From assembly GCF_900143065.1 (NCBI RefSeq), contig NZ_FRCX01000001.1, positions 787,206 to 851,205 of the forward strand: a stretch of DNA of 64,000 nt, written 5' to 3'. The position numbers and the translations under genes were made by a program. Below are positions 1-64,000 of this stretch, piece after piece. Every line of letters begins with the position of its first letter. Position 1 is the first letter of the stretch. Source of the stretch: Duganella sacchari. Its GTDB lineage: Bacteria; Pseudomonadota; Gammaproteobacteria; Burkholderiales; Burkholderiaceae_D. The notes beneath the pieces are model-generated. The model was not told where the DNA came from. It saw only the letters and a program-made list of their open reading frames with translations, and did no database searches.

Positions 1-1
1 A

Positions 2-880
2 GTCTATTGCTGGGGGCAAAACAATTATTTGCAGTTAGGGAATAACAAAATCGCGTTGAGCACAACCCCTATTCCAGTGCAAATTCCTACGGGAGCAGCC
101 AAATCTCTCACTGTAGGGATGTATCACGCCTGCGTATTGGACGTCTACGGTAATATTTACTGCTGGGGCCTAAATACGAGCGCTCAGTTGAACCGAAATA
201 CTTTGACAACCAAAAGTAGTGTATTACTCTATTCTGCAGGCATGAATGATGTTGTCGCATTACGAGGCGACGGATATAGCACCTGCTACCGCGACACGAA
301 TGGAGGGGCCAAGTGCTTTGGCTACAATAAGAACGGCCAACTGGGTTTAGGATTTAAAGATGCAACAGATGGAGCTACTTACGGTGCTCCTAATTATGTA
401 TTAGGGCTGTCGAATAATGTTCTGTCCACATCCGCGAGTATGTACCATAGCTGTGCAGTTAAAACTGATCATACCACTCTCTGCTGGGGAAGCAATCTTT
501 TCGGATCTTTAGGTTTTAGCCCTACCGGGAGCGATGCTGGAATTTTCCTGACTCCGACTGTTGTTCCAGGACTTCGTGGCGATGCTGTATCCGTAGTTAC
601 CGGGTATATGCATTCGTGTGTTATCACCGCAGTTGGTGGTGCTCAATGCTGGGGAAAAAACGGCGTTGGACAATTAGGCAATGGTCGAGCGCTACCTTAT
701 GAGTCCGCGTCTGATGTTATCGGGCTCAATGAAAAAATTACTTCGCTCGCCATGGGAAGTAGTCATTCATGCGCTCTATTAGAAAGTGGAACTGTCAAGT
801 GCTTCGGTCAAGCGACTTCGGGACAACTGGGAACCGGCACAACGACTTACAGTCCAGTACCTGTTACAGTGAACTTATAA
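2..880 (+). CDS. RCC1-repeat (beta-propeller) protein, 5' end cut off by the window
   Basis: The frame is already open at the first bases (it reads Tyr-Cys-Trp-Gly-Gln-Asn), so the gene starts upstream of the window. About six copies of an RCC1-type unit are visible, each with a Cys after His/Ser, a second Cys in a C-(W/F)-G-x-N motif, and usually a G-Q-L-G ending. RCC1 repeats fold as a beta-propeller. The regular pair of cysteines per repeat suggests disulfides and hence a secreted or surface protein, but the N-terminus with any signal is not visible. Base composition is clearly more AT-rich than the flagellar genes beside it, consistent with transfer. It converges on flgF across a shared terminator. 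The function is unknown; RCC1 proteins in bacteria are diverse. Confidence 0.8.
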   Translation, partial: VYCWGQNNYLQLGNNKIALSTTPIPVQIPTGAAKSLTVGMYHACVLDVYGNIYCWGLNTSAQLNRNTLTTKSSVLLYSAGMNDVVALRGDGYSTCYRDTNGGAKCFGYNKNGQLGLGFKDATDGATYGAPNYVLGLSNNVLSTSASMYHSCAVKTDHTTLCWGSNLFGSLGFSPTGSDAGIFLTPTVVPGLRGDAVSVVTGYMHSCVITAVGGAQCWGKNGVGQLGNGRALPYESASDVIGLNEKITSLAMGSSHSCALLESGTVKCFGQATSGQLGTGTTTYSPVPVTVNL

Positions 881-894
881 TAATTAATTGATTT

Positions 895-931
895 AAAAAG
901 GCCCTGATAGCATTGCTATCAGGGCCTTTTT
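895..931. terminator. Two-way intrinsic terminator between the RCC1 gene and flgF
   Basis: A perfect 16-bp stem (895-910 with 916-931) closes a five-base loop. The arms start with AAAAA and end with TTTTT, so the hairpin has a U-run in either direction. It ends both the RCC1 gene and the flgB-F operon. Confidence 0.9.
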
Positions 932-933
932 AA

Positions 934-1674
934 TTAACTAAGTGCGAGGATCTGAGTGGCTTTTGCGGCGTTATTCTCGGCGTTCTTCATCAGGCTCATT
1001 TGCATTTCAAACTGCCTTGCCAGACTGATCATGTTGACCATGGAGTCCACGGGATTGACGTTGCTGCCCTCCACTGCGCCGTCGACCACGCGCACATTGG
1101 GGTCGTTGTCCGCCACCGCGCCGCTGGCCTGGCGGAACAGTCCATCATCGCCGCGCAGCAAGCCCTTGGTGTCGGGATTGACCAGCTTGATACGGCCAAG
1201 CGTGTTGCTGGGGCCGGGCGCATAGTTGCCGTTGATGACGCTGACCGTGCCATCGCTGGCAATCGTGATCTTGGTATCCGGCGGCACCGCGATCGGACCA
1301 CCGTCACCGACGATGGTCTGGCCGCTGGTGGTTTGCAGGATGCCGTTTTCGTTGATCTTGAGGCTGCCGTTGCGGGTGTAGGCTTCCGAACCGTCCGCCG
1401 ACTGCACCGCGATCCAGCCCTGGTCGCGGATGGCGATGTCCAGCGCGCGGCCCGTGGTTTCGATCGGGCCGGCACGGAAGTCCGAGCCGACCGTGGAATC
1501 GACCACAAAGGCGCGCGTGGGCAAGCCCTCCGACACCACCGGTACCGCGCGGAAGGAATCCAGCTGGGCGCGGAAGCCGGTGGTGGTGGCGTTGGCCAGG
1601 TTGTTCGACACGGTGGCTTGCTGCTCCATCACGTGGCGCGCACCGGTCATCGCGGTATAGACGAGACGGTCCAT
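934..1674 (-). CDS. flgF: Flagellar basal-body rod protein FlgF
   Basis: This is a proximal rod protein, 246 residues, close to the usual length. The N-terminus has the rod/hook signature: MDRLVYTAMTGA followed by a Q-x-x-x-(S/A)-N-N-L-A-N-A-T-T-x-G-F motif at about residues 19-35. The C-terminal helix (V-N-M-I-S-L-A-R-Q-F-E-M) is the matching axial-protein helix. It is the last gene of the leftward flgBCDEF operon and lies 11 bases after flgE. In most relatives flgG, flgH, flgI and flgJ follow; here a terminator and a convergent unrelated gene follow, so those genes must be elsewhere. Confidence 0.96.
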   Translation of the reverse strand: MDRLVYTAMTGARHVMEQQATVSNNLANATTTGFRAQLDSFRAVPVVSEGLPTRAFVVDSTVGSDFRAGPIETTGRALDIAIRDQGWIAVQSADGSEAYTRNGSLKINENGILQTTSGQTIVGDGGPIAVPPDTKITIASDGTVSVINGNYAPGPSNTLGRIKLVNPDTKGLLRGDDGLFRQASGAVADNDPNVRVVDGAVEGSNVNPVDSMVNMISLARQFEMQMSLMKNAENNAAKATQILALS

Positions 1675-1685
1675 GGCTTACCCGA

Positions 1686-3245
1686 TTAACGCAGGTTGAC
1701 CAGCGTTTGCAGGATCGAATCCTCGGTCTTGATGGTTTGCGCATTGGCCTGGTAGACGCGCTGCGCAGTGATCATGTTAACCAGTTCGGCTGTGAGGTCG
1801 GTGTTGGAATTTTCCACCGCATTCGAACGCAAGCCGCCCATCGAACCCGCATTCGGTACGCCGATGGTTGGTGGACCCGATGCCGAGCTTTCCGCCCACG
1901 CATTGTTACCGAGCGGGGTCAGGCCATCGACGCTGGCAAAGTTGGCCATGGCGATCTGGCCCATGGCGCGCGATTTACCGTTGCTGTACTGGCCCAGGAT
2001 GATGCCGTTGGCATCGATCGAGTAACGCTGCCAGGAACCGGCCGAGTAGCCGTTCTGGGTCGAGCCCAGGTCGTTGGTCACGCTGCCGTACTGAGTGGTC
2101 TTGTCAAACGTGGTGGCCACGGTCAGTGGTTGCTGTGCGCCGGTGTCCGGGAAAATCGGCAGCTGGATCTGGAATGGCAGGGTTTGCGGGGTTGGCTGCA
2201 TCAGCGCCATGGCCTGCGGATCCAGCGCACCGCTCTTGGTGAACAGCAGTGTACCGGCCTTGACTGCTGGCACGGTAATGGCAGCGGCCAGCTTGGCGCT
2301 GATCTGGTCAGGGTTCATGCCGGTAATGGAGCCGCTGGAGGTCGGGTCGAGCGCGGTGAAGGCGGCCTGCAGCGCGTCAAGCTGAGCCTGAGTAGCAGCA
2401 GCTGGCGGCGTGCTGGCGGCCGTATTCATGGCACCAAACGCAGCGTTCGCGTAGTTAAAAGCCGCCTGTGCAATCAACGCTGGATCGGGCGGGGTATCGC
2501 GGACTCGATCATTGTAGTCTGAACGCGCTTGCTTGGCTGCTGGGTCAGCATTAACGGCAGCAGCTACGCTAGCAGACACAATTTCCTTGTTATCCGCAGC
2601 AGCATACACGTCCCAAGTGTTGGCATCGGTTTTGACGTAGTAGGTCGTCATGATATGCGCGGTACCCAGGCTATCGTATACGTTCAGCACGGTTTGCTTG
2701 TTGTAGCTGGTCGGATCGTTCGCATCAAACGGCACGGTAGCAGGCACTTTTTCAGCCGAGCTCAAGTTCATCTGGAAGTTGGCTTCGCTGGTTTGCACCG
2801 GCGTCAGGTCGGACTTGTCCAGCGTCAGCGGCACTGGCGAACCCAGCTGGATCACGCCGGCCGTGTTGGACAGGTAGCCGGTCAGCTGCGCGCCCTGGGC
2901 GTTGACCAGCGTGTGGGTGGCGTCTTCGTGGAACTGGCCGTTACGCGAGTACTGCACCGCGCCATTCACCACTTCACGGAAGAAGCCGCCACCATTGATC
3001 GCCACGTCCAGCGGATTGGCGGAGGTTTCAATATTCCCTTGGCTGAACTGCTGCGCCAGCTTGGAAACCGTCACACCGATACCCGGGTTGTTGCCGGACA
3101 CGCCGTTGAGCGAATTGGCATACAGGTCGGCAAACTGCGCTTGCGACGCTTTGAAGCCCACCGTGCTGGCATTGGCAATGTTATTGCCAATGACGTCCAG
3201 CGATTTGGATGCAGCATTCAAGCCGCTCAGTCCTTGTTGGAACAT
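1686..3245 (-). CDS. flgE: Flagellar hook protein FlgE with a long central insertion
   Basis: FlgE forms the curved hook outside the cell. The N-terminal axial motif is intact (M-F-Q-Q-G-L-S-G-L-N-A-A, then G-N-N-I-A-N-A-S-T-V-G-F-K at about 20-32), and the C-terminal helix ends in I-L-Q-T-L-V-N-L-R. At 519 residues it is much longer than the enterobacterial protein (about 400). Much of the excess is an alanine-rich stretch at roughly residues 221-330, inside the surface-exposed part of the hook domains. Export is by the flagellar type III system, so no signal peptide is expected. It lies between flgD and flgF in the operon. Confidence 0.96.
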   Translation of the reverse strand: MFQQGLSGLNAASKSLDVIGNNIANASTVGFKASQAQFADLYANSLNGVSGNNPGIGVTVSKLAQQFSQGNIETSANPLDVAINGGGFFREVVNGAVQYSRNGQFHEDATHTLVNAQGAQLTGYLSNTAGVIQLGSPVPLTLDKSDLTPVQTSEANFQMNLSSAEKVPATVPFDANDPTSYNKQTVLNVYDSLGTAHIMTTYYVKTDANTWDVYAAADNKEIVSASVAAAVNADPAAKQARSDYNDRVRDTPPDPALIAQAAFNYANAAFGAMNTAASTPPAAATQAQLDALQAAFTALDPTSSGSITGMNPDQISAKLAAAITVPAVKAGTLLFTKSGALDPQAMALMQPTPQTLPFQIQLPIFPDTGAQQPLTVATTFDKTTQYGSVTNDLGSTQNGYSAGSWQRYSIDANGIILGQYSNGKSRAMGQIAMANFASVDGLTPLGNNAWAESSASGPPTIGVPNAGSMGGLRSNAVENSNTDLTAELVNMITAQRVYQANAQTIKTEDSILQTLVNLR

Positions 3246-3271
3246 GGTATTCCCCTATTGGTAATGACTGC

Positions 3272-3991
3272 TTACAAAACTTCTTTCACATCGCTCATGC
3301 TGAAATGGCCGAGTGACGTATTCAATTTGACACCGCCGCTGCCGGTCGACACGCTGGCCACGGCCGCCAACTGCAATGGCGTGGCATCGGTCAGCGTGGT
3401 GCTGCCGTTCTGGGCGGTGACAGTAAAGGTGTACTTGCCGGCTGGCGCCGTGGTGGTCTTGTCGTCCATCAGGCCATCCCAGGTGATCGGATAGGTGCCG
3501 ATGTCCGCATTGGCCAGGCTCATGGTGCGCACGGTCTTGCCGGTGCTGTCCTGGATCGCGATACTGACATTGGCGGCCGCAGTGGCCAGGTCGATGCCAA
3601 ACACGCTGGTGCTGGTGGTCTTGCCGGCCGCGTCGGTCGAGGTCGACAGGTCGATGCCCTTGCCCGCCACCAGCACGCCCTTGCCGATCAGGTTGATCGC
3701 GCTTTGCGAGTTGGCGCTGGCCATGTCGGTGCGCAGCGAATCCAGCGTGGCGTTGACCTTGTTGATGCCGGTCACGGTCGACAGCTGGGCCAGCTGGCTG
3801 GTCATGGCCGCGTTGTCCATCGGATTCAGCGGATCCTGGTTTTGCAGCTGGGTCACCAGCAGTTTCATGAACTTGTCCTGGTCCGCCTGCACGCTGTTGG
3901 TGCTGGTCGAACTGGTGCTGCTGGACGTGCTGGTGGTGCTGTTGGTGGTTGCCGCCTTGGGCGTATCGATAATGCCGCCGGTAATAGCCAT
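3272..3991 (-). CDS. flgD: Flagellar hook assembly scaffold (hook cap) FlgD
   Basis: FlgD caps the growing hook and guides FlgE polymerisation. The conserved FlgD core is clear: D-K-F-M-K-L-L-V-T-Q-L-Q-N-Q-D-P-L-N-P-M-D at about residues 39-59, then a Q-L-A-Q-L-S-T-V-T-G-I motif. The first 35 residues are a Ser/Thr-rich secretion leader. The C-terminal half looks like the FlgD Ig/tudor-like domain (G-K-Y-T-F-T-V-T-A near the end). Length 239 is typical. It is third in the flgBCDEF operon. Confidence 0.95.
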   Translation of the reverse strand: MAITGGIIDTPKAATTNSTTSTSSSTSSTSTNSVQADQDKFMKLLVTQLQNQDPLNPMDNAAMTSQLAQLSTVTGINKVNATLDSLRTDMASANSQSAINLIGKGVLVAGKGIDLSTSTDAAGKTTSTSVFGIDLATAAANVSIAIQDSTGKTVRTMSLANADIGTYPITWDGLMDDKTTTAPAGKYTFTVTAQNGSTTLTDATPLQLAAVASVSTGSGGVKLNTSLGHFSMSDVKEVL

Positions 3992-4010
3992 GATGACCTC
4001 TTGCTTTTAA

Positions 4011-4421
4011 TTAGGATTGACCGATGGTCAGGGTTTTCAACAGCAGCGTCTTGGCTGCGTTCATGGTTTCCACGTTGGTCTGGTAGGAACGCGAGGCCGA
4101 CAGCATGTTGACCATCTCATCCACCACATTCACGTTGGGCATGGTGACGTAGCCGTTCTCGTCGGCGGCAGGATGCTTGGGGTCATACATCATCTTCATC
4201 GGCGACTGGTCTTCCACCACCTGCTTGACGCGCACGCCGGTGGCAGTGCCGCCATCGGTAGGCGTCTGCGCCTCAAACACCACCTGGCGCGCGCGGTAGG
4301 CTTCGCCGCTGGCGCTGGTGGCGCTGTCGGCATTGGCCAGGTTGGAGGCCACCACGTTCAGGCGCTGCGCCTGCGCGCTCATGGCCGAACCGGAAACATT
4401 GAAAATATTAAACAGCGACAT
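4011..4421 (-). CDS. flgC: Flagellar basal-body rod protein FlgC
   Basis: This proximal rod subunit has 136 residues, the usual size. It has the N-terminal axial helix and motif (A-Q-A-Q-R-L-N-V-V-A-S-N-L-A-N-A), the FlgC-typical central segment Y-V-T-M-P-N-V-N-V-V-D-E-M-V-N-M, and a C-terminal helix containing S-R-S-Y-Q-T-N-V-E. Its start lies two bases after the flgB stop, indicating translational coupling. Confidence 0.96.
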   Translation of the reverse strand: MSLFNIFNVSGSAMSAQAQRLNVVASNLANADSATSASGEAYRARQVVFEAQTPTDGGTATGVRVKQVVEDQSPMKMMYDPKHPAADENGYVTMPNVNVVDEMVNMLSASRSYQTNVETMNAAKTLLLKTLTIGQS

Positions 4422-4423
4422 GA

Positions 4424-4852
4424 TTAGCTCCCTGACTGGATCGCCGCCATCATCGACTTGATCTGGGCGTTGATGGCGGTAATGCCGGCTTCATAGCGGA
4501 TGGCGTTATCGGCGAACTGGTTGCGTTCCACATCCATGTCCACCGTGTTGCCGTCCACCGCGCCCTGGATCACGCCGCGGTACAGCAGCGGCGTGCCATC
4601 GGCCAGCGTACCGGCGTCTTGCTGAGGGTTGGGGTAATGCTTGCTGGCGGTGGTGCGCAGCGTTTGCTGGGCGTCGGGATTGGCTTTGTCCAGCGCGGCC
4701 TGCATCGCGCTGCTGAAGTCGATATCGCGCGCCTTGTAGTTGGGCGTGTCCGCATTGGCCATATTGGAAGCGAGCACGGTCTGACGCTGCGAGCGCAGAC
4801 TCAGCGAGGTCTCGTTGAACCGCAGGTAATCGTCTAACTTGCTGCCGAGCAT
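4424..4852 (-). CDS. flgB: Flagellar basal-body rod protein FlgB
   Basis: This is the first gene of the flgBCDEF operon and encodes the rod subunit nearest the MS ring. The ATG at 4852 is preferred over an in-frame GTG at 4870, because GGGGAGC lies at the correct distance upstream of the ATG and because it gives about 142 residues, close to the family (about 138). The axial motif is clear (Q-R-Q-T-V-L-A-S-N-M-A-N-A-D-T-P-N-Y-K-A-R-D). It is divergent from flgA over about 150 bases, which must hold both promoters; I could not identify either with confidence. Confidence 0.95.
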   Translation of the reverse strand: MLGSKLDDYLRFNETSLSLRSQRQTVLASNMANADTPNYKARDIDFSSAMQAALDKANPDAQQTLRTTASKHYPNPQQDAGTLADGTPLLYRGVIQGAVDGNTVDMDVERNQFADNAIRYEAGITAINAQIKSMMAAIQSGS

Positions 4853-5006
4853 GATGCGCTCCCCTTCCACATTGATGACAGAGTCGATGATACGGAGTTG
4901 CCGGGCGCAACCATCAAACGATAAGCACCCGGTTTTGGGGCTTATTCCACGCTTCGAGTTTAGTCCGCCCGACTATGATGGCAATATTGAAGGGGAAACC
5001 GACGCC

Positions 5007-5702
5007 ATGAAATCACGCTTACTTGTTACCACACTGCTGGCCGCCACGTTCAGCACCGGCGCCGCCGCCCAGGCGGGACGCCAGGATGTGGCGGTCATCA
5101 AGCGCACCGTCGAACAGTTCCTGCAGGTGCAGGCTGGCGGCCTGCCGGGCGAAGTCACGGTCACCGTGGGCGCCATCGACCCACGCATGAGCCTGGCCGC
5201 CTGCCCCGATCCACAAGCTTTCTTTATGCCCGGCGCGCGCGCCTGGGGCAAAACCACGGTGGGCGTGCGCTGTGCGACACCTTCCACTTGGACGGTCTAT
5301 ATTCAAGCCAATGTGATGGTGGTGGGCGAATATCTCGCCGCTGCCGCGCCGCTGGTGCAAGGCCAGCCCATCGACGCTAACCAGCTCACCACCCTCAAGG
5401 GTGATTTGACAATGTTGCCGCCGGGGATAGCCACCGATGCCAGCCAGGTGGTGGGCCGTAGCGCCATGGTGTCGCTGCCGCCCGGCACGCCGCTGCGCCT
5501 GGATACGTTGCGCAGCAAGCCGGTGGTGCAATCCGGCCAGCTGGTGCGGTTAGTATCCAGCGGCAATGGTTTCAGTGTCTCGGCCGAAGGCCGCGCCATG
5601 AGCACGGCCGGTGACGGCCAGGTCGTGCAGGTGAAAACCGGCAACGGCCAGCAGATTACCGGCATCGCCAAGAGTGGCGGACTGGTCGAGGTAGCATTTT
5701 GA
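5007..5702 (+). CDS. flgA: P-ring assembly chaperone FlgA
   Basis: FlgA is a periplasmic chaperone that helps FlgI polymerise into the P ring. The ATG at 5007 has an AAGGGGAA ribosome site and opens a classical signal peptide (Lys-Arg, hydrophobic stretch, cleavage near A-A-A|Q at residue 22). The mature part carries the SAF-type domain in the second half (about residues 110-170), with L-P-P-G-T-P-L-R-L-D-T-L-R typical of FlgA, and the ending G-L-V-E-V-A-F. The protein has 231 residues. The in-frame extension to 4839 lacks a ribosome site and would hide the signal peptide. It is divergent from flgB, with flgM-flgN downstream. Confidence 0.94.
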   Translation: MKSRLLVTTLLAATFSTGAAAQAGRQDVAVIKRTVEQFLQVQAGGLPGEVTVTVGAIDPRMSLAACPDPQAFFMPGARAWGKTTVGVRCATPSTWTVYIQANVMVVGEYLAAAAPLVQGQPIDANQLTTLKGDLTMLPPGIATDASQVVGRSAMVSLPPGTPLRLDTLRSKPVVQSGQLVRLVSSGNGFSVSAEGRAMSTAGDGQVVQVKTGNGQQITGIAKSGGLVEVAF

Positions 5703-5724
5703 GCAACAGGCGCCTGGTTCCAGC

Positions 5725-5751
5725 TAAAGTTTCCGGACTAGCCGCCGTTAC
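5725..5751 (+). promoter_or_regulatory. Sigma-28 (FliA) promoter of flgM
   Basis: TAAAGTTT at 5725-5732 is followed after exactly 11 bases by GCCGTTAC at 5744-5751. The enterobacterial FliA consensus is TAAAGTTT-N11-GCCGATAA, so the -35 is perfect and the -10 matches at six of eight positions. It sits about 50 bases upstream of flgM, whose product inhibits FliA. The cognate sigma factor gene is in the window at 8148-8879. Confidence 0.85.
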
Positions 5752-5798
5752 CGACTCAGATCCCGGAGTTTCGCACTCCTAGCTGAGAAGGAAATGCT

Positions 5799-6116
5799 GT
5801 GAAAATTAACGATACACTCAAGAGCACGCCCGGCTTGCCATCCACGCCTGCAGCGACCGGTTCCACCGCGCGCGGCGCAGACAAGGCAGCCGAAGCAGCA
5901 CCGGCCAATATCGCGTCGGACAATGTACGCCTGTCGCCGCAAGGCCAGGCCATGGCGGCCAGTTCTGCCAGCGGCGCCAATGCCGTGTTTGACACCAAAA
6001 AAGTCGAACGCATCAAATTGGCAATTGCCGATGGCCAGTTCCAGGTCAACTCGGAAAAAGTAGCGGATGGCTTGCTGGATACCGTCAAGGATCTGCTGCA
6101 CTCAAGAAAACGATAG
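5799..6116 (+). CDS. flgM: Anti-sigma-28 factor FlgM
   Basis: FlgM holds FliA inactive until the hook is complete and is then exported through the flagellum. The protein has 105 residues with a low-complexity, Ala/Thr-rich N-terminal half (expected to be unfolded for export) and the conserved C-terminal sigma-binding half, including V-R-L-S-P-Q-G and K-V-E-R-I-K-L-A-I-A-D-G-Q-F-Q-V-N-S-E-K-V-A. The start is GTG, chosen because GAGAAGGAA lies just upstream and the sequence K-I-N-D-T fits the family. It is transcribed with flgN from the sigma-28 promoter at 5725. Confidence 0.95.
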   Translation: MKINDTLKSTPGLPSTPAATGSTARGADKAAEAAPANIASDNVRLSPQGQAMAASSASGANAVFDTKKVERIKLAIADGQFQVNSEKVADGLLDTVKDLLHSRKR

Positions 6117-6123
6117 GATAATC

Positions 6124-6600
6124 ATGACCACCGTCACCCCGCTGAACAGCCTGCGCGAAGAAGCCCACATCATGTCCACCCTGCTGGATGTGCTGCGCCA
6201 GGAACAGCAACTGCTGGTGACGGCGGAAATTGATGGCCTGTCGGCCGTCACCACCCGCAAGACCGCGCTGGTCACGCAGATGACCCTGTTGTCGGCGCAA
6301 CGTCACCGCTCGCTGGGCAAATGCGGCTTTCCTGCTGAAGAAGCCGGCATGGACGCGTGGATTGCCGCCAGCGGCGACGCGCAGCCAGAGTCTGCCACGC
6401 TGTGGACAGCGCTGTTGCAGCACACGCGGGAAGCCAAGGAACTCAACCGCGTCAACGGCATGCTGATCAACAAGCAGATGGGGCATGCGCAAAGCGCGCT
6501 GCAGGCGCTGCGTCCGCAAGGCCAAACCCCGAACAGCTTCTATGGCCCAGGCGGTATTTCCACCGCTGTGCCGCGCAGCCGCGGCTTCCTGGCTGGCTGA
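6124..6600 (+). CDS. flgN: Flagellar export chaperone FlgN
   Basis: FlgN is the cytoplasmic chaperone for the hook-filament junction proteins FlgK and FlgL. The 158-residue protein is mostly helical, with a long N-terminal helix (L-L-D-V-L-R-Q-E-Q-Q-L-L) and the C-terminal N-R-V-N-G-M-L-I-N motif typical of FlgN. It starts seven bases after the flgM stop with AGGA as ribosome site. Partner genes flgK and flgL are not in the window. Confidence 0.92.
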   Translation: MTTVTPLNSLREEAHIMSTLLDVLRQEQQLLVTAEIDGLSAVTTRKTALVTQMTLLSAQRHRSLGKCGFPAEEAGMDAWIAASGDAQPESATLWTALLQHTREAKELNRVNGMLINKQMGHAQSALQALRPQGQTPNSFYGPGGISTAVPRSRGFLAG

Positions 6601-6622
6601 TTCCCCCGCACGTCACATAGCA

Positions 6623-6650
6623 GGGTCGGACCCCGCACGGGGTCCGACCC
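6623..6650. terminator. GGGTCGGACCCCG palindrome, two-way terminator between flgN and motD
   Basis: A 13-bp perfect inverted repeat (6623-6635 and 6638-6650) has a two-base centre. It lies between convergent flgN and motD and is followed on the plus strand by TTTGCTTT. The shape and position fit a terminator. The compact, symmetric sequence also resembles REP-like intergenic palindromes; only one copy is visible here. Confidence 0.7.
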
Positions 6651-6656
6651 TTTGCT

Positions 6657-7418
6657 TTACTGGGTGGGCAGTTCAGTAGCCGGGTCGGGGAGGCCCGAGA
6701 GAATGGTCACCGCCACGCGGCGGTTGCGCGCCCGGTTGACAGGCGTGTCGTTGGCGGCCACCGGCTCATTGGCACTGAAGCCCACGGCGGTGAGCCGTTC
6801 CGGCGCCACCCCTGCGTCAATGAACAGGCGCACCACGCTGCTGGCCCGCACGGCCGACAGTTCCCAGTTGGACGGGAAGCGGGTATTGGCGATCGGCTGA
6901 TTGTCCGTATGGCCTTCCACCTGCACCTTATGGCTGTCGATCTTGAGCAGCGCGGCGACGGCGCGCAGCGCCTCCACCGATTCCGGCATCAGGCGCGCAT
7001 CGCCCGGATCAAACAGCACCGAGGCATTGATTTCGACACTGACGCCACGGCTGTTCTGCGTCACCCGCACCTTGCCCTCCTTGACCAGCGGCGCCATGGT
7101 GGACAACAGGTCCTGCGCCAGCTTGGTCATCTGCTCCTTTTCCTTGCGCAGCAATTCATTGCGGCGCTTGAGGGCGGGATTGGGAATCGGCAGGTTGGGC
7201 ACTTCGGTGTTGGTCGGCTGCGCCGCGCCCTTGCCGCCAAACGCATCGCCCAGCGCATCCGAAAAAATCTTGTACTTGCCGATGTTGACTGCGGAAATCG
7301 CGTACATCACCACAAAGAACGCAAACAGCAGCGTGATGAAGTCGGAATAGGAAATCAGCCAGCGTTCGTGGTTTTCCGGCTCATCGTCGAACTTCCTGCG
7401 GGCGCGACGGTATTGCAT
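6657..7418 (-). CDS. motD: Flagellar motor stator protein MotD (MotB family)
   Basis: This stator B-subunit of 253 residues anchors the motor to peptidoglycan and carries the proton-binding residue. A single membrane segment follows a short cytoplasmic tail (W-L-I-S-Y-S-D-F-I-T-L-L-F-A-F-F-V-V-M-Y-A), with the essential Asp at residue 26. The C-terminal half is an OmpA-like peptidoglycan-binding domain (V-E-G-H-T-D-N-Q, then N-W-E-L-S-A-V-R-A, then N-R-A-R-N-R-R-V). It starts one base after the motC stop, forming a stator pair. The fliA-linked position is typical of MotD rather than MotB. Confidence 0.94.
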   Translation of the reverse strand: MQYRRARRKFDDEPENHERWLISYSDFITLLFAFFVVMYAISAVNIGKYKIFSDALGDAFGGKGAAQPTNTEVPNLPIPNPALKRRNELLRKEKEQMTKLAQDLLSTMAPLVKEGKVRVTQNSRGVSVEINASVLFDPGDARLMPESVEALRAVAALLKIDSHKVQVEGHTDNQPIANTRFPSNWELSAVRASSVVRLFIDAGVAPERLTAVGFSANEPVAANDTPVNRARNRRVAVTILSGLPDPATELPTQ

Positions 7419-7419
7419 C

Positions 7420-8166
7420 TCAATGCTCCCGCATCAGCGTGGCGATGCGCTCGTCGATCACACGCGTGTGGTCGCCCGTGGCAATGTCGTAGAACACGGC
7501 AGCGGCGATCTCCTGCTGGTGCACGGCTTGCGTGACGATCGCCTTGAGCTTGTTGGCAATGGGATAGAACAGCAGGTTGGCCAGGCCGACGCCGTAAATC
7601 GTCGAGACAAACGCCACCGCAATGCCGGCGCCCAGCTTGTTCGGGTCGGTGAGGTTTTCCATCACATGCACCAGCCCGAGCACGGCGCCCAGGATGCCGA
7701 TGGTGGGCGAATAGCCAGCCGCCGACTCCCAGATACGCACGGCCTGGCGCTCTTCCGTTTCGTAGGCGGTAATTTCCGTGTCCAGCAGCTGGCGCAGCTT
7801 GTCCGGCGCGATGCCATCGACGATCAGGCGCAGGCCCTTGGTGTTGAACTTGTCCTTGGAGGCAAGCATGTAGCGCTCCAGCGACAGCAGGCCGTCGCGG
7901 CGCGCCGCCAGGTTCCAGGCGTTGATGTCGCGTGCCAGTGCGGCGCGCGTATCCGGCGGCGGCGTAAACACCAGCCGCAGCATCTGCAGGCCACGCACAA
8001 AGGTTTTGAATCGGGTTTGCAGCAGCACCGCGCCCACCGTGCCGATGACCACGATGGCAAACGCCGCCGGTTGCAACAGCGAAGCGAGCTTGCCGCCTTC
8101 CAGCGTCTGGCCGATGATGATGCCGGTCAGCGCCAGCAAGACCCCGGCTACGCTGGCCCAGTCCAA
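7420..8166 (-). CDS. motC: Flagellar motor stator protein MotC (MotA family)
   Basis: This stator A-subunit of 248 residues has the MotA/TolQ/ExbB layout: two N-terminal membrane segments (about 5-25 and 33-52), a cytoplasmic loop, and two more segments, with the typical G-Y-S-P-T-I-G-I-L-G-A-V-L-G-L near residue 155 and G-I-A-V-A-F-V-S-T-I-Y-G-V-G near 187. It overlaps the 3' end of fliA by 19 bases and is followed directly by motD. Confidence 0.94.
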   Translation of the reverse strand: MDWASVAGVLLALTGIIIGQTLEGGKLASLLQPAAFAIVVIGTVGAVLLQTRFKTFVRGLQMLRLVFTPPPDTRAALARDINAWNLAARRDGLLSLERYMLASKDKFNTKGLRLIVDGIAPDKLRQLLDTEITAYETEERQAVRIWESAAGYSPTIGILGAVLGLVHVMENLTDPNKLGAGIAVAFVSTIYGVGLANLLFYPIANKLKAIVTQAVHQQEIAAAVFYDIATGDHTRVIDERIATLMREH

Positions 8167-8879
8167 GACCGCTCCCGAAGTGAGGCACGCAGGCGTGCCA
8201 CGGCTTGCGTATGCAATTGCGATACGCGCGATTCCGACACACCCATGACGGCGCCGATTTCTTTCAAGTTAAGCTCCTCTTCGTAATACAGGCCCATCAG
8301 CATGCGCTCCCGGTCCGGCAGCGCATCGATGGCATCGATCACGGCCTGGCGGAAGTCGCCGTCCAGCAGTGACCGCAGCGGATCGGCCTCGTCATCCGAC
8401 GCATAACGGTCGAGGAAGCTGTCGTTGCCGTCGTCGTCGTGAAAATCCTCGTAATAAACCAGCTGGTGGCCGCCACCATCGCCCAGCATTTCCTGGTAGT
8501 CGGCCAGCGACAGCTTGAGCGACTTGGCCACTTCCGATTCGCTGGGCGGGCGGCCCAGACGCTGCTGCAAGGTGGACATTGCGGCCTCGACCTTGCGCAT
8601 GTTTTGCCGCAGCGAGCGCGGCAGCCAGTCGCTATTGCGCAGCTCATCGAGCATGGCGCCGCGGATGCGCAGCACCGCATAGGTTTCAAATTGCGCGCCG
8701 TGCGTTTCTTCGTAACGGCTGATGGCGTCTAGCAGGCCGATCATTCCAGCTTGCACCAGATCGTCGACTTCGACGCTGGGTGGCAGTTTCGCCTTCATGT
8801 GGTGGGCCAGGCGCTTGACCAACGGCATGTGCTCCGTCAGCAAAGTATCCTTGTCCGCTTTCCCTTTTACCGTGTACAT
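8148..8879 (-). CDS. fliA: RNA polymerase sigma-28 factor FliA
   Basis: FliA directs late flagellar genes. The 243-residue protein contains sigma region 2 (L-P-P-S-V-E-V-D-D-L-V-Q-A-G-M-I-G-L-L-D-A, then F-E-T-Y-A-V-L-R-I-R-G-A-M-L-D-E-L-R), region 3, and region 4 (L-P-D-R-E-R-M-L-M-G-L-Y-Y-E-E-E-L-N-L-K-E-I-G followed by the helix-turn-helix G-V-S-E-S-R-V-S-Q-L). It is encoded 18 bases after flhG in the flhF-flhG-fliA-motC-motD order common to polar flagellar clusters. FlgM at 5799 is its inhibitor, and the promoter at 5725 is a likely target. Confidence 0.96.
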   Translation of the reverse strand: MYTVKGKADKDTLLTEHMPLVKRLAHHMKAKLPPSVEVDDLVQAGMIGLLDAISRYEETHGAQFETYAVLRIRGAMLDELRNSDWLPRSLRQNMRKVEAAMSTLQQRLGRPPSESEVAKSLKLSLADYQEMLGDGGGHQLVYYEDFHDDDGNDSFLDRYASDDEADPLRSLLDGDFRQAVIDAIDALPDRERMLMGLYYEEELNLKEIGAVMGVSESRVSQLHTQAVARLRASLRERSWTGPA

Positions 8880-8897
8880 TCGAATAATTTTTATGAA

Positions 8898-9719
8898 TTA
8901 AGCGCTGAGTTGCCCACTACTCCCCAGCGCAAAGCGCCCCGCCAGTTGACGAAACGCGACCGAGGCCCCAGCCAGCGGAAACGCATCTACCACCGCGCGC
9001 CCCAAGCGCGCAGCGCGTTGCAGATACTCGTCCGCAGGCACGGACCCCATGGAAACCAGGTTGACAGCAAGATATCGGCTTGCCGCCTGTGCCATATTAT
9101 CGTAAACCACCTTGGCTTCGGCTTCGGAAGCACCCGTGACCAGGATTCCGAACGGCCGGCGGCCCAGTTCCTGGTTCAAGCGCTTAATCATACTGTAGGC
9201 AGCCTTGATCGAGGTAGCGCTATTGGACACTTGTACCACGATGTCCGAGCTGGCCATGATGGGCACCGGGAACGCGTCGCCATCAAATTCGCCATCGACC
9301 AGCACCATGCCGGTCTGTTTGGCCAGCACATCAAAGGCTTTGGCCAGGCGCCGGGTTTCGTCCGGGCCGGAGCGCGCTGCGCCGCGTGTCATGGACGCCA
9401 CCGCAAATCCCTGCGGCACCTGGTGGATCACCTGGTTCAGGCCGCATTCCTGGCGCGCCACGTTGAGCAGGCTGTGGCCGCCATCGACGCCGAGCCGCGA
9501 GGCCACGCCATGCACGCTGGCGCAGGCATCGACGATCAGCACATCATTGCCGGCGCGCGACAGCGATGCGCCCAGGTTGACCAGCATGGAGCCCTTGTCA
9601 TCCTGCGGCGCGGCCGACAGGAAGGTGACGATGCGGGGCTGCGGCCCCGCCAGCATGCGGCGGAGTCCCTCCGCCTGGTCGAAATTGAAGTTAGCCAAGG
9701 TGGACCTCGCGCAGGCCAT
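8898..9719 (-). CDS. flhG: MinD-like flagellar number regulator FlhG (FleN) with degenerate P-loop
   Basis: FlhG is a ParA/MinD-type ATPase that limits flagellar number together with FlhF. The D-Q-A-E-G-L-R-R-M motif near the N-terminus is the family hallmark, and the fold is recognisable (L-I-V-D-A-C-A-S-V-H-G near residue 62). However, the deviant Walker A (K-G-G-x-G-K-S/T) is replaced around residues 36-45 by A-A-P-Q-D-D-K-G-S-M. The ATG at 9719 overlaps flhF by 29 bases; an in-frame TTG at 9698 would give M-A-N-F-N-F-D-Q-A-E, closer to the family start, so the true start may be there. Gene order flhF-flhG-fliA supports the call. Confidence 0.87.
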   Translation of the reverse strand: MACARSTLANFNFDQAEGLRRMLAGPQPRIVTFLSAAPQDDKGSMLVNLGASLSRAGNDVLIVDACASVHGVASRLGVDGGHSLLNVARQECGLNQVIHQVPQGFAVASMTRGAARSGPDETRRLAKAFDVLAKQTGMVLVDGEFDGDAFPVPIMASSDIVVQVSNSATSIKAAYSMIKRLNQELGRRPFGILVTGASEAEAKVVYDNMAQAASRYLAVNLVSMGSVPADEYLQRAARLGRAVVDAFPLAGASVAFRQLAGRFALGSSGQLSA

Positions 9720-11127
9720 GGTCGTTGCTCATCAGCAGAGGCAGCTCTGCATCCAGATATTGGGTGTAGACGACGTCGCGCTTGAGCTTGAAGGCGCGGT
9801 CGATCAGGTAGGCCGGGTCGGCCAGGTGCAGGTCTTCCGGCACGCGCTGGCCGTTGGAGACATAGAACAGGTTGAGCTTCTGGCGGATCACCACGTCCAG
9901 CACGTTGCCGATGGCGGCCGCTTCGTCGAGCTTGGTCATGATGCAGCCGGCCAGGCCACTGCCCTGGTAGGCGCGCACCACTTCGCTCAGGGTTTCCTGG
10001 GTGGCGGTCGCGTTCAGGCACAGCAGGCGTTTGACGTTGGCGCCCGCGCCTTGCAGCATGGAAACCTGCTCGGTCACCATCTGGTCGCGCTGGCTGACGC
10101 CGACCGTGTCGATCAGCACGGTGTGCTTGTTTTTCAGTTCCTTGAGGGCGATGCGCAGGTCGGCTTCGTCCTTGACCGAGTGCACCATCACGCCCAGGAT
10201 CTTGCCGTAGATGCGCAGTTGCTCGTGGGCGCCGATCCGGTAGGCGTCGGTGGTAATCAGCGCCAGCTTGTCCGGGCCGTGGCGCATCACGCAGCGCGCG
10301 GCCAGCTTGGCGGTGCTGGTGGTCTTGCCGACGCCGGTCGGGCCGACCAGCGCAAACACGCCGCCCTGGTCGATCAACGCATCTTCGTTGGCCATGGTTT
10401 GCAGGTTGCGCGTGAGGACGGTTTTAATCCAGCGCAGGCTGTCGGCGGCATCGCGGCCCGCCGGCAGTTTTTCAATCAGGTAGCGCGCCAGGCTGGCCGA
10501 GAAGCCGGCCGCCAGCATGGAGCGCAGCACCGCGGTCTTGTGCGGTTCGCGCGCTTGCGTGGCGCCCCAGGACAATTCCGCCAGCTGGGTTTCCATCATG
10601 CCGCGCATGGCGCGGATTTCACTCATCATGCCGCTCATTTCCACGGCGGCCGATTCCTTGGCGCTGGCGACGGCGGCGCTGACCATGGCCGCGATCTGGC
10701 TGGCGTCGATGGCCGGCGCGGCTTTCGGCTGCGGTGCGGCTGGTGCGGAGGGTGCAGGCGCGGCGGCGGCAACCTTGGTGGCCAGCGAGGAATGCGAGGC
10801 GACCACGCGGCGTTGCGGCTGTGGCGGCAGGCTGGCCGGCTTGGCGGCCATGGCCGGCGACATATGCGGCAACTCTTCTTCAAAGCGTGGTTCGATGCGG
10901 GCGGACGGTACCGCCGTGCTCAGGTCCAGCGACGGTGCCGGTTCGGCCATCGGCGAATGCGGCGCAGGCATGGCCAGCGAAGCGGCGTCATCATTGGCCA
11001 GGGCCAGGATTTCAACCACGCCATCCGACTGGCGGTTGGACAGGATGACGGCATCGGGGCCGAGCGATTCGCGGACTTTGCGCAGCGCTTCGCGGGAAGT
11101 CGGTGCGGTAAATTTTTTAACGTTCAT
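9691..11127 (-). CDS. flhF: Flagellar biosynthesis SRP-type GTPase FlhF
   Basis: FlhF places the flagellum at the pole. The 478-residue protein has a basic N-terminal B domain, a long Ala/Pro-rich linker (about residues 50-140), and the SRP-type NG domains. The P-loop G-P-T-G-V-G-K-T-T is at about 262-270, followed by I-T-T-D-A-Y-R-I-G-A-H-E-Q-L, D-T-V-G-V-S-Q-R-D and T-K-L-D-E-A-A, which are the SRP GTPase motifs. It is the first gene of the flhF-flhG-fliA-motCD run. The 130 bases upstream hold AT-rich stretches but no promoter I can assign. Confidence 0.96.
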   Translation of the reverse strand: MNVKKFTAPTSREALRKVRESLGPDAVILSNRQSDGVVEILALANDDAASLAMPAPHSPMAEPAPSLDLSTAVPSARIEPRFEEELPHMSPAMAAKPASLPPQPQRRVVASHSSLATKVAAAAPAPSAPAAPQPKAAPAIDASQIAAMVSAAVASAKESAAVEMSGMMSEIRAMRGMMETQLAELSWGATQAREPHKTAVLRSMLAAGFSASLARYLIEKLPAGRDAADSLRWIKTVLTRNLQTMANEDALIDQGGVFALVGPTGVGKTTSTAKLAARCVMRHGPDKLALITTDAYRIGAHEQLRIYGKILGVMVHSVKDEADLRIALKELKNKHTVLIDTVGVSQRDQMVTEQVSMLQGAGANVKRLLCLNATATQETLSEVVRAYQGSGLAGCIMTKLDEAAAIGNVLDVVIRQKLNLFYVSNGQRVPEDLHLADPAYLIDRAFKLKRDVVYTQYLDAELPLLMSNDHGLREVHLG

Positions 11128-11257
11128 GACCGTCTCTCAAGGGAACCATTGTGAGTAGCGCGCCTTACCATGCAAGACGCCTTAACTCCTATGGTGCCAT
11201 TATTGACGATGCACTCTGGAAACGATCTGATGAACAGGGGTGGAAATGGGCCGTATT

Positions 11258-12196
11258 TCAGTCGCCGAAAACCTCGTCCAGCGTGGTGGCGCTGGCCGCG
11301 CGCCGCGCCCATGCCGACAACTGCTCGGCACTGCCCACGGCGACCCGTGCCTGCACGGTATTGGCCAGCCCGCCAAAGCGCGCGGCCAGCACTTCAAGCA
11401 ATATTTCAGCACGCCCCTCGGCCCGGCCTTCCTGCCGTCCTTCCTGGCGGCCCATCTCCATACCGATACGCTCAATGGAAGTGATGTAAGGCATAGTCCG
11501 TCTCCTCTCCAGTTGCAACACGGCGTTGCGCAGCCGCGCGTCCAGCGCTGGCGGCAGATGCATCATCCAGTCGATCACGCGGAACAAATCGATGACACGC
11601 TGCCTGTCCCAGTTACGCTGGTACAGTAGCTTGGTCAGCCGCCATTTGAGCTGGCGCCGGCGATGCATCTGCTGCCGGGTGTTCTGCGTGAGCACATGCG
11701 CCGCCGTGACCAGCGCAAACGGGTTGGCATGCTCCAGCAACTGCGCGAGACGGTGGGCGTAATCCTGCAACTTCACGATAGGGAAAACCAGGCTCATTTC
11801 GCAGCCCAGCAAATCGTAGGCGAACAAGGAAGGCCGCCAGCGCGGGCTGTCATCGGCCAGCAGCGCCAGGCTGGCGACCGGCCGCGGGTAGCGGTCAAAC
11901 ACGCGATAGTGATACGTAAAAACCCGCTCGGCAAATCCCGCATCATGCTGCGCTTGTATCTCCAGATGCACCAGCACCCACTGCTCGACGCCGCCGCGCA
12001 GAAATACGCGCACCAGCTTGTCCAGCAGGCGCTTGCCATACACGGCGTCGCGCGACAGCGCCGCCAGTTCCTGATCCAGAAAATCATGCGGCCGCGACCA
12101 GTCGATCGCGGCATGCGCGTCGGGAAAATAAAAAGCCATGAAGTCTGGAAAGTGCTGCGTGATCACTTCCTTCCACGGCGTGTCGTCGTCGTCCAT
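11258..12196 (-). CDS. Rpn/YhgA-like family protein (PD-(D/E)XK nuclease-like, transposase-associated)
   Basis: The 312-residue protein resembles the Rpn/PDDEXK group once called putative transposases. The N-terminal region has F-P-D-F-M-A-F-Y-F-P and D-F-L-D-Q-E-L-A, then D-K-L-V-R-V-F and V-L-V-H-L-E-I-Q-A-Q-H-D; the E-x-Q pair matches the degenerate nuclease core seen in this family. The C-terminus has the characteristic repeated G-R-x-E-G-R-x-E-G stretch and a helical tail. It is not a flagellar protein, yet it lies between flhA and flhF on the same strand, 49 bases upstream of flhA. Composition is like its neighbours, so insertion is not recent. The cellular role is uncertain. Confidence 0.75.
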   Translation of the reverse strand: MDDDDTPWKEVITQHFPDFMAFYFPDAHAAIDWSRPHDFLDQELAALSRDAVYGKRLLDKLVRVFLRGGVEQWVLVHLEIQAQHDAGFAERVFTYHYRVFDRYPRPVASLALLADDSPRWRPSLFAYDLLGCEMSLVFPIVKLQDYAHRLAQLLEHANPFALVTAAHVLTQNTRQQMHRRRQLKWRLTKLLYQRNWDRQRVIDLFRVIDWMMHLPPALDARLRNAVLQLERRRTMPYITSIERIGMEMGRQEGRQEGRAEGRAEILLEVLAARFGGLANTVQARVAVGSAEQLSAWARRAASATTLDEVFGD

Positions 12197-12245
12197 TCAG
12201 GCAGTCTAGGCCGCCTGCATGGACACGACTATGGCTAGATCAAGC

Positions 12246-14369
12246 TTAAGCCGGTTGCTGTCCCACCAGCGCGGTGACGCGGATGGTTTTGCTTTCCGGG
12301 ATCTCCGCATGCGACAGCACCTTCAGCTGCGGCAGGGAACGGCGCAGGAAGCGCGACAGCAAAGCACGCAAGGGTCCCGGCACCAGCAGCACCGGCGTCA
12401 GGCCCAGCGCCTCCTGCTGCGCGGCCGCCTGCTGAGCCTGCTGTGCGATGGTGTCCGCCAGGCCCGGCTCGATACCGGCGCCATCGGGACCGCTAGCCTG
12501 CAGCGCCTGCATCAGCAAGCGTTCCAGACGGTTATCCAGCGTCATCACCGACAGTTCCGCGGCGCCCGGGAACAGCTGCTGCACAATCGCCCGGCCCAGC
12601 GCGATACGCACCAGCGCGGTGAGGTCGTTGGCATCCTGCGTGTGCACCGCGTGTTCGGCCAGGGTTTCGATAATCGAGCGCATGTCGCGGATGTGCACGC
12701 CCTCCATGAGCAGGTTCTGCAAGACCTTCTGCAAGGTCGAGATCGACACCATCTTGGGCACCAGGTCTTCCACCAGCTTGGGCGCTTCCTTGCTCAGATG
12801 GTCCAGCAGTTGCTGCACTTCGCCACGGCCCAGCAGCTCGGCAGCGTGCGTGGTAATCAGGTGATTCAAGTGCGTCGCCACCACCGTGCCCGCATCCACC
12901 ACGGTATAGCCCAGGCCTTGCGCCTGGTCGCGCAGATTGGCGTCGATCCACACCGCTGGCAGGCCAAACGCCGGATCGATGGTCACCATGCCCTGCAAGG
13001 TGCCGGTCGCCATGCCCGGATTAATCGCCAGGAACTGGCCGTTGTAGGCTTCGCCCGTGCCGACTTCCACGCCCTTGAGCGTGATGCGGTAGGCCGATGG
13101 CTTCAATTCCAGATTGTCGCGGATGTGCACCGGCGGCGCCAGGAAGCCGACCTCCTGCGCGAATTTCTTGCGGATACCCTTGATGCGCTTGAGCAGTTCG
13201 CCGCCCTGGGTTTTGTCCACCAGCGGAATCAGGCGATAGCCCACTTCCAGGCCCAGCGTATCGACCGGCATCACGTCCTGCCAGCTGGCCTCCTCCTGCT
13301 CGGCAGCGGCCGCCGCTGCCGGCGCCGCCGCTTCCGCCGCAGCCGTCTCAGCCGCAACCTTCTGCACTTTTTTCTTGGACATCAGATAGGCCGAACCGCC
13401 GAGGCTGGCGGCCAGCAGCAGAAACACCAGGTTGGGCATGCCGGGGATCAGCCCCATGCCGCCGATGATACCGGCCGTGATGTACAGCACTTCCGGCTTG
13501 GCAAACAGCTCGCCCACCAGCTGCGCACCAATGTCCTGGTCGCTGGCCACGCGCGACACCACGATACCGGCAGCAATCGAAATCACCAGCGACGGGATCT
13601 GGGCCACCAGGCCGTCACCGATGGCCAGCATGGTGTAGTTCTTGGTCGCATCGCCAAACGCCATATCGTGCTGCAGCACGCCGACCAGCAGGCCACCCAC
13701 CACGTTAATTACCGTCACCAGAATACCGGCGACCGCGTCACCGCGCACATACTTGCTGGCACCGTCCATCGCGCCGTAGAATTCCGCTTCCATCGACACT
13801 TCGCTACGGCGCTTCTTCGCTTCCGCTTCGCCGATCAGGCCGGCGTTGAGGTCGGCGTCAATCGCCATCTGCTTACCCGGCATGGCATCCAGGGCGAAAC
13901 GTGCGCCCACCTCGGCAATACGGCCCGCGCCCTTGGTCACGACCACGAAGTTGATGATGGTCAGAATCACGAACACCACGATACCGACGGTGTAGTTACC
14001 GCCGATCAGGAAGTGGCCAAACGCCTCGATCACTTTACCGGCCGCATCCGCGCCAGTATGGCCTTCGGTCAGCACCACGCGCGTGGACGCCACGTTCAGC
14101 GACAGGCGCAGCATGGTGGACACCAGCAGAATCGTCGGGAAGGACATGAAGTCCAGCGGCTTCACCGTGTATAGCGAAGTCAGCAGCACGATCACCGACA
14201 GCGCGATATTAAAGCTGAAGAACAAATCCAGCACGAACGCGGGCAGCGGCAGGATCATCATGGCCAGCAGCATGACGATCAGGATAGGCGCCGCCAGGCT
14301 GGCCTTGTTCTGCGACGAGGCCAGGCCTTGCAGCCATGGCGGTAGCTTCACGTTGCTGAGGGCGTTCAT
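12246..14369 (-). CDS. flhA: Flagellar type III export gate protein FlhA
   Basis: FlhA is the large export-gate subunit, with 707 residues as expected. The N-terminal half holds about eight membrane segments, with the FHIPEP signature region (G-D-G-L-V-A-Q-I-P-S-L-V-I-S) and the cytoplasmic motif G-A-G-R-I-A-E-V-G-A-R-F-A-L-D-A-M-P-G-K-Q-M. The C-terminal half is the soluble nonamer-forming domain, preceded by an Ala-rich linker near residue 350. Its start overlaps the flhB stop by four bases, indicating coupled translation. Confidence 0.97.
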   Translation of the reverse strand: MNALSNVKLPPWLQGLASSQNKASLAAPILIVMLLAMMILPLPAFVLDLFFSFNIALSVIVLLTSLYTVKPLDFMSFPTILLVSTMLRLSLNVASTRVVLTEGHTGADAAGKVIEAFGHFLIGGNYTVGIVVFVILTIINFVVVTKGAGRIAEVGARFALDAMPGKQMAIDADLNAGLIGEAEAKKRRSEVSMEAEFYGAMDGASKYVRGDAVAGILVTVINVVGGLLVGVLQHDMAFGDATKNYTMLAIGDGLVAQIPSLVISIAAGIVVSRVASDQDIGAQLVGELFAKPEVLYITAGIIGGMGLIPGMPNLVFLLLAASLGGSAYLMSKKKVQKVAAETAAAEAAAPAAAAAAEQEEASWQDVMPVDTLGLEVGYRLIPLVDKTQGGELLKRIKGIRKKFAQEVGFLAPPVHIRDNLELKPSAYRITLKGVEVGTGEAYNGQFLAINPGMATGTLQGMVTIDPAFGLPAVWIDANLRDQAQGLGYTVVDAGTVVATHLNHLITTHAAELLGRGEVQQLLDHLSKEAPKLVEDLVPKMVSISTLQKVLQNLLMEGVHIRDMRSIIETLAEHAVHTQDANDLTALVRIALGRAIVQQLFPGAAELSVMTLDNRLERLLMQALQASGPDGAGIEPGLADTIAQQAQQAAAQQEALGLTPVLLVPGPLRALLSRFLRRSLPQLKVLSHAEIPESKTIRVTALVGQQPA

Positions 14370-15556
14370 GCAGATGCTCCGTTATTCAAATCTGGTTGCT
14401 TGCCGTGCTTGGGGATGAAGGCCGGGTCCAATGGGTCCATGGTTGGCGGCACGTCGAGTTTCTTCGGCACGTCGGGACGGTTGCCATCGCCGCGGTTGAA
14501 CACGCGCAGCTGGAACACGTACGCCAGCACCTCGGCTACCGCCGCGTACAGCTGTTCCGGGATCTCGTCGCCGATCTCGGTGTGCTTGTGCAGCGCACGC
14601 GCCAGCGCCGGCGCTTCCAGCATGGCGACCTTGTGCTCCTTGGCGATTTCGCGGATCTTGGCCGCCACTTCGTCGGTCCCCTTGGCCACCACTTTTGGTG
14701 CGCCGCGCATATTGTCGTTGTACTTCAGCGCCACCGCGTAGTGGGTCGGGTTGGTGACCACCACGTCGGCGGTCGGCACGTCGGCCATCATGCGGCGCTT
14801 GGCCATCTCGCGCTGCAGCTGGCGGATCTTGCCCTTGATCTGAGGATTGCCGTCCGATTCCTTGGATTCCTGGATCAGCTCCTGGCGCGTCATCTTCAGC
14901 TTGTTGGCGTAGTGCCACATCTGGTACGGACCGTCGATGGCCGCAATCAGGCCCAGCGCGCCAACGATGAACATGAACGCGGCCGCCAGCATGTTCAGCG
15001 TGTGGCCGATGCCCAGCTTGAGCGGTTCCAGCGACAGGCCGATCACGGCGTCCTTGTACTTGAGCACCACCAGCCAGGCCACAAAGCCGACCACGATGGT
15101 TTTCAGCAGCGCCTTGAGCAGCTCGACCAGCGCATTGGTCGAAATCATATTGCTGATGCCGCTGATGGGATTGAGCTTGTTGAAATTGGGGGTAAACGCC
15201 TTGGCGCTGAACAGCCAGCCGCCGACCAGCATGGGCGAGGCCAGCGCGACCACCATGACCGCCACCCCCAGCGGCAGGCAGGCGATCAGCACCTGCACCA
15301 CATCGACGGCGATGCGGTGGAACAGCACGTCGGCATTGAAGATTTGCTCCTGGTCGAGCTTGAGCCCGGACACCAGCACAGCCTGCAACTGGCGTATCAA
15401 GCCATCGCTGGTCATCCACAGACCGGCGCCAGCCGCCATCAGCACGGTAAACGTCGCCACTTCCCGCGATCGGGGCACGTCGCCTTCTTCTCGCGCCTGC
15501 TCGAGGCGCTTCGCTGACGCGGGTTCGGTCTTTTCGGCGTCGCTATCTTCTGCCAT
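14366..15556 (-). CDS. flhB: Flagellar type III export gate protein FlhB
   Basis: FlhB switches export substrate specificity from hook to filament by self-cleavage. The 396-residue protein starts with the family motif K-T-E-x-A-(S/T)-x-K-R-L-E-Q-A-R-E-E-G, has four membrane segments, and has the autocleavage site N-P-T-H at residues 269-272. The C-terminal tail is longer than in Salmonella and is proline-rich. It is first in the flhB-flhA pair. The upstream 118 bases hold a hairpin but no obvious promoter. Confidence 0.97.
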   Translation of the reverse strand: MAEDSDAEKTEPASAKRLEQAREEGDVPRSREVATFTVLMAAGAGLWMTSDGLIRQLQAVLVSGLKLDQEQIFNADVLFHRIAVDVVQVLIACLPLGVAVMVVALASPMLVGGWLFSAKAFTPNFNKLNPISGISNMISTNALVELLKALLKTIVVGFVAWLVVLKYKDAVIGLSLEPLKLGIGHTLNMLAAAFMFIVGALGLIAAIDGPYQMWHYANKLKMTRQELIQESKESDGNPQIKGKIRQLQREMAKRRMMADVPTADVVVTNPTHYAVALKYNDNMRGAPKVVAKGTDEVAAKIREIAKEHKVAMLEAPALARALHKHTEIGDEIPEQLYAAVAEVLAYVFQLRVFNRGDGNRPDVPKKLDVPPTMDPLDPAFIPKHGKQPDLNNGASA

Positions 15557-15624
15557 GGGGTCTGCCTGCTGCGTGGTTAAACTTCAACAGTGCCATTATC
15601 GGGCGCAGCGGCAACAGATCATCG

Positions 15625-15659
15625 GTGGAATACGGCGGGTTTTCACCGCCATATCCACG
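15625..15659. other. Imperfect inverted repeat between flhB and the FAH-family gene
   Basis: GTGGAATACGGCGG and CCGCCATATCCAC form a stem of about 13 bp with one bulge and one G-T pair, closing a seven-base loop. There is no U-run on either side, so a Rho-independent terminator is not clear. It may be the 3'-end structure of the rsuA-FAH transcript or part of the flhB control region. Confidence 0.5.
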
Positions 15660-15674
15660 ATTCCATGGAGAAAC

Positions 15675-16652
15675 TCAGGCTTGTTTGACGGTTTGGGCGA
15701 TGGCGCCGAACACCGATTTGCCGTCGTCCAGCATTTCGATGCGGATGGTGTCGCCAAACGCCATGTACGGCGTGACGGGCTCGCCGCCGGCGATCATCTC
15801 CAGGCAGCGCTGCTCGGCAATGCAGGAATAACCACGTTTGGCGTCCTTGTTGGACACGGTGCCCGAGCCGATGATGGATCCGGCACGCACATTGCGCGAC
15901 TTGGCCAGGTGGGCAATCAGCTGCGGGAAGTTGAACACCATGTCCACGCCCGCCTGCGGCTTGCCGACCAGCTTGCCGTTCCAGGTCGACAGCAGCGGCA
16001 GATGGACTTTGCCGCCCTTCCAGGCGTCGCCCAGCTCGTCCGGCGTGACCGCCACCGGCGAGAAGCTGGTGGACGGCTTGGATTGCACGAAACCGAAGCC
16101 CTTGGCCAGCTCTTCCGGTATCAGATTGCGCAGCGAGACGTCGTTGGCCAACATCAGCAGGCGGATGCACTGGTGGGCCTGGTCGGCGGTCGCGCCCATG
16201 GGCACGTCGTCGGTGATGACCGCCACTTCTGCTTCGAAATCGATGCCCCACTCTTCGTGCATCAGCCTGATGTCGTCGGCCGGGCCAAGGAAATCGTCGC
16301 TGCCGCCCTGGTACATGAGCGGGTCTTCCCAGAACGACGCAGGCATGTCCGCGCCGCGCGCCTTGCGCACCAGTTCGACATGGTTCACATAGGCCGAGCC
16401 GTCCGCCCACTGGTAGGCGCGCGGCAGCGGCGCCATGCAGTTGCCGGGCTCGAAGTCGAAGCTGCGGCGGCCGCCGCCCCGGTTCAGTTCCTGATAGATG
16501 GCATCCAGTTGCGGCGCAATGAAAGTCCAGTCATCGAGCGCGTGCTGCAGGGTGCGGGCGATGCCATCGGCCAGCTGCGCGGTTTTCAGGTCGCGCGACA
16601 CCACCATGAGCTGACCGTCGCGGGTGCCATCTTTCAGGGTAGCGAGTTTCAT
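15675..16652 (-). CDS. Fumarylacetoacetate hydrolase family protein
   Basis: FAH-fold enzyme of 325 residues; the family cleaves C-C bonds in beta-diketo acids such as fumarylacetoacetate, or has related activities. The metal-binding core is visible: W-G-I-D-F-E-A-E-V-A-V (the E-x-E pair near residue 138), then G-S-G-T-V-S-N-K-D and the C-terminal G-D-T-I-R-I-E. The N-terminal 80 residues are the extra domain of the longer FAH subfamily. It overlaps the 3' end of the RsuA gene by four bases. No tyrosine-degradation genes are nearby, so the substrate cannot be set from context. Confidence 0.88.
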   Translation of the reverse strand: MKLATLKDGTRDGQLMVVSRDLKTAQLADGIARTLQHALDDWTFIAPQLDAIYQELNRGGGRRSFDFEPGNCMAPLPRAYQWADGSAYVNHVELVRKARGADMPASFWEDPLMYQGGSDDFLGPADDIRLMHEEWGIDFEAEVAVITDDVPMGATADQAHQCIRLLMLANDVSLRNLIPEELAKGFGFVQSKPSTSFSPVAVTPDELGDAWKGGKVHLPLLSTWNGKLVGKPQAGVDMVFNFPQLIAHLAKSRNVRAGSIIGSGTVSNKDAKRGYSCIAEQRCLEMIAGGEPVTPYMAFGDTIRIEMLDDGKSVFGAIAQTVKQA

Positions 16653-17365
16653 GCGGGCGCCAGCAAAGCCAGTTGTTCAGGCGTGAGGTAGCACCAGTCG
16701 CCTTCTTCGATATTCAATGCCGACAGCTCCAGGCCGCCAATCGCCGAACGGTGCAAGGCACTGCAATGATTGTCGGCAGCCGCCAGCATGCGCTTGACCT
16801 GGTGATACTTGCCCTGCTCCAGCACGATCTCCAGCTGATGCTCGCCGCGCTTGATGCAGGTCTGCGCCGCCAGCGGTTCCGGTTCGTCATGCAGCTTCAC
16901 GCCCGACAGCAATTTGGCGATCAGTTCGTCCGTGACCGGCTCTGCCGTGGTGGCCTGGTAGATTTTCGGCACATGGCGCTTTGGCGACGATTGTGCATGG
17001 ATAAAGGCGCCATCGTCGGACATCAGCAGCATGCCGGTCGTATCATGGTCAAGCCGGCCGACCGGCTGCACTTCACGCCAGGTGAACTCTTCCGGCAGCA
17101 AGGTCAGCACGCCAGGATGGTGGCTGGGCTTGCGCGAGCACTCGTAGTTCTGCGGTTTAAACAGCGCGATATAGACGTGTTCGCGGTACACCACCTCTTC
17201 GTCGAACAGGGTGAATACCAGCCCATCGGTTTCGATGGCTGCTTTGTAGTTGTCGTGCACTTCGCCGTTGATTGTCACTTCGCCATCCTCGATGAGGGAG
17301 CGGCAGTACTTGCGGGTGCCATAGCCCTGCGATTGCAGGATGCGGTCCAAGGATAATTTGCTCAT
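16649..17365 (-). CDS. rsuA: 16S rRNA pseudouridine(516) synthase (RsuA family)
   Basis: The 238-residue protein has an N-terminal S4 RNA-binding domain (L-D-R-I-L-Q-S-Q-G-Y-G-T-R, then I-N-G-E-V) and the catalytic RsuA motif G-R-L-D-H-D-T-T-G, whose Asp is the nucleophile. The ending G-K-Y-H-Q-V-K-R-M-L is also typical. RsuA modifies U516 of 16S rRNA; close relatives RluB, RluE and RluF act on 23S rRNA, so the exact target is inferred from length and motif. It is the first gene of a two-gene operon with the FAH-family gene. An FNR-type box lies 30 bases upstream of its start, shared with the divergent small gene. Confidence 0.88.
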   Translation of the reverse strand: MSKLSLDRILQSQGYGTRKYCRSLIEDGEVTINGEVHDNYKAAIETDGLVFTLFDEEVVYREHVYIALFKPQNYECSRKPSHHPGVLTLLPEEFTWREVQPVGRLDHDTTGMLLMSDDGAFIHAQSSPKRHVPKIYQATTAEPVTDELIAKLLSGVKLHDEPEPLAAQTCIKRGEHQLEIVLEQGKYHQVKRMLAAADNHCSALHRSAIGGLELSALNIEEGDWCYLTPEQLALLAPA

Positions 17366-17394
17366 GGGCGCGATTTTACAGGATGTGTCCAGTG

Positions 17395-17435
17395 TTGACG
17401 TATATCAAGCCCGGCCCGGATTCTATTGATAGACT
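17395..17435 (+). promoter_or_regulatory. FNR/ANR-type box and -10 element for the small gene at 17481
   Basis: TTGAC-GTAT-ATCAA at 17395-17408 matches the FNR consensus TTGAT-N4-ATCAA at all but one of the ten specified bases. A -10-like TAGACT lies at 17430-17435. That predicts a start near 17442-17443, which places the box centre at about -41.5, the class II activator position. It could alternatively act on the divergent rsuA gene. Confidence 0.6.
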
Positions 17436-17480
17436 GAAACTGCATTAGGAATCGGCCTAAGGCACCTAGGAATACTCACC

Positions 17481-17765
17481 ATGACTACTCGCCACTCCTC
17501 CGCCTTTCTCCACGCAGCCCAGCATCGCAGCGCCGTGCTGCTGGAGCGCTGCCGTCACGACCCGCCACCTGCCACCACCGTGCAAGCACGGTGGCACGCC
17601 AGGCAACAGGCTGCCTTTCTGGCCTGGCTGGACGCGGGCGGCTTTGCGCAACACGATGCCGCAATAGAAAACAGCGGCGTTGCGCCGCTGTTTTCAGTCC
17701 CACAAGGGGACTCGAATGAGGAATCGAAATTCTCTCTGCTCCGCATCGACGATGCGGTTGAGTAG
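17481..17765 (+). CDS. Small uncharacterised protein behind an FNR-type box
   Basis: I do not recognise this 94-residue reading frame. It has an AGGA ribosome site nine bases before the ATG, high-GC third positions over the first 60 codons, and a plausible promoter. The predicted protein is rich in His, Arg, Ala and Gln, with no signal or membrane segment; a Trp-containing helix (Q-A-A-F-L-A-W-L-D-A-G-G-F) lies near residues 45-58. A strong terminator at 17668-17694 lies inside the last third of the frame, so either the protein really ends earlier (a TAG sits at 17664 in another frame) or the last codons are not normally transcribed. The 178 bases after the frame, up to sppA, hold nothing I can assign. 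Confidence 0.5.
   Translation: MTTRHSSAFLHAAQHRSAVLLERCRHDPPPATTVQARWHARQQAAFLAWLDAGGFAQHDAAIENSGVAPLFSVPQGDSNEESKFSLLRIDDAVE
17668..17694. terminator. Strong hairpin terminator inside the 3' part of the small gene
   Basis: A perfect 12-bp stem (17668-17679 with 17683-17694) has a three-base loop. The arms begin AAAA and end TTTT, so it is bidirectional. It is far stronger than chance and would end transcription before the stop codon of the small frame. Confidence 0.85.
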
Positions 17766-17943
17766 TTCCATCTGTGAAGTCTAACCAATACTGCACAACC
17801 AGAAAGTGTTTATATGCCCCCCTTGGAAAGAACTACACCCCCAATATAGTTCACCATGAGCGATATGCAAGTAAAAAGAAGACTGTATTGATAATGTTAA
17901 TCGCTCAACCAGTCATCCTATGTCATAGACTAACGCCCCCAGA

Positions 17944-18954
17944 CTAACGCAGGCTGGGTTTCACCGTCTCTACGGCCGACTTCATCGCACCGGCGCCCAT
18001 GGCGGCGCCGAATTTCTTCAGCACCCGCTCAGGCAGGCCTTCGTGCTGGGTATAGTCGACGATGTCTTCCGCTTTCACCACGTCGCGCGCCACGCTGTCG
18101 ACGGTGCCGTAGGCATCGGCCAGTCCCATGTCGATGGATTTGGCGCCGGTCCAGAACAGGCCCGAGAACATATCCGGCGTTTCTTTCAGACGTTTGCCAC
18201 GACCGTTGCGGACGACCTGGATAAATTGCGCATGAATTTCGTTCAGCATGGCCTGGGCGTGCTGCTTGTGCTTTTCGGTCAGCGGGCTGAATGGGTCCAT
18301 AAAGCCTTTGTTCTCGCCCGCCGTCAGCAAGCGGCGCTCGACCCCCACCTTCTCCATGATGCCGGTGAAGCCAAAACCGTCCATCAACACGCCAATTGAG
18401 CCGATAATGCTGGCTTTATTAACGTAAATGCGGTCTGCACCAGCTGCAATGTAATAGCAGCCCGACGCGCAGATCTCATCCACCACCACGTACAGCGGCT
18501 TGCCTGGATAGCCTTTGCGCAAGCGGATCATCTCATCCACAATCATGCCGGCCTGGACCGGGCTGCCGCCTGGACTATTGATGTGCAGTACCACGGCCAC
18601 CGAGCCGCTGTCGGAAAACGCCTTGTTCAGCGCGGGAATCACCACCGCTGCCGAACCGCTGCCTTCCGACTCGATGGCGCCCTCCACCTCAATCAGCGCC
18701 GTATGGCGGCCCAGCGTTTCGCCATCCGAACCGGTCCAGCTGAAATCAAAGTAGGCGCCGAGCCCAAAGACAATTACCAGCAGGGTTGCCGCCTTGAAGA
18801 AAATGCCCCAGCGGCGCGACGCTTTTTGCTCTTTCAGCGTGGCAAACACCAGTTTTTCCAGGACTTCACGCTCCCAGTTGGAAGCGCCTGTGGCCGGCTT
18901 GGCCGGCTGTGGTGCAGGAGTCGGGGTGCTGCTGGTGTCGATATCGTCGCTCAT
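17944..18954 (-). CDS. sppA: Signal peptide peptidase SppA-type S49 protease
   Basis: Membrane-bound serine protease of 336 residues that degrades cleaved signal peptides. A cytoplasmic Pro-rich tail is followed by one membrane segment at about 51-68, then the S49 domain. The catalytic Ser is in A-S-G-C-Y-Y-I-A (Ser164), and the catalytic Lys is probably in T-A-G-E-N-K-G (Lys216). H-I-N-S-P-G-G-S at 124-131 is the oxyanion region. This is the short, single-domain form. It is last in the rluC-HAD-Rieske-sppA run, 24 bases after the Rieske gene. Confidence 0.92.
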   Translation of the reverse strand: MSDDIDTSSTPTPAPQPAKPATGASNWEREVLEKLVFATLKEQKASRRWGIFFKAATLLVIVFGLGAYFDFSWTGSDGETLGRHTALIEVEGAIESEGSGSAAVVIPALNKAFSDSGSVAVVLHINSPGGSPVQAGMIVDEMIRLRKGYPGKPLYVVVDEICASGCYYIAAGADRIYVNKASIIGSIGVLMDGFGFTGIMEKVGVERRLLTAGENKGFMDPFSPLTEKHKQHAQAMLNEIHAQFIQVVRNGRGKRLKETPDMFSGLFWTGAKSIDMGLADAYGTVDSVARDVVKAEDIVDYTQHEGLPERVLKKFGAAMGAGAMKSAVETVKPSLR

Positions 18955-18978
18955 GGAATGCTTGGTTTCGGTTTTTAA

Positions 18979-19347
18979 TCAGGCGCGCGCGGGACGCACA
19001 TAGTCGTCCGGCTGCCAATAAATCTGCTGGTCATGCTCAAGCACGGCGATCGGCCGCAGCCGGCCGCCGCGGCATGGGCCACCAGCACAATGCCCATTCT
19101 CCGGCGTGTAGACCGCGCCGTGGGTCGAACACATGATGTACAACTTGCTGGACTCAAAAAATTCACCCTGATTCCAGTCCAGTTCAATCGGCACATGGGC
19201 GCAGCGGTTGAGGTAGGCGTACGGTTTGCCGTTGTAGCGCACCACAAAGCCGGTGGCGTCTTCGCCGCCCGCCGTGAGCGCAAACCGCACACCTTTGCCG
19301 CCATCCACCACGGCGTCCGCTGCACAAATCAGGATTTCATCCGGCAT
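18979..19347 (-). CDS. Rieske [2Fe-2S] protein
   Basis: Small soluble ferredoxin-like protein of 122 residues. The Rieske cluster ligands are visible as C-A-H at 49-51 and C-S-T-H at 73-76, followed by the G-G-P-C-R-G-G turn. There is no signal or membrane segment, so it is cytoplasmic; it resembles the ferredoxin subunits of aromatic dioxygenases and the small Rieske proteins encoded beside gph-like phosphatases in betaproteobacteria. Its start overlaps the stop of the HAD gene by one base. The electron partner is unknown. Confidence 0.9.
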   Translation of the reverse strand: MPDEILICAADAVVDGGKGVRFALTAGGEDATGFVVRYNGKPYAYLNRCAHVPIELDWNQGEFFESSKLYIMCSTHGAVYTPENGHCAGGPCRGGRLRPIAVLEHDQQIYWQPDDYVRPARA

Positions 19348-20006
19348 CAGGCGTGCTCACTCAGCCACTGGTGCAGCTCAGCCACGGTCTGGGCCGAATA
19401 CAGGGGATTGCAAGCCGCCAGCTGATCGGCAGGATGGGCGCCATATTGCACCGCCACGCTGGCAGCACCGGCATTGTTGGCCATCAACAGATCATGGGTG
19501 GTATCGCCGATCATCAGCGTACGTCGCATATCCTGCCCCAACTCCCGCGTCAGTTCCTGCAACATCGCCGGATGCGGCTTGGAGAAGGTTTCGTCGGCGC
19601 AACGAGTGGCATCAAACAGCGACAGCACTTTAACGTCATTCATGGCGCGGTTCAGGCCCACGCGGCTCTTGCCCGTGGCCACGGCCAGGAAATAGCCGTT
19701 CTGCGACAGCTCCTGCAGCATGTCATGCACGCCAGGGAACAGGCTGATTTCGTGATCGCGCGACAGGAAGTGATAGCGGTAACGTTCCACCATGCGCGGA
19801 TAGTAGGCCGGGTCGATATCCGGCAACACCGCCTGCATGGCTTCATGCAAACCCAGGCCGATGACATGGGCGGCTGCGTCGTCGCGCGGCACCGGCAGCG
19901 ACAGGTCACGCGCCGCCGCCTGGATGCATTTCACGATGGTCAGCGTTGAATCCATCAACGTACCATCCCAATCGAAGACGATCAGATCAAATTGCTTTCT
20001 TGCCAT
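19347..20006 (-). CDS. HAD-family hydrolase (phosphoglycolate phosphatase-like)
   Basis: The 219-residue protein has all HAD motifs: motif I F-D-W-D-G-T-L-M-D-S at 11-20 with nucleophile Asp12, motif II V-A-T-G-K-S, motif III Lys in F-S-K-P-H-P, and motif IV G-D-T-T-H-D. An alpha-helical cap lies between motifs I and II, as in Gph. It is likely a small-molecule phosphatase; phosphoglycolate is the best family guess but is not proven. It lies directly downstream of rluC in a compact operon. Confidence 0.87.
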   Translation of the reverse strand: MARKQFDLIVFDWDGTLMDSTLTIVKCIQAAARDLSLPVPRDDAAAHVIGLGLHEAMQAVLPDIDPAYYPRMVERYRYHFLSRDHEISLFPGVHDMLQELSQNGYFLAVATGKSRVGLNRAMNDVKVLSLFDATRCADETFSKPHPAMLQELTRELGQDMRRTLMIGDTTHDLLMANNAGAASVAVQYGAHPADQLAACNPLYSAQTVAELHQWLSEHA

Positions 20007-20016
20007 GTGTTTGCGA

Positions 20017-20997
20017 TTAGTTAAGAGGTTTTCCCAAGCTTACCAAGAATCGCTCACATTCGGCAGCCAATGGCGCATTCAGCGTTATGTTTTTGCCGGA
20101 TTCAGGATGGGTAAACGTAATTTGATGGGCGTGCAGGAACATGCGCTTCAGTGCGCCACGGGTGTCGGTGGCTTTTTGCAGCGCCTTGTTCAACGGAAAA
20201 TCGCCGTATTTGTCGTCACCCAGGATGGGGAAGTCCGACGATGACAGATGAACGCGGATCTGGTGGGTACGTCCCGTCTTCAGTTCGGCTTCCAGCAAGG
20301 CAAAGCCATCGAATTTCTTCAATAGTGTGAAGACCGTGTGCGACGCCATGCCGTCGGCCGAAACCGACACGCGGCGTTCGCCATCGGCCGTGGTGTATTT
20401 ATGCAGCGGCAGCTTGATATGCTGGCGCGCGTTTTTCCAGTCGCCCGATACCATGGTCAGATAGCGTTTGTCGGTTTTGCCATCGCGCATCTGCTCGTGC
20501 AGGCTGGTCAGGGCCGTACGTTTCTTCGCCAACAACAACAAACCCGAGGTTTCGCGGTCCAGCCGGTGCACCAGTTCCAGGAACTTGGCATCCGGACGCG
20601 AGGCGCGCAACTGCTCGATGACGCCAAACGACACACCGGAGCCGCCATGCACGGCCACACCAGCCGGCTTGTCGATCACCAGCAAGTGGGTATCTTCGAA
20701 AATAATCTTGAATTCAGCGGCGGGGACGTGGTTGTCCGGCTTTTCCGCCAGGCGGATTGGCGGAATCCGCACCACATCACCCTGTACCAGACGGTACAAT
20801 TGATCGATACGGCCCTTGTTGACGCGGACTTCACCCGAGCGCAGGATGCGATAGACGTGACTTTTCGGCACGCCTTTGCAAACGCGCAACAGGTAGTTAT
20901 CGATCCGTTGACCGGCCTCTTCTTCAGTAATGGTGACGAATTGTGCTTGCAGCGGGGTGGACGTTGAAGCGGGAACAACATCTTTTTGCATCTTCAT
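20017..20997 (-). CDS. rluC: 23S rRNA pseudouridine synthase RluC/RluD type
   Basis: The protein has an N-terminal S4 domain (A-G-Q-R-I-D-N-Y-L-L-R-V) and the catalytic motif H-R-L-D-R-E-T-S-G with the nucleophilic Asp. RluC modifies U955, U2504 and U2580 of 23S rRNA in E. coli. The ATG at 20997 is preferred; the in-frame extension to 21069 runs through an AT-rich promoter-like region. It is divergent from rne, an arrangement also seen in E. coli, where rluC and rne are divergent, which supports RluC over RluD. Confidence 0.92.
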   Translation of the reverse strand: MKMQKDVVPASTSTPLQAQFVTITEEEAGQRIDNYLLRVCKGVPKSHVYRILRSGEVRVNKGRIDQLYRLVQGDVVRIPPIRLAEKPDNHVPAAEFKIIFEDTHLLVIDKPAGVAVHGGSGVSFGVIEQLRASRPDAKFLELVHRLDRETSGLLLLAKKRTALTSLHEQMRDGKTDKRYLTMVSGDWKNARQHIKLPLHKYTTADGERRVSVSADGMASHTVFTLLKKFDGFALLEAELKTGRTHQIRVHLSSSDFPILGDDKYGDFPLNKALQKATDTRGALKRMFLHAHQITFTHPESGKNITLNAPLAAECERFLVSLGKPLN

Positions 20998-21664
20998 TTG
21001 CTCTGTCTTCCCAGAAATCTCTCTAAGTCCTTCATTTTGAATATATAATCGTTTCGCTGCGGTTCTCACTGCGGCACGTGTAAGAATAAAAGCACATTTT
21101 ACACAGGGGCGTCTCCACTGGCCTCGCCTAATTGCAAATTCAGAGGAAAAAATGTATACGCACCACCCCTGCCGGAATCAAGGTTGCACCGTAGTTGTAA
21201 TCGGATAACGACAGGGATGCTGAAGAAGATTGATTGGATAGTAAGGATAAAGTCCGGTTAGCCTGTTCACTTTAAGGCTGGCCGGTTGATGAGTAGTTGA
21301 TAACGCTTGCCGTTTTCGCCAGACCCCATGCTCACTGCAAGCTCGACGGAAGGCTGAAATAGCCTGGTTACCGAAGTTGCAACACTTGTAGTATCAAGCC
21401 TGGTCGAGATCTGGCCATTTAGACGCTGCTCGCCGTCTGTTCTTTTCTGCCGTCCGTTGGGGCCGCATGGAGAACTACAGAGGGAGCGCGTACTCGGCAT
21501 GTCGATCAATCTCATGCGCCCAGTTGCGGCCGCTTCGTGCAGCCGCACAGGATGGGCATACCCCCGCAATCCATCTGATTCTCGCGTATATCCCTGTACC
21601 TTGCTGCACCGGTCCTAAGAAACCGGACAGCATAGATGGCCCAAGGGTCGCGGAGTTAATAAAA
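20998..21664 (+). promoter_or_regulatory. Divergent rluC/rne control region with a long rne leader
   Basis: No gene is supported in these 667 bases. An AT-rich segment at about 21036-21052 includes TATAAT on the plus strand and is the best promoter candidate, giving an rne leader of about 600 bases. Within the leader, CCGGTTAGCCT (21254-21264) and AGGCTGGCCGG (21275-21285) form an 11-bp stem with two G-U pairs and a ten-base loop. In E. coli the rne leader carries hairpins through which RNase E limits its own mRNA; an equivalent role here is inference. Confidence 0.5.
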
Positions 21665-24600
21665 ATGAAACGTATGTTGTTTAATGCTACGCAGCAAGAA
21701 GAGCTGCGCGTAGCCATTGTCGACGGTCAGAAACTGATCGATATCGACATCGAAACCGCCGGACGCGAACAGCGCAAGTCCAACATCTACAAAGGCGTGA
21801 TCACCCGCATCGAACCGTCGCTCGAAGCCTGCTTCGTCAGCTACGGCGAAGATCGCCACGGTTTCCTCCCATTCAAAGAAGTCGCCCGCACGTATTTCAA
21901 AGAAGGCGTGGACGTGCGCAATGCTTCCGTCAAGGAAGCACTGCGCGAAGGCCAGGAAATCATGGTCCAGGTGGAAAAGGAAGAGCGCGGCAACAAAGGC
22001 GCGGCCCTGACCTCCTTCGTCTCGCTGGCCGGCCGCTATCTGGTGCTGATGCCGAACAACCCACGTGGCGGCGGTGTATCGCGCCGTGTGGAAGGTGAAG
22101 AGCGCCAGGAACTGCGCGAAACCATGGACAAGCTGGACCTGCCGCCAGGCATGTCGGTGATTGCCCGTACCGCCGGCATCGGCCGCAGCGTGGAAGAACT
22201 GCAGTGGGACTTGAACTACCTGATGCAACTGTGGCGCGCAATTGAAGGCGCCGGCAAGTCGGCCTCGGGCGCATTCCTGATCTACCAGGAATCGTCGCTG
22301 GTAATCCGCGCCATCCGCGATTACTTCCAGCCGGATATCGGCGAAATCCTGATCGATACCGACGACATCTACGAACAGGCTCACCAGTTCATGAGCCACG
22401 TGATGCCAGACATGGTCCATCGCGTCAAACGCTACAGCGACGATGTCCCGCTGTTCTCGCGCTTCCAGATCGAACACCAGATTGAAACCGCGTACTCGCG
22501 TACCGTGCCGCTGCCATCCGGCGGCGCCATCGTGATTGACCATACCGAAGCCTTGGTTTCGGTGGACGTCAACTCGGCCCGCGCCACCCGCGGTTCCGAC
22601 ATCGAAACCACCGCCTTCCACACCAACTGCGAAGCGGCTGAAGAAGTTGCCCGCCAGCTGCGTCTGCGTGACCTGGGCGGCCTGATCGTCATCGACTTCA
22701 TCGATATGGAAGTCGCCAAGAACCAGCGCGAAGTGGAACAGCGCCTGAAAGATGCGCTGCACCACGACCGTGCCCGCGTTCAGATGGGCAAGATTTCCCG
22801 TTTCGGCCTGATGGAACTGTCGCGTCAGCGTCTGCGTCCGTCGCTGTCCGAAGGTTCGCACGTGACCTGCCCACGCTGCTCGGGCACCGGCCACATCCGC
22901 GATACCGAATCGTCGGCGCTGCAAGTCCTGCGTATCATCCAGGAAGAAGCGATGAAGGAAAACTCGGCCACCATCCACGTACAAGTACCCGTGGACGTTG
23001 CCGCCTTCCTGCTCAACGAAAAGCGCGGCGAGGTGCTCAAGATCGAGACGCGTCACCGCATCAACGTCATCCTGGTGCCGAACAAGCACCTGGAAACCCC
23101 GCACTACAAACTGGAACGCATCAAGCACGACGATCCACGTCTGGAAGACAGCAGCGCCAGCTACACCCTGGCGGAACAGGCTGAAACCGACCTGGCGTAC
23201 AGCAAGCGCCAGAAAGAAGAAGCCAAGCCGCGCCAGGAAGCCATGGTCAAGACCATTACCCCTGAGCAGCCAGCACCGCTGGTGGACCGCAAGCCGACCG
23301 AAACCGTCATCAAGCCGGCACCGGCCCCAGCGCCTGCGCCAGCCGAGCAAGGTTTCTTCGCCAAGCTGATCAGCTTCTTCACCGGCAAGCCAGCCACTCC
23401 GGCCCTGCCGCAGCAGCCAACCATCGTCGTCAAGGCCCCGGCCAATGGCGGTGAGCGCGGCGACCGCAACGCCCGTGGCCCACGCGGCCGTAACCGCGGC
23501 GCCAAAGGTGGCCGTGGCGAGCGTGAAGAGAAGGAAGCCGGCGCCAGCCGTCCAGGCCAGGAAGAAGGCAAGGCCGCTGACACCAACGGCCGTCCGCCAC
23601 GCCAGCCGCGTCCGCCGCGTGAAGCGCGCGAGCCACGTGAACCGCGTGACAATCCGGCAGCAGAAGCCCAGCCGCGCGAGCGCGGTGAACGTGCCGAGCG
23701 TGCTGAGCGCCCGGAACGCGGCGAGCGTCCACCACGTCCGCCACGTGAGCCACGCGCAGACAAAGCGCCAGTGGAAGCCAAAGTGGATGAATTGGCACTC
23801 AACAACCTGACGCCAGCAAATGGCCCGGCAACCGAGGCTGCCAGCATCCTGAAATCGGCGCCAAACGCCGGTCCTGAGGGTGAAGAGCACGACGGCGCAG
23901 TGGATGGCGAAGAGCCACGCCGCCGCCGCCGCCGCGGTGGCCGCAACCGCAATCGCCGTGAACGCGAAGGCGTGGAAGGCGTGGAGGGTGCAGAAGGCCA
24001 GGAATCGGCAGTCGCAGCGGAAGCTGGCGAACAAGCTGAACTGAGCTTCGCTGCAGCGCCTGCCGCAGAAGCCGTTGTTGCACCAGCTGCCGTAGTGACG
24101 GAGGCTGCTGCCGCACCAGTGGAAGCTGCTCCTGCTCCTGCTCCAGTCGAAGCCGCACCAGTCGAAGCAGCGCCAGTTGCTGCACCGGCCGTACCTGCGC
24201 CAGTCGAGCAAGTTGAGCACGCTGCACCGGCCGTGGTTGCTGAAGCCGCGCCAGTGGTGGAAGCTGCACCGGCACCGGCACCAGCACCGGCAGCAGCGCC
24301 TGTAGTGGAAGCTGCAGCAGTAGTTGAAGCCGCTCCGGCCCCAGCTGCTGAGCCAGTTGCTGCTCCAGCACCCGTCGTGGCAGCCGCCCCGGTGGTTGAG
24401 CCTGTGGTTGCCGCAGTCGCGGACGTACCAGCACCAGTACCTGCGCCAGCGCCAGCACCGGCCCCAGTAATCGAAGCTGCAGCGCCAGTTGTTGCGGAAC
24501 CAGTTGCTGCGGCCCCGGCCCCGGCGCCATCCGCACCAATCGATCTGCAAACGGTCCTCAACTCCGCCGGTCTGACGCTGGCCGCTACCGACCCAGCCAA

Positions 24601-24721
24601 ACTGCGTGCTGCGCAGGAAGCCGCTGCGCAAGTGGTGCAACCAGCACGCGTGCCACGTGAGCGCAAGCCACTGCCACCGCAGGTTGACGAGCCGTTGGTC
24701 CAGGTCGACACCCGCCGTTAA
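21665..24721 (+). CDS. rne: Ribonuclease E
   Basis: Endoribonuclease E, the core of the RNA degradosome, 1018 residues from the ATG at 21665 ([17 protein letters not shown] is the classic start; GGAG lies upstream). In order it has an S1 domain (about 35-120), the 5'-sensor and RNase H-like parts, the DNase I-like catalytic region with V-D-V-N-S-A-R and D-F-I-D-M-E, and the zinc-link C-P-R-C-S-G-T-G. The C-terminal half is unstructured: first basic Arg/Gly/Glu-rich blocks (about 580-780), then about 170 residues made almost only of Ala, Pro, Val and Glu. The tail is the expected degradosome scaffold and membrane-binding region. A terminator follows. Confidence 0.97.
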
Positions 24722-24740
24722 GCCACACCGGCTGTATAGA

Positions 24741-24768
24741 AAAGGGAGGCTTAGCCTCCCTTTTTTTT
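24741..24768 (+). terminator. Intrinsic terminator of rne
   Basis: GGGAGGC, loop TTA and GCCTCCC (24744-24760) are followed by eight T residues and preceded by AAA. Confidence 0.93.
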
Positions 24769-24825
24769 CATCCGTGCTATCGTAACTGTCTTGGTAGCTA
24801 GCAAGTGCATTTCACAAACAGCAAT

Positions 24826-25944
24826 ATGGCAGAAAAAATCATCATGATGGCCGAGCAGCGCGCGGACACTCACCGCGCGCCGGCCATTCCCCCCACACTG
24901 GAAACGCCGACCGGTCTGCTCAGCGACCGCCTGGCGCGGCCACTGCACGACCTGCGCATTTCCGTCACGGACCGCTGCAACTTCCGCTGCGTCTACTGCA
25001 TGCCCAAGGCCGTGTTCAACAGCGATTACCAGTACCTGCCGCACAACGACCTGCTGTCGTTTGAAGAAATCGCCCGCATCGCCCAACTGTTCGTGGCGCA
25101 CGGTGTGGAGAAAATCCGCCTCACGGGCGGCGAGCCGCTGCTGCGCAAAAACATCGAACGCCTGATCGCCATGCTGGCCGGGATGAAAACCGTCAGCGGC
25201 AAACTACTCGACCTGACGCTGACCACCAACGCCTCGCTGCTGGCCCGCAAGGCGCAATCGCTCAAGGACGCCGGCTTGCAACGCGTGACCATCTCGCTGG
25301 ACGCGCTCGACAACCATACCTTCCAGCGCATGAACGACGTCGACTTCTCCGTGGACGACGTATTAAAAGGCATCGACATCGCCCACCAGGTCGGCCTTGG
25401 CCCGATCAAGATCAATATGGTGGTCAAAGGCGGCATGAATGACCAGGAGATTTTGCCGATGGCGCGCTACTTCCGCGGCACGCCCTACATCCTGCGTTTT
25501 ATCGAATACATGGACGTCGGCGCGTCCAATGGCTGGAAGATGAACGAAGTGATTCCATCGGCGGAAGTAGTCAGCCGCATCAGCGCCGAGCTGCCACTGA
25601 CGCCGATCGCCGCCAACTACACCGGTGAAACCGCAACGCGTTACCGCTACGCCGACGGCAGCGGCGAAATCGGCCTGATCTCAAGTGTATCCCACGCATT
25701 TTGTTCGGACTGTACCCGTGCGCGCCTGTCGACAGAGGGTAAACTGTACACCTGTCTGTTTGCCACCAGCGGCCACGATCTGCGCGCCCTGGTGCGCGAA
25801 GGCCGCAGCGATGCCGAAATCAGCACCGCGCTGGCGCACCTGTGGCGCGCGCGCGAAGACCGCTACTCGGAACTGCGCACCAGCCAGACCGAGGCCCTGC
25901 GCCGCAGTGCCAACAAAGTGGAAATGTCATACATCGGGGGTTAG
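24826..25944 (+). CDS. moaA: GTP 3',8-cyclase MoaA (molybdenum cofactor)
   Basis: Radical-SAM enzyme that makes the first intermediate of molybdopterin from GTP. The N-terminal cluster motif is C-N-F-R-C-V-Y-C, followed by T-G-G-E-P-L-L-R. The C-terminal cluster cysteines are in F-C-S-D-C-T-R-A-R and C-L-F-A. The protein ends in S-Y-I-G-G, and the C-terminal GG tail is functional in the family. Several starts are possible (24805 GTG, 24826 ATG, 24844, 24847) and none has a clear ribosome site, so the first 15 or so residues are uncertain. It is first in a moaA, mobA-moeA run. Confidence 0.93.
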
Positions 25945-25946
25945 TT

Positions 25947-27851
25947 TTGTCTTTGAAGAGCAAGGTCACCGGACTGATACTGGCGGGCGGTCGCGGTACG
26001 CGCATGGGCCGCGTGGACAAAGGCTTGCAGCCATTCCGTGGCGCGACGCTGGCGTCGCACGTGCTGGCCCGGCTGGCGCCGCAGGTGGCCACAGTCGCCA
26101 TCAACGCCAACCGCAACCTGCCCCAGTACCAGGCCGTCGCTGGCGCATCGCCGGTGCTGCCGGATTACCTGGACGGCTTTGCAGGACCGCTGGCTGGCCT
26201 GCAAGTCGGCCTGCAATTCTGTCCGACCGAACTGCTGCTGACCGCGCCGTGCGATTCGCCGTTTTTCCCCGCCGATCTGGCCGAGCGCTTATACGCTGCC
26301 CTGCAAGCCGAGGACGCCGACCTGGCAATGGCAATCACGATGGAGCGCGATCCCGCCCAAGCGGATGCCGCGCCGTTCCGTCAGGCGCATCCTGTTTTCA
26401 GCCTGCTCAAGGCCAGCGTACTGCCAGCGCTGGAAGCCTACCTCGACACCGGCGCGCGCCGCATGGAAGGCTTTTACAAAACGCTCAAAGTGGCCGAAGT
26501 GCTGTTCGACGATGCCGCCGCCTTCAGCAATATCAACACGCTGGAAGACTTGCAGCACCACGAACGCAACGTCCCCGCCGCACCGGTCGCACCACCATCT
26601 GTCGGGCGGGCTGCCGATCCCGCTGCACTGCCGGTCGAGGAAGCGCAGCGCCTCATCTGCGAACGCATCACGCCGGTCGAAGCCAGCGAAACGCTCCCGC
26701 TGCTCAACGCTCTGGACCGCGTACTCGCCACCGACATCATCTCGCCCATCAACGTCCCGGCCTACGACAACTCCGCCATGGACGGCTATGCGCTGCGCGG
26801 CGCCGACCTGCCTGGCGAAGGCGCGCGCAGCTTCAACGTCATCGGCGTCGCCTACGCCGGCCATCCATTCACGCAGGCACCCCAGCCAGGCGAATGCATC
26901 CGCATCATGACCGGCGCCGCCATTCCGCCCGGCTGCGACACGGTACTGCCGCAGGAGCTGACCGCTGCGATTGACGGCGACACTGTCACCATCGCCCACG
27001 ACGTTATCCGCGCCGGCGCCAACCTGCGCCGCGCGGGCGAGGATCTGCCAGCGGGCGGCATCGCCATCGGCGCCGGCAAACTGCTGCGCCCAGCAGATCT
27101 GGGCCTGATCGCTTCGCTCGGCATTGGTGAAGTCGTCGTCAAGCGCAAGCTCAAAGTCGCCTTCTTCTCCACCGGCGACGAACTGCGCTCGCTCGGCGAA
27201 AAGCTTGAGCAAGGCTGCGTCTACGACAGCAACCGCTACACTTTGTTCGGCATGCTCACGCGGCTTGGCTGTGAAGTCATCGACATGGGCGTGGTCCGCG
27301 ATGATCCGCAGGCACTGGAGGCAGCACTACGCACCGCCGCGCACCAGGCTGACGCCATCATCACCTCGGGCGGCGTCTCTGAAGGCGCGGCTGACTACAC
27401 GCGCGACATCATGGCGCTGCTCGGCGATGTCGCCTTCTGGAAGCTGGCCATGCGCCCGGGTCGTCCACTCGCTTTCGGCAAAGTCCAGAGCGGGCCAGAT
27501 AGCGCCTGGCTGTTTGGCCTGCCGGGTAATCCGGTTGCCGTGATGGTGTCGTTCTATATGTTCGCCCGCCCCGCCCTGCTCCGCATGATGGGCAGCGAAG
27601 CGAAACTGCAAACCGTGCAGGCCCGCACCGCCAGCAACATCCGCAAACGCCCGGGCCGCACGGAATACCAGCGCGGCATCGTCAGCACGGCGGCGGACGG
27701 CACGGCGCAGGTTCGACTGACCGGCGCCCAAGGCTCGGGCATCCTGAGTTCCATGAGCGAAGGGAACTGCATCGTCGTACTGCACCATGCGCAAGGCGAT
27801 GTGGCGGCAGGCCAGATCGTCGATATCCTCCTGTTCGACGGTCTGACCTGA
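25947..27851 (+). CDS. MobA-MoeA fusion: molybdenum cofactor guanylyltransferase and molybdotransferase
   Basis: One uninterrupted frame encodes two molybdenum cofactor enzymes. Residues about 1-200 are MobA (L-A-G-G-R-G-T-R-M-G-R-V-D-K-G, then P-C-D-S-P-F and F-S-N-I-N-T-L-E-D-L). After a Pro/Ala linker (about 210-225), residues 225-634 are MoeA (N-S-A-M-D-G-Y-A-L-R, F-F-S-T-G-D-E-L, S-G-G-V-S-E-G, F-G-L-P-G-N-P-V-A). MoeA inserts molybdate and MobA adds GMP to give MGD. The chosen start is TTG at 25947, two bases after the moaA stop, with GGGGG at 25935-25940. No ATG or ribosome site exists at the junction, so a separate moeA start is not visible. These enzymes are usually separate. Confidence 0.88.
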   Translation: MSLKSKVTGLILAGGRGTRMGRVDKGLQPFRGATLASHVLARLAPQVATVAINANRNLPQYQAVAGASPVLPDYLDGFAGPLAGLQVGLQFCPTELLLTAPCDSPFFPADLAERLYAALQAEDADLAMAITMERDPAQADAAPFRQAHPVFSLLKASVLPALEAYLDTGARRMEGFYKTLKVAEVLFDDAAAFSNINTLEDLQHHERNVPAAPVAPPSVGRAADPAALPVEEAQRLICERITPVEASETLPLLNALDRVLATDIISPINVPAYDNSAMDGYALRGADLPGEGARSFNVIGVAYAGHPFTQAPQPGECIRIMTGAAIPPGCDTVLPQELTAAIDGDTVTIAHDVIRAGANLRRAGEDLPAGGIAIGAGKLLRPADLGLIASLGIGEVVVKRKLKVAFFSTGDELRSLGEKLEQGCVYDSNRYTLFGMLTRLGCEVIDMGVVRDDPQALEAALRTAAHQADAIITSGGVSEGAADYTRDIMALLGDVAFWKLAMRPGRPLAFGKVQSGPDSAWLFGLPGNPVAVMVSFYMFARPALLRMMGSEAKLQTVQARTASNIRKRPGRTEYQRGIVSTAADGTAQVRLTGAQGSGILSSMSEGNCIVVLHHAQGDVAAGQIVDILLFDGLT

Positions 27852-27856
27852 GCATC

Positions 27857-28468
27857 ATGTCAGCGCGCCTGCAAGTCCACCACGTGCAGTCTCCGCTGGC
27901 CGGGCCGTACACATTCGAACTGGCGGCTGGCGCCTGCATCACCATCTCGGGTCCCTCCGGTTCCGGCAAAAGCCTGCTGCTGCGCATGCTGTGCGACCTT
28001 GATCCCAACAGCGGCGAAGTGCTGCTTGACGGCGTATCGCGCGCCAATATGGCAGCACCCGTATGGCGCTCGCAGGTCGTCTACCAGCCTGCCGAACCGG
28101 CATGGTGGCTGCCTGCCGCCAGCGCGCATTTCAAACCCGGCCAGATGCCGCGCGTGCGGGAACTGCTGCCGCAGCTGAATCTATCGCCGTCGCTGCTCGA
28201 TCAGGAAATCAGCCGGCTCTCGACCGGAGAACGCCAGCGTATGGCGTTGATACGCTCGCTGGCCTGTGCTCCCAAAGTGCTCCTGCTCGACGAGCCGACA
28301 GCGGCACTGGACCCCGAATCGGTAGCCGCCACCGAAACCCTGCTGCGCAAGGAACTGCTGAACGGCCTGTCGATCATCCTGGTTACGCACTCCGCAACGC
28401 AGGCGCAGGCGCTGGGCCAGCGCCATATGGCCATGCACAACCGCGTCCTCAGCGAGGCCGCAGCATGA
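27857..28468 (+). CDS. ABC transporter ATP-binding protein, FetA/YbbL-like
   Basis: Short (203-residue) ATPase subunit with Walker A G-P-S-G-S-G-K-S at about 34-41, signature L-S-T-G-E-R-Q-R-M, Walker B V-L-L-L-D-E-P and the H-loop V-T-H-S. Small size and the YbbM-type partner point to the FetAB family, an exporter linked to iron homeostasis and peroxide resistance in E. coli. It starts five bases after the mobA-moeA stop, and its stop overlaps the permease start (ATGA). Confidence 0.85.
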   Translation: MSARLQVHHVQSPLAGPYTFELAAGACITISGPSGSGKSLLLRMLCDLDPNSGEVLLDGVSRANMAAPVWRSQVVYQPAEPAWWLPAASAHFKPGQMPRVRELLPQLNLSPSLLDQEISRLSTGERQRMALIRSLACAPKVLLLDEPTAALDPESVAATETLLRKELLNGLSIILVTHSATQAQALGQRHMAMHNRVLSEAAA

Positions 28469-29262
28469 ATGCCATCCAGCCGGGCGCGATCGACCTTGCC
28501 GTCGCCTCGACGCTGGTGGTGCTGAACGCAGGCATTTCGGCCTACCTGGGATTGCGCATGCAGCGCATGATGCTGTGGTCCGCCGTCCGCATGGTGGTGC
28601 AGCTGCTGCTGGTTGGCCTGGTACTGCGCTGGGTATTCGCGCTGGCGTCGCCCGCAGCCACATTGGCCGTAGCCTTGCTCATGATCGTCGCTGCCGCGCG
28701 CGAAGTGGCGATGCGGCCAGCGCACGGCCTGCGCGGCTGGCCCGGCGTCGGACTGGCGACAGCCAGCGTGGGATTGTCGAGCATCGCCACAGTGGTGCTG
28801 GCACTGCTGACGGTGCTGCACCCCACGCCATGGTACGAGCCCCGCTACGCCATACCGCTCATCGGCATCGTCCTTGGTAATGTGCTCAACTCCGCCAGTC
28901 TGGGACTGGACACTTTTTACGGCGGCGTGGTCAACGCGCGCGCCGCGATAGAAGCGAAACTGGTGCTGGGCGCCACGCGCAACGAAGCGCTGGCGCCGCT
29001 GATACGCGACTCGGTCCGCAAAGGCCTCATCCCCATCATCAACCAGATGTCAGCGGCCGGCATCATCACCCTGCCCGGCATCATGACGGGCCAGATCCTC
29101 GCCGGCATGGATCCGATGGACGCCGTACGCTATCAGATCCTGCTGATGTTCCTGCTGGCCGGCGGCAGCGGCATTGCTGTCACGCTGGCCGTCTATCTGG
29201 CCGCGCGCAGCATCACGGACGAGCGCCACCGCCTGCGCCTGGAACGTTTGACAAGCCGCTGA
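28465..29262 (+). CDS. ABC transporter permease, FetB/YbbM-like
   Basis: Membrane protein of 265 residues with about six or seven segments, matching the UPF0014 family: L-G-L-R-M-Q-R-M near residue 29, I-P-L-I-G-I-V-L-G-N-V-L-N near 130, and A-A-G-I-I-T-L-P-G-I-M-T-G-Q-I-L near 195. In E. coli FetAB exports iron; that role here is inference. The 3' end overlaps the convergent MFS gene by 50 bases. Confidence 0.87.
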   Translation: MNAIQPGAIDLAVASTLVVLNAGISAYLGLRMQRMMLWSAVRMVVQLLLVGLVLRWVFALASPAATLAVALLMIVAAAREVAMRPAHGLRGWPGVGLATASVGLSSIATVVLALLTVLHPTPWYEPRYAIPLIGIVLGNVLNSASLGLDTFYGGVVNARAAIEAKLVLGATRNEALAPLIRDSVRKGLIPIINQMSAAGIITLPGIMTGQILAGMDPMDAVRYQILLMFLLAGGSGIAVTLAVYLAARSITDERHRLRLERLTSR

Positions 29263-30367
29263 ACGCCACCAGCAGCATGCCGCCAGCCAGTGCCGCAAAG
29301 GCCCACTGCAAACCGACGGCATGCGCCACGAAGCCAATCACGCCCGGGCCTGCGAGGATGCCTGCATAGCCGATGGTGGAAATCGCGCTGACCGCCAGGC
29401 TGGCCGGCATATCGCGCTGGCTGCCCGCTGCCGTGAACAGTACCGGCACGATGTTCGACGCACCGCAGCCAATCAGCACAAAGCCCGGCAGCGCCAGCCA
29501 CGCCGACGGCGCCAGCACCACAAGCAGGAAGCCCGCAGCAGAAGCCAGGCCACCCAGCATCAGGATGCGGCGGCCGCCCCAGCGCTGCACGATCTTGTCG
29601 CCATTCAGACGGCCAACGGTCATGGCCACCGCAAATGCCGCGTAGCCCAGGCCGCCCTGCGCACCGCTCATGCCGCCATTGGTCAGCATCACTGCGCTCC
29701 AGTCGAGCACCGCGCCTTCGGCCAGGAACACGAACATGCACAGCACGCCGATCACCACCACCGCACCGCGCGGCACCACCAGCAGCGGCGCATCACGTTC
29801 CGCAGCAGGCGCCTCGCGCAGCAGATGCGGGCCTGCGCCCAGCAGCACCAGCGCCACAGCAAGCGTCATCACGACCGATGCGGTGACGATATCCAGCCCT
29901 GCCCACAGCATCGCGCTCATGCTGCCAGCACCGGCGATACCGCCGACGCTGAACATGCCATGGAAGCCGGACATCAGCGCGCCGTCGTAATCCTTCTCCA
30001 CGATCACCGCCTGCACGTTCATCGCCACATCCAGCGTGCCGATGGTGGCGCCGAACAGGAACAAGGTCAGCGCCAGCAAGGGCGCGCTGGGCGCAATCGC
30101 CAGGAAGGGAAACACGGCACAACAACCCAGGCCCGACCACATGATGACGCGGCGGCAGCCAAAGCGCGCCGCCAGCACACCGGTCACCGGCATCGCCAGC
30201 AGCGAGCCGATGCCAAGGCACAGCAGCAGCAAGCCCAGTTGCGCCGCTTCGACGCCGGTGCGCGATTGCGCATACGGCACCAATGGCGCCCACGAAGACA
30301 TGGCCATGCCGGCCGCAAGAAAAGCCAGTCGCGTGGAAACGCGCTGTTTCAAACCGTAGTTGTTCAT
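29213..30367 (-). CDS. MFS transporter, YbjJ-like
   Basis: Major facilitator of 384 residues with about twelve membrane segments and the loop 2-3 signature G-x-L-A-A-R-F-G-C-R-R. The N-terminal sequence (L-A-F-L-A-A-G-M-A-M-S-S-W-A-P-L-V-P) resembles the YbjJ group, whose substrates are not known. The ATG at 30367 is chosen because the upstream extension runs into the regulator gene; it lies four bases after that gene's stop, so the two are co-transcribed. Its 3' end overlaps the convergent permease gene. Confidence 0.85.
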   Translation of the reverse strand: MNNYGLKQRVSTRLAFLAAGMAMSSWAPLVPYAQSRTGVEAAQLGLLLLCLGIGSLLAMPVTGVLAARFGCRRVIMWSGLGCCAVFPFLAIAPSAPLLALTLFLFGATIGTLDVAMNVQAVIVEKDYDGALMSGFHGMFSVGGIAGAGSMSAMLWAGLDIVTASVVMTLAVALVLLGAGPHLLREAPAAERDAPLLVVPRGAVVVIGVLCMFVFLAEGAVLDWSAVMLTNGGMSGAQGGLGYAAFAVAMTVGRLNGDKIVQRWGGRRILMLGGLASAAGFLLVVLAPSAWLALPGFVLIGCGASNIVPVLFTAAGSQRDMPASLAVSAISTIGYAGILAGPGVIGFVAHAVGLQWAFAALAGGMLLVAFSGLSNVPGAGGGARP

Positions 30368-30371
30368 AGTG

Positions 30372-31151
30372 TCAGGCGCCAGCGCGCAGCAAGCGGGTAC
30401 CGGCGGCGGCATAGGCCTCCGCCGCTGCTTCGCTCGTTTCGGCTTCGACGATCAAATGGGTTAATTGGGAAATCGGCAGCACGCGATAGGACGCCACCGC
30501 GCCGATCTTGCTGGCGGTGGCAACCACTGCGGTCGCCTTGCTGTGCGCCGACAGGCGGCGTTTGAATTCAGCTTCTTCGTAGTCGACTGCGGTGACACCC
30601 GCGTCCAGGTCGACACCGCAAGCGCCCACGAAGTACAGGTCAGGATGGATCAGTTCCACTTCACGCAGTGCGGTGCTGCCGACACTGCCGCCAAGGCTTT
30701 GCTTGATACGCCCACCGATCATGATGAGATCGATATATGGTTTCTCCAGCAGTTGTGCGGCGATGGAGGGAGCATTGGTCAGCACCGTCAGCGGCACCTC
30801 CGGCAACGCGCAGGCGATGGCCAGGTTGCTGGAACCCGCGTCCAGGAACAGTATGCTGCCCGGCGCAATCAGCGTCACTGCCGCCGCAGCCAGGCGCGAT
30901 TTGTCGGACTGCTGCCGCTCCATGCGCTGCACCAGCGTGCCGCTCTCGGGCGCGTTTGGCATACGCACCGCGCCGCCATAGACCTTCTGGCACAAACCGG
31001 CGGCGGCGAGATCGCGCAGGTCGCGCCGGAGCGTATCTTCGGTGACGTTGAGCTCTTGCGCCAGCGTGGCCGCAATGACGCGGCCCTCGGTATTAAGTTG
31101 CGCCAGTATGTAGGCGTGCCGCTCTTGCAGCAGGAGATTTTCTCGTTTCAT
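30372..31151 (-). CDS. DeoR-family transcriptional regulator
   Basis: The protein has 259 residues. An N-terminal DeoR helix-turn-helix (L-A-Q-E-L-N-V-T-E-D-T-L-R-R-D-L-R-D-L) is followed by the sugar-phosphate sensing domain, with D-A-G-S-S-N, V-G-S-T-A-L-R-E-V and the D-Y-E-E-A-E-F-K-R motif. It probably represses its own operon with the MFS gene until a phosphorylated sugar or related effector appears; the ligand is unknown. The start at 31151 matches the family N-terminus (M-K-R-E-N-L-L-L-Q-E-R) and lies only about eight bases after the -10, so the mRNA is nearly leaderless. Confidence 0.88.
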   Translation of the reverse strand: MKRENLLLQERHAYILAQLNTEGRVIAATLAQELNVTEDTLRRDLRDLAAAGLCQKVYGGAVRMPNAPESGTLVQRMERQQSDKSRLAAAAVTLIAPGSILFLDAGSSNLAIACALPEVPLTVLTNAPSIAAQLLEKPYIDLIMIGGRIKQSLGGSVGSTALREVELIHPDLYFVGACGVDLDAGVTAVDYEEAEFKRRLSAHSKATAVVATASKIGAVASYRVLPISQLTHLIVEAETSEAAAEAYAAAGTRLLRAGA

Positions 31152-31158
31152 GGACGAG

Positions 31159-31187
31159 ATTATACACAAGTGCGCAATATCGCGCAC
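31159..31187 (-). promoter_or_regulatory. Promoter and palindromic operator of the deoR-MFS operon
   Basis: On the minus strand a perfect TATAAT lies at 31164-31159. Just upstream, at 31187-31170, is the palindrome GTGCGC-N6-GCGCAC with an ATAT centre, which overlaps the spacer and -35 area. A protein bound there would block RNA polymerase. Autoregulation by the DeoR-family protein is the simplest reading. Confidence 0.7.
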
Positions 31188-31207
31188 AAATACGCATAAA
31201 CATGGAT

Positions 31208-32476
31208 TTATTCCGCGTCAGTATCGGCGTCAGCGGCTCCCAGCAGCAGTTGCGCGGCGTCGGCGGGCAACGCCTCCACGGTTTTCAGCTTGCGCGCCAT
31301 CTGGCGGCTGCGCGTTTCCGCTGATTCGATATTCTTGGCGGCGCGCTCCAGCGTCAGCTTGGTGGCGGCCAGCACGTCGCCGAACTTGGAAAATTCGGTC
31401 TTCACCGCGCCCAGCACCTGCCACACTTCCGACGAACGCTTTTCCAGCGCCAGCGTGCGGAAGCCCATTTGCAGACTATTCAGCAGCGCTGTCAGCGTGG
31501 ACGGACCGGCAATGCTGATGCGGCTCACGCGCTGCAGCTCATCGGCCAGGCCAGGACGGCGCATCACTTCCGCATACAAGCCTTCGGTGGGCAGGAACAG
31601 AATTGCAAAATCGGTGGTGTGCGGTGGCGAGACGTATTTCTCGGCGATGGTTTTGGCTTCCGTGCGTACTGCACGTTCCAGTTCGCGCCCGGCGAGGGCC
31701 ACGCCTTCCGCGTCCGCGCTGTCGGCCGCTTCCAGCAGACGTTCGTACTGCTCTTTCGGGAACTTGGCGTCTATCGGCATCCAGACCGGCGTGGCGTTGT
31801 CGCTCTGGCCCGGCAGCTTGAGCGCAAACTCCACGCGCGCGCCGCTGCCGGCGATGGTTTCGACATTCTTTGCATACTGGTCCGGCGTGAGCACCTGTTC
31901 CAGCAGCATCTCCAGCTGCACCTCGCCCCAGGTACCGCGCGTCTTCACATTGGTCAGCACGCGTTTCAGATCGCCGACGCCCATGGCCAGCTGCTGCATC
32001 TCACCCAGGCCCTGGTGCACGCGCTCCAGCCGTTCGGACACTTGCTGGAACGAGGCGGTCAGGCGCGACTCCAGCGTCGCATGCAGTTTTTCATCCACTG
32101 TCTTGCGCATCTCCTCCAGGCGCGCGCCGTTGTCGGCTTGCAGATCCTTGATCTTGGTCTCCAACATCACGCGCACTTCCAGCATGCGCTGGTTCATGCT
32201 GTCGGCGAACAGCTTGAGGCTGCGCGCCTGCTCGTGACGCGCGGCCAGGCCTTGCTCGTCGAGCTGGCGGCGCACGGCGTCGAACTGCTGCACGACGGCG
32301 GAATTGCTGGTCTGCGCCGTGGTTTGCAGCTGCATGCGGACTTCGCGCTCGACACGTTCGATGCGCTCCGCAAGATCACCGTGGCTGCCGCTGCGGGAAC
32401 GCAGCAGCACCAGCACCTGCAACACAATCACCGCAGCGAGTGCGGCCAGCAATACAAGGAATGCAGTCTGGGTCAT
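31208..32476 (-). CDS. rmuC: DNA recombination protein RmuC
   Basis: The 422-residue protein has one N-terminal membrane segment (about 4-25), a long coiled coil (about 35-165), and the RmuC nuclease-like domain: K-T-R-G-T-W-G-E-V-Q-L near 180, M-P-I-D-A-K-F-P near 235, and F-L-P-T-E-G-L-Y-A-E near 300. RmuC limits inversion between repeats in E. coli. It follows the hemoglobin gene by four bases, so it may be the last gene of the synthase operon. Confidence 0.94.
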   Translation of the reverse strand: MTQTAFLVLLAALAAVIVLQVLVLLRSRSGSHGDLAERIERVEREVRMQLQTTAQTSNSAVVQQFDAVRRQLDEQGLAARHEQARSLKLFADSMNQRMLEVRVMLETKIKDLQADNGARLEEMRKTVDEKLHATLESRLTASFQQVSERLERVHQGLGEMQQLAMGVGDLKRVLTNVKTRGTWGEVQLEMLLEQVLTPDQYAKNVETIAGSGARVEFALKLPGQSDNATPVWMPIDAKFPKEQYERLLEAADSADAEGVALAGRELERAVRTEAKTIAEKYVSPPHTTDFAILFLPTEGLYAEVMRRPGLADELQRVSRISIAGPSTLTALLNSLQMGFRTLALEKRSSEVWQVLGAVKTEFSKFGDVLAATKLTLERAAKNIESAETRSRQMARKLKTVEALPADAAQLLLGAADADTDAE

Positions 32477-32480
32477 GGCG

Positions 32481-32873
32481 TCAATCCGGCTTGTTGCGCA
32501 TCCAGTCGGCGGTCTGGAAGAAGGAGTTCATGAGGCGCACGCGCAGTTCGGTATCGATGCCGACATCTTCCATTGCCCACGCCATGCAGCGCAGCCACTG
32601 GTCGCGTTCCTGCGTGCCGATGGCGAACGGCATATGGCGCATGCGCAAACGCGGATGGCCATGCGCCTGCTGGTACAGGTCCGGGCCGCCCATCCAGCCG
32701 CTCAGGAACATGAACAAACGCTGGTTGGCGTTTTCCAGCGAGGGGCCGTGCACGGAACGCAGCAGCTGGAACTCAGGTTCAAGTTCCATCAGATCATAAA
32801 AGCGATCGACCATCGCGCGGATGGTCGATTCGCCGCCAATTACTTCGTAAAGGGTGCGGGATTCTTCAGTCAT
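32481..32873 (-). CDS. Group II truncated hemoglobin (TrHbO type)
   Basis: The 130-residue heme protein has the group II pattern: Tyr26 at B10, proximal His80 in R-M-R-H-M-P-F, and Trp93 at G8 in D-Q-W-L-R-C-M. Group II globins bind oxygen tightly and are linked to oxygen chemistry or protection. It starts 15 bases after the stop of the CqsA-like synthase gene on the same strand, so the two are probably one transcript, with rmuC following. Confidence 0.93.
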   Translation of the reverse strand: MTEESRTLYEVIGGESTIRAMVDRFYDLMELEPEFQLLRSVHGPSLENANQRLFMFLSGWMGGPDLYQQAHGHPRLRMRHMPFAIGTQERDQWLRCMAWAMEDVGIDTELRVRLMNSFFQTADWMRNKPD

Positions 32874-32888
32874 ACCCGCAATGATAGC

Positions 32889-34121
32889 TTATACCAGGGC
32901 CAGCTTGCGCAGGCGGCGCGTGGACGACCAGCTCTCCAGATCGACCTGGTGGCGGATCTCGTCACAGGCGTGGACAATGCGCGCCAGCTGCACGCGATTG
33001 AGGCCGGAATTGAGCGTCAGCCGCACCAGTGACCGGTTCTTGGGCGTCGCCGGTGCGCAGAACATGGCGCCATACACGCCGCGCTGCTCGAGCAGCTTGC
33101 GCAGCGCCAGTGTTCTCGGCTCCGGCCCTGGCTCGAGCGCGATGATCTGCTCGCAGCCGTCACTGACGTTGTAGCCCAGCGCGCCCAGTTCTTCCCGCAA
33201 TGTGCGCGCGTGCGCGTGCAGCGCGGCGCGGCGGTCGTCGGCAGCGGCGATGAAATCGATGGCCGCGTCAAACCACGCCAGCTCATGTCCCAGCAGGCAG
33301 GAGCTAAATATGGCCGGGCGCGACTCGGACAGGAAGTAGCCCTTGAAATGACTGGAACAGGTAATGAAGCCGGCCCGCCCGGCAAATGCCTTGGCCAGCG
33401 ACGCCGTGCGGAAATGTACCCGCTCGCTCAATCCCAGCGCCGCCACCAGTCCGGCGCCGCGCGGCCCGTGCGTACCCAGCGAGTGCGACTCGTCCACCAG
33501 CAGCATGCAGCCGCCGCGCTCCGCGATCTCCACCAGTTCCACCAGCGGCGCCACGCTGCCGTTGGTGCTGTACAGCGCATCGACCACAATCAGGCCGCGG
33601 CCGTGACGCTGCAGCTGTTTGCGCAAATGGTCCATATCGTTGTGCAGGAAGGAGACCGGCGTCGCGCCCGACGACTGCACGCCCTCCCACAGCGAAGCAT
33701 GCGCCTGCATGTCCAGGTACACGGGAATGCCCGGCCCCGTGAGCGTCTGCACCAGCCCGACGTTGGCGGCCCAGCCGGATTGCGCCAGTATCCCATCCTC
33801 CGCCCCCATGAACTGCGCCAGCTTGAGTTCCAGCCGGTGCTGGGCACTGTCCTCCTGCAGATAGACGGCAGACATCAGCAATTCACCATGGCGATGCTGC
33901 AAGGCCGACATCTGCGCGCCGACCAGTGCCGGCTCGCCGGCCAGGCACAGGTAGTCGTTACCAGCCAGGAAAACCGCGTTGGCCGGCGTGGGCTGCCAGG
34001 CATGCGGATGTTCGCCGCCCAGCAGTTGCTCGATACGGGTGATGTAGTGCAGGTCCATGCGCCGGGTGACAAAGTCCGGCAGATGCGAAGGCAGCAGGGT
34101 CTGGGCAACGGCGTAGTTCAT
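32889..34121 (-). CDS. jqsA: CqsA/LqsA-type alpha-hydroxyketone autoinducer synthase
   Basis: PLP enzyme of 410 residues in the alpha-oxoamine synthase group. The PLP lysine is Lys244 in A-S-L-A-K-A-F-A-G-R-A-G, a motif specific to CqsA/LqsA rather than to BioF or Kbl; the cofactor Asp210 is in L-L-V-D-E-S-H-S-L-G. The family joins a fatty acyl-CoA to an amino acid-derived substrate to make long-chain alpha-hydroxyketone signals such as CAI-1 and LAI-1. AGGAG lies seven bases before the ATG. It is divergent from a sensor kinase and response regulator, matching the lqs locus of Legionella and the jqs locus of Janthinobacterium/Duganella. The exact signal is not predictable from sequence. Confidence 0.93.
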   Translation of the reverse strand: MNYAVAQTLLPSHLPDFVTRRMDLHYITRIEQLLGGEHPHAWQPTPANAVFLAGNDYLCLAGEPALVGAQMSALQHRHGELLMSAVYLQEDSAQHRLELKLAQFMGAEDGILAQSGWAANVGLVQTLTGPGIPVYLDMQAHASLWEGVQSSGATPVSFLHNDMDHLRKQLQRHGRGLIVVDALYSTNGSVAPLVELVEIAERGGCMLLVDESHSLGTHGPRGAGLVAALGLSERVHFRTASLAKAFAGRAGFITCSSHFKGYFLSESRPAIFSSCLLGHELAWFDAAIDFIAAADDRRAALHAHARTLREELGALGYNVSDGCEQIIALEPGPEPRTLALRKLLEQRGVYGAMFCAPATPKNRSLVRLTLNSGLNRVQLARIVHACDEIRHQVDLESWSSTRRLRKLALV

Positions 34122-34206
34122 GTCGCGTCTCCTTGGGTTTTGAACAATGATGGTTATTTTTCTAAGCACCGCAGTGCCACCATGCGGCGAAAAAAACTCA
34201 GCGAGA

Positions 34207-34220
34207 TTGATACGGATCAA
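34207..34220. promoter_or_regulatory. Perfect FNR/ANR-type box in the divergent jqsA/jqsS promoter
   Basis: TTGAT-ACGG-ATCAA matches the FNR/ANR consensus at all ten specified bases. It lies 46 bases before the kinase start and 85 bases before the synthase start. Candidate -10 elements on the plus strand are TTTAAT (34228-34233) and TGTAAT (34248-34253); with the first, the box would cover the -35, which suggests repression. On the minus strand TAGAAA (34163-34158) would put the box near -62, an activating class I position. Which gene it controls, and in which sense, cannot be settled from sequence. Confidence 0.72.
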
Positions 34221-34266
34221 TTGGCGTTTTAATGTCGCAAAACGCGTTGTAATTTAAGGCCATCAT

Positions 34267-35547
34267 GTGAACTTGATGAAAATCAAGATTCCCATGACAT
34301 CCACCCTGCAAGAACGCTGGAAGCGCTGGCAGCACGGACTGGTACAGTCCCTGCTCCTATATCACGGCCGTGAAGACCACGCGACCGTGCGCGTCCTGCT
34401 GCTCGCCTGCATCGGCACGGTCGCCATGCCGCTGTACTACGTGATCTGGCATCACTTCTTCCCGCAGGATTTCGAGTCGCTGCCGCTGCGCCTACTGGGC
34501 ATAATGCTGTGCGCGGTGGGATTGTTTGCGCGCCAGTTCAGCCGGCAAGTGCTCAACCTCTACCTGCTGGTCACACTGAGCTACATTTTTCCGTTCTTCT
34601 TCACGCTGATGTTTTTGATGAACCACGGTTCCGGCGTATGGAGCGAGTCGCTGCTGATCGGCCTGGTGGTGCTGTTTCACTTCGATACCGGACTGGCGCT
34701 GCGCGCGTACGCCATCGGCACCCTGCTGGCCTGCACCGCCGCCATATCGCAGGGTGCGGGCGACGCGCTGCTCAGCCGGCAAGTCCTGCAGCAGCTGCCA
34801 ATCCACTGGTTCACCATCGCCGTGCTGTCGGCGGCCAAGATCAGCCGCCATGTGCTGGCGCAGGAAAAACTGACCGGCATGGGCGCTGGCCTGGCTACCG
34901 TGGCGCACGAATTGCGCACCCCGCTCACCAGCGTCGACGCCAATGTGCGCGGCGTGCTGCGGCTCATGGCGGACCAGCGGAGCGAGCGCATTCCCATCGT
35001 CGACGCGCTCGCGCGCATCCAGTTTGAAGTCCGCCATATGAATCACATGATCGACCTGTTCCTGCTGAGTGCGACGGCGGTGCGGCAGAATCTGCGCCCG
35101 GTGGAAATGGTGTCGATGGAGTCGGTGGTGGAATCGGTGCTGAAACGCTATCCCTTCTCCAGCCAGAAACAGCAGAAGATGGTGCGGCTGGAGGTGCGCC
35201 GCAACTTCCACTTCTCCGGCCAGACCGAGCTGGCCGTGGTCGTGCTGCTCAACCTGATGCGCAACGCCCTGCGCGCCGTGCAGCGCGCCGGCAAGGGCCG
35301 CGTACGTATCGTCATCGACGGCAGCCAGCGCATGCCGCGCCTGCTCTTCATCGACACTGGTTGCGGCATCGCCATGCAGCACATGCCGATGATCTTCCGC
35401 CGCTTTTACTCCCACCCGCCGCACAACGGCGCCGGCATCGGTCTGGCGCTGTGCCAGGAAATCATGGAAGCCTGGGGTGCGAGCATCCGCTGCGTATCGC
35501 GCGAGAGCGCCTACGCCGTCTTCATCCTGGAATTCCCAGTGAGGTAA
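34267..35547 (+). CDS. jqsS: Quorum-sensing histidine kinase, CqsS/LqsS type
   Basis: The 426-residue membrane kinase has about six membrane segments in residues 40-190 with little periplasmic sequence, as in CqsS and LqsS. The cytoplasmic kinase core then has the H-box V-A-H-E-L-R-T-P-L-T (His214), N-box N-L-M-R-N-A-L, G1 D-T-G-C-G-I and G2 G-A-G-I-G-L-A-L. There is no C-terminal receiver, so it resembles LqsS rather than Vibrio CqsS. The start is GTG with AAGG upstream; an ATG at 34276 is the alternative. It should sense the product of the divergent synthase and act on the regulator encoded two bases downstream. Confidence 0.92.
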   Translation: MNLMKIKIPMTSTLQERWKRWQHGLVQSLLLYHGREDHATVRVLLLACIGTVAMPLYYVIWHHFFPQDFESLPLRLLGIMLCAVGLFARQFSRQVLNLYLLVTLSYIFPFFFTLMFLMNHGSGVWSESLLIGLVVLFHFDTGLALRAYAIGTLLACTAAISQGAGDALLSRQVLQQLPIHWFTIAVLSAAKISRHVLAQEKLTGMGAGLATVAHELRTPLTSVDANVRGVLRLMADQRSERIPIVDALARIQFEVRHMNHMIDLFLLSATAVRQNLRPVEMVSMESVVESVLKRYPFSSQKQQKMVRLEVRRNFHFSGQTELAVVVLLNLMRNALRAVQRAGKGRVRIVIDGSQRMPRLLFIDTGCGIAMQHMPMIFRRFYSHPPHNGAGIGLALCQEIMEAWGASIRCVSRESAYAVFILEFPVR

Positions 35548-35549
35548 TC

Positions 35550-36557
35550 ATGCACCTTCCCGTCTACGCGCACCCCACCATGACCGTACTGGTTGACGAC
35601 AGCGACTCCTTTTTGAGCAGCCTGTCATTCCAGCTCGACCCCATGCTGGCCAACAAAACCTTCCATGACACGACCGAGGCCCTGCACTGGCTGCGCAACA
35701 GCGCGCCGGATGCCAGCGTGCCGCTGCACGTCAACTTCGACATGCAAAACCTGCCGGCCGATCAATGCAATGTGGCGCTGGACCTGGAGCGCATCTACCG
35801 GATCAGCGAGCAGCGCCAGCGCTTTGCCGTGCCGTCGGTGCTGGTGGTGGACTACTCGATGCCGCAGATGAATGGCCTGGAATTCTGCGCCGCCGTTGCG
35901 CATCTGCCCTGCAAGAAGATCCTGTTCACCGGAGCGGCCGATGAAAAGATCGCCGTGGCCGCCTTCAACCGCGGCCTCATCGACCGCTACATCAAGAAGA
36001 GCGAAGACCACGCGCTGGACATCCTGGAGCTGGAAATCGCCGCGCTGCAGGACCGCTACTTCGACAGCCAGTCGGACACGCTGCGCGAGATGGTCGCGCT
36101 GCACGACTTCCGCTTCCTGTGCGACCCGGCGCTGACCGCCGTGGTGCGGGAGATCAAGCGCACCATGGGCTTTGTCGAGCACTACATCTTCCCTACCCCC
36201 ACCGGCATCCTGTTCCTCGACCAGCAGGGCAAGGCCACGCTGATGATGATAGAAACCGAACAGGGCATGTGCGCGCAATACGAAATCGCCCGCGACAGCG
36301 AGGCGCCGCGCTCGCTCCTCAACGCGCTGCTGGAACGCCGCGTGCTCGCCTTCTTCAGCGATCCATTCGGCGACGGCATGTACACCAACAGCATGAGCGA
36401 GAACTGGCACCGCTACACGGCGGCGCCACAGGTCTGCGTGGGACAGGAGACCTACTACTGGGCGCTGTTCGACCTGCCCGGCCACTATTTCGGACAGCGC
36501 CCCTACACCTACGCGCAGTTCCTGCAGGAGCTGCAGCCGCAAATCATTGCGGCTTAA
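35550..36557 (+). CDS. jqsR: Quorum-sensing response regulator, LqsR type
   Basis: The 335-residue regulator has an unusual receiver: a 60-residue insertion separates the first acidic pocket (V-D-D-S-D-S near residue 15) from the phospho-acceptor Asp101 in V-L-V-V-D-Y-S-M-P-Q-M-N-G. The conserved Thr is in I-L-F-T-G-A, and the Lys in R-Y-I-K-K-S. The C-terminal half has no recognisable DNA-binding domain and ends in an aromatic-rich segment. This layout matches LqsR, whose output domain is still poorly understood. It is co-transcribed with the kinase, and its stop overlaps the convergent permease gene at TTAA. Confidence 0.9.
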   Translation: MHLPVYAHPTMTVLVDDSDSFLSSLSFQLDPMLANKTFHDTTEALHWLRNSAPDASVPLHVNFDMQNLPADQCNVALDLERIYRISEQRQRFAVPSVLVVDYSMPQMNGLEFCAAVAHLPCKKILFTGAADEKIAVAAFNRGLIDRYIKKSEDHALDILELEIAALQDRYFDSQSDTLREMVALHDFRFLCDPALTAVVREIKRTMGFVEHYIFPTPTGILFLDQQGKATLMMIETEQGMCAQYEIARDSEAPRSLLNALLERRVLAFFSDPFGDGMYTNSMSENWHRYTAAPQVCVGQETYYWALFDLPGHYFGQRPYTYAQFLQELQPQIIAA

Positions 36558-39088
36558 GCCTCGCGCAGCGTTTGCAGCGGCGGCTGGCGCAGCACATTGC
36601 GCAGACCCAGCCAGCCGCCGGCAATCGCGCACAGCGCGCCAGCCAGCAGGCCAACCAGCCACACCACGGGGCTGAAGCTCCAGGCAAACTTGAACTGATA
36701 GGTGGCCAGCGCCCAGCCCATGGCCGCCGCACCGGTCGCCGCCAGTAGGCCGGACAAGGCGCCTACCAGCGTGAACTCGATCAGCTGCGCCTGCGACAGC
36801 TGCTTGCGCGTCGCGCCCAGCGCGCGCAACAGGCCCGCTTCGCGCGTGCGTTCATCCTGCGATCCCATCAGGGCGGCATACAGCACCAGCACGCCCGATG
36901 CCAGCGTGAAGACGAACAGGAACTCCACCGCCGTAATCACCTGGTCCAGTACCGCCTGCACCTGGCGCAGAATGCCGCCGACATCGACGATGGTCAGGTT
37001 GGGGAAGTCGCGCGTCAGGCCGTTCATCACCGCGCCCTGGCCTTGCGGCAGGTGGAACGCCGTGATCCAGCTCTGCGAGATTTCTGTCATCGCTGCCGGA
37101 TTGATGATGACGAAGAAGTTCACGCGCATCGAGCCCCAATCGAGCTTGCGGATGCTGGTGATGGTGACGTCCACCGGCGTACCCGCGATATCGAAGCGCA
37201 GCTTGTCGCCCAGTTTCCAGTTCAGGTTTTTGGCGATGCCCTCTTCCACCGACGCCTCCGGGAAGCCCGGCTTATCCTCGAACCACCTGCCTTCCTTGAT
37301 CTTGTTTTCGGCCTGCATCTGCGCCATGGTGGACAGGTTGAACTCACGGTCCGCCAGCCCTTTGGCGCGCTCATCGGTGTAGGTTTCCGCCGTCACCGCA
37401 GCGCCATTCACGGTGGTCAGGCGGCCGCGTATCATCGGATACTGCGGCGCATAGCTCACACCCGCCGCCTTGAGGCGCGCGGCGATGTCCGCCTGCTGCT
37501 CCGGCTGGATGTTGATGATGAAGCGGTTCGGTGCATCCGGCGGCGTGGCATTGCGCCAGGCCGTCATCAGGTCGCCGCGCACCACGGTCAGCACCAGCAG
37601 CGCCATCATGCCCAGCGCCAGCGAGACGATCTGCACGATGGTGGCGCCGGGGCGGCGCTGCAAGGACGTAATCGCAAAGCGCCAGCTCTGATGGTCAATC
37701 GCGCCGCGCAGGGAGCGCAGCGAACGCAGTCCCAGCCAGCCCACCAGGCCAAACACCGCAAACGCGCCGATAAAGCCCAGCGCCGTGTAGAGCGCCATCA
37801 TCGGATCGCCAGCCTGCCACAGCAGCAGCGCGACAAAACCCGCCATGCCGATGCCGTAGGTGGCCAGCGCACTCACCTGCGGCGGGTCCTGCTCGCGGCG
37901 GATCACGCGGTTATGCGGTACCTTGCGCAGTTGCAGTATCGGCGGCAGCGCAAATGCCGCCAGCAGCAGGATGCCGATGGCCATGCCCTGCAATGCCGGA
38001 TACATGGTTGGCGCCGGCAACTCGCTGGACACCAGCGCACCCAGCACCTCCAGCAGCACATAGTGGCCGGCAAAGCCAACCAGCACGCCGGCGGCGCTGC
38101 CGAGTAAACCCACCAGCAGGAATTCGATCAGATACATCGCCGTCACCTGGTTTTGCGTCAGGCCCAGGCAGCGCAGCATGGCGCAGGCGTCGAGATGGCG
38201 CTGCATGAAGCGGCGTGCCGCCATCGCCACAGCCACCGCCGCCAGCATCGCCGACAGCAGGCCGACCAGCGACAGGAAGCGGTCCGCGCGTTCCAGCGTG
38301 CTTTGCATTTCCGGGCGGTTGTCGAGCGACTCGACCCGCACGCCCTTGATATTTCCGCGCTTGATTTCCGCTTCCAGCCACGTCTGATAAGCCCGGGCGA
38401 CGGCGGCGCCGTTCTTCAGCGATGGCGGCGCGCTGGCCAGCAAGCGGTAATTCACACGCGAACCTGGCTGGATCAGATTGGTCGCCGCCAGATCGTCGAG
38501 CGCAAACATCACGCGCGGCGCAAACGCCAGGAAGTTGGCGCCGCGATCCGGCTCCGCAGCGATCAGCTGCGTGATGGTGAAACTTTTGTCGCCGAGCTTG
38601 AGCTGCTGGCCTACGGCAGTTTTCAGACTGCCCAGCATGCCAGGCTCGACCCACACCGTGCCCGGCGCCGGCACCGTAGCGGCAGGCACGCCGATACTTT
38701 GTTCCGCCTGCGCCGCATCGGTGGTAATTTTCACCTTGCCGCGCAGCGGATAACCAGGGCCGACTGCCTTCAACGCCGCCAGCATGGAACTGGATTGCTC
38801 GCCCTCGCCCGCCTGCGCCATGCTCGGGAAGCTGATGGTATCGGTCACCACCAGCCCGCGCTGTACCGCCTGCGCACGCCATTCGGCCCGCACCGGCAGA
38901 TCTGCGCTGACGGCCACGTCGGCGCCCAGCAGCTGGTGGGCGTCGCGATCAAGTCCGCTGCGCAGGCGATCGATAAAGAAGCCAGTGGCCGACAAGGCGG
39001 CCACCGCTACCGTCAGCGCAATCAGCAGAAAGCGCAGCTGACCTGCGCGCCAGTCGCGCGCGGTCATTTTCAGGGCGAGTTTGAACAT
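36554..39088 (-). CDS. FtsX-family ABC transporter permease (YbbP-like)
   Basis: Large membrane protein of 844 residues with the MacB/FtsX double layout: an N-terminal segment (about 18-38), a large periplasmic domain, three segments near 280-395, further segments near 410-510, a second periplasmic domain, and three C-terminal segments (about 705-835). The ending L-R-Q-P-P-L-Q-T-L-R-E-A is typical of the YbbP group. In E. coli such permeases pair with an ATPase (YbbA) and with TesA; no ATPase gene is next to it here. It starts directly after the adenine deaminase stop. Confidence 0.88.
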   Translation of the reverse strand: MFKLALKMTARDWRAGQLRFLLIALTVAVAALSATGFFIDRLRSGLDRDAHQLLGADVAVSADLPVRAEWRAQAVQRGLVVTDTISFPSMAQAGEGEQSSSMLAALKAVGPGYPLRGKVKITTDAAQAEQSIGVPAATVPAPGTVWVEPGMLGSLKTAVGQQLKLGDKSFTITQLIAAEPDRGANFLAFAPRVMFALDDLAATNLIQPGSRVNYRLLASAPPSLKNGAAVARAYQTWLEAEIKRGNIKGVRVESLDNRPEMQSTLERADRFLSLVGLLSAMLAAVAVAMAARRFMQRHLDACAMLRCLGLTQNQVTAMYLIEFLLVGLLGSAAGVLVGFAGHYVLLEVLGALVSSELPAPTMYPALQGMAIGILLLAAFALPPILQLRKVPHNRVIRREQDPPQVSALATYGIGMAGFVALLLWQAGDPMMALYTALGFIGAFAVFGLVGWLGLRSLRSLRGAIDHQSWRFAITSLQRRPGATIVQIVSLALGMMALLVLTVVRGDLMTAWRNATPPDAPNRFIINIQPEQQADIAARLKAAGVSYAPQYPMIRGRLTTVNGAAVTAETYTDERAKGLADREFNLSTMAQMQAENKIKEGRWFEDKPGFPEASVEEGIAKNLNWKLGDKLRFDIAGTPVDVTITSIRKLDWGSMRVNFFVIINPAAMTEISQSWITAFHLPQGQGAVMNGLTRDFPNLTIVDVGGILRQVQAVLDQVITAVEFLFVFTLASGVLVLYAALMGSQDERTREAGLLRALGATRKQLSQAQLIEFTLVGALSGLLAATGAAAMGWALATYQFKFAWSFSPVVWLVGLLAGALCAIAGGWLGLRNVLRQPPLQTLREA

Positions 39089-40538
<1,450 letters not shown>

Positions 40539-42461
40539 ATGACCATTTTTGACAACTACGCCGCACGATACGAACGGACCAAAGAAGAAGAGATGTCCAT
40601 GAAGGAGTATCTCGAACTTTGCAAGAAAGACCGGCTGACCTATGCCAGCGCTGCCGAGCGCATGCTGGCCGCCATTGGCGAACCGACCCTGGTCGACACG
40701 CGCAATGACACCCGGCTGTCGCGTATCTTTGCGAACAAGGTCATCAAGATTTATCCGGCGTTCCGCGAGTTCTACGGTACGGAAGAAGTCATCGAGCAAG
40801 TGGTGTCCTACTTCCGTCACGCCGCGCAGGGCCTGGAAGAACGCAAGCAGATCCTTTATCTGCTGGGTCCGGTGGGCGGCGGTAAATCGTCGATTGCGGA
40901 AAAACTCAAGTCACTGATGGAGCATGTCCCCTTCTATTGCCTGAAGGGGTCGCCGGTAAATGAATCGCCGCTGGGGCTGTTCAACGAGGAAGAGGATGGC
41001 ACCATCCTCGAAGAAGATTACGGCATCCCGCGCCGCTACCTGCGCAATATCCCGTCGCCATGGGCGGTGAAGCGCCTGCACGAATTCAACGGCGACATCA
41101 ACCAGTTCCGCGTGGTGCGGCGCTACCCTTCCGTGCTGAAGCAGGTGGCCATCTCCAAGACCGAGCCGGGTGATGAAAACAACCAGGACATCTCGTCGCT
41201 GGTCGGCAAGGTCGATATCCGCAAGCTGGAAGATTATTCGCAGGACGATCCCGATGCCTACAGCTACTCGGGCGGCCTGTGCCTGGCCAACCAGGGCCTG
41301 ATGGAATTCGTCGAGATGTTCAAGGCCCCCATCAAGGTGCTGCACCCGCTGCTGACTGCCACGCAGGAAGGCAATTACAAAGGCACGGAAGGCTTTGGCG
41401 CGATCCCGTTTGACGGCATCGTGCTGGCGCACTCGAACGAGTCGGAGTGGAAATCGTTCAAGAACAACCGCAACAACGAGGCTTTCCTCGACCGTATCTA
41501 CATCGTCAAAGTGCCGTACTGCCTGCGTGTGACCGACGAGATCAAGATTTACGACAAGCTGCTGTTCAATTCCTCGCTGTCGGCCGCGCCCTGCGCACCC
41601 GGCACCTTGCGCATGATGGCGCAGTTTGCCATCCTGTCGCGCCTGAAAGATCCCGAGAATTCCAGCGTGTTCAGCAAGATGCTGGTCTACGATGGCGAAA
41701 ACCTCAAGGACACCGACCCCAAAGCCAAGTCGCTCCATGAGTATGTGGACTATGCCGGCGTCGACGAGGGCATGAATGGTTTGTCGACGCGCTTTGCATT
41801 CAAGATCCTGTCCAAGGTCTTCAACTTCGACAATACGGAAGTGGCGGCCAATCCGGTACACCTGCTGTACGTGCTGGAGCAGCAGGTCGAGCGCGAGCAA
41901 TTCCCGCCCGAACTGGAACAGAAGTACTTCTCGTATATCAAGGAGCACCTGGCCCAGCGCTACGTCGAATTCATCGGCAAGGAAATCCAGACCGCGTATC
42001 TGGAATCGTATTCCGAATATGGCCAGAACATCTTCGACCGCTACGTGACCTTTGCCGACTTCTGGATCCAGGATCAGGAATACCGCGATCCCGATACCGG
42101 CGAAAGCTTTGACCGCGAGTCGCTCAACAACGAGCTGGAGAAAATCGAAAAACCGGCCGGCATCTCGAATCCGAAAGACTTCCGTAACGAGATCGTCAAC
42201 TTCGGCCTGCGTGCGCGCGCCAATAACGGCGGCAAGAATCCGGCGTGGACCAGTTATGAAAAATTCCGCACCGTGATCGAGAAGAAGATGTTCTCCAACA
42301 CGGAAGAATTGCTGCCGGTGATTTCGTTCAACGCCAAGGCCAGCGCGGAAGACGCCAACAAGCACGCCGACTTTGTCGCGCGCATGGTGGAAAAAGGCTA
42401 CACGGCCAAGCAGGTACGCTTGCTGTGCGAATGGTATCTGCGTGTGAGGAAGTCGTCCTAA
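40539..42461 (+). CDS. prkA: PrkA/YeaG family serine protein kinase
   Basis: The 640-residue AAA+-type protein kinase has Walker A L-G-P-V-G-G-G-K-S-S at about 109-118, and the PrkA N-terminal region Y-E-R-T-K-E-E-E-M-S-M-K-E-Y-L. The C-terminal third is the kinase-like domain. In E. coli YeaG acts with YeaH in sustained nitrogen starvation and stationary-phase adaptation. AAAAGGA lies before the ATG. It is first of the conserved prkA-yeaH-spoVR operon. Confidence 0.96.
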   Translation: MTIFDNYAARYERTKEEEMSMKEYLELCKKDRLTYASAAERMLAAIGEPTLVDTRNDTRLSRIFANKVIKIYPAFREFYGTEEVIEQVVSYFRHAAQGLEERKQILYLLGPVGGGKSSIAEKLKSLMEHVPFYCLKGSPVNESPLGLFNEEEDGTILEEDYGIPRRYLRNIPSPWAVKRLHEFNGDINQFRVVRRYPSVLKQVAISKTEPGDENNQDISSLVGKVDIRKLEDYSQDDPDAYSYSGGLCLANQGLMEFVEMFKAPIKVLHPLLTATQEGNYKGTEGFGAIPFDGIVLAHSNESEWKSFKNNRNNEAFLDRIYIVKVPYCLRVTDEIKIYDKLLFNSSLSAAPCAPGTLRMMAQFAILSRLKDPENSSVFSKMLVYDGENLKDTDPKAKSLHEYVDYAGVDEGMNGLSTRFAFKILSKVFNFDNTEVAANPVHLLYVLEQQVEREQFPPELEQKYFSYIKEHLAQRYVEFIGKEIQTAYLESYSEYGQNIFDRYVTFADFWIQDQEYRDPDTGESFDRESLNNELEKIEKPAGISNPKDFRNEIVNFGLRARANNGGKNPAWTSYEKFRTVIEKKMFSNTEELLPVISFNAKASAEDANKHADFVARMVEKGYTAKQVRLLCEWYLRVRKSS

Positions 42462-42527
42462 GCAGCAACTGCGCGCCTCCAGTGCACAGGAGGCGCGGCG
42501 CCGACCAATAGCAGCAGGAGGCATCTT

Positions 42528-43796
42528 TTGACTTACCTCATCGACCGACGTTTGCAGGGCAAGAACAAGTCCGCAGTCAACCGCGAACGCTTCTTACGAC
42601 GTTACAAGGCCCAGATCAAGGACGCGGTGGGACGCGCCATCAAAGGCCGTTCCATCACCGACGTTGAGAACGGCGAAAAAGTCTCCATCCCGGTCAAGGA
42701 TGTGAGCGAGCCCTCGTTTGGCCATGCCCACGGCGGCATCTGGGAAGTGGTCAACCCCGGCAACCAGGAATACCAGAAAGGCGACCAGATCAACCGCCCC
42801 AAAGGCGGTGGCGGCGCCGGCCGCGGCAAGGCCGGCAATAGCGACCAGCTCACCGAGGACGACTTCATCTTCGAGCTGTCGCGCGAAGAGTTCATGAACT
42901 ACTTCTTCGAAGACCTGGAACTGCCGCACATGGTCAAGACCCAGCTGACCGCCTCCACCGATTTCAAGAACCAGCGCGCCGGCTACAATATGTCGGGCAC
43001 GCCGTCGAACATCCATGTGCTGCGCTCGCTGCGCGGCGCCCTGGGCCGCCGCATTGCCGTCGGCGGCAGCTCGCGCAAGCGCGTCGTCGAGGCCGAGCGC
43101 GAGCTGGAAGAGCTGCTGCTGGAAGGCGTGCCGCTGCAGGACCCGCGCGTGGTCGAGCTCAAAAAGCTGATCCACCATCTGCACACGCGGCTGCTGGCCA
43201 TCCCGTTCATCGATCCGTTCGACCTGCGCTATACCAACCGCGTCAAGGTGCCCAAGCCGATGACGCAGGCGGTGATGTTCTGCATCATGGACGTCTCCGG
43301 CTCGATGGACGAAACGCGCAAGGATACGGCCAAGCGCTTCTTCATCCTGCTGTACCTGTTCCTCAAGCGCGTGTACGACAAGATTGAAGTCGTGTTCATC
43401 CGCCACCACACGGCCGCGGCCGAGGTGGATGAGGAGGAATTCTTCCACTCGCGCGAGTCGGGCGGCACGGTGGTGTCCTCTGCCCTGCACCTGCTGGACA
43501 AGGTGATCGATGAGCGCTTTGGCGGCGGCAGCTGGAACGCTTATGTGGCCCAGGCCTCGGACGGCGACAACTGGGACAACGATTCGGTGCTGTGCCGCCA
43601 GCTGCTGGTCAACACCATCATGCCCAAGGTGCAGTACTACACCTATGTCGAGATCACCGATGGCCCGCCGCAAAACCTGTGGGAGCAATACTCACAGGTG
43701 CCGGACCACCATCCGCACTTCGCCATGCAGAAAATTGTGACGCCGGCTGATATTTATCCGGTATTCCGTGAACTGTTCAAGAAACAGCCGAAGTAG
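42528..43796 (+). CDS. yeaH: YeaH/UPF0229 family protein with VWA-like domain
   Basis: The 422-residue partner of PrkA starts at TTG, chosen because a perfect AGGAGG lies six bases before it and the sequence I-D-R-R-L-x-G-K-N-K-S matches E. coli YeaH from the start. A Gly-rich linker lies near 87-105. The C-terminal half is a von Willebrand A-like domain with the metal site D-V-S-G-S-M-D near 260. The partner of the VWA domain is unknown. Confidence 0.95.
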   Translation: MTYLIDRRLQGKNKSAVNRERFLRRYKAQIKDAVGRAIKGRSITDVENGEKVSIPVKDVSEPSFGHAHGGIWEVVNPGNQEYQKGDQINRPKGGGGAGRGKAGNSDQLTEDDFIFELSREEFMNYFFEDLELPHMVKTQLTASTDFKNQRAGYNMSGTPSNIHVLRSLRGALGRRIAVGGSSRKRVVEAERELEELLLEGVPLQDPRVVELKKLIHHLHTRLLAIPFIDPFDLRYTNRVKVPKPMTQAVMFCIMDVSGSMDETRKDTAKRFFILLYLFLKRVYDKIEVVFIRHHTAAAEVDEEEFFHSRESGGTVVSSALHLLDKVIDERFGGGSWNAYVAQASDGDNWDNDSVLCRQLLVNTIMPKVQYYTYVEITDGPPQNLWEQYSQVPDHHPHFAMQKIVTPADIYPVFRELFKKQPK

Positions 43797-43808
43797 TGGA
43801 GCACATTG

Positions 43809-45347
43809 ATGAACGACATGACGCCCAAGCCCAAGCATCCGAACGCCCTGCCGGAGCAATCCGAATGGACATTTGAGCTGATCGAGCAGATACACCAGGA
43901 AATCCGCCGCGTGGCCGAGGGCTTCGGGCTGGATACTTACCCGAACCAGCTGGAAATCATCACTGCCGAGCAGATGATGGATGCCTACACCTCGGTCGGC
44001 ATGCCGGTGTCGTACAACCACTGGTCCTTCGGCAAGCACTTCCTCAGCACCGAAAAAGGCTACAAGCGCGGGCAGATGGGGCTGGCCTACGAAATCGTCA
44101 TCAACTCCAATCCCTGCATCGCCTATCTGATGGAGGAGAACAGCCTGACCATGCAGTCGCTGGTGATTGCGCATGCGGCCTATGGTCACAATTCCTTTTT
44201 CAAGGGGAACTACCTGTTCCGCACCTGGACCGACGCCGACGCCATCGTCGACTACATGGTGTTTGCCAAGAATTACATCGCCGAGTGCGAACAGCGCCAC
44301 GGCATCGATGCGGTCGAACTGCTGCTGGATTCCTGCCACGCCATCCAGAACTACGGCGTCGACCGCTACAAGCGGCCCGCCAAGCTGTCGCTGGCGCAGG
44401 AACGTGCACGCCAGAAGGAACGCGAGGCCTACGTGCAGTCGCAGATCAACGAACTGTGGCGCACCCTGCCCAGGCGCGAGGAAGAGGAAGTCAACAAGGC
44501 CGCGCCGCGCTTCCCGCCGGAGCCTGAGGAAAACCTGCTGTACTTTATCGAAAAGTACGCGCCGCTGCTGGAGCCATGGCAGCGCGAGATGGTCCGCATC
44601 GTGCGCAAGATTTCCCAGTACTTCTACCCGCAGCGCCAGACCCAGGTCATGAACGAAGGCTGGGCCACGTTCTGGCACTACACCATCCTCAACCAGTTGT
44701 ACGATGAGGGCGTGGTCAGCGATGGCTTCATGATGGAGTTTTTAAAGAGCCACACCAACGTGGTCTACCAGCCGCCCGTCAACAGCCCGTATTACAGCGG
44801 CATCAATCCGTATGCGCTGGGCTTTGCCATGATGACCGACATCCGCCGCATCTGCGAACACCCGACCGACGAGGACCGCGAGTGGTTCCCCGACATCGCC
44901 GGCAGCGACTGGCGCAAGACGCTGGACTTCGCAATGCGCAATTTCAAAGACGAAAGCTTCATTGCCCAATACCTTTCGCCCAAGCTGATCCGCGAGTTCC
45001 ACTTCTTTGCCGTGCTGGACGACGACAACAATGAAAAGCTCAGCGTGTCCGCCATCCACGACAACCTGGGCTACCGATACGTGCGCCAACAGCTTGCAGA
45101 ACAATATAACCTCGGTAACCGTGAACCCAACATCCAGGTCTGGTCGGTCAATACGCAGGACGACCGCGCGCTGACCTTGCGCCATACCCAGTTCCAGCGC
45201 CGTCCGCTGAACCAGCAGGCCGGCGAGGTCCTGAAGCACGTTGCACGCTTATGGGGCTTCGACGTCCATCTGGAAACCGTGGCGCCCAATGGCGACGTTG
45301 TCAGTTCACTCGAAGTCAAACGGGAGAAACGCGGCCGTATTCCCTGA
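43809..45347 (+). CDS. SpoVR family protein
   Basis: The protein has 512 residues from the ATG at 43809, which has GGAG seven bases upstream; an in-frame TTG at 43806 is less likely. Family signatures are the N-terminal D-T-Y-P-N-Q-L-E-I-I and the central M-N-E-G-W-A-T-F-W-H-Y, plus H-x-x-Y-G-H-N-S-F-F-K. It is soluble, and its biochemical role is not known; B. subtilis SpoVR affects spore cortex, and the Gram-negative relatives go with PrkA and YeaH in stress responses. It is the last gene of the operon, before a strong terminator. Confidence 0.95.
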   Translation: MNDMTPKPKHPNALPEQSEWTFELIEQIHQEIRRVAEGFGLDTYPNQLEIITAEQMMDAYTSVGMPVSYNHWSFGKHFLSTEKGYKRGQMGLAYEIVINSNPCIAYLMEENSLTMQSLVIAHAAYGHNSFFKGNYLFRTWTDADAIVDYMVFAKNYIAECEQRHGIDAVELLLDSCHAIQNYGVDRYKRPAKLSLAQERARQKEREAYVQSQINELWRTLPRREEEEVNKAAPRFPPEPEENLLYFIEKYAPLLEPWQREMVRIVRKISQYFYPQRQTQVMNEGWATFWHYTILNQLYDEGVVSDGFMMEFLKSHTNVVYQPPVNSPYYSGINPYALGFAMMTDIRRICEHPTDEDREWFPDIAGSDWRKTLDFAMRNFKDESFIAQYLSPKLIREFHFFAVLDDDNNEKLSVSAIHDNLGYRYVRQQLAEQYNLGNREPNIQVWSVNTQDDRALTLRHTQFQRRPLNQQAGEVLKHVARLWGFDVHLETVAPNGDVVSSLEVKREKRGRIP

Positions 45348-45411
45348 CCCAACATATATATAAGGCTTTTTGTACGCCGTGGCTATCAGGCACGGCTCTT
45401 GCAAGAGTCTG

Positions 45412-45449
45412 AACCGGGGTCGGCGGGGGCGCGCCGGCCCCGGTTTTTT
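45412..45449 (+). terminator. Terminator of the prkA-yeaH-spoVR operon
   Basis: A GC-rich stem of 14 pairs (AACCGGGG...CCCCGGTT, 45412-45425 with 45432-45445, one G-U pair) is followed by TTTTTT. Confidence 0.92.
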
Positions 45450-45864
45450 CATTGAGGGCATGGCACGAACCGGAAGTCAATATTTTTCTGCTTTGAACGG
45501 TCTGGCGAGCCGAGCAAGAATTTCAAAAAAGAAACATTTGCAGCCAAATTATCAATTGTTCGTAGTAAAATTACCTGGATAAAATTCCGTTTTTGTCCTT
45601 AAGGGAAAACTAAGTAACGTCGTGGTGCGTCAGCGCACAAAAATGCGCTGGGCAATCTTGTTGATTGGGCCAGAACGGTGCAAAGTGAGCGCTACCACAT
45701 AGGAAAACCCTATGAAATTTAACCGGTTTTAGGGATGAAAATTCTATGTAAAATCAAGAATTCGTATGTATAATTCGCCGACGTCCCGGATGCGGCTGTT
45801 GTTTTGTGTCGCCATTTTGGGGTTTAAGTAGCACCAAAGAGAGTTGGTATTGGAGAAAGCAGGC
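45450..45864 (+). promoter_or_regulatory. Upstream region and promoter of tonB
   Basis: This AT-rich 415-base gap has no supported gene. A perfect TATAAT at 45769-45774 is the best -10 for tonB; the -35 is weak. A small hairpin, CAGCGCA (45631-45637) with TGCGCTG (45644-45650), lies upstream. I searched by eye for a Fur box and saw none. Confidence 0.55.
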
Positions 45865-46527
45865 ATGAATTTCACGCACAACGAGAAAAGCACCGGGAAG
45901 AACTTTACAGGCATCACTATTGTCGTTTTGTTGCACCTCCTGGTTGCTTATGGGATCGTGACGGGCTTGGGAAAACGTCTGGTGGCCAAAATGGTCGCAC
46001 CAGTGGAGACCAAGATCATTGAGGAGGTCAAACCTCCTCCACCGAAAGAACTCCCACCACCGCCACCTCCGCCAGAGATGAAGGCACCACCACCGCCATT
46101 CATCCCGCCAGTTGAGGTGAACGTGCAGCAGCCCCCACCACCGCAGAACGTGATCGCTAACGCGACCAACGTGAAACCGGCAACGACGGATATCCGTCCA
46201 GCACCACCAGCCCAGCCAGCGCCTACCCCAGGCCCAGCGAAGACTGGCGTGCGTACCGCTGCTGTGGTTGACTTCAGCACTTGCGCCAAGCCGGAATGGC
46301 CGAAGTCGTCCCTGCGTAACGAAGAAACCGGTACTGTCCAGCTGTCGTTCCTGATTGCTGCCGACGGTCACGTTGCCGAGGGTAAGGTTGTGAAATCAAG
46401 CGGCTTTAGAGATCTGGATAAAGCTGCGGTCGCTGGTATTACGAAGTGCCGTTTCAAACCGGCTACTGAAGACGGCGTACCGAAAGAAGGCTGGCAGCAG
46501 ATGCAATACGTCTGGACGCTGGAGTAA
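45865..46527 (+). CDS. tonB: Energy transducer TonB
   Basis: The 220-residue TonB has one N-terminal membrane anchor with the conserved His (T-I-V-V-L-L-H-L-L-V-A-Y), a proline-rich rod across the periplasm (repeated P-P-P and K-P-P at about 57-125), and the C-terminal TonB domain (V-Q-L-S-F-L-I-A-A-D-G, then S-S-G-F-R-D-L-D-K-A-A). It transfers proton-motive energy from ExbB/ExbD to outer-membrane receptors. The ATG at 45865 has GGAG upstream. It is first in the tonB-exbB-exbD-exbD cluster. Confidence 0.95.
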   Translation: MNFTHNEKSTGKNFTGITIVVLLHLLVAYGIVTGLGKRLVAKMVAPVETKIIEEVKPPPPKELPPPPPPPEMKAPPPPFIPPVEVNVQQPPPPQNVIANATNVKPATTDIRPAPPAQPAPTPGPAKTGVRTAAVVDFSTCAKPEWPKSSLRNEETGTVQLSFLIAADGHVAEGKVVKSSGFRDLDKAAVAGITKCRFKPATEDGVPKEGWQQMQYVWTLE

Positions 46528-46611
46528 AACCGAGGCAGAACACCGTCTCAATTAGTAATTTTCGTTGTCACTACGCCAGCGATCTGATTATTTTATCAAT
46601 TTGGAGGAAGC

Positions 46612-47505
46612 ATGTTTAAGAATACCCGTTTGTCCGCTGTACTGGCCGCTGTGCTGTTCTCGGTGACCGCAGCCACCGCCCTGGTAAGCGCCCCAGCGTT
46701 CGCTGACGCGCCAGCCTCGGCAGCCGCTTCGGCCCCAGCAGCCGCTCCAGCGGATGCGGCAGCAGCACCTGCGCCAGCAGCAGAAGCTCCAGCAGCACCA
46801 GCAGCTCACGGTAAAGAAGAAGTAGACAATCCATACGGCTTCGCTGCTGTGTGGGAAGCAGGCTTCGTTTCGCGCGGCACCCTGATCATCCTGTCGCTGA
46901 TGTCGATGGGTTCGTGGTACATCATCATCACCAAACTGATCGACCAGACCAAGATCTTCAAACAGTCGAAAGAAACTTCGGCCAAGTTCTGGAAAGCTTC
47001 GTCGATCGCTGCTGGTTCGGCTTCGCTGACCGAAGGCTCGCCATTCCGCTTCATCGCTGAAACCGGCACCAAGGCTACCCAGCACCATGACGGCGCCCTG
47101 CTGGAACAAATCGACCTGTCGACCTGGGTGACCATGTCGATCCAACGCGCTGTTGACAAAGTTCAATCGCGTCTGCAAGACGGCCTGTCGTTCCTGGCAA
47201 CCGTGGGTTCGACCGCACCGTTCATCGGTCTGTTCGGTACCGTTTGGGGTATTTACAATGCACTGATCGCCATCGGCATGTCGGGTAACGCATCGATCGA
47301 CAAAGTAGCAGGTCCAGTGGGTGAAGCGCTGATCATGACTGCTTTCGGTCTGTTCGTGGCAGTTCCAGCCGTTCTGGGTTACAACTGGCTGGTACGTCGT
47401 AACAAGTCGGCAATGGAAGACGTACGTGCTTTCTCGGCTGACGTTCACTCGGTGCTGATCTCGGGCGCAATGTCGACCGCAACCGGCTCCAAAAAAGTTG
47501 GGTAA
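46612..47505 (+). CDS. exbB: TonB system proton channel protein ExbB
   Basis: The 297-residue MotA/TolQ/ExbB channel protein starts with a signal-like segment and a 40-residue Ala/Pro-rich stretch, as in long ExbB forms. Three membrane segments follow (about 86-107, 194-217 and 235-258), with the family motif G-S-T-A-P-F-I-G-L-F-G-T-V-W-G-I near 202. GGAGG lies before the ATG. Confidence 0.95.
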   Translation: MFKNTRLSAVLAAVLFSVTAATALVSAPAFADAPASAAASAPAAAPADAAAAPAPAAEAPAAPAAHGKEEVDNPYGFAAVWEAGFVSRGTLIILSLMSMGSWYIIITKLIDQTKIFKQSKETSAKFWKASSIAAGSASLTEGSPFRFIAETGTKATQHHDGALLEQIDLSTWVTMSIQRAVDKVQSRLQDGLSFLATVGSTAPFIGLFGTVWGIYNALIAIGMSGNASIDKVAGPVGEALIMTAFGLFVAVPAVLGYNWLVRRNKSAMEDVRAFSADVHSVLISGAMSTATGSKKVG

Positions 47506-47511
47506 TTAACC

Positions 47512-47940
47512 ATGTCCATGTCCGTAGGCTCCGATAGCGGAGACGAAGATCAAGTCATGTCGGAAATCAACACGACGCCCCTCGTGGACATCATGTTGGT
47601 TCTGCTGATTATCTTCCTGATCACGAGCCCGGTTGTTCTGAAGCTGATCAAGATCAAGCTGCCAGAAGAAACCAACCAGGTTATTCAGACCAAGCCGGAA
47701 GACGTGAACATTGTCGTGAGCAAAGATGGCGACATCTACTGGAATCAACGTAAGATGCGCGATGCGAACGAACTGTTCGACAATCTGAAGGTGGAAGCTG
47801 TTAAATTGCCTCAGCCGGAAGTCCACGTACGCGGTGACCAAGAGACCCGCTACGAAGCAATCGGCAAGGTTATTTACACTACCCAGCGTGCTGGTATTCA
47901 GAAGGTCGGCTTCATCACCGAACCGCCTGATAAGGGTTAA
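47512..47940 (+). CDS. exbD: TonB system protein ExbD, first copy
   Basis: The 142-residue ExbD/TolR family protein has a short cytoplasmic tail with the conserved I-N-T-T-P-L-V-D-I-M-L-V-L-L-I-I-F, whose Asp (residue 26) lies in the single membrane segment, and a periplasmic domain. It lies six bases after exbB. Two ExbD paralogues in tandem are known from other TonB clusters of beta- and gammaproteobacteria. Confidence 0.95.
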   Translation: MSMSVGSDSGDEDQVMSEINTTPLVDIMLVLLIIFLITSPVVLKLIKIKLPEETNQVIQTKPEDVNIVVSKDGDIYWNQRKMRDANELFDNLKVEAVKLPQPEVHVRGDQETRYEAIGKVIYTTQRAGIQKVGFITEPPDKG

Positions 47941-48000
47941 TACCCGACAGTGCATCGCAGACCTGATACGTCAGGTCTGCCCTTCTTAAAAGGAAACATC

Positions 48001-48429
48001 ATGAGTATGAATGTCGGCTCCCCATCCGCAGGCGCGGATCCGGAACCAATGATGGAAATGAATATGACGCCCCTCATCGACGTGATGCTGGTGCTGATTA
48101 TCATGATGATCATTACGATTCCTAAAGCCAACCATTCGGTCAACCTGAACATGCCGGTCGGCACCCCGCCACCGCCAACCAAGGAACCAGTGGTCATTAC
48201 GATTGACGTCGACTTCGACGGTACGATTCTGTGGGATAACGCAGTGGTTCCTGACCGCGGCACCCTGGAAGCGAAACTGACCGATGTCGCAGCGCAAGCT
48301 GATCAGCCGGAAGTGCATCTGCGTCCGAACAAGCTGGTGTCGTACAAAGTCGTAGCAGGCGTGATGGCTTCGGCCCAGCGTCTGGGCGTGACCAAAATTG
48401 GTCTGGTCGGTAACGAACAGTTCCAGTAA
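48001..48429 (+). CDS. exbD: TonB system protein ExbD, second copy
   Basis: The 142-residue paralogue has the same layout: M-N-M-T-P-L-I-D-V-M-L-V-L-I-I-M-M-I with the membrane Asp, then a proline-rich segment (P-P-P-P-T-K-E-P) and a periplasmic domain. It differs enough from the first copy to suggest a separate role rather than recent duplication. The ATG at 48001 has AAAAGGA upstream. A terminator follows. Confidence 0.94.
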   Translation: MSMNVGSPSAGADPEPMMEMNMTPLIDVMLVLIIMMIITIPKANHSVNLNMPVGTPPPPTKEPVVITIDVDFDGTILWDNAVVPDRGTLEAKLTDVAAQADQPEVHLRPNKLVSYKVVAGVMASAQRLGVTKIGLVGNEQFQ

Positions 48430-48444
48430 TACGTCCCATGTAAA

Positions 48445-48476
48445 ATAATAGGCAGGACCCTTCCTGCCTATTTTCG
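48445..48476 (+). terminator. Terminator after the second exbD
   Basis: ATAGGCAGGA (48448-48457), loop CCCT and TCCTGCCTAT (48462-48471) are followed by TTTTCGTTTTTT. It separates the TonB operon from the TPR gene. Confidence 0.9.
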
Positions 48477-48501
48477 TTTTTTGATGAAAGAAAACTCACC
48501 C

Positions 48502-49725
48502 ATGACCAAGTTTCGTCTCGCTCATCTCGGCCTGGTAATGGCCGCTATTGGTTTTACTGCAGCAGCCCCCATCGCAGGTTTCTCGTCGGTCGCCTACGCA
48601 GCAGAAACGGTGCGCGCAGAAATCGGCAAACCATTGCAAGAAGCACAGAAACTGGCCGCGGCCGGCAAGAACAAGGAAGCACTTGCCAAACTGAAAGAAA
48701 CTGACGCAGTCGGCGGCAAAACCGCCAATGAAACCTATCTGATCGAGCGCACCCGTGCCTCGGCTGCTGTGGCTGCTGGCGATAACGACGCCGCTGCCCG
48801 CGCCTTTGAGTCGGTCATCAATTCGGGCAAGCTGTCGCCTGCCGAATCCGCCAAATTCTCGGAAGCCCTGGCTGGTATCTACTACCGCGCCAAGGACTAC
48901 AACAAAGCTGTGACCTGGTTCCAGCGCGTGCTGAAAGACAATCCAAACAATAGCTCGGCACACGAATACATCGTCCAGATCCTGTACACCTCGGGCAAAT
49001 ATGCTGAGGCTGCCAAAGAACTGCAGTCCACCAAAAACCTGAGCGAAAACCAGCTGGGCATGCTGGCCAACATCCAGCTCAAACAGAACGACAAGGCCGG
49101 CTACGTGCAGACCCTGGAAAAGATGGCTGCCAGCTATCCAAAAGCCCAGACCTGGGCCGACCTGCTGCAACGCGTCCAGACCAAGCCAGGCTTCTCGTCG
49201 ACGCTGTCGCTGGACCTGCTGCGTCTGCGCCTGTCGCTGGGCCTGCTGACCAAGCCAAACGACTACATGGAAATGAGCCAGCTGGCACTGCAAGCCGGCA
49301 ACCCGGCTGAAGCCATCAAGATCATCGATCAGGGCTACAAAAAAGGCGCACTGGGCACCGGTGCAGATGCTGCCCGTCACCAGCGTCTGAAAGACCTGGC
49401 GGCCAAGACCCAGACCGAGTTCGACGCCAAACTGGCTGCGAACCAGGCGGAAGCTGAAAAGGCCAAGGATGCTGACGCGCTGGCCAACCTGGGCTTCGCC
49501 CTGGTTTCGCAAGGCAAGGCTGACAAAGGTCTGCCACTGCTGGAGGAAGCTGTGAAACTGGGTACCGGTAAAAATCCGGAAGCCATCAAACTGCACCAGG
49601 GCCTGGCGCAGAACATCGCTGGCAAGAAAGCGGCTGCGCTGAACACCCTGAAATCGGTCAAAGGCACGGACGGCACCGCCGACCTGGCCCGCTACTGGAC
49701 CATGAACATTAACCATCCGATGTAA
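48502..49725 (+). CDS. Secreted tetratricopeptide-repeat protein
   Basis: The protein has 407 residues with a clear signal peptide (M-T-K-F-R-L-A-H, hydrophobic stretch, cleavage near V-A-Y-A|A-E). The rest is helical with several TPR-like repeats (for example Y-Y-R-A-K-D-Y-N-K-A-V-T-W-F-Q-R-V-L-K-D-N-P and G-F-A-L-V-S-Q-G-K-A-D-K-G). It is periplasmic by prediction. It lies just after the TonB cluster but behind a terminator, with a terminator of its own, so it may be linked in function without sharing the transcript. The ligand is unknown. Confidence 0.85.
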   Translation: MTKFRLAHLGLVMAAIGFTAAAPIAGFSSVAYAAETVRAEIGKPLQEAQKLAAAGKNKEALAKLKETDAVGGKTANETYLIERTRASAAVAAGDNDAAARAFESVINSGKLSPAESAKFSEALAGIYYRAKDYNKAVTWFQRVLKDNPNNSSAHEYIVQILYTSGKYAEAAKELQSTKNLSENQLGMLANIQLKQNDKAGYVQTLEKMAASYPKAQTWADLLQRVQTKPGFSSTLSLDLLRLRLSLGLLTKPNDYMEMSQLALQAGNPAEAIKIIDQGYKKGALGTGADAARHQRLKDLAAKTQTEFDAKLAANQAEAEKAKDADALANLGFALVSQGKADKGLPLLEEAVKLGTGKNPEAIKLHQGLAQNIAGKKAAALNTLKSVKGTDGTADLARYWTMNINHPM

Positions 49726-49744
49726 TTCGGATAGGCTGATGCAC

Positions 49745-49780
49745 AAAGCGCTGTCCGGCCCGCCGGCAGCGCTTTTTTTT
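49745..49780 (+). terminator. Terminator of the TPR gene
   Basis: AAAGCGCTG (49745-49753) pairs with CAGCGCTTT (49767-49775), with an inner CCGG/CCGG, and is followed by a T-run to 49780. Confidence 0.92.
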
Positions 49781-49839
49781 CGCTTTGAGGGATTCCCCGT
49801 ATAATCCCCTATTTGCGACAAGTTTCCCCCAAGATTCCC

Positions 49840-50796
49840 ATGAAGGTATTTCGAGGTCTTCCCAATGCAGCGGCGCGTGCGCCCTGCGCGCTCACGATCG
49901 GCAACTTTGACGGTGTCCACCTGGGCCACCAGGCATTGCTGGCCCGCGTGCGCGCTGCCGCCTCCAGGCTGGAACTGGAAGCGGCCGTGATGACCTTCGA
50001 ACCGCATCCGCGTGAGTTCTTCGCCCGCAAGGCTGGCGACCTGTCGCGTGCCCCGGCCCGCATCGCCAACCTGCGCGACAAGCTGCAATCGCTGTCCGAC
50101 AATGGCATCGACCGCGTCATCGTCGAACACTTCTCCGATTCCTTTGCCGCGCTGACGCCGCAGGAGTTCACCGAGAAAGTGCTGGTCGAAGGACTGCACG
50201 TCAAATGGCTCATGGTCGGCGACGACTTCTGCTATGGCGCCCGCCGCGCCGGCAATGTGCAGATGCTGCTGGAAGCGGGCCAGAAATACGGCTTCCACGT
50301 CGAGACCCTGCCGACCGTGATGAACGGCAGCACCCGCATATCCTCCTCCGCCGTGCGCGCCGCGCTGGGCGAAGGCGATTTTCCGCATGCCGAAGCACTG
50401 CTGGGCCATCCCTACGCCATCTCCGGCCATGTGATCCACGGCCAGAAACTGGGCCGCACGCTGGGCTTCCCGACCCTGAACCTGCGCGTGCCGCACCGCC
50501 CTGCGCTGTCGGGCATCTTCATCGTGCAGGTGCATGGTTTGAGCGAACAGCCGCTGCCCGCCGTGGCCAGCCTGGGCGTGCGCCCGACCGTCGATGACAG
50601 CGGCCGCGTGCTGCTGGAAGTGCACGTGTTCGACTTCGCCCAGAACTGCTACGGCAAACAGGTGCGCGTCGAATTCCTGCAGAAAATCCGCGACGAAGAA
50701 AAGTACATCGACCTGCCGACGCTGACCGCCGCGATCGACCGCGACGCCGCCATCGCCCGCGACTTCTTCGCCAAGCGCGCCACCGACCGAATTTGA
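49840..50796 (+). CDS. ribF: Bifunctional riboflavin kinase/FAD synthetase RibF
   Basis: The 318-residue enzyme makes FMN and then FAD. The N-terminal FAD synthetase domain has T-I-G-N-F-D-G-V-H-L-G-H-Q, and S-S-S-A-V-R near 170. The C-terminal riboflavin kinase domain has G-R-T-L-G-F-P-T-L-N-L. The ATG at 49840 is chosen over an upstream TTG because the family begins close to it. A TATAAT at 49800-49805 is the probable -10 for the ribF-ileS-lspA-coaBC-dut run. Confidence 0.95.
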   Translation: MKVFRGLPNAAARAPCALTIGNFDGVHLGHQALLARVRAAASRLELEAAVMTFEPHPREFFARKAGDLSRAPARIANLRDKLQSLSDNGIDRVIVEHFSDSFAALTPQEFTEKVLVEGLHVKWLMVGDDFCYGARRAGNVQMLLEAGQKYGFHVETLPTVMNGSTRISSSAVRAALGEGDFPHAEALLGHPYAISGHVIHGQKLGRTLGFPTLNLRVPHRPALSGIFIVQVHGLSEQPLPAVASLGVRPTVDDSGRVLLEVHVFDFAQNCYGKQVRVEFLQKIRDEEKYIDLPTLTAAIDRDAAIARDFFAKRATDRI

Positions 50797-50859
50797 CCGC
50801 GCGATCAGCTACGAGCGCCGGCTACACAGAACACCCAAATAAATCACTGAACGCACACC

Positions 50860-53727
50860 ATGTCCGATAACAAATCCGCAAAGAAGCCTGAAAGTAAATA
50901 CCCGGTCAACATGACCGAAACCCCGTTCCCGATGCGCGGCGATATGGCCAAGCGCGAGCCGAACTGGGTCCAGCAATGGCAAACCAAGAAAATCTATGAG
51001 CGCGTGCGCAAGGCTGCCGCTGGCCGTCCTAAATTCATCCTGCACGACGGTCCTCCGTACGCCAACGGCGACATCCACATCGGCCATGCCGTCAACAAGA
51101 TCCTGAAAGACATGGTGGTCAAGGCCCGCACCTTCGCCGGCTACGACGCGCCTTATGTACCGGGCTGGGATTGCCACGGCATGCCAATCGAAATCCAGAT
51201 CGAAAAACAGTACGGCAAAAACCTGCCGACCGCCGACGTGCTGACCAAGGCCCGCGCCTACGCGCTGGAACAGGTCGACCGCCAGCGCAAGGACTTCATC
51301 CGCCTGGGCGTACTGGGCGAATGGCAGAATCCTTACCTGACCATGAACTACTCCAACGAGGCCGACGAACTGCGCGCCCTCGGCAAGATGCTGGAAAAAG
51401 GCTATGTCTATCGCGGCCTGAAGCCGGTCAACTGGTGCTTCGACTGCCAGTCCGCACTGGCCGAAGCGGAAGTGGAATACCAGGACAAGCGCGACCCGGC
51501 AATCGACGTCGGCTTCAAGTTTGCCGAATTCGACAAGCTGGCCAGCGCCTTCGGCCTGGACAAGCTGCCAACCGAGAACGGCTTCATCGTCATCTGGACC
51601 ACCACGCCATGGACCATCCCGTCCAACCAGGCGCTGAACGTGCATCCGGAACTGAAATACGCGCTGGTCGAGACCTCGCGCGATGGCCAGCCTTTGCTGC
51701 TGATCCTGGCCCAGGACCTGGTGGAATCCTGCCTGGCGCGCTACAAGCTGGAAGGCGTCACCATCGCCACCTGCGACGGCGCAGCGCTGAGCGGCATCAG
51801 CTTCCGTCATCCGCTGCACGCATCGGACGCCTTCTACGACCGCCTGTCGCCGATGTACCTGGCCGACTACGTGACCGCAGACAGCGGCACCGGCGTGGTC
51901 CACTCGGCGCCAGCCTACGGCCTGGACGACTTCATCTCGTGCAAGGCGCACGGCCTGAAGGACGAACAGATCCTGACCCCGGTGCTGGGCGACGGCAAAT
52001 ACGCCGAGTCGCTGCCGCTGTTCGGCGGCATGACCATCTGGGAAGCCTCCAAGCCAGTCTGCGCCGCGCTGAAGGATGCGGGTGCGCTGTTTGAAGTCAA
52101 GATGTTCGACCACAGCTACATGCACTGCTGGCGCCATAAAACGCCGATCATCTACCGCGCCACCTCGCAGTGGTTCGCCGGCATGGACGTGCATCCAAAC
52201 GACGGCGGCGCCACGCTGCGCCAGGCCGCGCTGGCCGGCATCGAGCAGACCGAATTCTTCCCGGACTGGGGCAAGGCGCGCCTGCACGGCATGATCGCCA
52301 ACCGTCCCGACTGGACCCTGTCGCGTCAGCGCCAGTGGGGCGTACCGATGGCCTTCGTGGTCCACAAGGAAACCGGCGCCCTGCATCCACGCACGCCGGA
52401 ACTGCTGGAACAGGTGGCCAAGCTGATCGAACAAGGCGGCATCGATGCCTGGCAGGCGCTGGACCTGAAAGATCTGATCGGCGACGAAGCGGCCCACTAC
52501 CAGAAGAACAAGGACACGCTGGATGTCTGGTTCGACTCCGGTTCGACCCACCAGACCGTGCTGCGCGGCTCGCACAAGGAGCAATCGGCCTTCCCGGCTG
52601 ACCTGTACCTGGAAGGTTCGGACCAGCACCGCGGCTGGTTCCACTCGTCGCTGCTGACTTCCTCGATGCTGAACGGCGCCCCGCCGTACAAGGCGCTGCT
52701 GACCCACGGCTTCGTGGTCGATGGCGAAGGCAAGAAGATGTCCAAGTCGATCGGCAACACCGTGGCGCCGCAAGACGTCTGGAACAAGCTGGGCGCCGAC
52801 ATGCTGCGCCTGTGGGTCGCCTCGACCGACTACACCGGTGAACTGTCGATCTCCGACGAGATCCTCAAGCGCGTGACCGAATCGTATCGCCGCATCCGCA
52901 ACACGCTGCGCTTCCTGCTGGCCAACCTGTCCGACTTCGACGCCGCCAAAGACGCCGTGCCGGTCGCCGAGCTGCTGGAAATCGACCGCTACGCCATCGC
53001 CAACATGGCGCAGCTGCAGAAGGAAATCGAAGCGCACTATATGCAGTACGAATTCCAGCCGGTCTACTCCAAGCTGCAGAACTACTGCTCGGAAGACCTG
53101 GGCGGCTTCTACCTGGACATCCTGAAAGACCGTCTGTACACCACCGGCGTGACCTCGTCGTCGCGCCGTTCGGCCCAGACCGCGCTGTGGCACCTGACCC
53201 AAAGCCTGCTGCGTCTGATGGCGCCTGCGCTGTCCTTCACCGCCGAAGAAGCATGGGAAATCTTCGCCGGTGCAGAAGGCTGGAAAGCCAGCGACGAAAC
53301 CATCTTCACCCAGACCTGGTGGCAGCTGCCGGAACTGGCCGATGCCGAAGCCCTGCTGGCCAAGTACGCAACGCTGCGCGCAGTGCGTACCGAAGTCACC
53401 AAGCAGCTGGAAGACCTGCGTACCTCGGGCGCGATCGGCTCCTCGCTGCAGGCGGAACTGAGCATCAAGGCTGCCGGCGACAAGTTCAAGGCGCTGGCCA
53501 GCCTGGATGATGACCTCAAGTTCATCTTCATCACCTCGCTGGCATCGGTGACCGAAGTGGCGGCGGAGTCGGAAGAAGCAGTCGCCGTGGCGGCATCGAC
53601 GGCGGAAAAGTGCGAGCGTTGCTGGCACTACCGCGCCGACGTCGGCGCCCACGCGGACCATCCGACCCTGTGCGGCCGCTGCTACAGCAACCTGTTTGGT
53701 GCGGGCGAAAAACGCAAGTTCGCTTAA
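50860..53727 (+). CDS. ileS: Isoleucyl-tRNA synthetase
   Basis: Class I synthetase of 955 residues. It has the HIGH motif (H-I-G-H-A-V-N-K) near 72, the long editing CP1 insertion, the KMSKS motif (K-K-M-S-K-S-I-G-N) near 626, and a C-terminal zinc site (C-E-R-C-W-H and C-G-R-C-Y). This is the eubacterial type 1 form. It lies between ribF and lspA in the classical order. Confidence 0.97.
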
Positions 53728-53735
53728 TATGACGG

Positions 53736-53762
53736 CCGCTGCGTTTTAAAAGAACGCGGCGG
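53736..53762 (+). other. Hairpin between ileS and lspA
   Basis: CCGCTGCGTT (53736-53745) and AACGCGGCGG (53753-53762) pair over ten positions with one G-U and a seven-base loop. There is no U-run. It may stabilise or partly attenuate the mRNA between ileS and lspA. Confidence 0.45.
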
Positions 53763-53792
53763 CGACGCCGCTACAAACAAACGACTACTTTT

Positions 53793-54296
53793 ATGGCCAC
53801 CAAAAAAATCTTCCCGACCAAGTCCTCGGCGAGTCTGACGCCCTGGCTGTGCATCGCTGCTCTCGTCATCCTGATCGACCAGCTGACCAAAATCACCATC
53901 ACCAAGACCTTCCAGCTCGGTGAAGAGAAAGCCATCACCTCGTTCTTCAATCTGGTACTGGCCTATAACAAGGGCGCGGCATTCAGCTTCCTGAGCAACA
54001 GCGGTGGCTGGCAGCGCTACTTCTTCACCGGCATCGGCATCGTCGCCGCCATCTTCATCGTCTATCTGCTGAAAAAAAACGGTAGCCAGCGCATGTTTGC
54101 CTGGGCGCTGTCGCTGATACTGGGTGGCGCACTCGGTAACGTCATCGACCGCCTGCTGTATGGCCACGTGGTCGACTTCCTGGATTTCTACTGGCGCGGC
54201 CTGGGCCACTTCCCGGCCTTCAACGTCGCCGATTCGGCGATCTGCGTCGGCGCCGGCCTGTTCATCCTGGACGAACTACGCCGGGTGAACAAATAA
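53793..54296 (+). CDS. lspA: Lipoprotein signal peptidase II
   Basis: Membrane aspartyl protease of 167 residues that cleaves prolipoproteins. It has four membrane segments and the two catalytic Asp residues in G-N-V-I-D-R (Asp119) and F-N-V-A-D-S-A-I (Asp147). The lipoprotein at 56011 is a likely substrate. Confidence 0.96.
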
Positions 54297-54311
54297 CACG
54301 GAGCAGCCATC

Positions 54312-55538
54312 ATGATGGAATTGACTGGTAAGAAAATCGTTCTCGGCCTGTCGGGCGGCGTCGCCTGCTACAAAGCCGCAGAACTGTGCCGCGCCTTTAC
54401 CAAGGCCGGCGCCTCGGTGCAAGTGGTGATGACCGAAGCGGCCACCCACTTCATCACGGCTGTCACCATGCAGGCCCTATCCGGCCGCCAGGTGTACACC
54501 GACCAGTGGGACCCGCGCGTCAGCAACAATATGGCCCACATCGACGTCACGCGCGATGCGGACGCCATCGTCGTCGCGCCCTGCTCGACGGACTTCATCC
54601 GCAAGCTGGCCCACGGCGCCTGCGACGACCTGCTGTCAACCATGTGCGTAGCCCGTCCGCGCCACGTGCCGCTGCTGATCGCACCCGCCATGAACGTGGA
54701 AATGTGGCAGAACCCGGCCACCCAGCGCAATGTGCAGCAGCTGCGCGACGACGGCATCACCATCTTCGGTCCGGCGGCCGGCGACCAGGCTTGCGGCGAA
54801 GTAGGCCTGGGCCGCATGCTGGAGCCGGAACAGCTGCTGGAAGAAGTCATCGCCTCGTTCCAGCAGAAAGTCCTGGCGGGCAAACGCATCATGATTACCG
54901 CCGGCCCGACCTTCGAACCGATCGACCCGGTACGCGGCATCACCAATCTGTCTTCGGGCAAGATGGGCTACGCCGTAGCACGCGCCGCGCGTGAAGCGGG
55001 CGCCGAAGTGACGCTGGTCTCCGGCCCGGTCACGCTGCCGGTGCCGTTTGGCGTCCAGCGCATCAATGTGCAGAGTGCGCAGCAGATGTTTGATGCAGTG
55101 ATGGCCGACGTCGATCACCAGCACATCTTCATCGCGGTGGCAGCGGTGGCCGACTGGCGCATCGCCAACGCCAGCGAGCAGAAACTGAAGAAGAATCCGG
55201 ACGGCACCGCGCCCGACCTGAAGTTCGAGCAGAATCCGGACATCCTCGCCACGGTGGCAGCCCGAACCAACCTGGCAGGCCACCCCTACTGCGTCGGCTT
55301 TGCCGCCGAATCGGAAAACCTGGTGAAGTTCGGCGCCGACAAGCGCGAGAAAAAAGGCATCCCTCTGCTAGTAGGGAATATCGGCCACCACACCTTCGGC
55401 CAGGACGACAACACCATCATCCTGTTCGATGAAAACGGCCACACCATCCTGCCGCGCGCCGACAAGCTGACGCTGGCGCGCCAACTGATTTCGGAGATCT
55501 CGAAACGGATCTCGCAACACTCCTTATTTGCTAAATAA
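54312..55538 (+). CDS. coaBC: Bifunctional phosphopantothenoylcysteine decarboxylase/synthetase CoaBC
   Basis: Flavoprotein of 408 residues for two steps of coenzyme A synthesis. The N-terminal CoaC half has L-G-L-S-G-G-V-A-C-Y-K-A, a catalytic His near 76 (N-N-M-A-H-I-D) and P-A-M-N-V-E-M-W. The C-terminal CoaB half has I-T-A-G-P-T-F-E-P-I-D-P-V-R-G-I-T-N and G-F-A-A-E. Two adjacent ATGs are possible (54312, 54315). Its stop touches the dut start. Confidence 0.96.
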   Translation: MMELTGKKIVLGLSGGVACYKAAELCRAFTKAGASVQVVMTEAATHFITAVTMQALSGRQVYTDQWDPRVSNNMAHIDVTRDADAIVVAPCSTDFIRKLAHGACDDLLSTMCVARPRHVPLLIAPAMNVEMWQNPATQRNVQQLRDDGITIFGPAAGDQACGEVGLGRMLEPEQLLEEVIASFQQKVLAGKRIMITAGPTFEPIDPVRGITNLSSGKMGYAVARAAREAGAEVTLVSGPVTLPVPFGVQRINVQSAQQMFDAVMADVDHQHIFIAVAAVADWRIANASEQKLKKNPDGTAPDLKFEQNPDILATVAARTNLAGHPYCVGFAAESENLVKFGADKREKKGIPLLVGNIGHHTFGQDDNTIILFDENGHTILPRADKLTLARQLISEISKRISQHSLFAK

Positions 55539-55988
55539 ATGAAAAACGTAGACGTTAAAATCCTTGACCCGCGCATGAAAGACCAGCTGCCGGCGTACGC
55601 AACGCCAGGTTCGGCAGGTCTGGACCTGCGCGCCTGCATCGACGCGCCGATGGTGATTGAAGCGGGTCAGACCGTGCTGATTCCGACCGGCCTGGCGATC
55701 CACGTCGCCGATCCGGGCTATGCGGCCATGATCCTGCCGCGCAGCGGCATGGGCCACAAGAACGGCATCGTGCTGGGCAATCTGGTAGGCTTGATCGACT
55801 CCGACTACCAGGGCCAGTTGATGATCTCGACCTGGAACCGCGGCCACAGCACCTTTACGCTGAACCCGATGGAACGCCTGGCGCAGCTGATTATCGTACC
55901 GGTCGTGCAGGTCGGCTTTAACGTGGTTGAGGAATTCGACACCAGCGAACGCGGCGCCGGCGGTTTCGGCAGCACTGGCAAACACTAA
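55539..55988 (+). CDS. dut: dUTP diphosphatase
   Basis: Trimeric dUTPase of 149 residues with the five family motifs, including [26 protein letters not shown] and the C-terminal P-loop-like [10 protein letters not shown]. The ATG follows directly on the coaBC stop, so translation is coupled. coaBC-dut adjacency is widespread. Confidence 0.97.
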
Positions 55989-56010
55989 AAAATGGAGACG
56001 GAGCACAGGG

Positions 56011-57099
56011 ATGAACAAGACGCATAACATTGGTATATTCTCCCTTGTGGCGGCAAGCGCGCTGCTATCCGCCTGCTCCACCTTCCAGGCCACGCCGGCA
56101 GCGCCGGAACCTGCGCCCGCAGTGGTCAGCAGCGTGACCGAAGAGCCGCCCGTCGTTACCGCCAAAATGGCCACTGCGCGCGCGCAACTGAGCCAGATGG
56201 TGGCGCTGCAGGACCGCCTGTACCGGATTGCCGCTCCCCTCCTCATCAACAACGCGGACCTGTGCCGCACGCAGGCGCGCAACCTGCTCGGCTTCACCGC
56301 CAAGAACAAATACTCCTACTCCGGTGAATTTGTCGATGCCGCCGAAGCGGTGCTGAACTACGGCGACCGCCTGGAAGTGGCCAGTGTGCTGTCCGGCAGC
56401 GGCGCCGCACGCGGCGGCCTGCGCAAAGGCGACGCCCTGATCGCCGCCAACGGCAAGGTGCTGCCGGTGGGCGCCAATGCGGAAACGCTGGCGGCCGGCA
56501 TCCTTGGCCCGCTGGCCAGCAGCAGCCAGTCGCTGGACCTGACCGTGTCGCGCAATGGCGCCACCCAGCAGCTCAAAGTGCCGGTGACGCGCGCCTGCGC
56601 CTTCAAGATCGATATCGGCAACGCCGATAACGTCAATGCCTATTCCGACGGCCAGCGGGTGATGATCACGCGCGGCATGGTCAACTTCGCGCAGAGCGAC
56701 GAGGCCATCGCCTACGTGCTGGCCAAGGACATCGCCCACAATGTGCTGGGTCACGCGGCCACCACCAAACAGGCTTATACCATCGGCAGCATCATCGACA
56801 ACCTGGTGGCCGCGCGCCCCGATGTCTCCATGTTGATCGGCACCGCTGGCGTCAAGCCGATGCCGCAAGACCTCGATGCGGCAGCCGACTACCTGTCGCT
56901 GTACATGGTGGCGCGCGCCGGCTACAAGGTGGATGGCGCACGCGCCTTCTGGCAGCGGCTGGCCACCCAATATCCGGCCTCGGTGCTCAACGGTTATACT
57001 GCAAACCACCCAGCCGTCGCCCATCGCCTGACCGTGATCGACAAGACGGTGACGGAAATCAGGAACAAGCAGGCTGCCAAGCGGCCTTTGATCCCTTAA
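56011..57099 (+). CDS. Lipoprotein with PDZ and M48-like peptidase domains, metal site lost
   Basis: The 362-residue protein has a lipoprotein signal (lipobox L-L-S-A-C, Cys22) and a Pro/Ala-rich linker, a helical region, a PDZ domain (about 119-190; R-G-G-L-R-K-G-D-A-L), and a C-terminal M48-like region. There the zinc motif H-E-x-x-H is replaced by K-D-I-A-H (239-243), although the following N-V-L-G-H is conserved, and the later E-x-E-A-D is changed to an Asp/Ala-rich version. It should therefore be an inactive peptidase homologue in the outer membrane. GGAG precedes the ATG. It follows dut by 22 bases. Confidence 0.82.
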   Translation: MNKTHNIGIFSLVAASALLSACSTFQATPAAPEPAPAVVSSVTEEPPVVTAKMATARAQLSQMVALQDRLYRIAAPLLINNADLCRTQARNLLGFTAKNKYSYSGEFVDAAEAVLNYGDRLEVASVLSGSGAARGGLRKGDALIAANGKVLPVGANAETLAAGILGPLASSSQSLDLTVSRNGATQQLKVPVTRACAFKIDIGNADNVNAYSDGQRVMITRGMVNFAQSDEAIAYVLAKDIAHNVLGHAATTKQAYTIGSIIDNLVAARPDVSMLIGTAGVKPMPQDLDAAADYLSLYMVARAGYKVDGARAFWQRLATQYPASVLNGYTANHPAVAHRLTVIDKTVTEIRNKQAAKRPLIP

Positions 57100-57115
57100 C
57101 TTGCGGAAGTGCGCC

Positions 57116-57511
57116 ATGAACAAGTCCGGCCTGATCGCAGTGATGTTGATGTTGGTGGCCGGCCTGGCGCAGGCGGCGCAATGGATGAAAGTCAGCGGCA
57201 GCGCCGGCAATACCGTCTACATCGATAAAGCCAGCGTCATCAAGATCGACAAGACGCGCAAAGTCTGGTCCATGCAAAACTATGCACGGCAGCAGAAAAC
57301 CCCCGAAGGCAAGCTGTATCGCTCGGTGAAGATGCTGCACGTGTATGCGTGCGAAGAGCACACCACCACCCTGCTCGCACAGGTCTACTATCCGGACACC
57401 ATGGGCAAGGGTGAGCCGGTCGAAAACTACAAGTTCGAAAAATTCAACCCGGAAGACATCGTGCCCGACAGCCCGTTTGACAGCGCGCTGGCCGCGGCTT
57501 GCAAGATCTAA
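57116..57511 (+). CDS. Small secreted protein, surface-adhesin E-like
   Basis: The 131-residue protein has a signal peptide (cleavage near A-Q-A|A-Q-W). The mature part (V-Y-I-D-K-A-S-V-I-K-I, then V-W-S-M-Q-N-Y-A, then Y-R-S-V-K-M-L-H-V-Y-A-C) resembles the surface-adhesin protein E-like domain found in many small periplasmic proteins of betaproteobacteria. Two cysteines may form a disulfide. The role is unknown. The ATG has GGAAG upstream. Its stop overlaps a small gene on the other strand by four bases. Confidence 0.78.
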   Translation: MNKSGLIAVMLMLVAGLAQAAQWMKVSGSAGNTVYIDKASVIKIDKTRKVWSMQNYARQQKTPEGKLYRSVKMLHVYACEEHTTTLLAQVYYPDTMGKGEPVENYKFEKFNPEDIVPDSPFDSALAAACKI

Positions 57512-57636
57512 TTGGGGAAGTTGGGGAACACCGTCGCCATCAGCCAGGTCAGGCCGGCGCAGACCAGCACAGCGAAAATCAGCACGATCAGCAGGCGGCC
57601 GAATTTAGGGCTACCATCATCTTCCTTGTGTGGCAT
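57508..57636 (-). CDS. Small single-span membrane protein, 42 residues
   Basis: This short gene is easy to miss. The ATG at 57636 has AGGGA seven to eight bases upstream. The protein starts M-P-H-K-E-D-D-G-S-P-K-F-G-R, then has one hydrophobic span (L-L-I-V-L-I-F-A-V-L-V-C-A-G-L) and ends F-P-N-F-P-N. Charge placement suggests an N-terminus in the cytoplasm. It converges on the secreted-protein gene with a four-base overlap and is divergent from xdhC. I do not recognise the family. Confidence 0.65.
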   Translation of the reverse strand: MPHKEDDGSPKFGRLLIVLIFAVLVCAGLTWLMATVFPNFPN

Positions 57637-57680
57637 CTCAGTTCCCTGCAAGCTTTAGAGAGCCGTAGTATATTCCATTC

Positions 57681-58703
57681 ATGGACTCTATCGACCTCGA
57701 AGTATTGAAAACCAGCGCCGGATGGATCGCCGCCGGACGGCGCTGTGAGCTCATCACCGTCATCAAGACGTGGGGCTCCAGTCCGCGCCCGATCGGCGCT
57801 ACGCTGGCCATCTGCGAAGATGGCACGGTGATTGGTTCCGTCTCCGGCGGCTGCATCGAGGACGACCTCATCGCCCGTGTACGCAACGAGGGCATACACC
57901 GCACCACGCCGGAAATCGTCAGCTACGGCATCACCGCCGACGAGGCCCACCGTTTCGGCCTGCCATGCGGCGGCACCATTGAGCTGTCGATCGAGCCTCT
58001 GTCGTCGCGCAGCCGCATCGACGAACTGCTGGCACGGCTGGAGCGGCATGAGCTGGTGCAGCGCCGCGTCGATCTGCACACCGGCGAAGTGGAGCTGTCC
58101 AAGGCCGCTCCGGGCACGCAGTTGCAGGTCAGCGAGCAGGCCATGGTAACCATCCACGGTCCGCGCTGGCGGCTGCTGGTGATCGGCGCCGGGCAGCTGT
58201 CGCGCTTCCTGGCGCAGATTGCCACGGCCATGGATTACCACGTCATCGTCTGCGATCCGCGTGAAGAGTATCGCGCCGGCTGGCATGTGGACGGCGTGGA
58301 GCTGGTGCACGATATGCCGGACGATATCGTGCTGGCCATGCAGCTGGACCGGCGCAGCGCCGTGGTGGCGCTGACGCACGATCCCAAGCTGGACGACCTG
58401 GCGCTGATGGAAGCGCTGAAGTCGGAGGCCTTTTACGTCGGCGCCATCGGTTCGCGCAAGAACAACGCCAAGCGGCGCGAGCGTCTGCTGGAATTCGACC
58501 TGACGCCGGAGCAGCTGGCGCGCCTGCACGGGCCGATCGGCCTGTACATCGGCAGCAAGACGCCCTCGGAAATTGCCATCTCCATCCTGGCGGAGATGAC
58601 CGCGATTAAAAACGGCGTCCCGACCGACATGATCGTGCCGCATGCCGCCGCGCCGACCACACCCGGCGACGCCGTGTGCGTGGTTGAAAGCGGCGCAGTT
58701 TAA
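57681..58703 (+). CDS. XdhC family protein (molybdenum cofactor maturation)
   Basis: The 340-residue protein has the XdhC N-terminal domain (S-S-P-R-P-I-G-A, G-S-V-S-G-G-C-I-E-D-D) and the C-terminal Rossmann-like domain (L-L-V-I-G-A-G-Q-L-S, then Y-V-G-A-I-G-S-R-K-N). XdhC binds and sulfurates the molybdenum cofactor for xanthine dehydrogenase-type enzymes. No dehydrogenase subunits are in the window, but moaA and mobA-moeA are. It is divergent from the 42-residue membrane protein gene. Confidence 0.9.
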   Translation: MDSIDLEVLKTSAGWIAAGRRCELITVIKTWGSSPRPIGATLAICEDGTVIGSVSGGCIEDDLIARVRNEGIHRTTPEIVSYGITADEAHRFGLPCGGTIELSIEPLSSRSRIDELLARLERHELVQRRVDLHTGEVELSKAAPGTQLQVSEQAMVTIHGPRWRLLVIGAGQLSRFLAQIATAMDYHVIVCDPREEYRAGWHVDGVELVHDMPDDIVLAMQLDRRSAVVALTHDPKLDDLALMEALKSEAFYVGAIGSRKNNAKRRERLLEFDLTPEQLARLHGPIGLYIGSKTPSEIAISILAEMTAIKNGVPTDMIVPHAAAPTTPGDAVCVVESGAV

Positions 58704-58776
58704 AAGCAAGAAACGGCTGGCGTAAAGCCGCATCATCCGGCGACAATACCGGCGCCAACACACAACTGGAATCAGC

Positions 58777-59664
58777 ATGAGCACCGCCAACCTACTTCGC
58801 CTTTTCCTGCTTGCCGCCATCTGGGGCGGCTCCTTCCTGTTCATGCGCATTGCCGCTCCCGTACTGGGCGCCGCCGTGCTGATCGAATACCGCGTGCTGT
58901 TTGCCTCCCTCTTCCTCGCAGCAGTTGGCGTATTCCTCAGGAAGAAGCTGGACCTGAAACAGCACTGGAAGCATTTCCTCATCCTTGGCCTGTTCAACTC
59001 CGCCCTGCCCTTCCTGATGTTTGGATTTGCCGCACGCACGCTGTCCGCGTCATTGCTGGCGGTGCTGAACGCCACCACGCCGCTGTGGGGCACGCTGATT
59101 GCCGCCGTATGGTCGCGCACCATGGTCAGCGGCAAAGTATTGCTGGGCCTCGCGCTGGGCACCTGCGGCGTCGCGCTGCTGGTGGGCTTTGACCACGTCA
59201 GCTCCAAGCCCGGCGCAGGCCTTGCGATTGCCGCCGTGCTGTTCGCCTCCTTCAACTACGGCATCGCCAGCAACTACGCCAAGCAGGCCAAGGCTGTCGA
59301 ACCGTTTGCCAATGCACATGGCTCCATGTGGGCATCAACGCTGCTGGTACTGCCAGTGCTGCCCTTCTTCCCGGCTCCCGGTGATCCCACCGTCGGCATC
59401 ATGGGCGCGGTGATTGCCTTGGGTGTGCTCTGCAGCGGCATCGCCTACATGATTTACTTCCGCCTGATTCAGGACGTTGGTCCATCATCTGCCCTGACGG
59501 TGACCTTCCTTAGCCCGCTGTTTGGCATCCTGTGGGGCGTGCTATTCCTGGGCGAGACGGTGGGCTGGTATACCTTTGCCGGCGCAGCCATCGTCCTCAC
59601 CGGCACGGCGCTGGTGACGGGCTTCCGGCCAGGCTGGGGCTTCTTGCGCAAGGCGACGGCATGA
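58777..59664 (+). CDS. EamA/DMT family transporter
   Basis: Drug/metabolite transporter of 295 residues with about ten membrane segments in two EamA repeats (A-I-W-G-G-S-F-L-F-M-R-I-A near the start; P-L-F-G-I-L-W-G near the end of the second). The substrate is unknown; the family includes amino-acid and metabolite exporters. Its stop overlaps the alkA start (ATGA), so the two are one transcript. Confidence 0.88.
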   Translation: MSTANLLRLFLLAAIWGGSFLFMRIAAPVLGAAVLIEYRVLFASLFLAAVGVFLRKKLDLKQHWKHFLILGLFNSALPFLMFGFAARTLSASLLAVLNATTPLWGTLIAAVWSRTMVSGKVLLGLALGTCGVALLVGFDHVSSKPGAGLAIAAVLFASFNYGIASNYAKQAKAVEPFANAHGSMWASTLLVLPVLPFFPAPGDPTVGIMGAVIALGVLCSGIAYMIYFRLIQDVGPSSALTVTFLSPLFGILWGVLFLGETVGWYTFAGAAIVLTGTALVTGFRPGWGFLRKATA

Positions 59665-60551
59665 AGCCGTTCACGCTGGAGCTGCCGGTAGATTACCGTC
59701 TGGACGACGTCCTGGCCTTTCACCGCCGCGACATTGAAAGCGTCGCAGAAGAAGTCAGCGCGGACCGGCTGCGCAAAGGCGTGTTGCTGGACGGCGTGCC
59801 AGTCGTGCTGGATATCGCGCTGCCACATGGAGAAAACGCCATCTGCACCGTCCACGCAGAAGGCACGCTCAGCGCAGCAGGCAAGCAGCAGGCGCGCGAA
59901 GCGGCGCTCAGCATCCTAGGCCTGCGTATCGATCCCGCGCCATTCAGCACCTTCGTCAAAAAAGACAAACTGTTTGCCGCACTGGCGCGCCGGCAGCCCG
60001 GCCTGCGCATCGTGCAATCGGCCACCGTATTCGAGGCGCTGACCTGGGCCATCATCGGCCAGCAGATCAACCTGGCGTTTGCCATCTCGCTGCGCCGCGC
60101 ATTTGTGCTGCAAGCAGGCCGTCAGCATAGCAGCGGCTTATGGTGTTATCCCGATGCGCCCAGCGCAGCCCAACTGACGCTGGAAGACCTCACCAGCCAC
60201 AAATTCTCGCGCGCCAAGGCGGAAACCGTGCTGCGGCTGGCCGCATTGGTAACCAGCGGCGAACTGCGTCTGGACGTCGCGGAAGATAACAGCATCGAAC
60301 AAATCTCCGCCAACCTGCTGGCCGTCAAAGGCATCGGCCCGTGGACCGTCAACTACGGCCTGCTGCGCGGCTACGGCTATGCCGACTGTTCGCTGCACGG
60401 CGATGTCGCCATCCGCGCCGCGCTGCAAACACTGCTGGGCGAAGAGGCCAAACCCGACATCAAGCGCACCGAGGAAATCCTCGCCCGCTACAGCCCTCAC
60501 CGCACCATGGCCGCCGCCCACCTGTGGGCCAGCCTGCACCCGCGCGACTAA
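59661..60551 (+). CDS. alkA: DNA-3-methyladenine glycosylase II (AlkA family)
   Basis: Base-excision repair enzyme of 296 residues. It has an N-terminal AlkA-N domain, then the helix-hairpin-helix L-L-A-V-K-G-I-G-P-W-T-V near 225 and the catalytic Asp region (D-C-S-L-H-G-D-V-A-I-R) near 245. It removes alkylated bases. There is no Ada domain, so it is the stand-alone type. Coupled to the EamA gene. Confidence 0.88.
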   Translation: MKPFTLELPVDYRLDDVLAFHRRDIESVAEEVSADRLRKGVLLDGVPVVLDIALPHGENAICTVHAEGTLSAAGKQQAREAALSILGLRIDPAPFSTFVKKDKLFAALARRQPGLRIVQSATVFEALTWAIIGQQINLAFAISLRRAFVLQAGRQHSSGLWCYPDAPSAAQLTLEDLTSHKFSRAKAETVLRLAALVTSGELRLDVAEDNSIEQISANLLAVKGIGPWTVNYGLLRGYGYADCSLHGDVAIRAALQTLLGEEAKPDIKRTEEILARYSPHRTMAAAHLWASLHPRD

Positions 60552-60560
60552 ATTTTGCTT

Positions 60561-60583
60561 GAGCCTGACGTTACGTCAGGCTC
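60561..60583 (+). terminator. Hairpin after alkA
   Basis: GAGCCTGACG, loop TTA and CGTCAGGCTC form a perfect ten-pair stem just after the alkA stop. It lacks a U-run, so termination is likely but not certain. Confidence 0.65.
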
Positions 60584-60616
60584 TACGCTCTCTCTACTAC
60601 CAACAAGGAGAGCAAT

Positions 60617-61447
60617 ATGGCATTTCCATCCCCACTGAAGCCCAGCGCCTGGGTCACCGCCACTGCGCGTGCCGCACATCAGCTGTACGACGCACCGCTG
60701 ATCCTGCGCGATCCACTGGCCCTGCGCATACTTGGCAGCGAACGCGAAGCTGAGTTGCGCGCAGACGACCAGCGCCAGCAGCACCCCCTGGCCGCCGCCA
60801 TGCGCGCCGCCATGGCCGTCCGCGCCCGCCTTGCCGAAGACAGCTGGAGCGATGCACAGCAGCGCGGCGTCCAGCAATACGTGATCCTCGGCGCCGGCCT
60901 GGATACCTATGCCTACCGCAGTAACGCAGCAGCAGCACGCATTTACGAAGTCGACCTGCACGCCATGCTGCAATGGAAACGCGATTGCCTGCGCGCCGCC
61001 GGCATCGCGGAACCTGAGCACGTACGCTATGTCGCTACCGACTTCACCACCACCGCGCTCATGGAAGACCTGCTGCAAGCTGGCTTCGATGCCGCGCTGC
61101 CGGCCTGCTTCTCGTGGCTGGGGGTGAGCATGTACCTCAAGCCGGATGAAGTCATGCGGACCTTGCGCGAGATCGCCGATTGCGCGCCGGGCAGCAGCAT
61201 CGTGTTCGACTACTGCGTCCACCGCAAGCACCTGAGCGAACAGGAACGCACAGGTCTGGACTTCATCGCCGCAGCGCTGGCCGCGCAAGGCGAACATCTG
61301 CAAAGCAGTTTTGAGCCACCGCTGCTGGAGCACGTGCTGCGCCAGCAGGGCTTCCGGCATCTCGACGACTTCGACGCGGAGTCGCTCGGCACGCGCTACG
61401 GAACGCGCCTGAGCGGCATTTTCCGCCTGCTGCGTGCCACGGTTTAA
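60617..61447 (+). CDS. Class I SAM-dependent methyltransferase (TIGR00027/Ppm1-like)
   Basis: The 276-residue protein belongs to the leucine carboxyl methyltransferase-like group: Y-V-I-L-G-A-G-L-D-T-Y-A-Y-R near 92 is the SAM site, I-Y-E-V-D-L-H follows, and S-W-L-G-V-S-M-Y-L is the family middle motif. Members are often linked to O-methylation in secondary metabolism; the substrate is unknown. GGAG precedes the ATG. The MerR gene follows by ten bases. Confidence 0.85.
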   Translation: MAFPSPLKPSAWVTATARAAHQLYDAPLILRDPLALRILGSEREAELRADDQRQQHPLAAAMRAAMAVRARLAEDSWSDAQQRGVQQYVILGAGLDTYAYRSNAAAARIYEVDLHAMLQWKRDCLRAAGIAEPEHVRYVATDFTTTALMEDLLQAGFDAALPACFSWLGVSMYLKPDEVMRTLREIADCAPGSSIVFDYCVHRKHLSEQERTGLDFIAAALAAQGEHLQSSFEPPLLEHVLRQQGFRHLDDFDAESLGTRYGTRLSGIFRLLRATV

Positions 61448-61457
61448 ACTATCCGGC

Positions 61458-62492
61458 ATGGAAAAGAATGTACTGAAAATCGGCGAACTGGCGACGCGCA
61501 CCGGCCTCACCGTGCGCGCCCTGCACCATTACGACAGCATCGGCCTGCTGACACCATCCGCGCGCGCCGATGCCGGCTATCGCCTGTACAACCGCGCCGA
61601 TGTCGCGCGCCTGCACCGCATACAGGCACTGCGCAAATTCGGCATGTCGCTGGCGGACATCGCCACCTTCCTCGATAGCGAAGACGCGCCATTTGCCGAC
61701 ATCGTCGCCCAGCAGATCGACGCGCTGGACAAGCAGATCGAACAGGCCAGCGCGCTGCGTGGCCATCTCGCGCGCCTGCAACAGCAAATGGCGGGCGACG
61801 ACGATCCCACGCTGGAAGACTGGCTGGACGCGCTGGAGCAGATGAAGCTGTATGAGCAGTACTTCACGCCGGAAGAACTGCGCCGCCTGCCCTTCTGGCA
61901 GCAGGAGGCACGCCGCAACGCCCGCTGGCGCGCGATGGTCGGAGAAGCGCAAGCCATGATGGCGCGCGGCGTCGCGGCCGACACCGAGGAAGCGCGGCGG
62001 CTGTCCCAGCGCTGGATGGAGTCACTCGAACACGATACCGGCGCCAATCCTGAATTCGCGTGGCGCATGTCGGCCATGCTGGAAAATGAGGAACTGGCAG
62101 GGCGTCGCACGGTGGTACCGGTGGGGGTCAAGGAATATATCGGCGAGGCCTTCAACGCCCACAAGATGGCGCTATATGCGAAATACCTCAACGAAGAAGA
62201 GATGCGCCACTTGCGCGCCAACAGCCGCAAGCAGGTCAATGAATGGCTCAAGCTGTTCATGCGCCTGCATCAGCACATGCAGCAAGGTGTGCCGCCAGAG
62301 CATCCGTCGTCACAGGCCCTGGCACAGGAATGGATGGCGCTGTTCCGCGCCCGCGCGGGCGACAGTGCGCAAGTGCAGGCCAGGATACGCCATGCACATG
62401 ACAACGAGCCCGAACTGCTGAGGGGAACCTGGGTCACACCAGCCATCATCGCCTACATCCGCCAGGCCGTGGCTGCTTGCAGCGCCGCTTGA
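61458..62492 (+). CDS. MerR-family regulator with TipAS-like C-terminal domain
   Basis: The 344-residue regulator has an N-terminal MerR winged helix (I-G-E-L-A-T-R-T-G-L-T-V-R-A-L-H-H-Y-D-S-I-G-L-L), a coiled coil (about 70-110), and a long helical C-terminal part with the Y-E-Q-Y-F-T-P-E-E-L-R-R-L-P motif of TipAS-type drug-binding domains. It probably activates a gene in response to a small molecule, possibly the EamA exporter or methyltransferase upstream, but that is inference. Confidence 0.88.
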   Translation: MEKNVLKIGELATRTGLTVRALHHYDSIGLLTPSARADAGYRLYNRADVARLHRIQALRKFGMSLADIATFLDSEDAPFADIVAQQIDALDKQIEQASALRGHLARLQQQMAGDDDPTLEDWLDALEQMKLYEQYFTPEELRRLPFWQQEARRNARWRAMVGEAQAMMARGVAADTEEARRLSQRWMESLEHDTGANPEFAWRMSAMLENEELAGRRTVVPVGVKEYIGEAFNAHKMALYAKYLNEEEMRHLRANSRKQVNEWLKLFMRLHQHMQQGVPPEHPSSQALAQEWMALFRARAGDSAQVQARIRHAHDNEPELLRGTWVTPAIIAYIRQAVAACSAA

Positions 62493-62538
62493 TCGCGCAT
62501 AAAGTGAAAGTCCGCTTGCCGTTCTACGATGGTGCCCC

Positions 62539-63006
62539 ATGGACGATCACCTCAACAGCCTTTACGAAACCGATGCGCTGATCTGGACCGAAACCCAGAT
62601 CGCCTTGCTACGCGCCGGACAATTCGATCAGCTGGATCTGGAAAACATCATTTCCGAGCTGGGGTACCAAGTACGAAAAGACAAAAACGAAGTCGCCAGC
62701 CGGCTGTGCGGTCTGATGACACACCTGCTGAAATACCAATTCCAGACTCAACGGCGCTCGCGCAGCTGGGTCAGCACCATCATTCAACACCGTATCGCTA
62801 TTCTGGGCATCTTCAACCAGATGCCCAGCCTGCGGCCGCACATCGATGAATATGTCGCGTATTACTATCCCAAGGCAGCACGCGCCGCCGCACGGGAGAC
62901 CAAACTTTCTCGCACTGTCTTCCCGGCAGAAAATCCTTACACCGTCGAGCAAATCCTCGACGAAGAATTTTTCCCGGGCGAAAACGAAAAAGCCGTTGAA
63001 CCTTAA
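62539..63006 (+). CDS. DUF29 family protein
   Basis: The 155-residue protein has the DUF29 pattern: an N-terminal Y-E-T-D-A-L-I-W-T-E-T-Q, then D-L-E-N-I-I-S-E-L, then L-M-T-H-L-L-K-Y-Q-F and W-V-S-T-I-I-Q-H-R. DUF29 proteins are small helical proteins, common in multicopy in cyanobacteria and some proteobacteria, without known function. A hairpin overlaps its 3' end. Confidence 0.82.
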   Translation: MDDHLNSLYETDALIWTETQIALLRAGQFDQLDLENIISELGYQVRKDKNEVASRLCGLMTHLLKYQFQTQRRSRSWVSTIIQHRIAILGIFNQMPSLRPHIDEYVAYYYPKAARAAARETKLSRTVFPAENPYTVEQILDEEFFPGENEKAVEP

Positions 63007-63022
63007 CGGTATCAACGGCTTT
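62989..63022 (-). terminator. Hairpin, terminator-like on the minus strand
   Basis: AAAGCCGTTG (62989-62998) pairs perfectly with CAACGGCTTT (63013-63022). On the minus strand the stem is followed by TTTTTCG, so it works best as a leftward terminator. That fits a minus-strand tRNA that once ended at 63029, and it also closes the DUF29 gene. Confidence 0.7.
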
Positions 63023-63028
63023 AGAATT

Positions 63029-63045
63029 TGGTTGCGGGGACAGGA
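63029..63045 (-). other. 17-base match to the 3' end of initiator tRNA (putative attachment site)
   Basis: The minus strand reads TCCTGTCCCCGCAACCA, which is the 3' end (T-arm side, acceptor stem and CCA) of betaproteobacterial tRNA-fMet as I know it. The next bases do not continue the tRNA. Together with the leftward terminator next to it and the mobile genes to the right, this looks like the attachment repeat left by an element integrated in a tRNA gene. The intact tRNA would be outside the window. Confidence 0.5.
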
Positions 63046-63285
63046 GACTTGCTCCAGAGACGCGTCAAGTAGGGCAGAACCATTGAACCTAAAGGCGAAA
63101 CGTGGCAAGGAGCTAGCGGGTGCAGGGTTCAAGAGGACGTGCCACGAAGTGTATCACCTTTGGCCCGCCACCAATGGCACTTTAAAACTTGCCTAAGTAA
63201 GCGGACGCGAAGTTGAGTCACTATGCTAAAAGTGTCCATCCATCGTTGTTGCCGGAGTATCAAAATCGACCGTCCAAAGTCCCCG

Positions 63286-63570
63286 ATGCCTCAAAATGAA
63301 GAGCTGTTAATGGTTGCTGCACTTCACAACTTGCCAGACAGTGCGCCATTGACGACGCAAGAAGCAGCTATCTTTCCGCGAAGCTCAGTTAGTGCACTGG
63401 AGACGCTCAGAAGACTTGGCACTGGGCCGTTGTATATCCAGCACTCTGTAAGAGGAGTTAGTAGCACGAATCAGAAGTGTCTATACCAAAAGGCCGACCT
63501 GCTAGCTTGGCTAGACCATCACAAGTTATCTTCAGTGGTGCAGTCCGCTCAAAGGAAGGGACAAATTTAA
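63286..63570 (+). CDS. Helix-turn-helix protein, excisionase/AlpA-like
   Basis: The protein has about 94 residues, with a winged-helix pattern (L-T-T-Q-E-A-A-I-F-P-R-S-S-V-S-A-L-E-T-L-R-R, then G-T-G-P-L-Y-I-Q, then C-L-Y-Q-K-A-D-L-L-A-W-L) typical of small DNA-binding proteins that go with phages and integrative elements. The start is uncertain: 63223, 63286 and 63310 are possible and none has a clear ribosome site. Composition is lower in GC than the neighbouring chromosome. The 216 bases upstream hold no gene I can support. The 78 bases between its stop and the IS end hold a T-run and a small GCAAGAA/TTCTTGC hairpin. Confidence 0.65.
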   Translation: MPQNEELLMVAALHNLPDSAPLTTQEAAIFPRSSVSALETLRRLGTGPLYIQHSVRGVSSTNQKCLYQKADLLAWLDHHKLSSVVQSAQRKGQI

Positions 63571-63648
63571 CCCAACGAGATGTTTTTTTTGCAAGAATGT
63601 TCTTGCGTGAAATTTTATACACCTGACGCACCTGTTTGAGGTGAAAAG

Positions 63649-64000
63649 TAAGCGTAAAGCCAGCGCCGTCTAGACTCTGCTCGCAGCACCATCCATGATC
63701 TAATTTTGGCACGGCATTTGTGCCCACAAATTTTGATTATGGACACAAATTTTCAACCAGTCACTTCCACCAATTCACGTGGTCACTACCGTCAGCATCC
63801 GCTGGAGTTCAAACGTGCCTTGGTGGCATTGTCGCTGCAGCCAGGTGTTTCGGTGGCGCGCATTGCGCGCGACCATGGCGTCAATGCCAACCAGGTGTTC
63901 AGCTGGCGTCGGTTGTATCAGCAAGGACGTCTCGGTGCAGCGGCGTTAATGCGCGACGATGGTCTATTGCCGGTGGTGCTGGCGTCAACGGCGCCGGTCC
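63649..64000 (+). mobile_element. Left end of an IS66-family insertion sequence, cut off by the window
   Basis: The element appears to start with GTAAGCG at 63649, the usual IS66-family terminal sequence. The eight bases before it (GGTGAAAA, 63641-63648) would be the target duplication. The first transposase gene starts 90 bases inside. The remaining genes and right end lie beyond the window. Confidence 0.75.
63739..64000 (+). CDS. tnpA: IS66-family transposase accessory protein TnpA (OrfA), 3' end missing
   Basis: The frame runs off the window after 87 codons. It has the IS66 OrfA pattern of a helix-turn-helix: H-P-L-E-F-K-R-A-L-V-A, then Q-P-G-V-S-V-A-R-I-A-R-D-H-G-V-N-A-N-Q-V-F-S-W-R-R. 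It is the first of the usual three IS66 genes. Confidence 0.85.
   Translation, partial: MDTNFQPVTSTNSRGHYRQHPLEFKRALVALSLQPGVSVARIARDHGVNANQVFSWRRLYQQGRLGAAALMRDDGLLPVVLASTAPV

Follow-up and report, generated by a model that had tools for sequence, protein, structure and literature searches.

Two FNR-type palindromes in the jqsA/jqsS control region of Duganella sacchari are conserved among its relatives and coincide with the JAI-1 quorum-sensing motif

The region between the divergent genes for an alpha-hydroxyketone-type autoinducer synthase (jqsA) and its sensor kinase (jqsS) in Duganella sacchari contains two perfect palindromes of the form TTGAT-N4-ATCAA, which, judged from their letters, placement and conservation, are almost certainly a real, conserved operator pair of the CRP/FNR type. 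By its letters the element is the 'JAI-1 motif' already in print, and is therefore not new in itself; what this analysis adds is the observation that the JAI-1 motif takes the form of an FNR-family operator, and that it persists in genomes from which the signal gene is gone. Control of the jqs genes by oxygen through FNR is a proposition that we regard as evenly poised.

The window analysed here is a stretch of 64,000 nucleotides (64 kb) of the D. sacchari genome, and its relevant features are collected in Table 1. The first-pass annotation had pointed to a single perfect box, TTGATACGGATCAA, between a synthase and a kinase gene: its position and perfect match are confirmed, as is the setting, with a minus-strand jqsA recognized by NF005526 and a plus-strand kinase gene with HisKA and HATPase domains, but the second perfect box had been overlooked. 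Boxes 1 and 2 are the sole perfect TTGAT-N4-ATCAA sites in the window, both of them in the jqsA/jqsS control region, with box 2 ending 7 bp 5' of the jqsS start codon. Dinucleotide shuffles of the window yielded a mean of 0.07 perfect sites and a maximum of 1, versus the 2 observed, while sites with at most one mismatch number 5 against approximately 1 expected. The complete genome (6,675,676 bases) contains 9 perfect sites versus 1 for the reversed pattern, and the chance that 2 of 9 randomly placed sites would both land in the 155-bp jqsA/jqsS gap is about 2e-8. A search for structured RNA in the segment 33900-34500 returned no Rfam match at E <= 0.5. A conserved stretch, which reads GGCGATGATG in most relatives, is found at window positions 34256-34272, immediately 5' of box 2; several relatives have a mini open frame here, which ends with the TGA contained in the TTGAT of box 2.

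Table 1. Features of the jqs locus in the D. sacchari window (positions are those of the window)
Feature	Positions	Strand	Basis
Globin gene, bacterial	32481..32873	-	PF01152, 142 bits
jqsA, alpha-hydroxyketone-type autoinducer synthase	32889..34121	-	NF005526, 547 bits (cut-off 428); Pfam PF00155
Predicted -10-like hexamer of jqsA, CATGGT	34179..34184	-	22 bp behind box 1; weak, inferred
Box 1, TTGATACGGATCAA	34207..34220	.	Perfect FNR-type palindrome TTGAT-N4-ATCAA
Box 2, TTGATGAAAATCAA	34273..34286	.	Perfect FNR-type palindrome, 66 bp from box 1
jqsS, sensor histidine kinase	34294..35547	+	HisKA and HATPase_c; start from alignment of relatives
jqsR, LqsR-family response regulator	35550..36557	+	Pfam Response_reg only; full-length match to 6sy9

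The gene order is that of Jqs, Lqs and Cqs loci: a synthase over the NF005526 cut-off, an adjacent kinase with HisKA and HATPase domains, and an LqsR-family regulator. The longest open frame of jqsS begins with a GTG at 34267 and runs through box 2 (window 34267-34293), but relatives carry stops in 34267-34293, and for this reason ATG 34294 is the likely start. The globin gene follows jqsA on the minus strand after 15 bp and is a common neighbor of jqsA in relatives as well, which suggests an operon of signal synthase and globin, possibly co-transcribed. In JqsR, Pfam recognizes only the receiver domain and no DNA-binding domain, although the solved response regulator 6sy9 is matched over the full length; the output domain of LqsR is described as similar to a diguanylate cyclase domain in the available part of a study on the JqsR relative PhcX (PMC10653808). 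Since JqsR has no recognized DNA-binding domain, the palindrome is probably bound by another protein.

We have studied the conservation of the boxes at orthologous loci by searching for jqsA in the genus of the window, that is Duganella as drawn by GTDB, with Rugamonas (45 of 74 genomes at E <= 1e-40), and in a sample of the family (113 of 392 genomes at E <= 1e-60). The comparison comprised 124 loci, 45 from the Duganella genus and 79 family loci from other genera, among which Janthinobacterium belongs to g6, and Massilia is found in both g12 and g19. With one mismatch tolerated, 104 of the 124 loci have a site in the gap between jqsA and jqsS, against approximately 2.4 in shuffles. These sites occur in 42/45, 37/38, 17/17 and 8/8 loci respectively of the Duganella genus, g6, g12 and g19 (shuffle expectations 0.99, 0.44, 0.49 and 0.19), and they are absent at the jqs loci of g29 (0/13), g38 (0/2) and g22 (0/1), where the corresponding expectations are 0.23, 0.06 and 0.01. 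Absence of the box from orthologues, which the first-pass annotation had named as grounds for abandoning its idea, is thus not what we find in Duganella, in Janthinobacterium and in two Massilia-containing genera; it is what we find in three genera (0/16 loci), and also at 3 of the 45 loci from the Duganella genus and at 1 of the 38 from the Janthinobacterium genus. The three box-less Duganella-genus loci (L043, L044, L045, in genomes G037, G021, G054) have a JqsA only 66-68% identical and a kinase about 50% identical, and these divergent genes were possibly acquired from another lineage.

Where the box is present, it is the half-sites that are kept: there are 18 different spacers among the 42 Duganella-genus loci, and the information content calculated from 22 de-duplicated loci of this genus averages 1.85 bits in the half-site columns, versus 0.96 in the spacer and 0.53-0.78 in the flanks. 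Most loci also conserve positions 5 and 10, which the published TTGA/TCAA does not include. When up to two mismatches are allowed, 37 of 42 loci of the Duganella genus and 23 of 37 g6 loci have a second site at a distance of exactly 66 bp from box 1 (34 and 14 loci respectively with at most one mismatch), while any other offset occurs in at most 6 loci of these two groups; for one locus (L037) the site counted as 'box 1' is in fact the second one, the first having two mismatches. The second half-site deviates from the consensus by one step, reading CTCAA, in 17 of the 37 g6 loci, and the box spacings of g12 and g19 are other than 66 bp.

The remaining seven perfect sites of the genome precede or adjoin ccoN (a cbb3-type COX1 subunit), ubiU (NF047963, 564 bits against a cut-off of 440, with a hemerythrin gene facing it), a PAS-MCP chemoreceptor, a thiolase (acetyl-CoA acyltransferase), a phasin, uspA (a universal stress protein) and one unnamed gene without a Pfam match (L048). 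In Herbaspirillum seropedicae, a member of the Oxalobacteraceae, the direct Fnr targets established by ChIP-seq and RNA-seq include, in the part of the report available, fixNOP, an aer-type chemoreceptor, an acetyl-CoA acetyltransferase, a phasin and two uspA genes, and the operators of Fnr1 and Fnr3 have the same canonical palindrome (PMC5934665). With several target types thus shared between the two organisms, the word mostly marks FNR-type targets in the D. sacchari genome. The targets given in that part of the report belong to respiration, storage, taxis and stress, not to quorum sensing, and binding here is predicted. In the stretch L305:7007-9283 (G000:C35:560006-562282), one perfect box precedes uspA, a NarL/UvrY-type response-regulator gene and the gene for an FNR-like protein, L055, all on one strand; a cascade from FNR to this paralogue is possible.

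Four FNR-like proteins were inspected as candidate readers: L056, which is FNR, L059 and L062, which have cysteine clusters, and L055, which has none. L056 scores 269 bits against NF008365 (cut-off 228), its gene is beside the cco cluster (ccoNOP), and in alignment the cluster cysteines of the solved FNR 5cvr have their counterparts in its cysteines 22, 25, 31 and 124. A match to FNR (E <= 1e-50) is present in 63 of 63 jqsA-bearing genomes of g6, g12 and g19, of which 62 are boxed, and also in 10 of the 13 box-less g29 genomes. The interpretation of the element as an FNR/ANR box gains from a conserved operator of FNR type and from a standard four-cysteine FNR in the genome, while the oxygen switch that had been claimed along with it loses ground, because the cysteine-less paralogue L055 follows the distribution of the box better than FNR does.

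It is possible, although we lean against it, that the boxes are read by L055, and that the jqs genes answer a cue other than oxygen. In proteins of this family the E..SR residues of the recognition helix are the reader of TTGAT. L055 (C35:561431-562276) has the recognition helix LTLETVSR, with E..SR as in FNR, and only two cysteines, neither in an N-terminal cluster: without iron-sulphur ligands it would not sense oxygen directly, and the jqs genes would thus respond to something else. Its own gene stands behind the perfect box, uspA and the response-regulator gene mentioned above, which also favors a link with the boxes. All 15 of the other box-bearing genomes that were sampled (5 each from g1, g6 and g12; none from g19) encode an orthologue of L055 with 86-93% identity, while it is missing from the 13 g29 genomes, all box-less, in which no match to L055 exceeds 44% identity; this distribution is the strongest point against a plain FNR reading, and makes L055 its main rival. 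However, the absence from g29 may be a single event, since g29 is one lineage, and L055 also occurs in 5 of 6 further jqs genomes without a box (G037, G021, G054, G094 and G158, not G110). Furthermore, L055 is below the NCBI Fnr cut-off (157 bits versus 228).

A different interpretation is suggested by the literature. In the available text of Haack et al. (2016, PMC5080296), the JAI-1 motif, TTGA-N6/7-TCAA, is placed upstream of jqsA, vioA and chiA, and of almost all JAI-1-regulated genes, as a quorum-sensing motif without a named binder. In the same text a vioA reporter, active in ordinary R2A cultures with no low oxygen stated, is cut by 75-90% by a 49-bp deletion containing the motif, a loss that fits an activator site, and is halved by the loss of jqsA; for jqsA itself, that text does not describe expression depending on JAI-1. 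The boxes at jqsA fit this motif in definition and position, with the same letters in the same place in Janthinobacterium and Duganella, and the vioA copy is approximately at its published position (PMC5080296); they differ from the motif as published in that positions 5 and 10 are also conserved, which makes it the FNR word, and in that the element persists without jqsA. The terms FNR, oxygen and anaerob have 0 occurrences in the text of PMC5080296, as do FNR, oxygen, promoter and intergenic in the earlier jqsA paper (PMC3566124), and a search by title and abstract of the open-licence literature found no published FNR control of jqs genes. The box is not the novel feature it was first taken for, its letters having been published upstream of jqsA, although not as an FNR box.

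To examine vioA in related genomes, violacein clusters were located via PF12902 open frames of approximately 1000 aa; NCBIfam confirmed L219 and L230 as VioA and VioB, and the other vio loci rest on the same layout and on the VioA N-terminus. In g6 (Janthinobacterium) the vioA motif is the perfect FNR word TTGATATTTATCAA in 12 of 14 vio loci, with one mismatch in another and no box in the last. Where genomes of the Duganella genus combine vio with jqsA (six genomes), the vioA box has one mismatch in three cases and two mismatches in one, and is missing in two, so that no perfect box is present. All six vio genomes of this genus that have no jqsA carry FNR-type boxes before vioA: two perfect boxes in four cases, one perfect and one with one mismatch in the fifth, and two with one mismatch in the sixth. 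In four of these (L229, L230, L233, L234) the two perfect vioA boxes are 53 bp apart, versus the single copy of Janthinobacterium. In the same six genomes jqsR is kept and a perfect box remains between the globin gene and the jqsS/jqsR remnant (6/6 each), there is no jqsA near jqsR (6/6), and no jqsS was found beside jqsR in 4/6. Overall, 3 of 26 vio loci (G262, G051 and G047) have no box within approximately 460 bp of vioA.

We have also considered which gene the box travels with. There are 29 jqsA-less genomes in the Duganella genus, of which 28 have the globin gene (E <= 1e-25); this adjoins jqsS/jqsR in 27 of 28, and a box is found within 260 bp in 27/27 (25 perfect, 2 with one mismatch), while G030, whose globin gene is without jqs genes, has no box. 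Among 30 jqsA-less genomes picked from other genera, one has jqsR beside the globin gene and two perfect boxes; in the other 29 the globin gene has no adjoining jqs genes, and there is no box. The totals are 28/28 boxed globin loci beside jqsS/jqsR without jqsA versus 0/30 without jqs genes, a contrast that is mainly one of genera (the Duganella genus supplies 27 of the 28 boxed loci but only 1 of the 30 unboxed), which involves fewer independent events than the counts and is overstated by the Fisher value, contrasts within a genus being limited to G030 and to G141 versus G117 (g4). Exceptions are g29, g38, g22 and the three Duganella-genus loci, which have jqs genes and no box. In the samples tested, then, the box tracks jqsS/jqsR rather than jqsA or the globin gene, and on this point the first-pass interpretation is not borne out as worded. 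As a separate observation, 27 of the 29 jqsA-less genomes of the genus (L247-L274) keep jqsR or jqsS beside the globin gene, with a kinase match in 20 and jqsR alone in 7; such genomes may be listening to the signals of others, or their regulator may have been rewired.

This association with jqsS/jqsR (28/28 versus 0/30), together with the placement of the motif upstream of almost all JAI-1-regulated genes, is what one would expect if the motif were bound by a factor of the Jqs pathway, its likeness to an FNR site being convergent and oxygen irrelevant. We consider this quite unlikely: the same word is found at ccoN, ubiU and uspA in this genome, positions beyond TTGA/TCAA are conserved in most loci, JqsR shows no recognized DNA-binding domain, and a motif serving quorum sensing only is less easily reconciled with vioA boxes in 6/6 vio genomes without jqsA, although dependence on JqsR at vioA is still compatible with these six genomes because they keep jqsR. 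Highly implausible is the idea that the box simply belongs to the globin gene as its promoter element, jqsA having come between them by chance: the short distance between jqsA and globin in the window would agree with it, as would the nearest box starting 39-101 bp before the globin gene in Duganella-genus loci without jqsA, but we reject it as 0/30 globin loci without upstream jqs genes have a box, the same-genus G030 included, and five boxed loci (L194, L197, L206, L207, L209) have no globin gene within the flank examined.

Returning to FNR as the presumed reader in preference to the paralogue, FNR dimers would form as oxygen falls, and would then bind both boxes and activate, in the direction that we predict, the two divergent units, jqsA with the globin gene behind it and jqsS-jqsR. 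Box 1 would activate jqsA from about -41.5, whereas box 2, just 5' of the jqsS start, would modulate jqsS by either activation or repression. As an example of such an arrangement, the fnr1 gene of H. seropedicae has a class II Fnr site centred at -42, according to the available part of PMC5934665. In g6 the best offset for a -10-like hexamer of jqsA is 21 bp behind box 1 (z = 3.5), and at vioA, too, this box-to-hexamer spacing ranks first (z = 2.0): both fit a site near -41.5. The signal at 22 bp in the Duganella genus is weak (z = 1.4) and outside the four best offsets, and there is no -10-like signal for jqsA at class II distance from box 1 in g12 and g19. A promoter for jqsS at a set distance from box 1 was also considered and was rejected, as the best offsets differ between genera.

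If the JAI-1 motif is an FNR-family operator, the same control would extend to violacein via vioA. The enzymes of violacein synthesis include monooxygenases, and for this reason full anoxia would make little sense for vioA. It is likely that low oxygen helps set the timing of signalling in these bacteria. In a broader scheme, which we put forward as speculative and on the whole unlikely, a CRP/FNR protein would be the missing DNA-binding arm of alpha-hydroxyketone quorum sensing, JqsR would act through it, the JAI-1 motif would be its FNR-family operator, and oxygen and cell density would meet on one operator for the jqs genes and for violacein.

These results can be compared with what is known of other systems. 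FNR or Anr has been linked to the acyl-homoserine-lactone systems of Vibrio fischeri and Pseudomonas aeruginosa. There, as here, a regulator of the CRP/FNR family is tied to a quorum-sensing circuit, but the signals are acyl-homoserine lactones, while the jqs system works with a signal of the alpha-hydroxyketone class, sensed by a two-component kinase. In the Cqs, Lqs and Jqs systems, too, a synthase gene adjoins those for a sensor kinase and an LqsR-family regulator, and control of the FNR type was not found described for them in the available part of PMC3566124, whereas the locus studied here has candidate boxes of that type.

If our interpretation is correct, what was published as a quorum-sensing motif is in reality an operator for a regulator of the FNR family, whether oxygen-linked or not, which would explain why the vioA promoter is hurt more by the loss of the motif than by the loss of the signal gene, and the jqs pathway would gain a candidate DNA-binding protein. 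The violacein and antifungal traits of Janthinobacterium and Duganella would then be tied to the supply of oxygen in colonies, in biofilms and on hosts.
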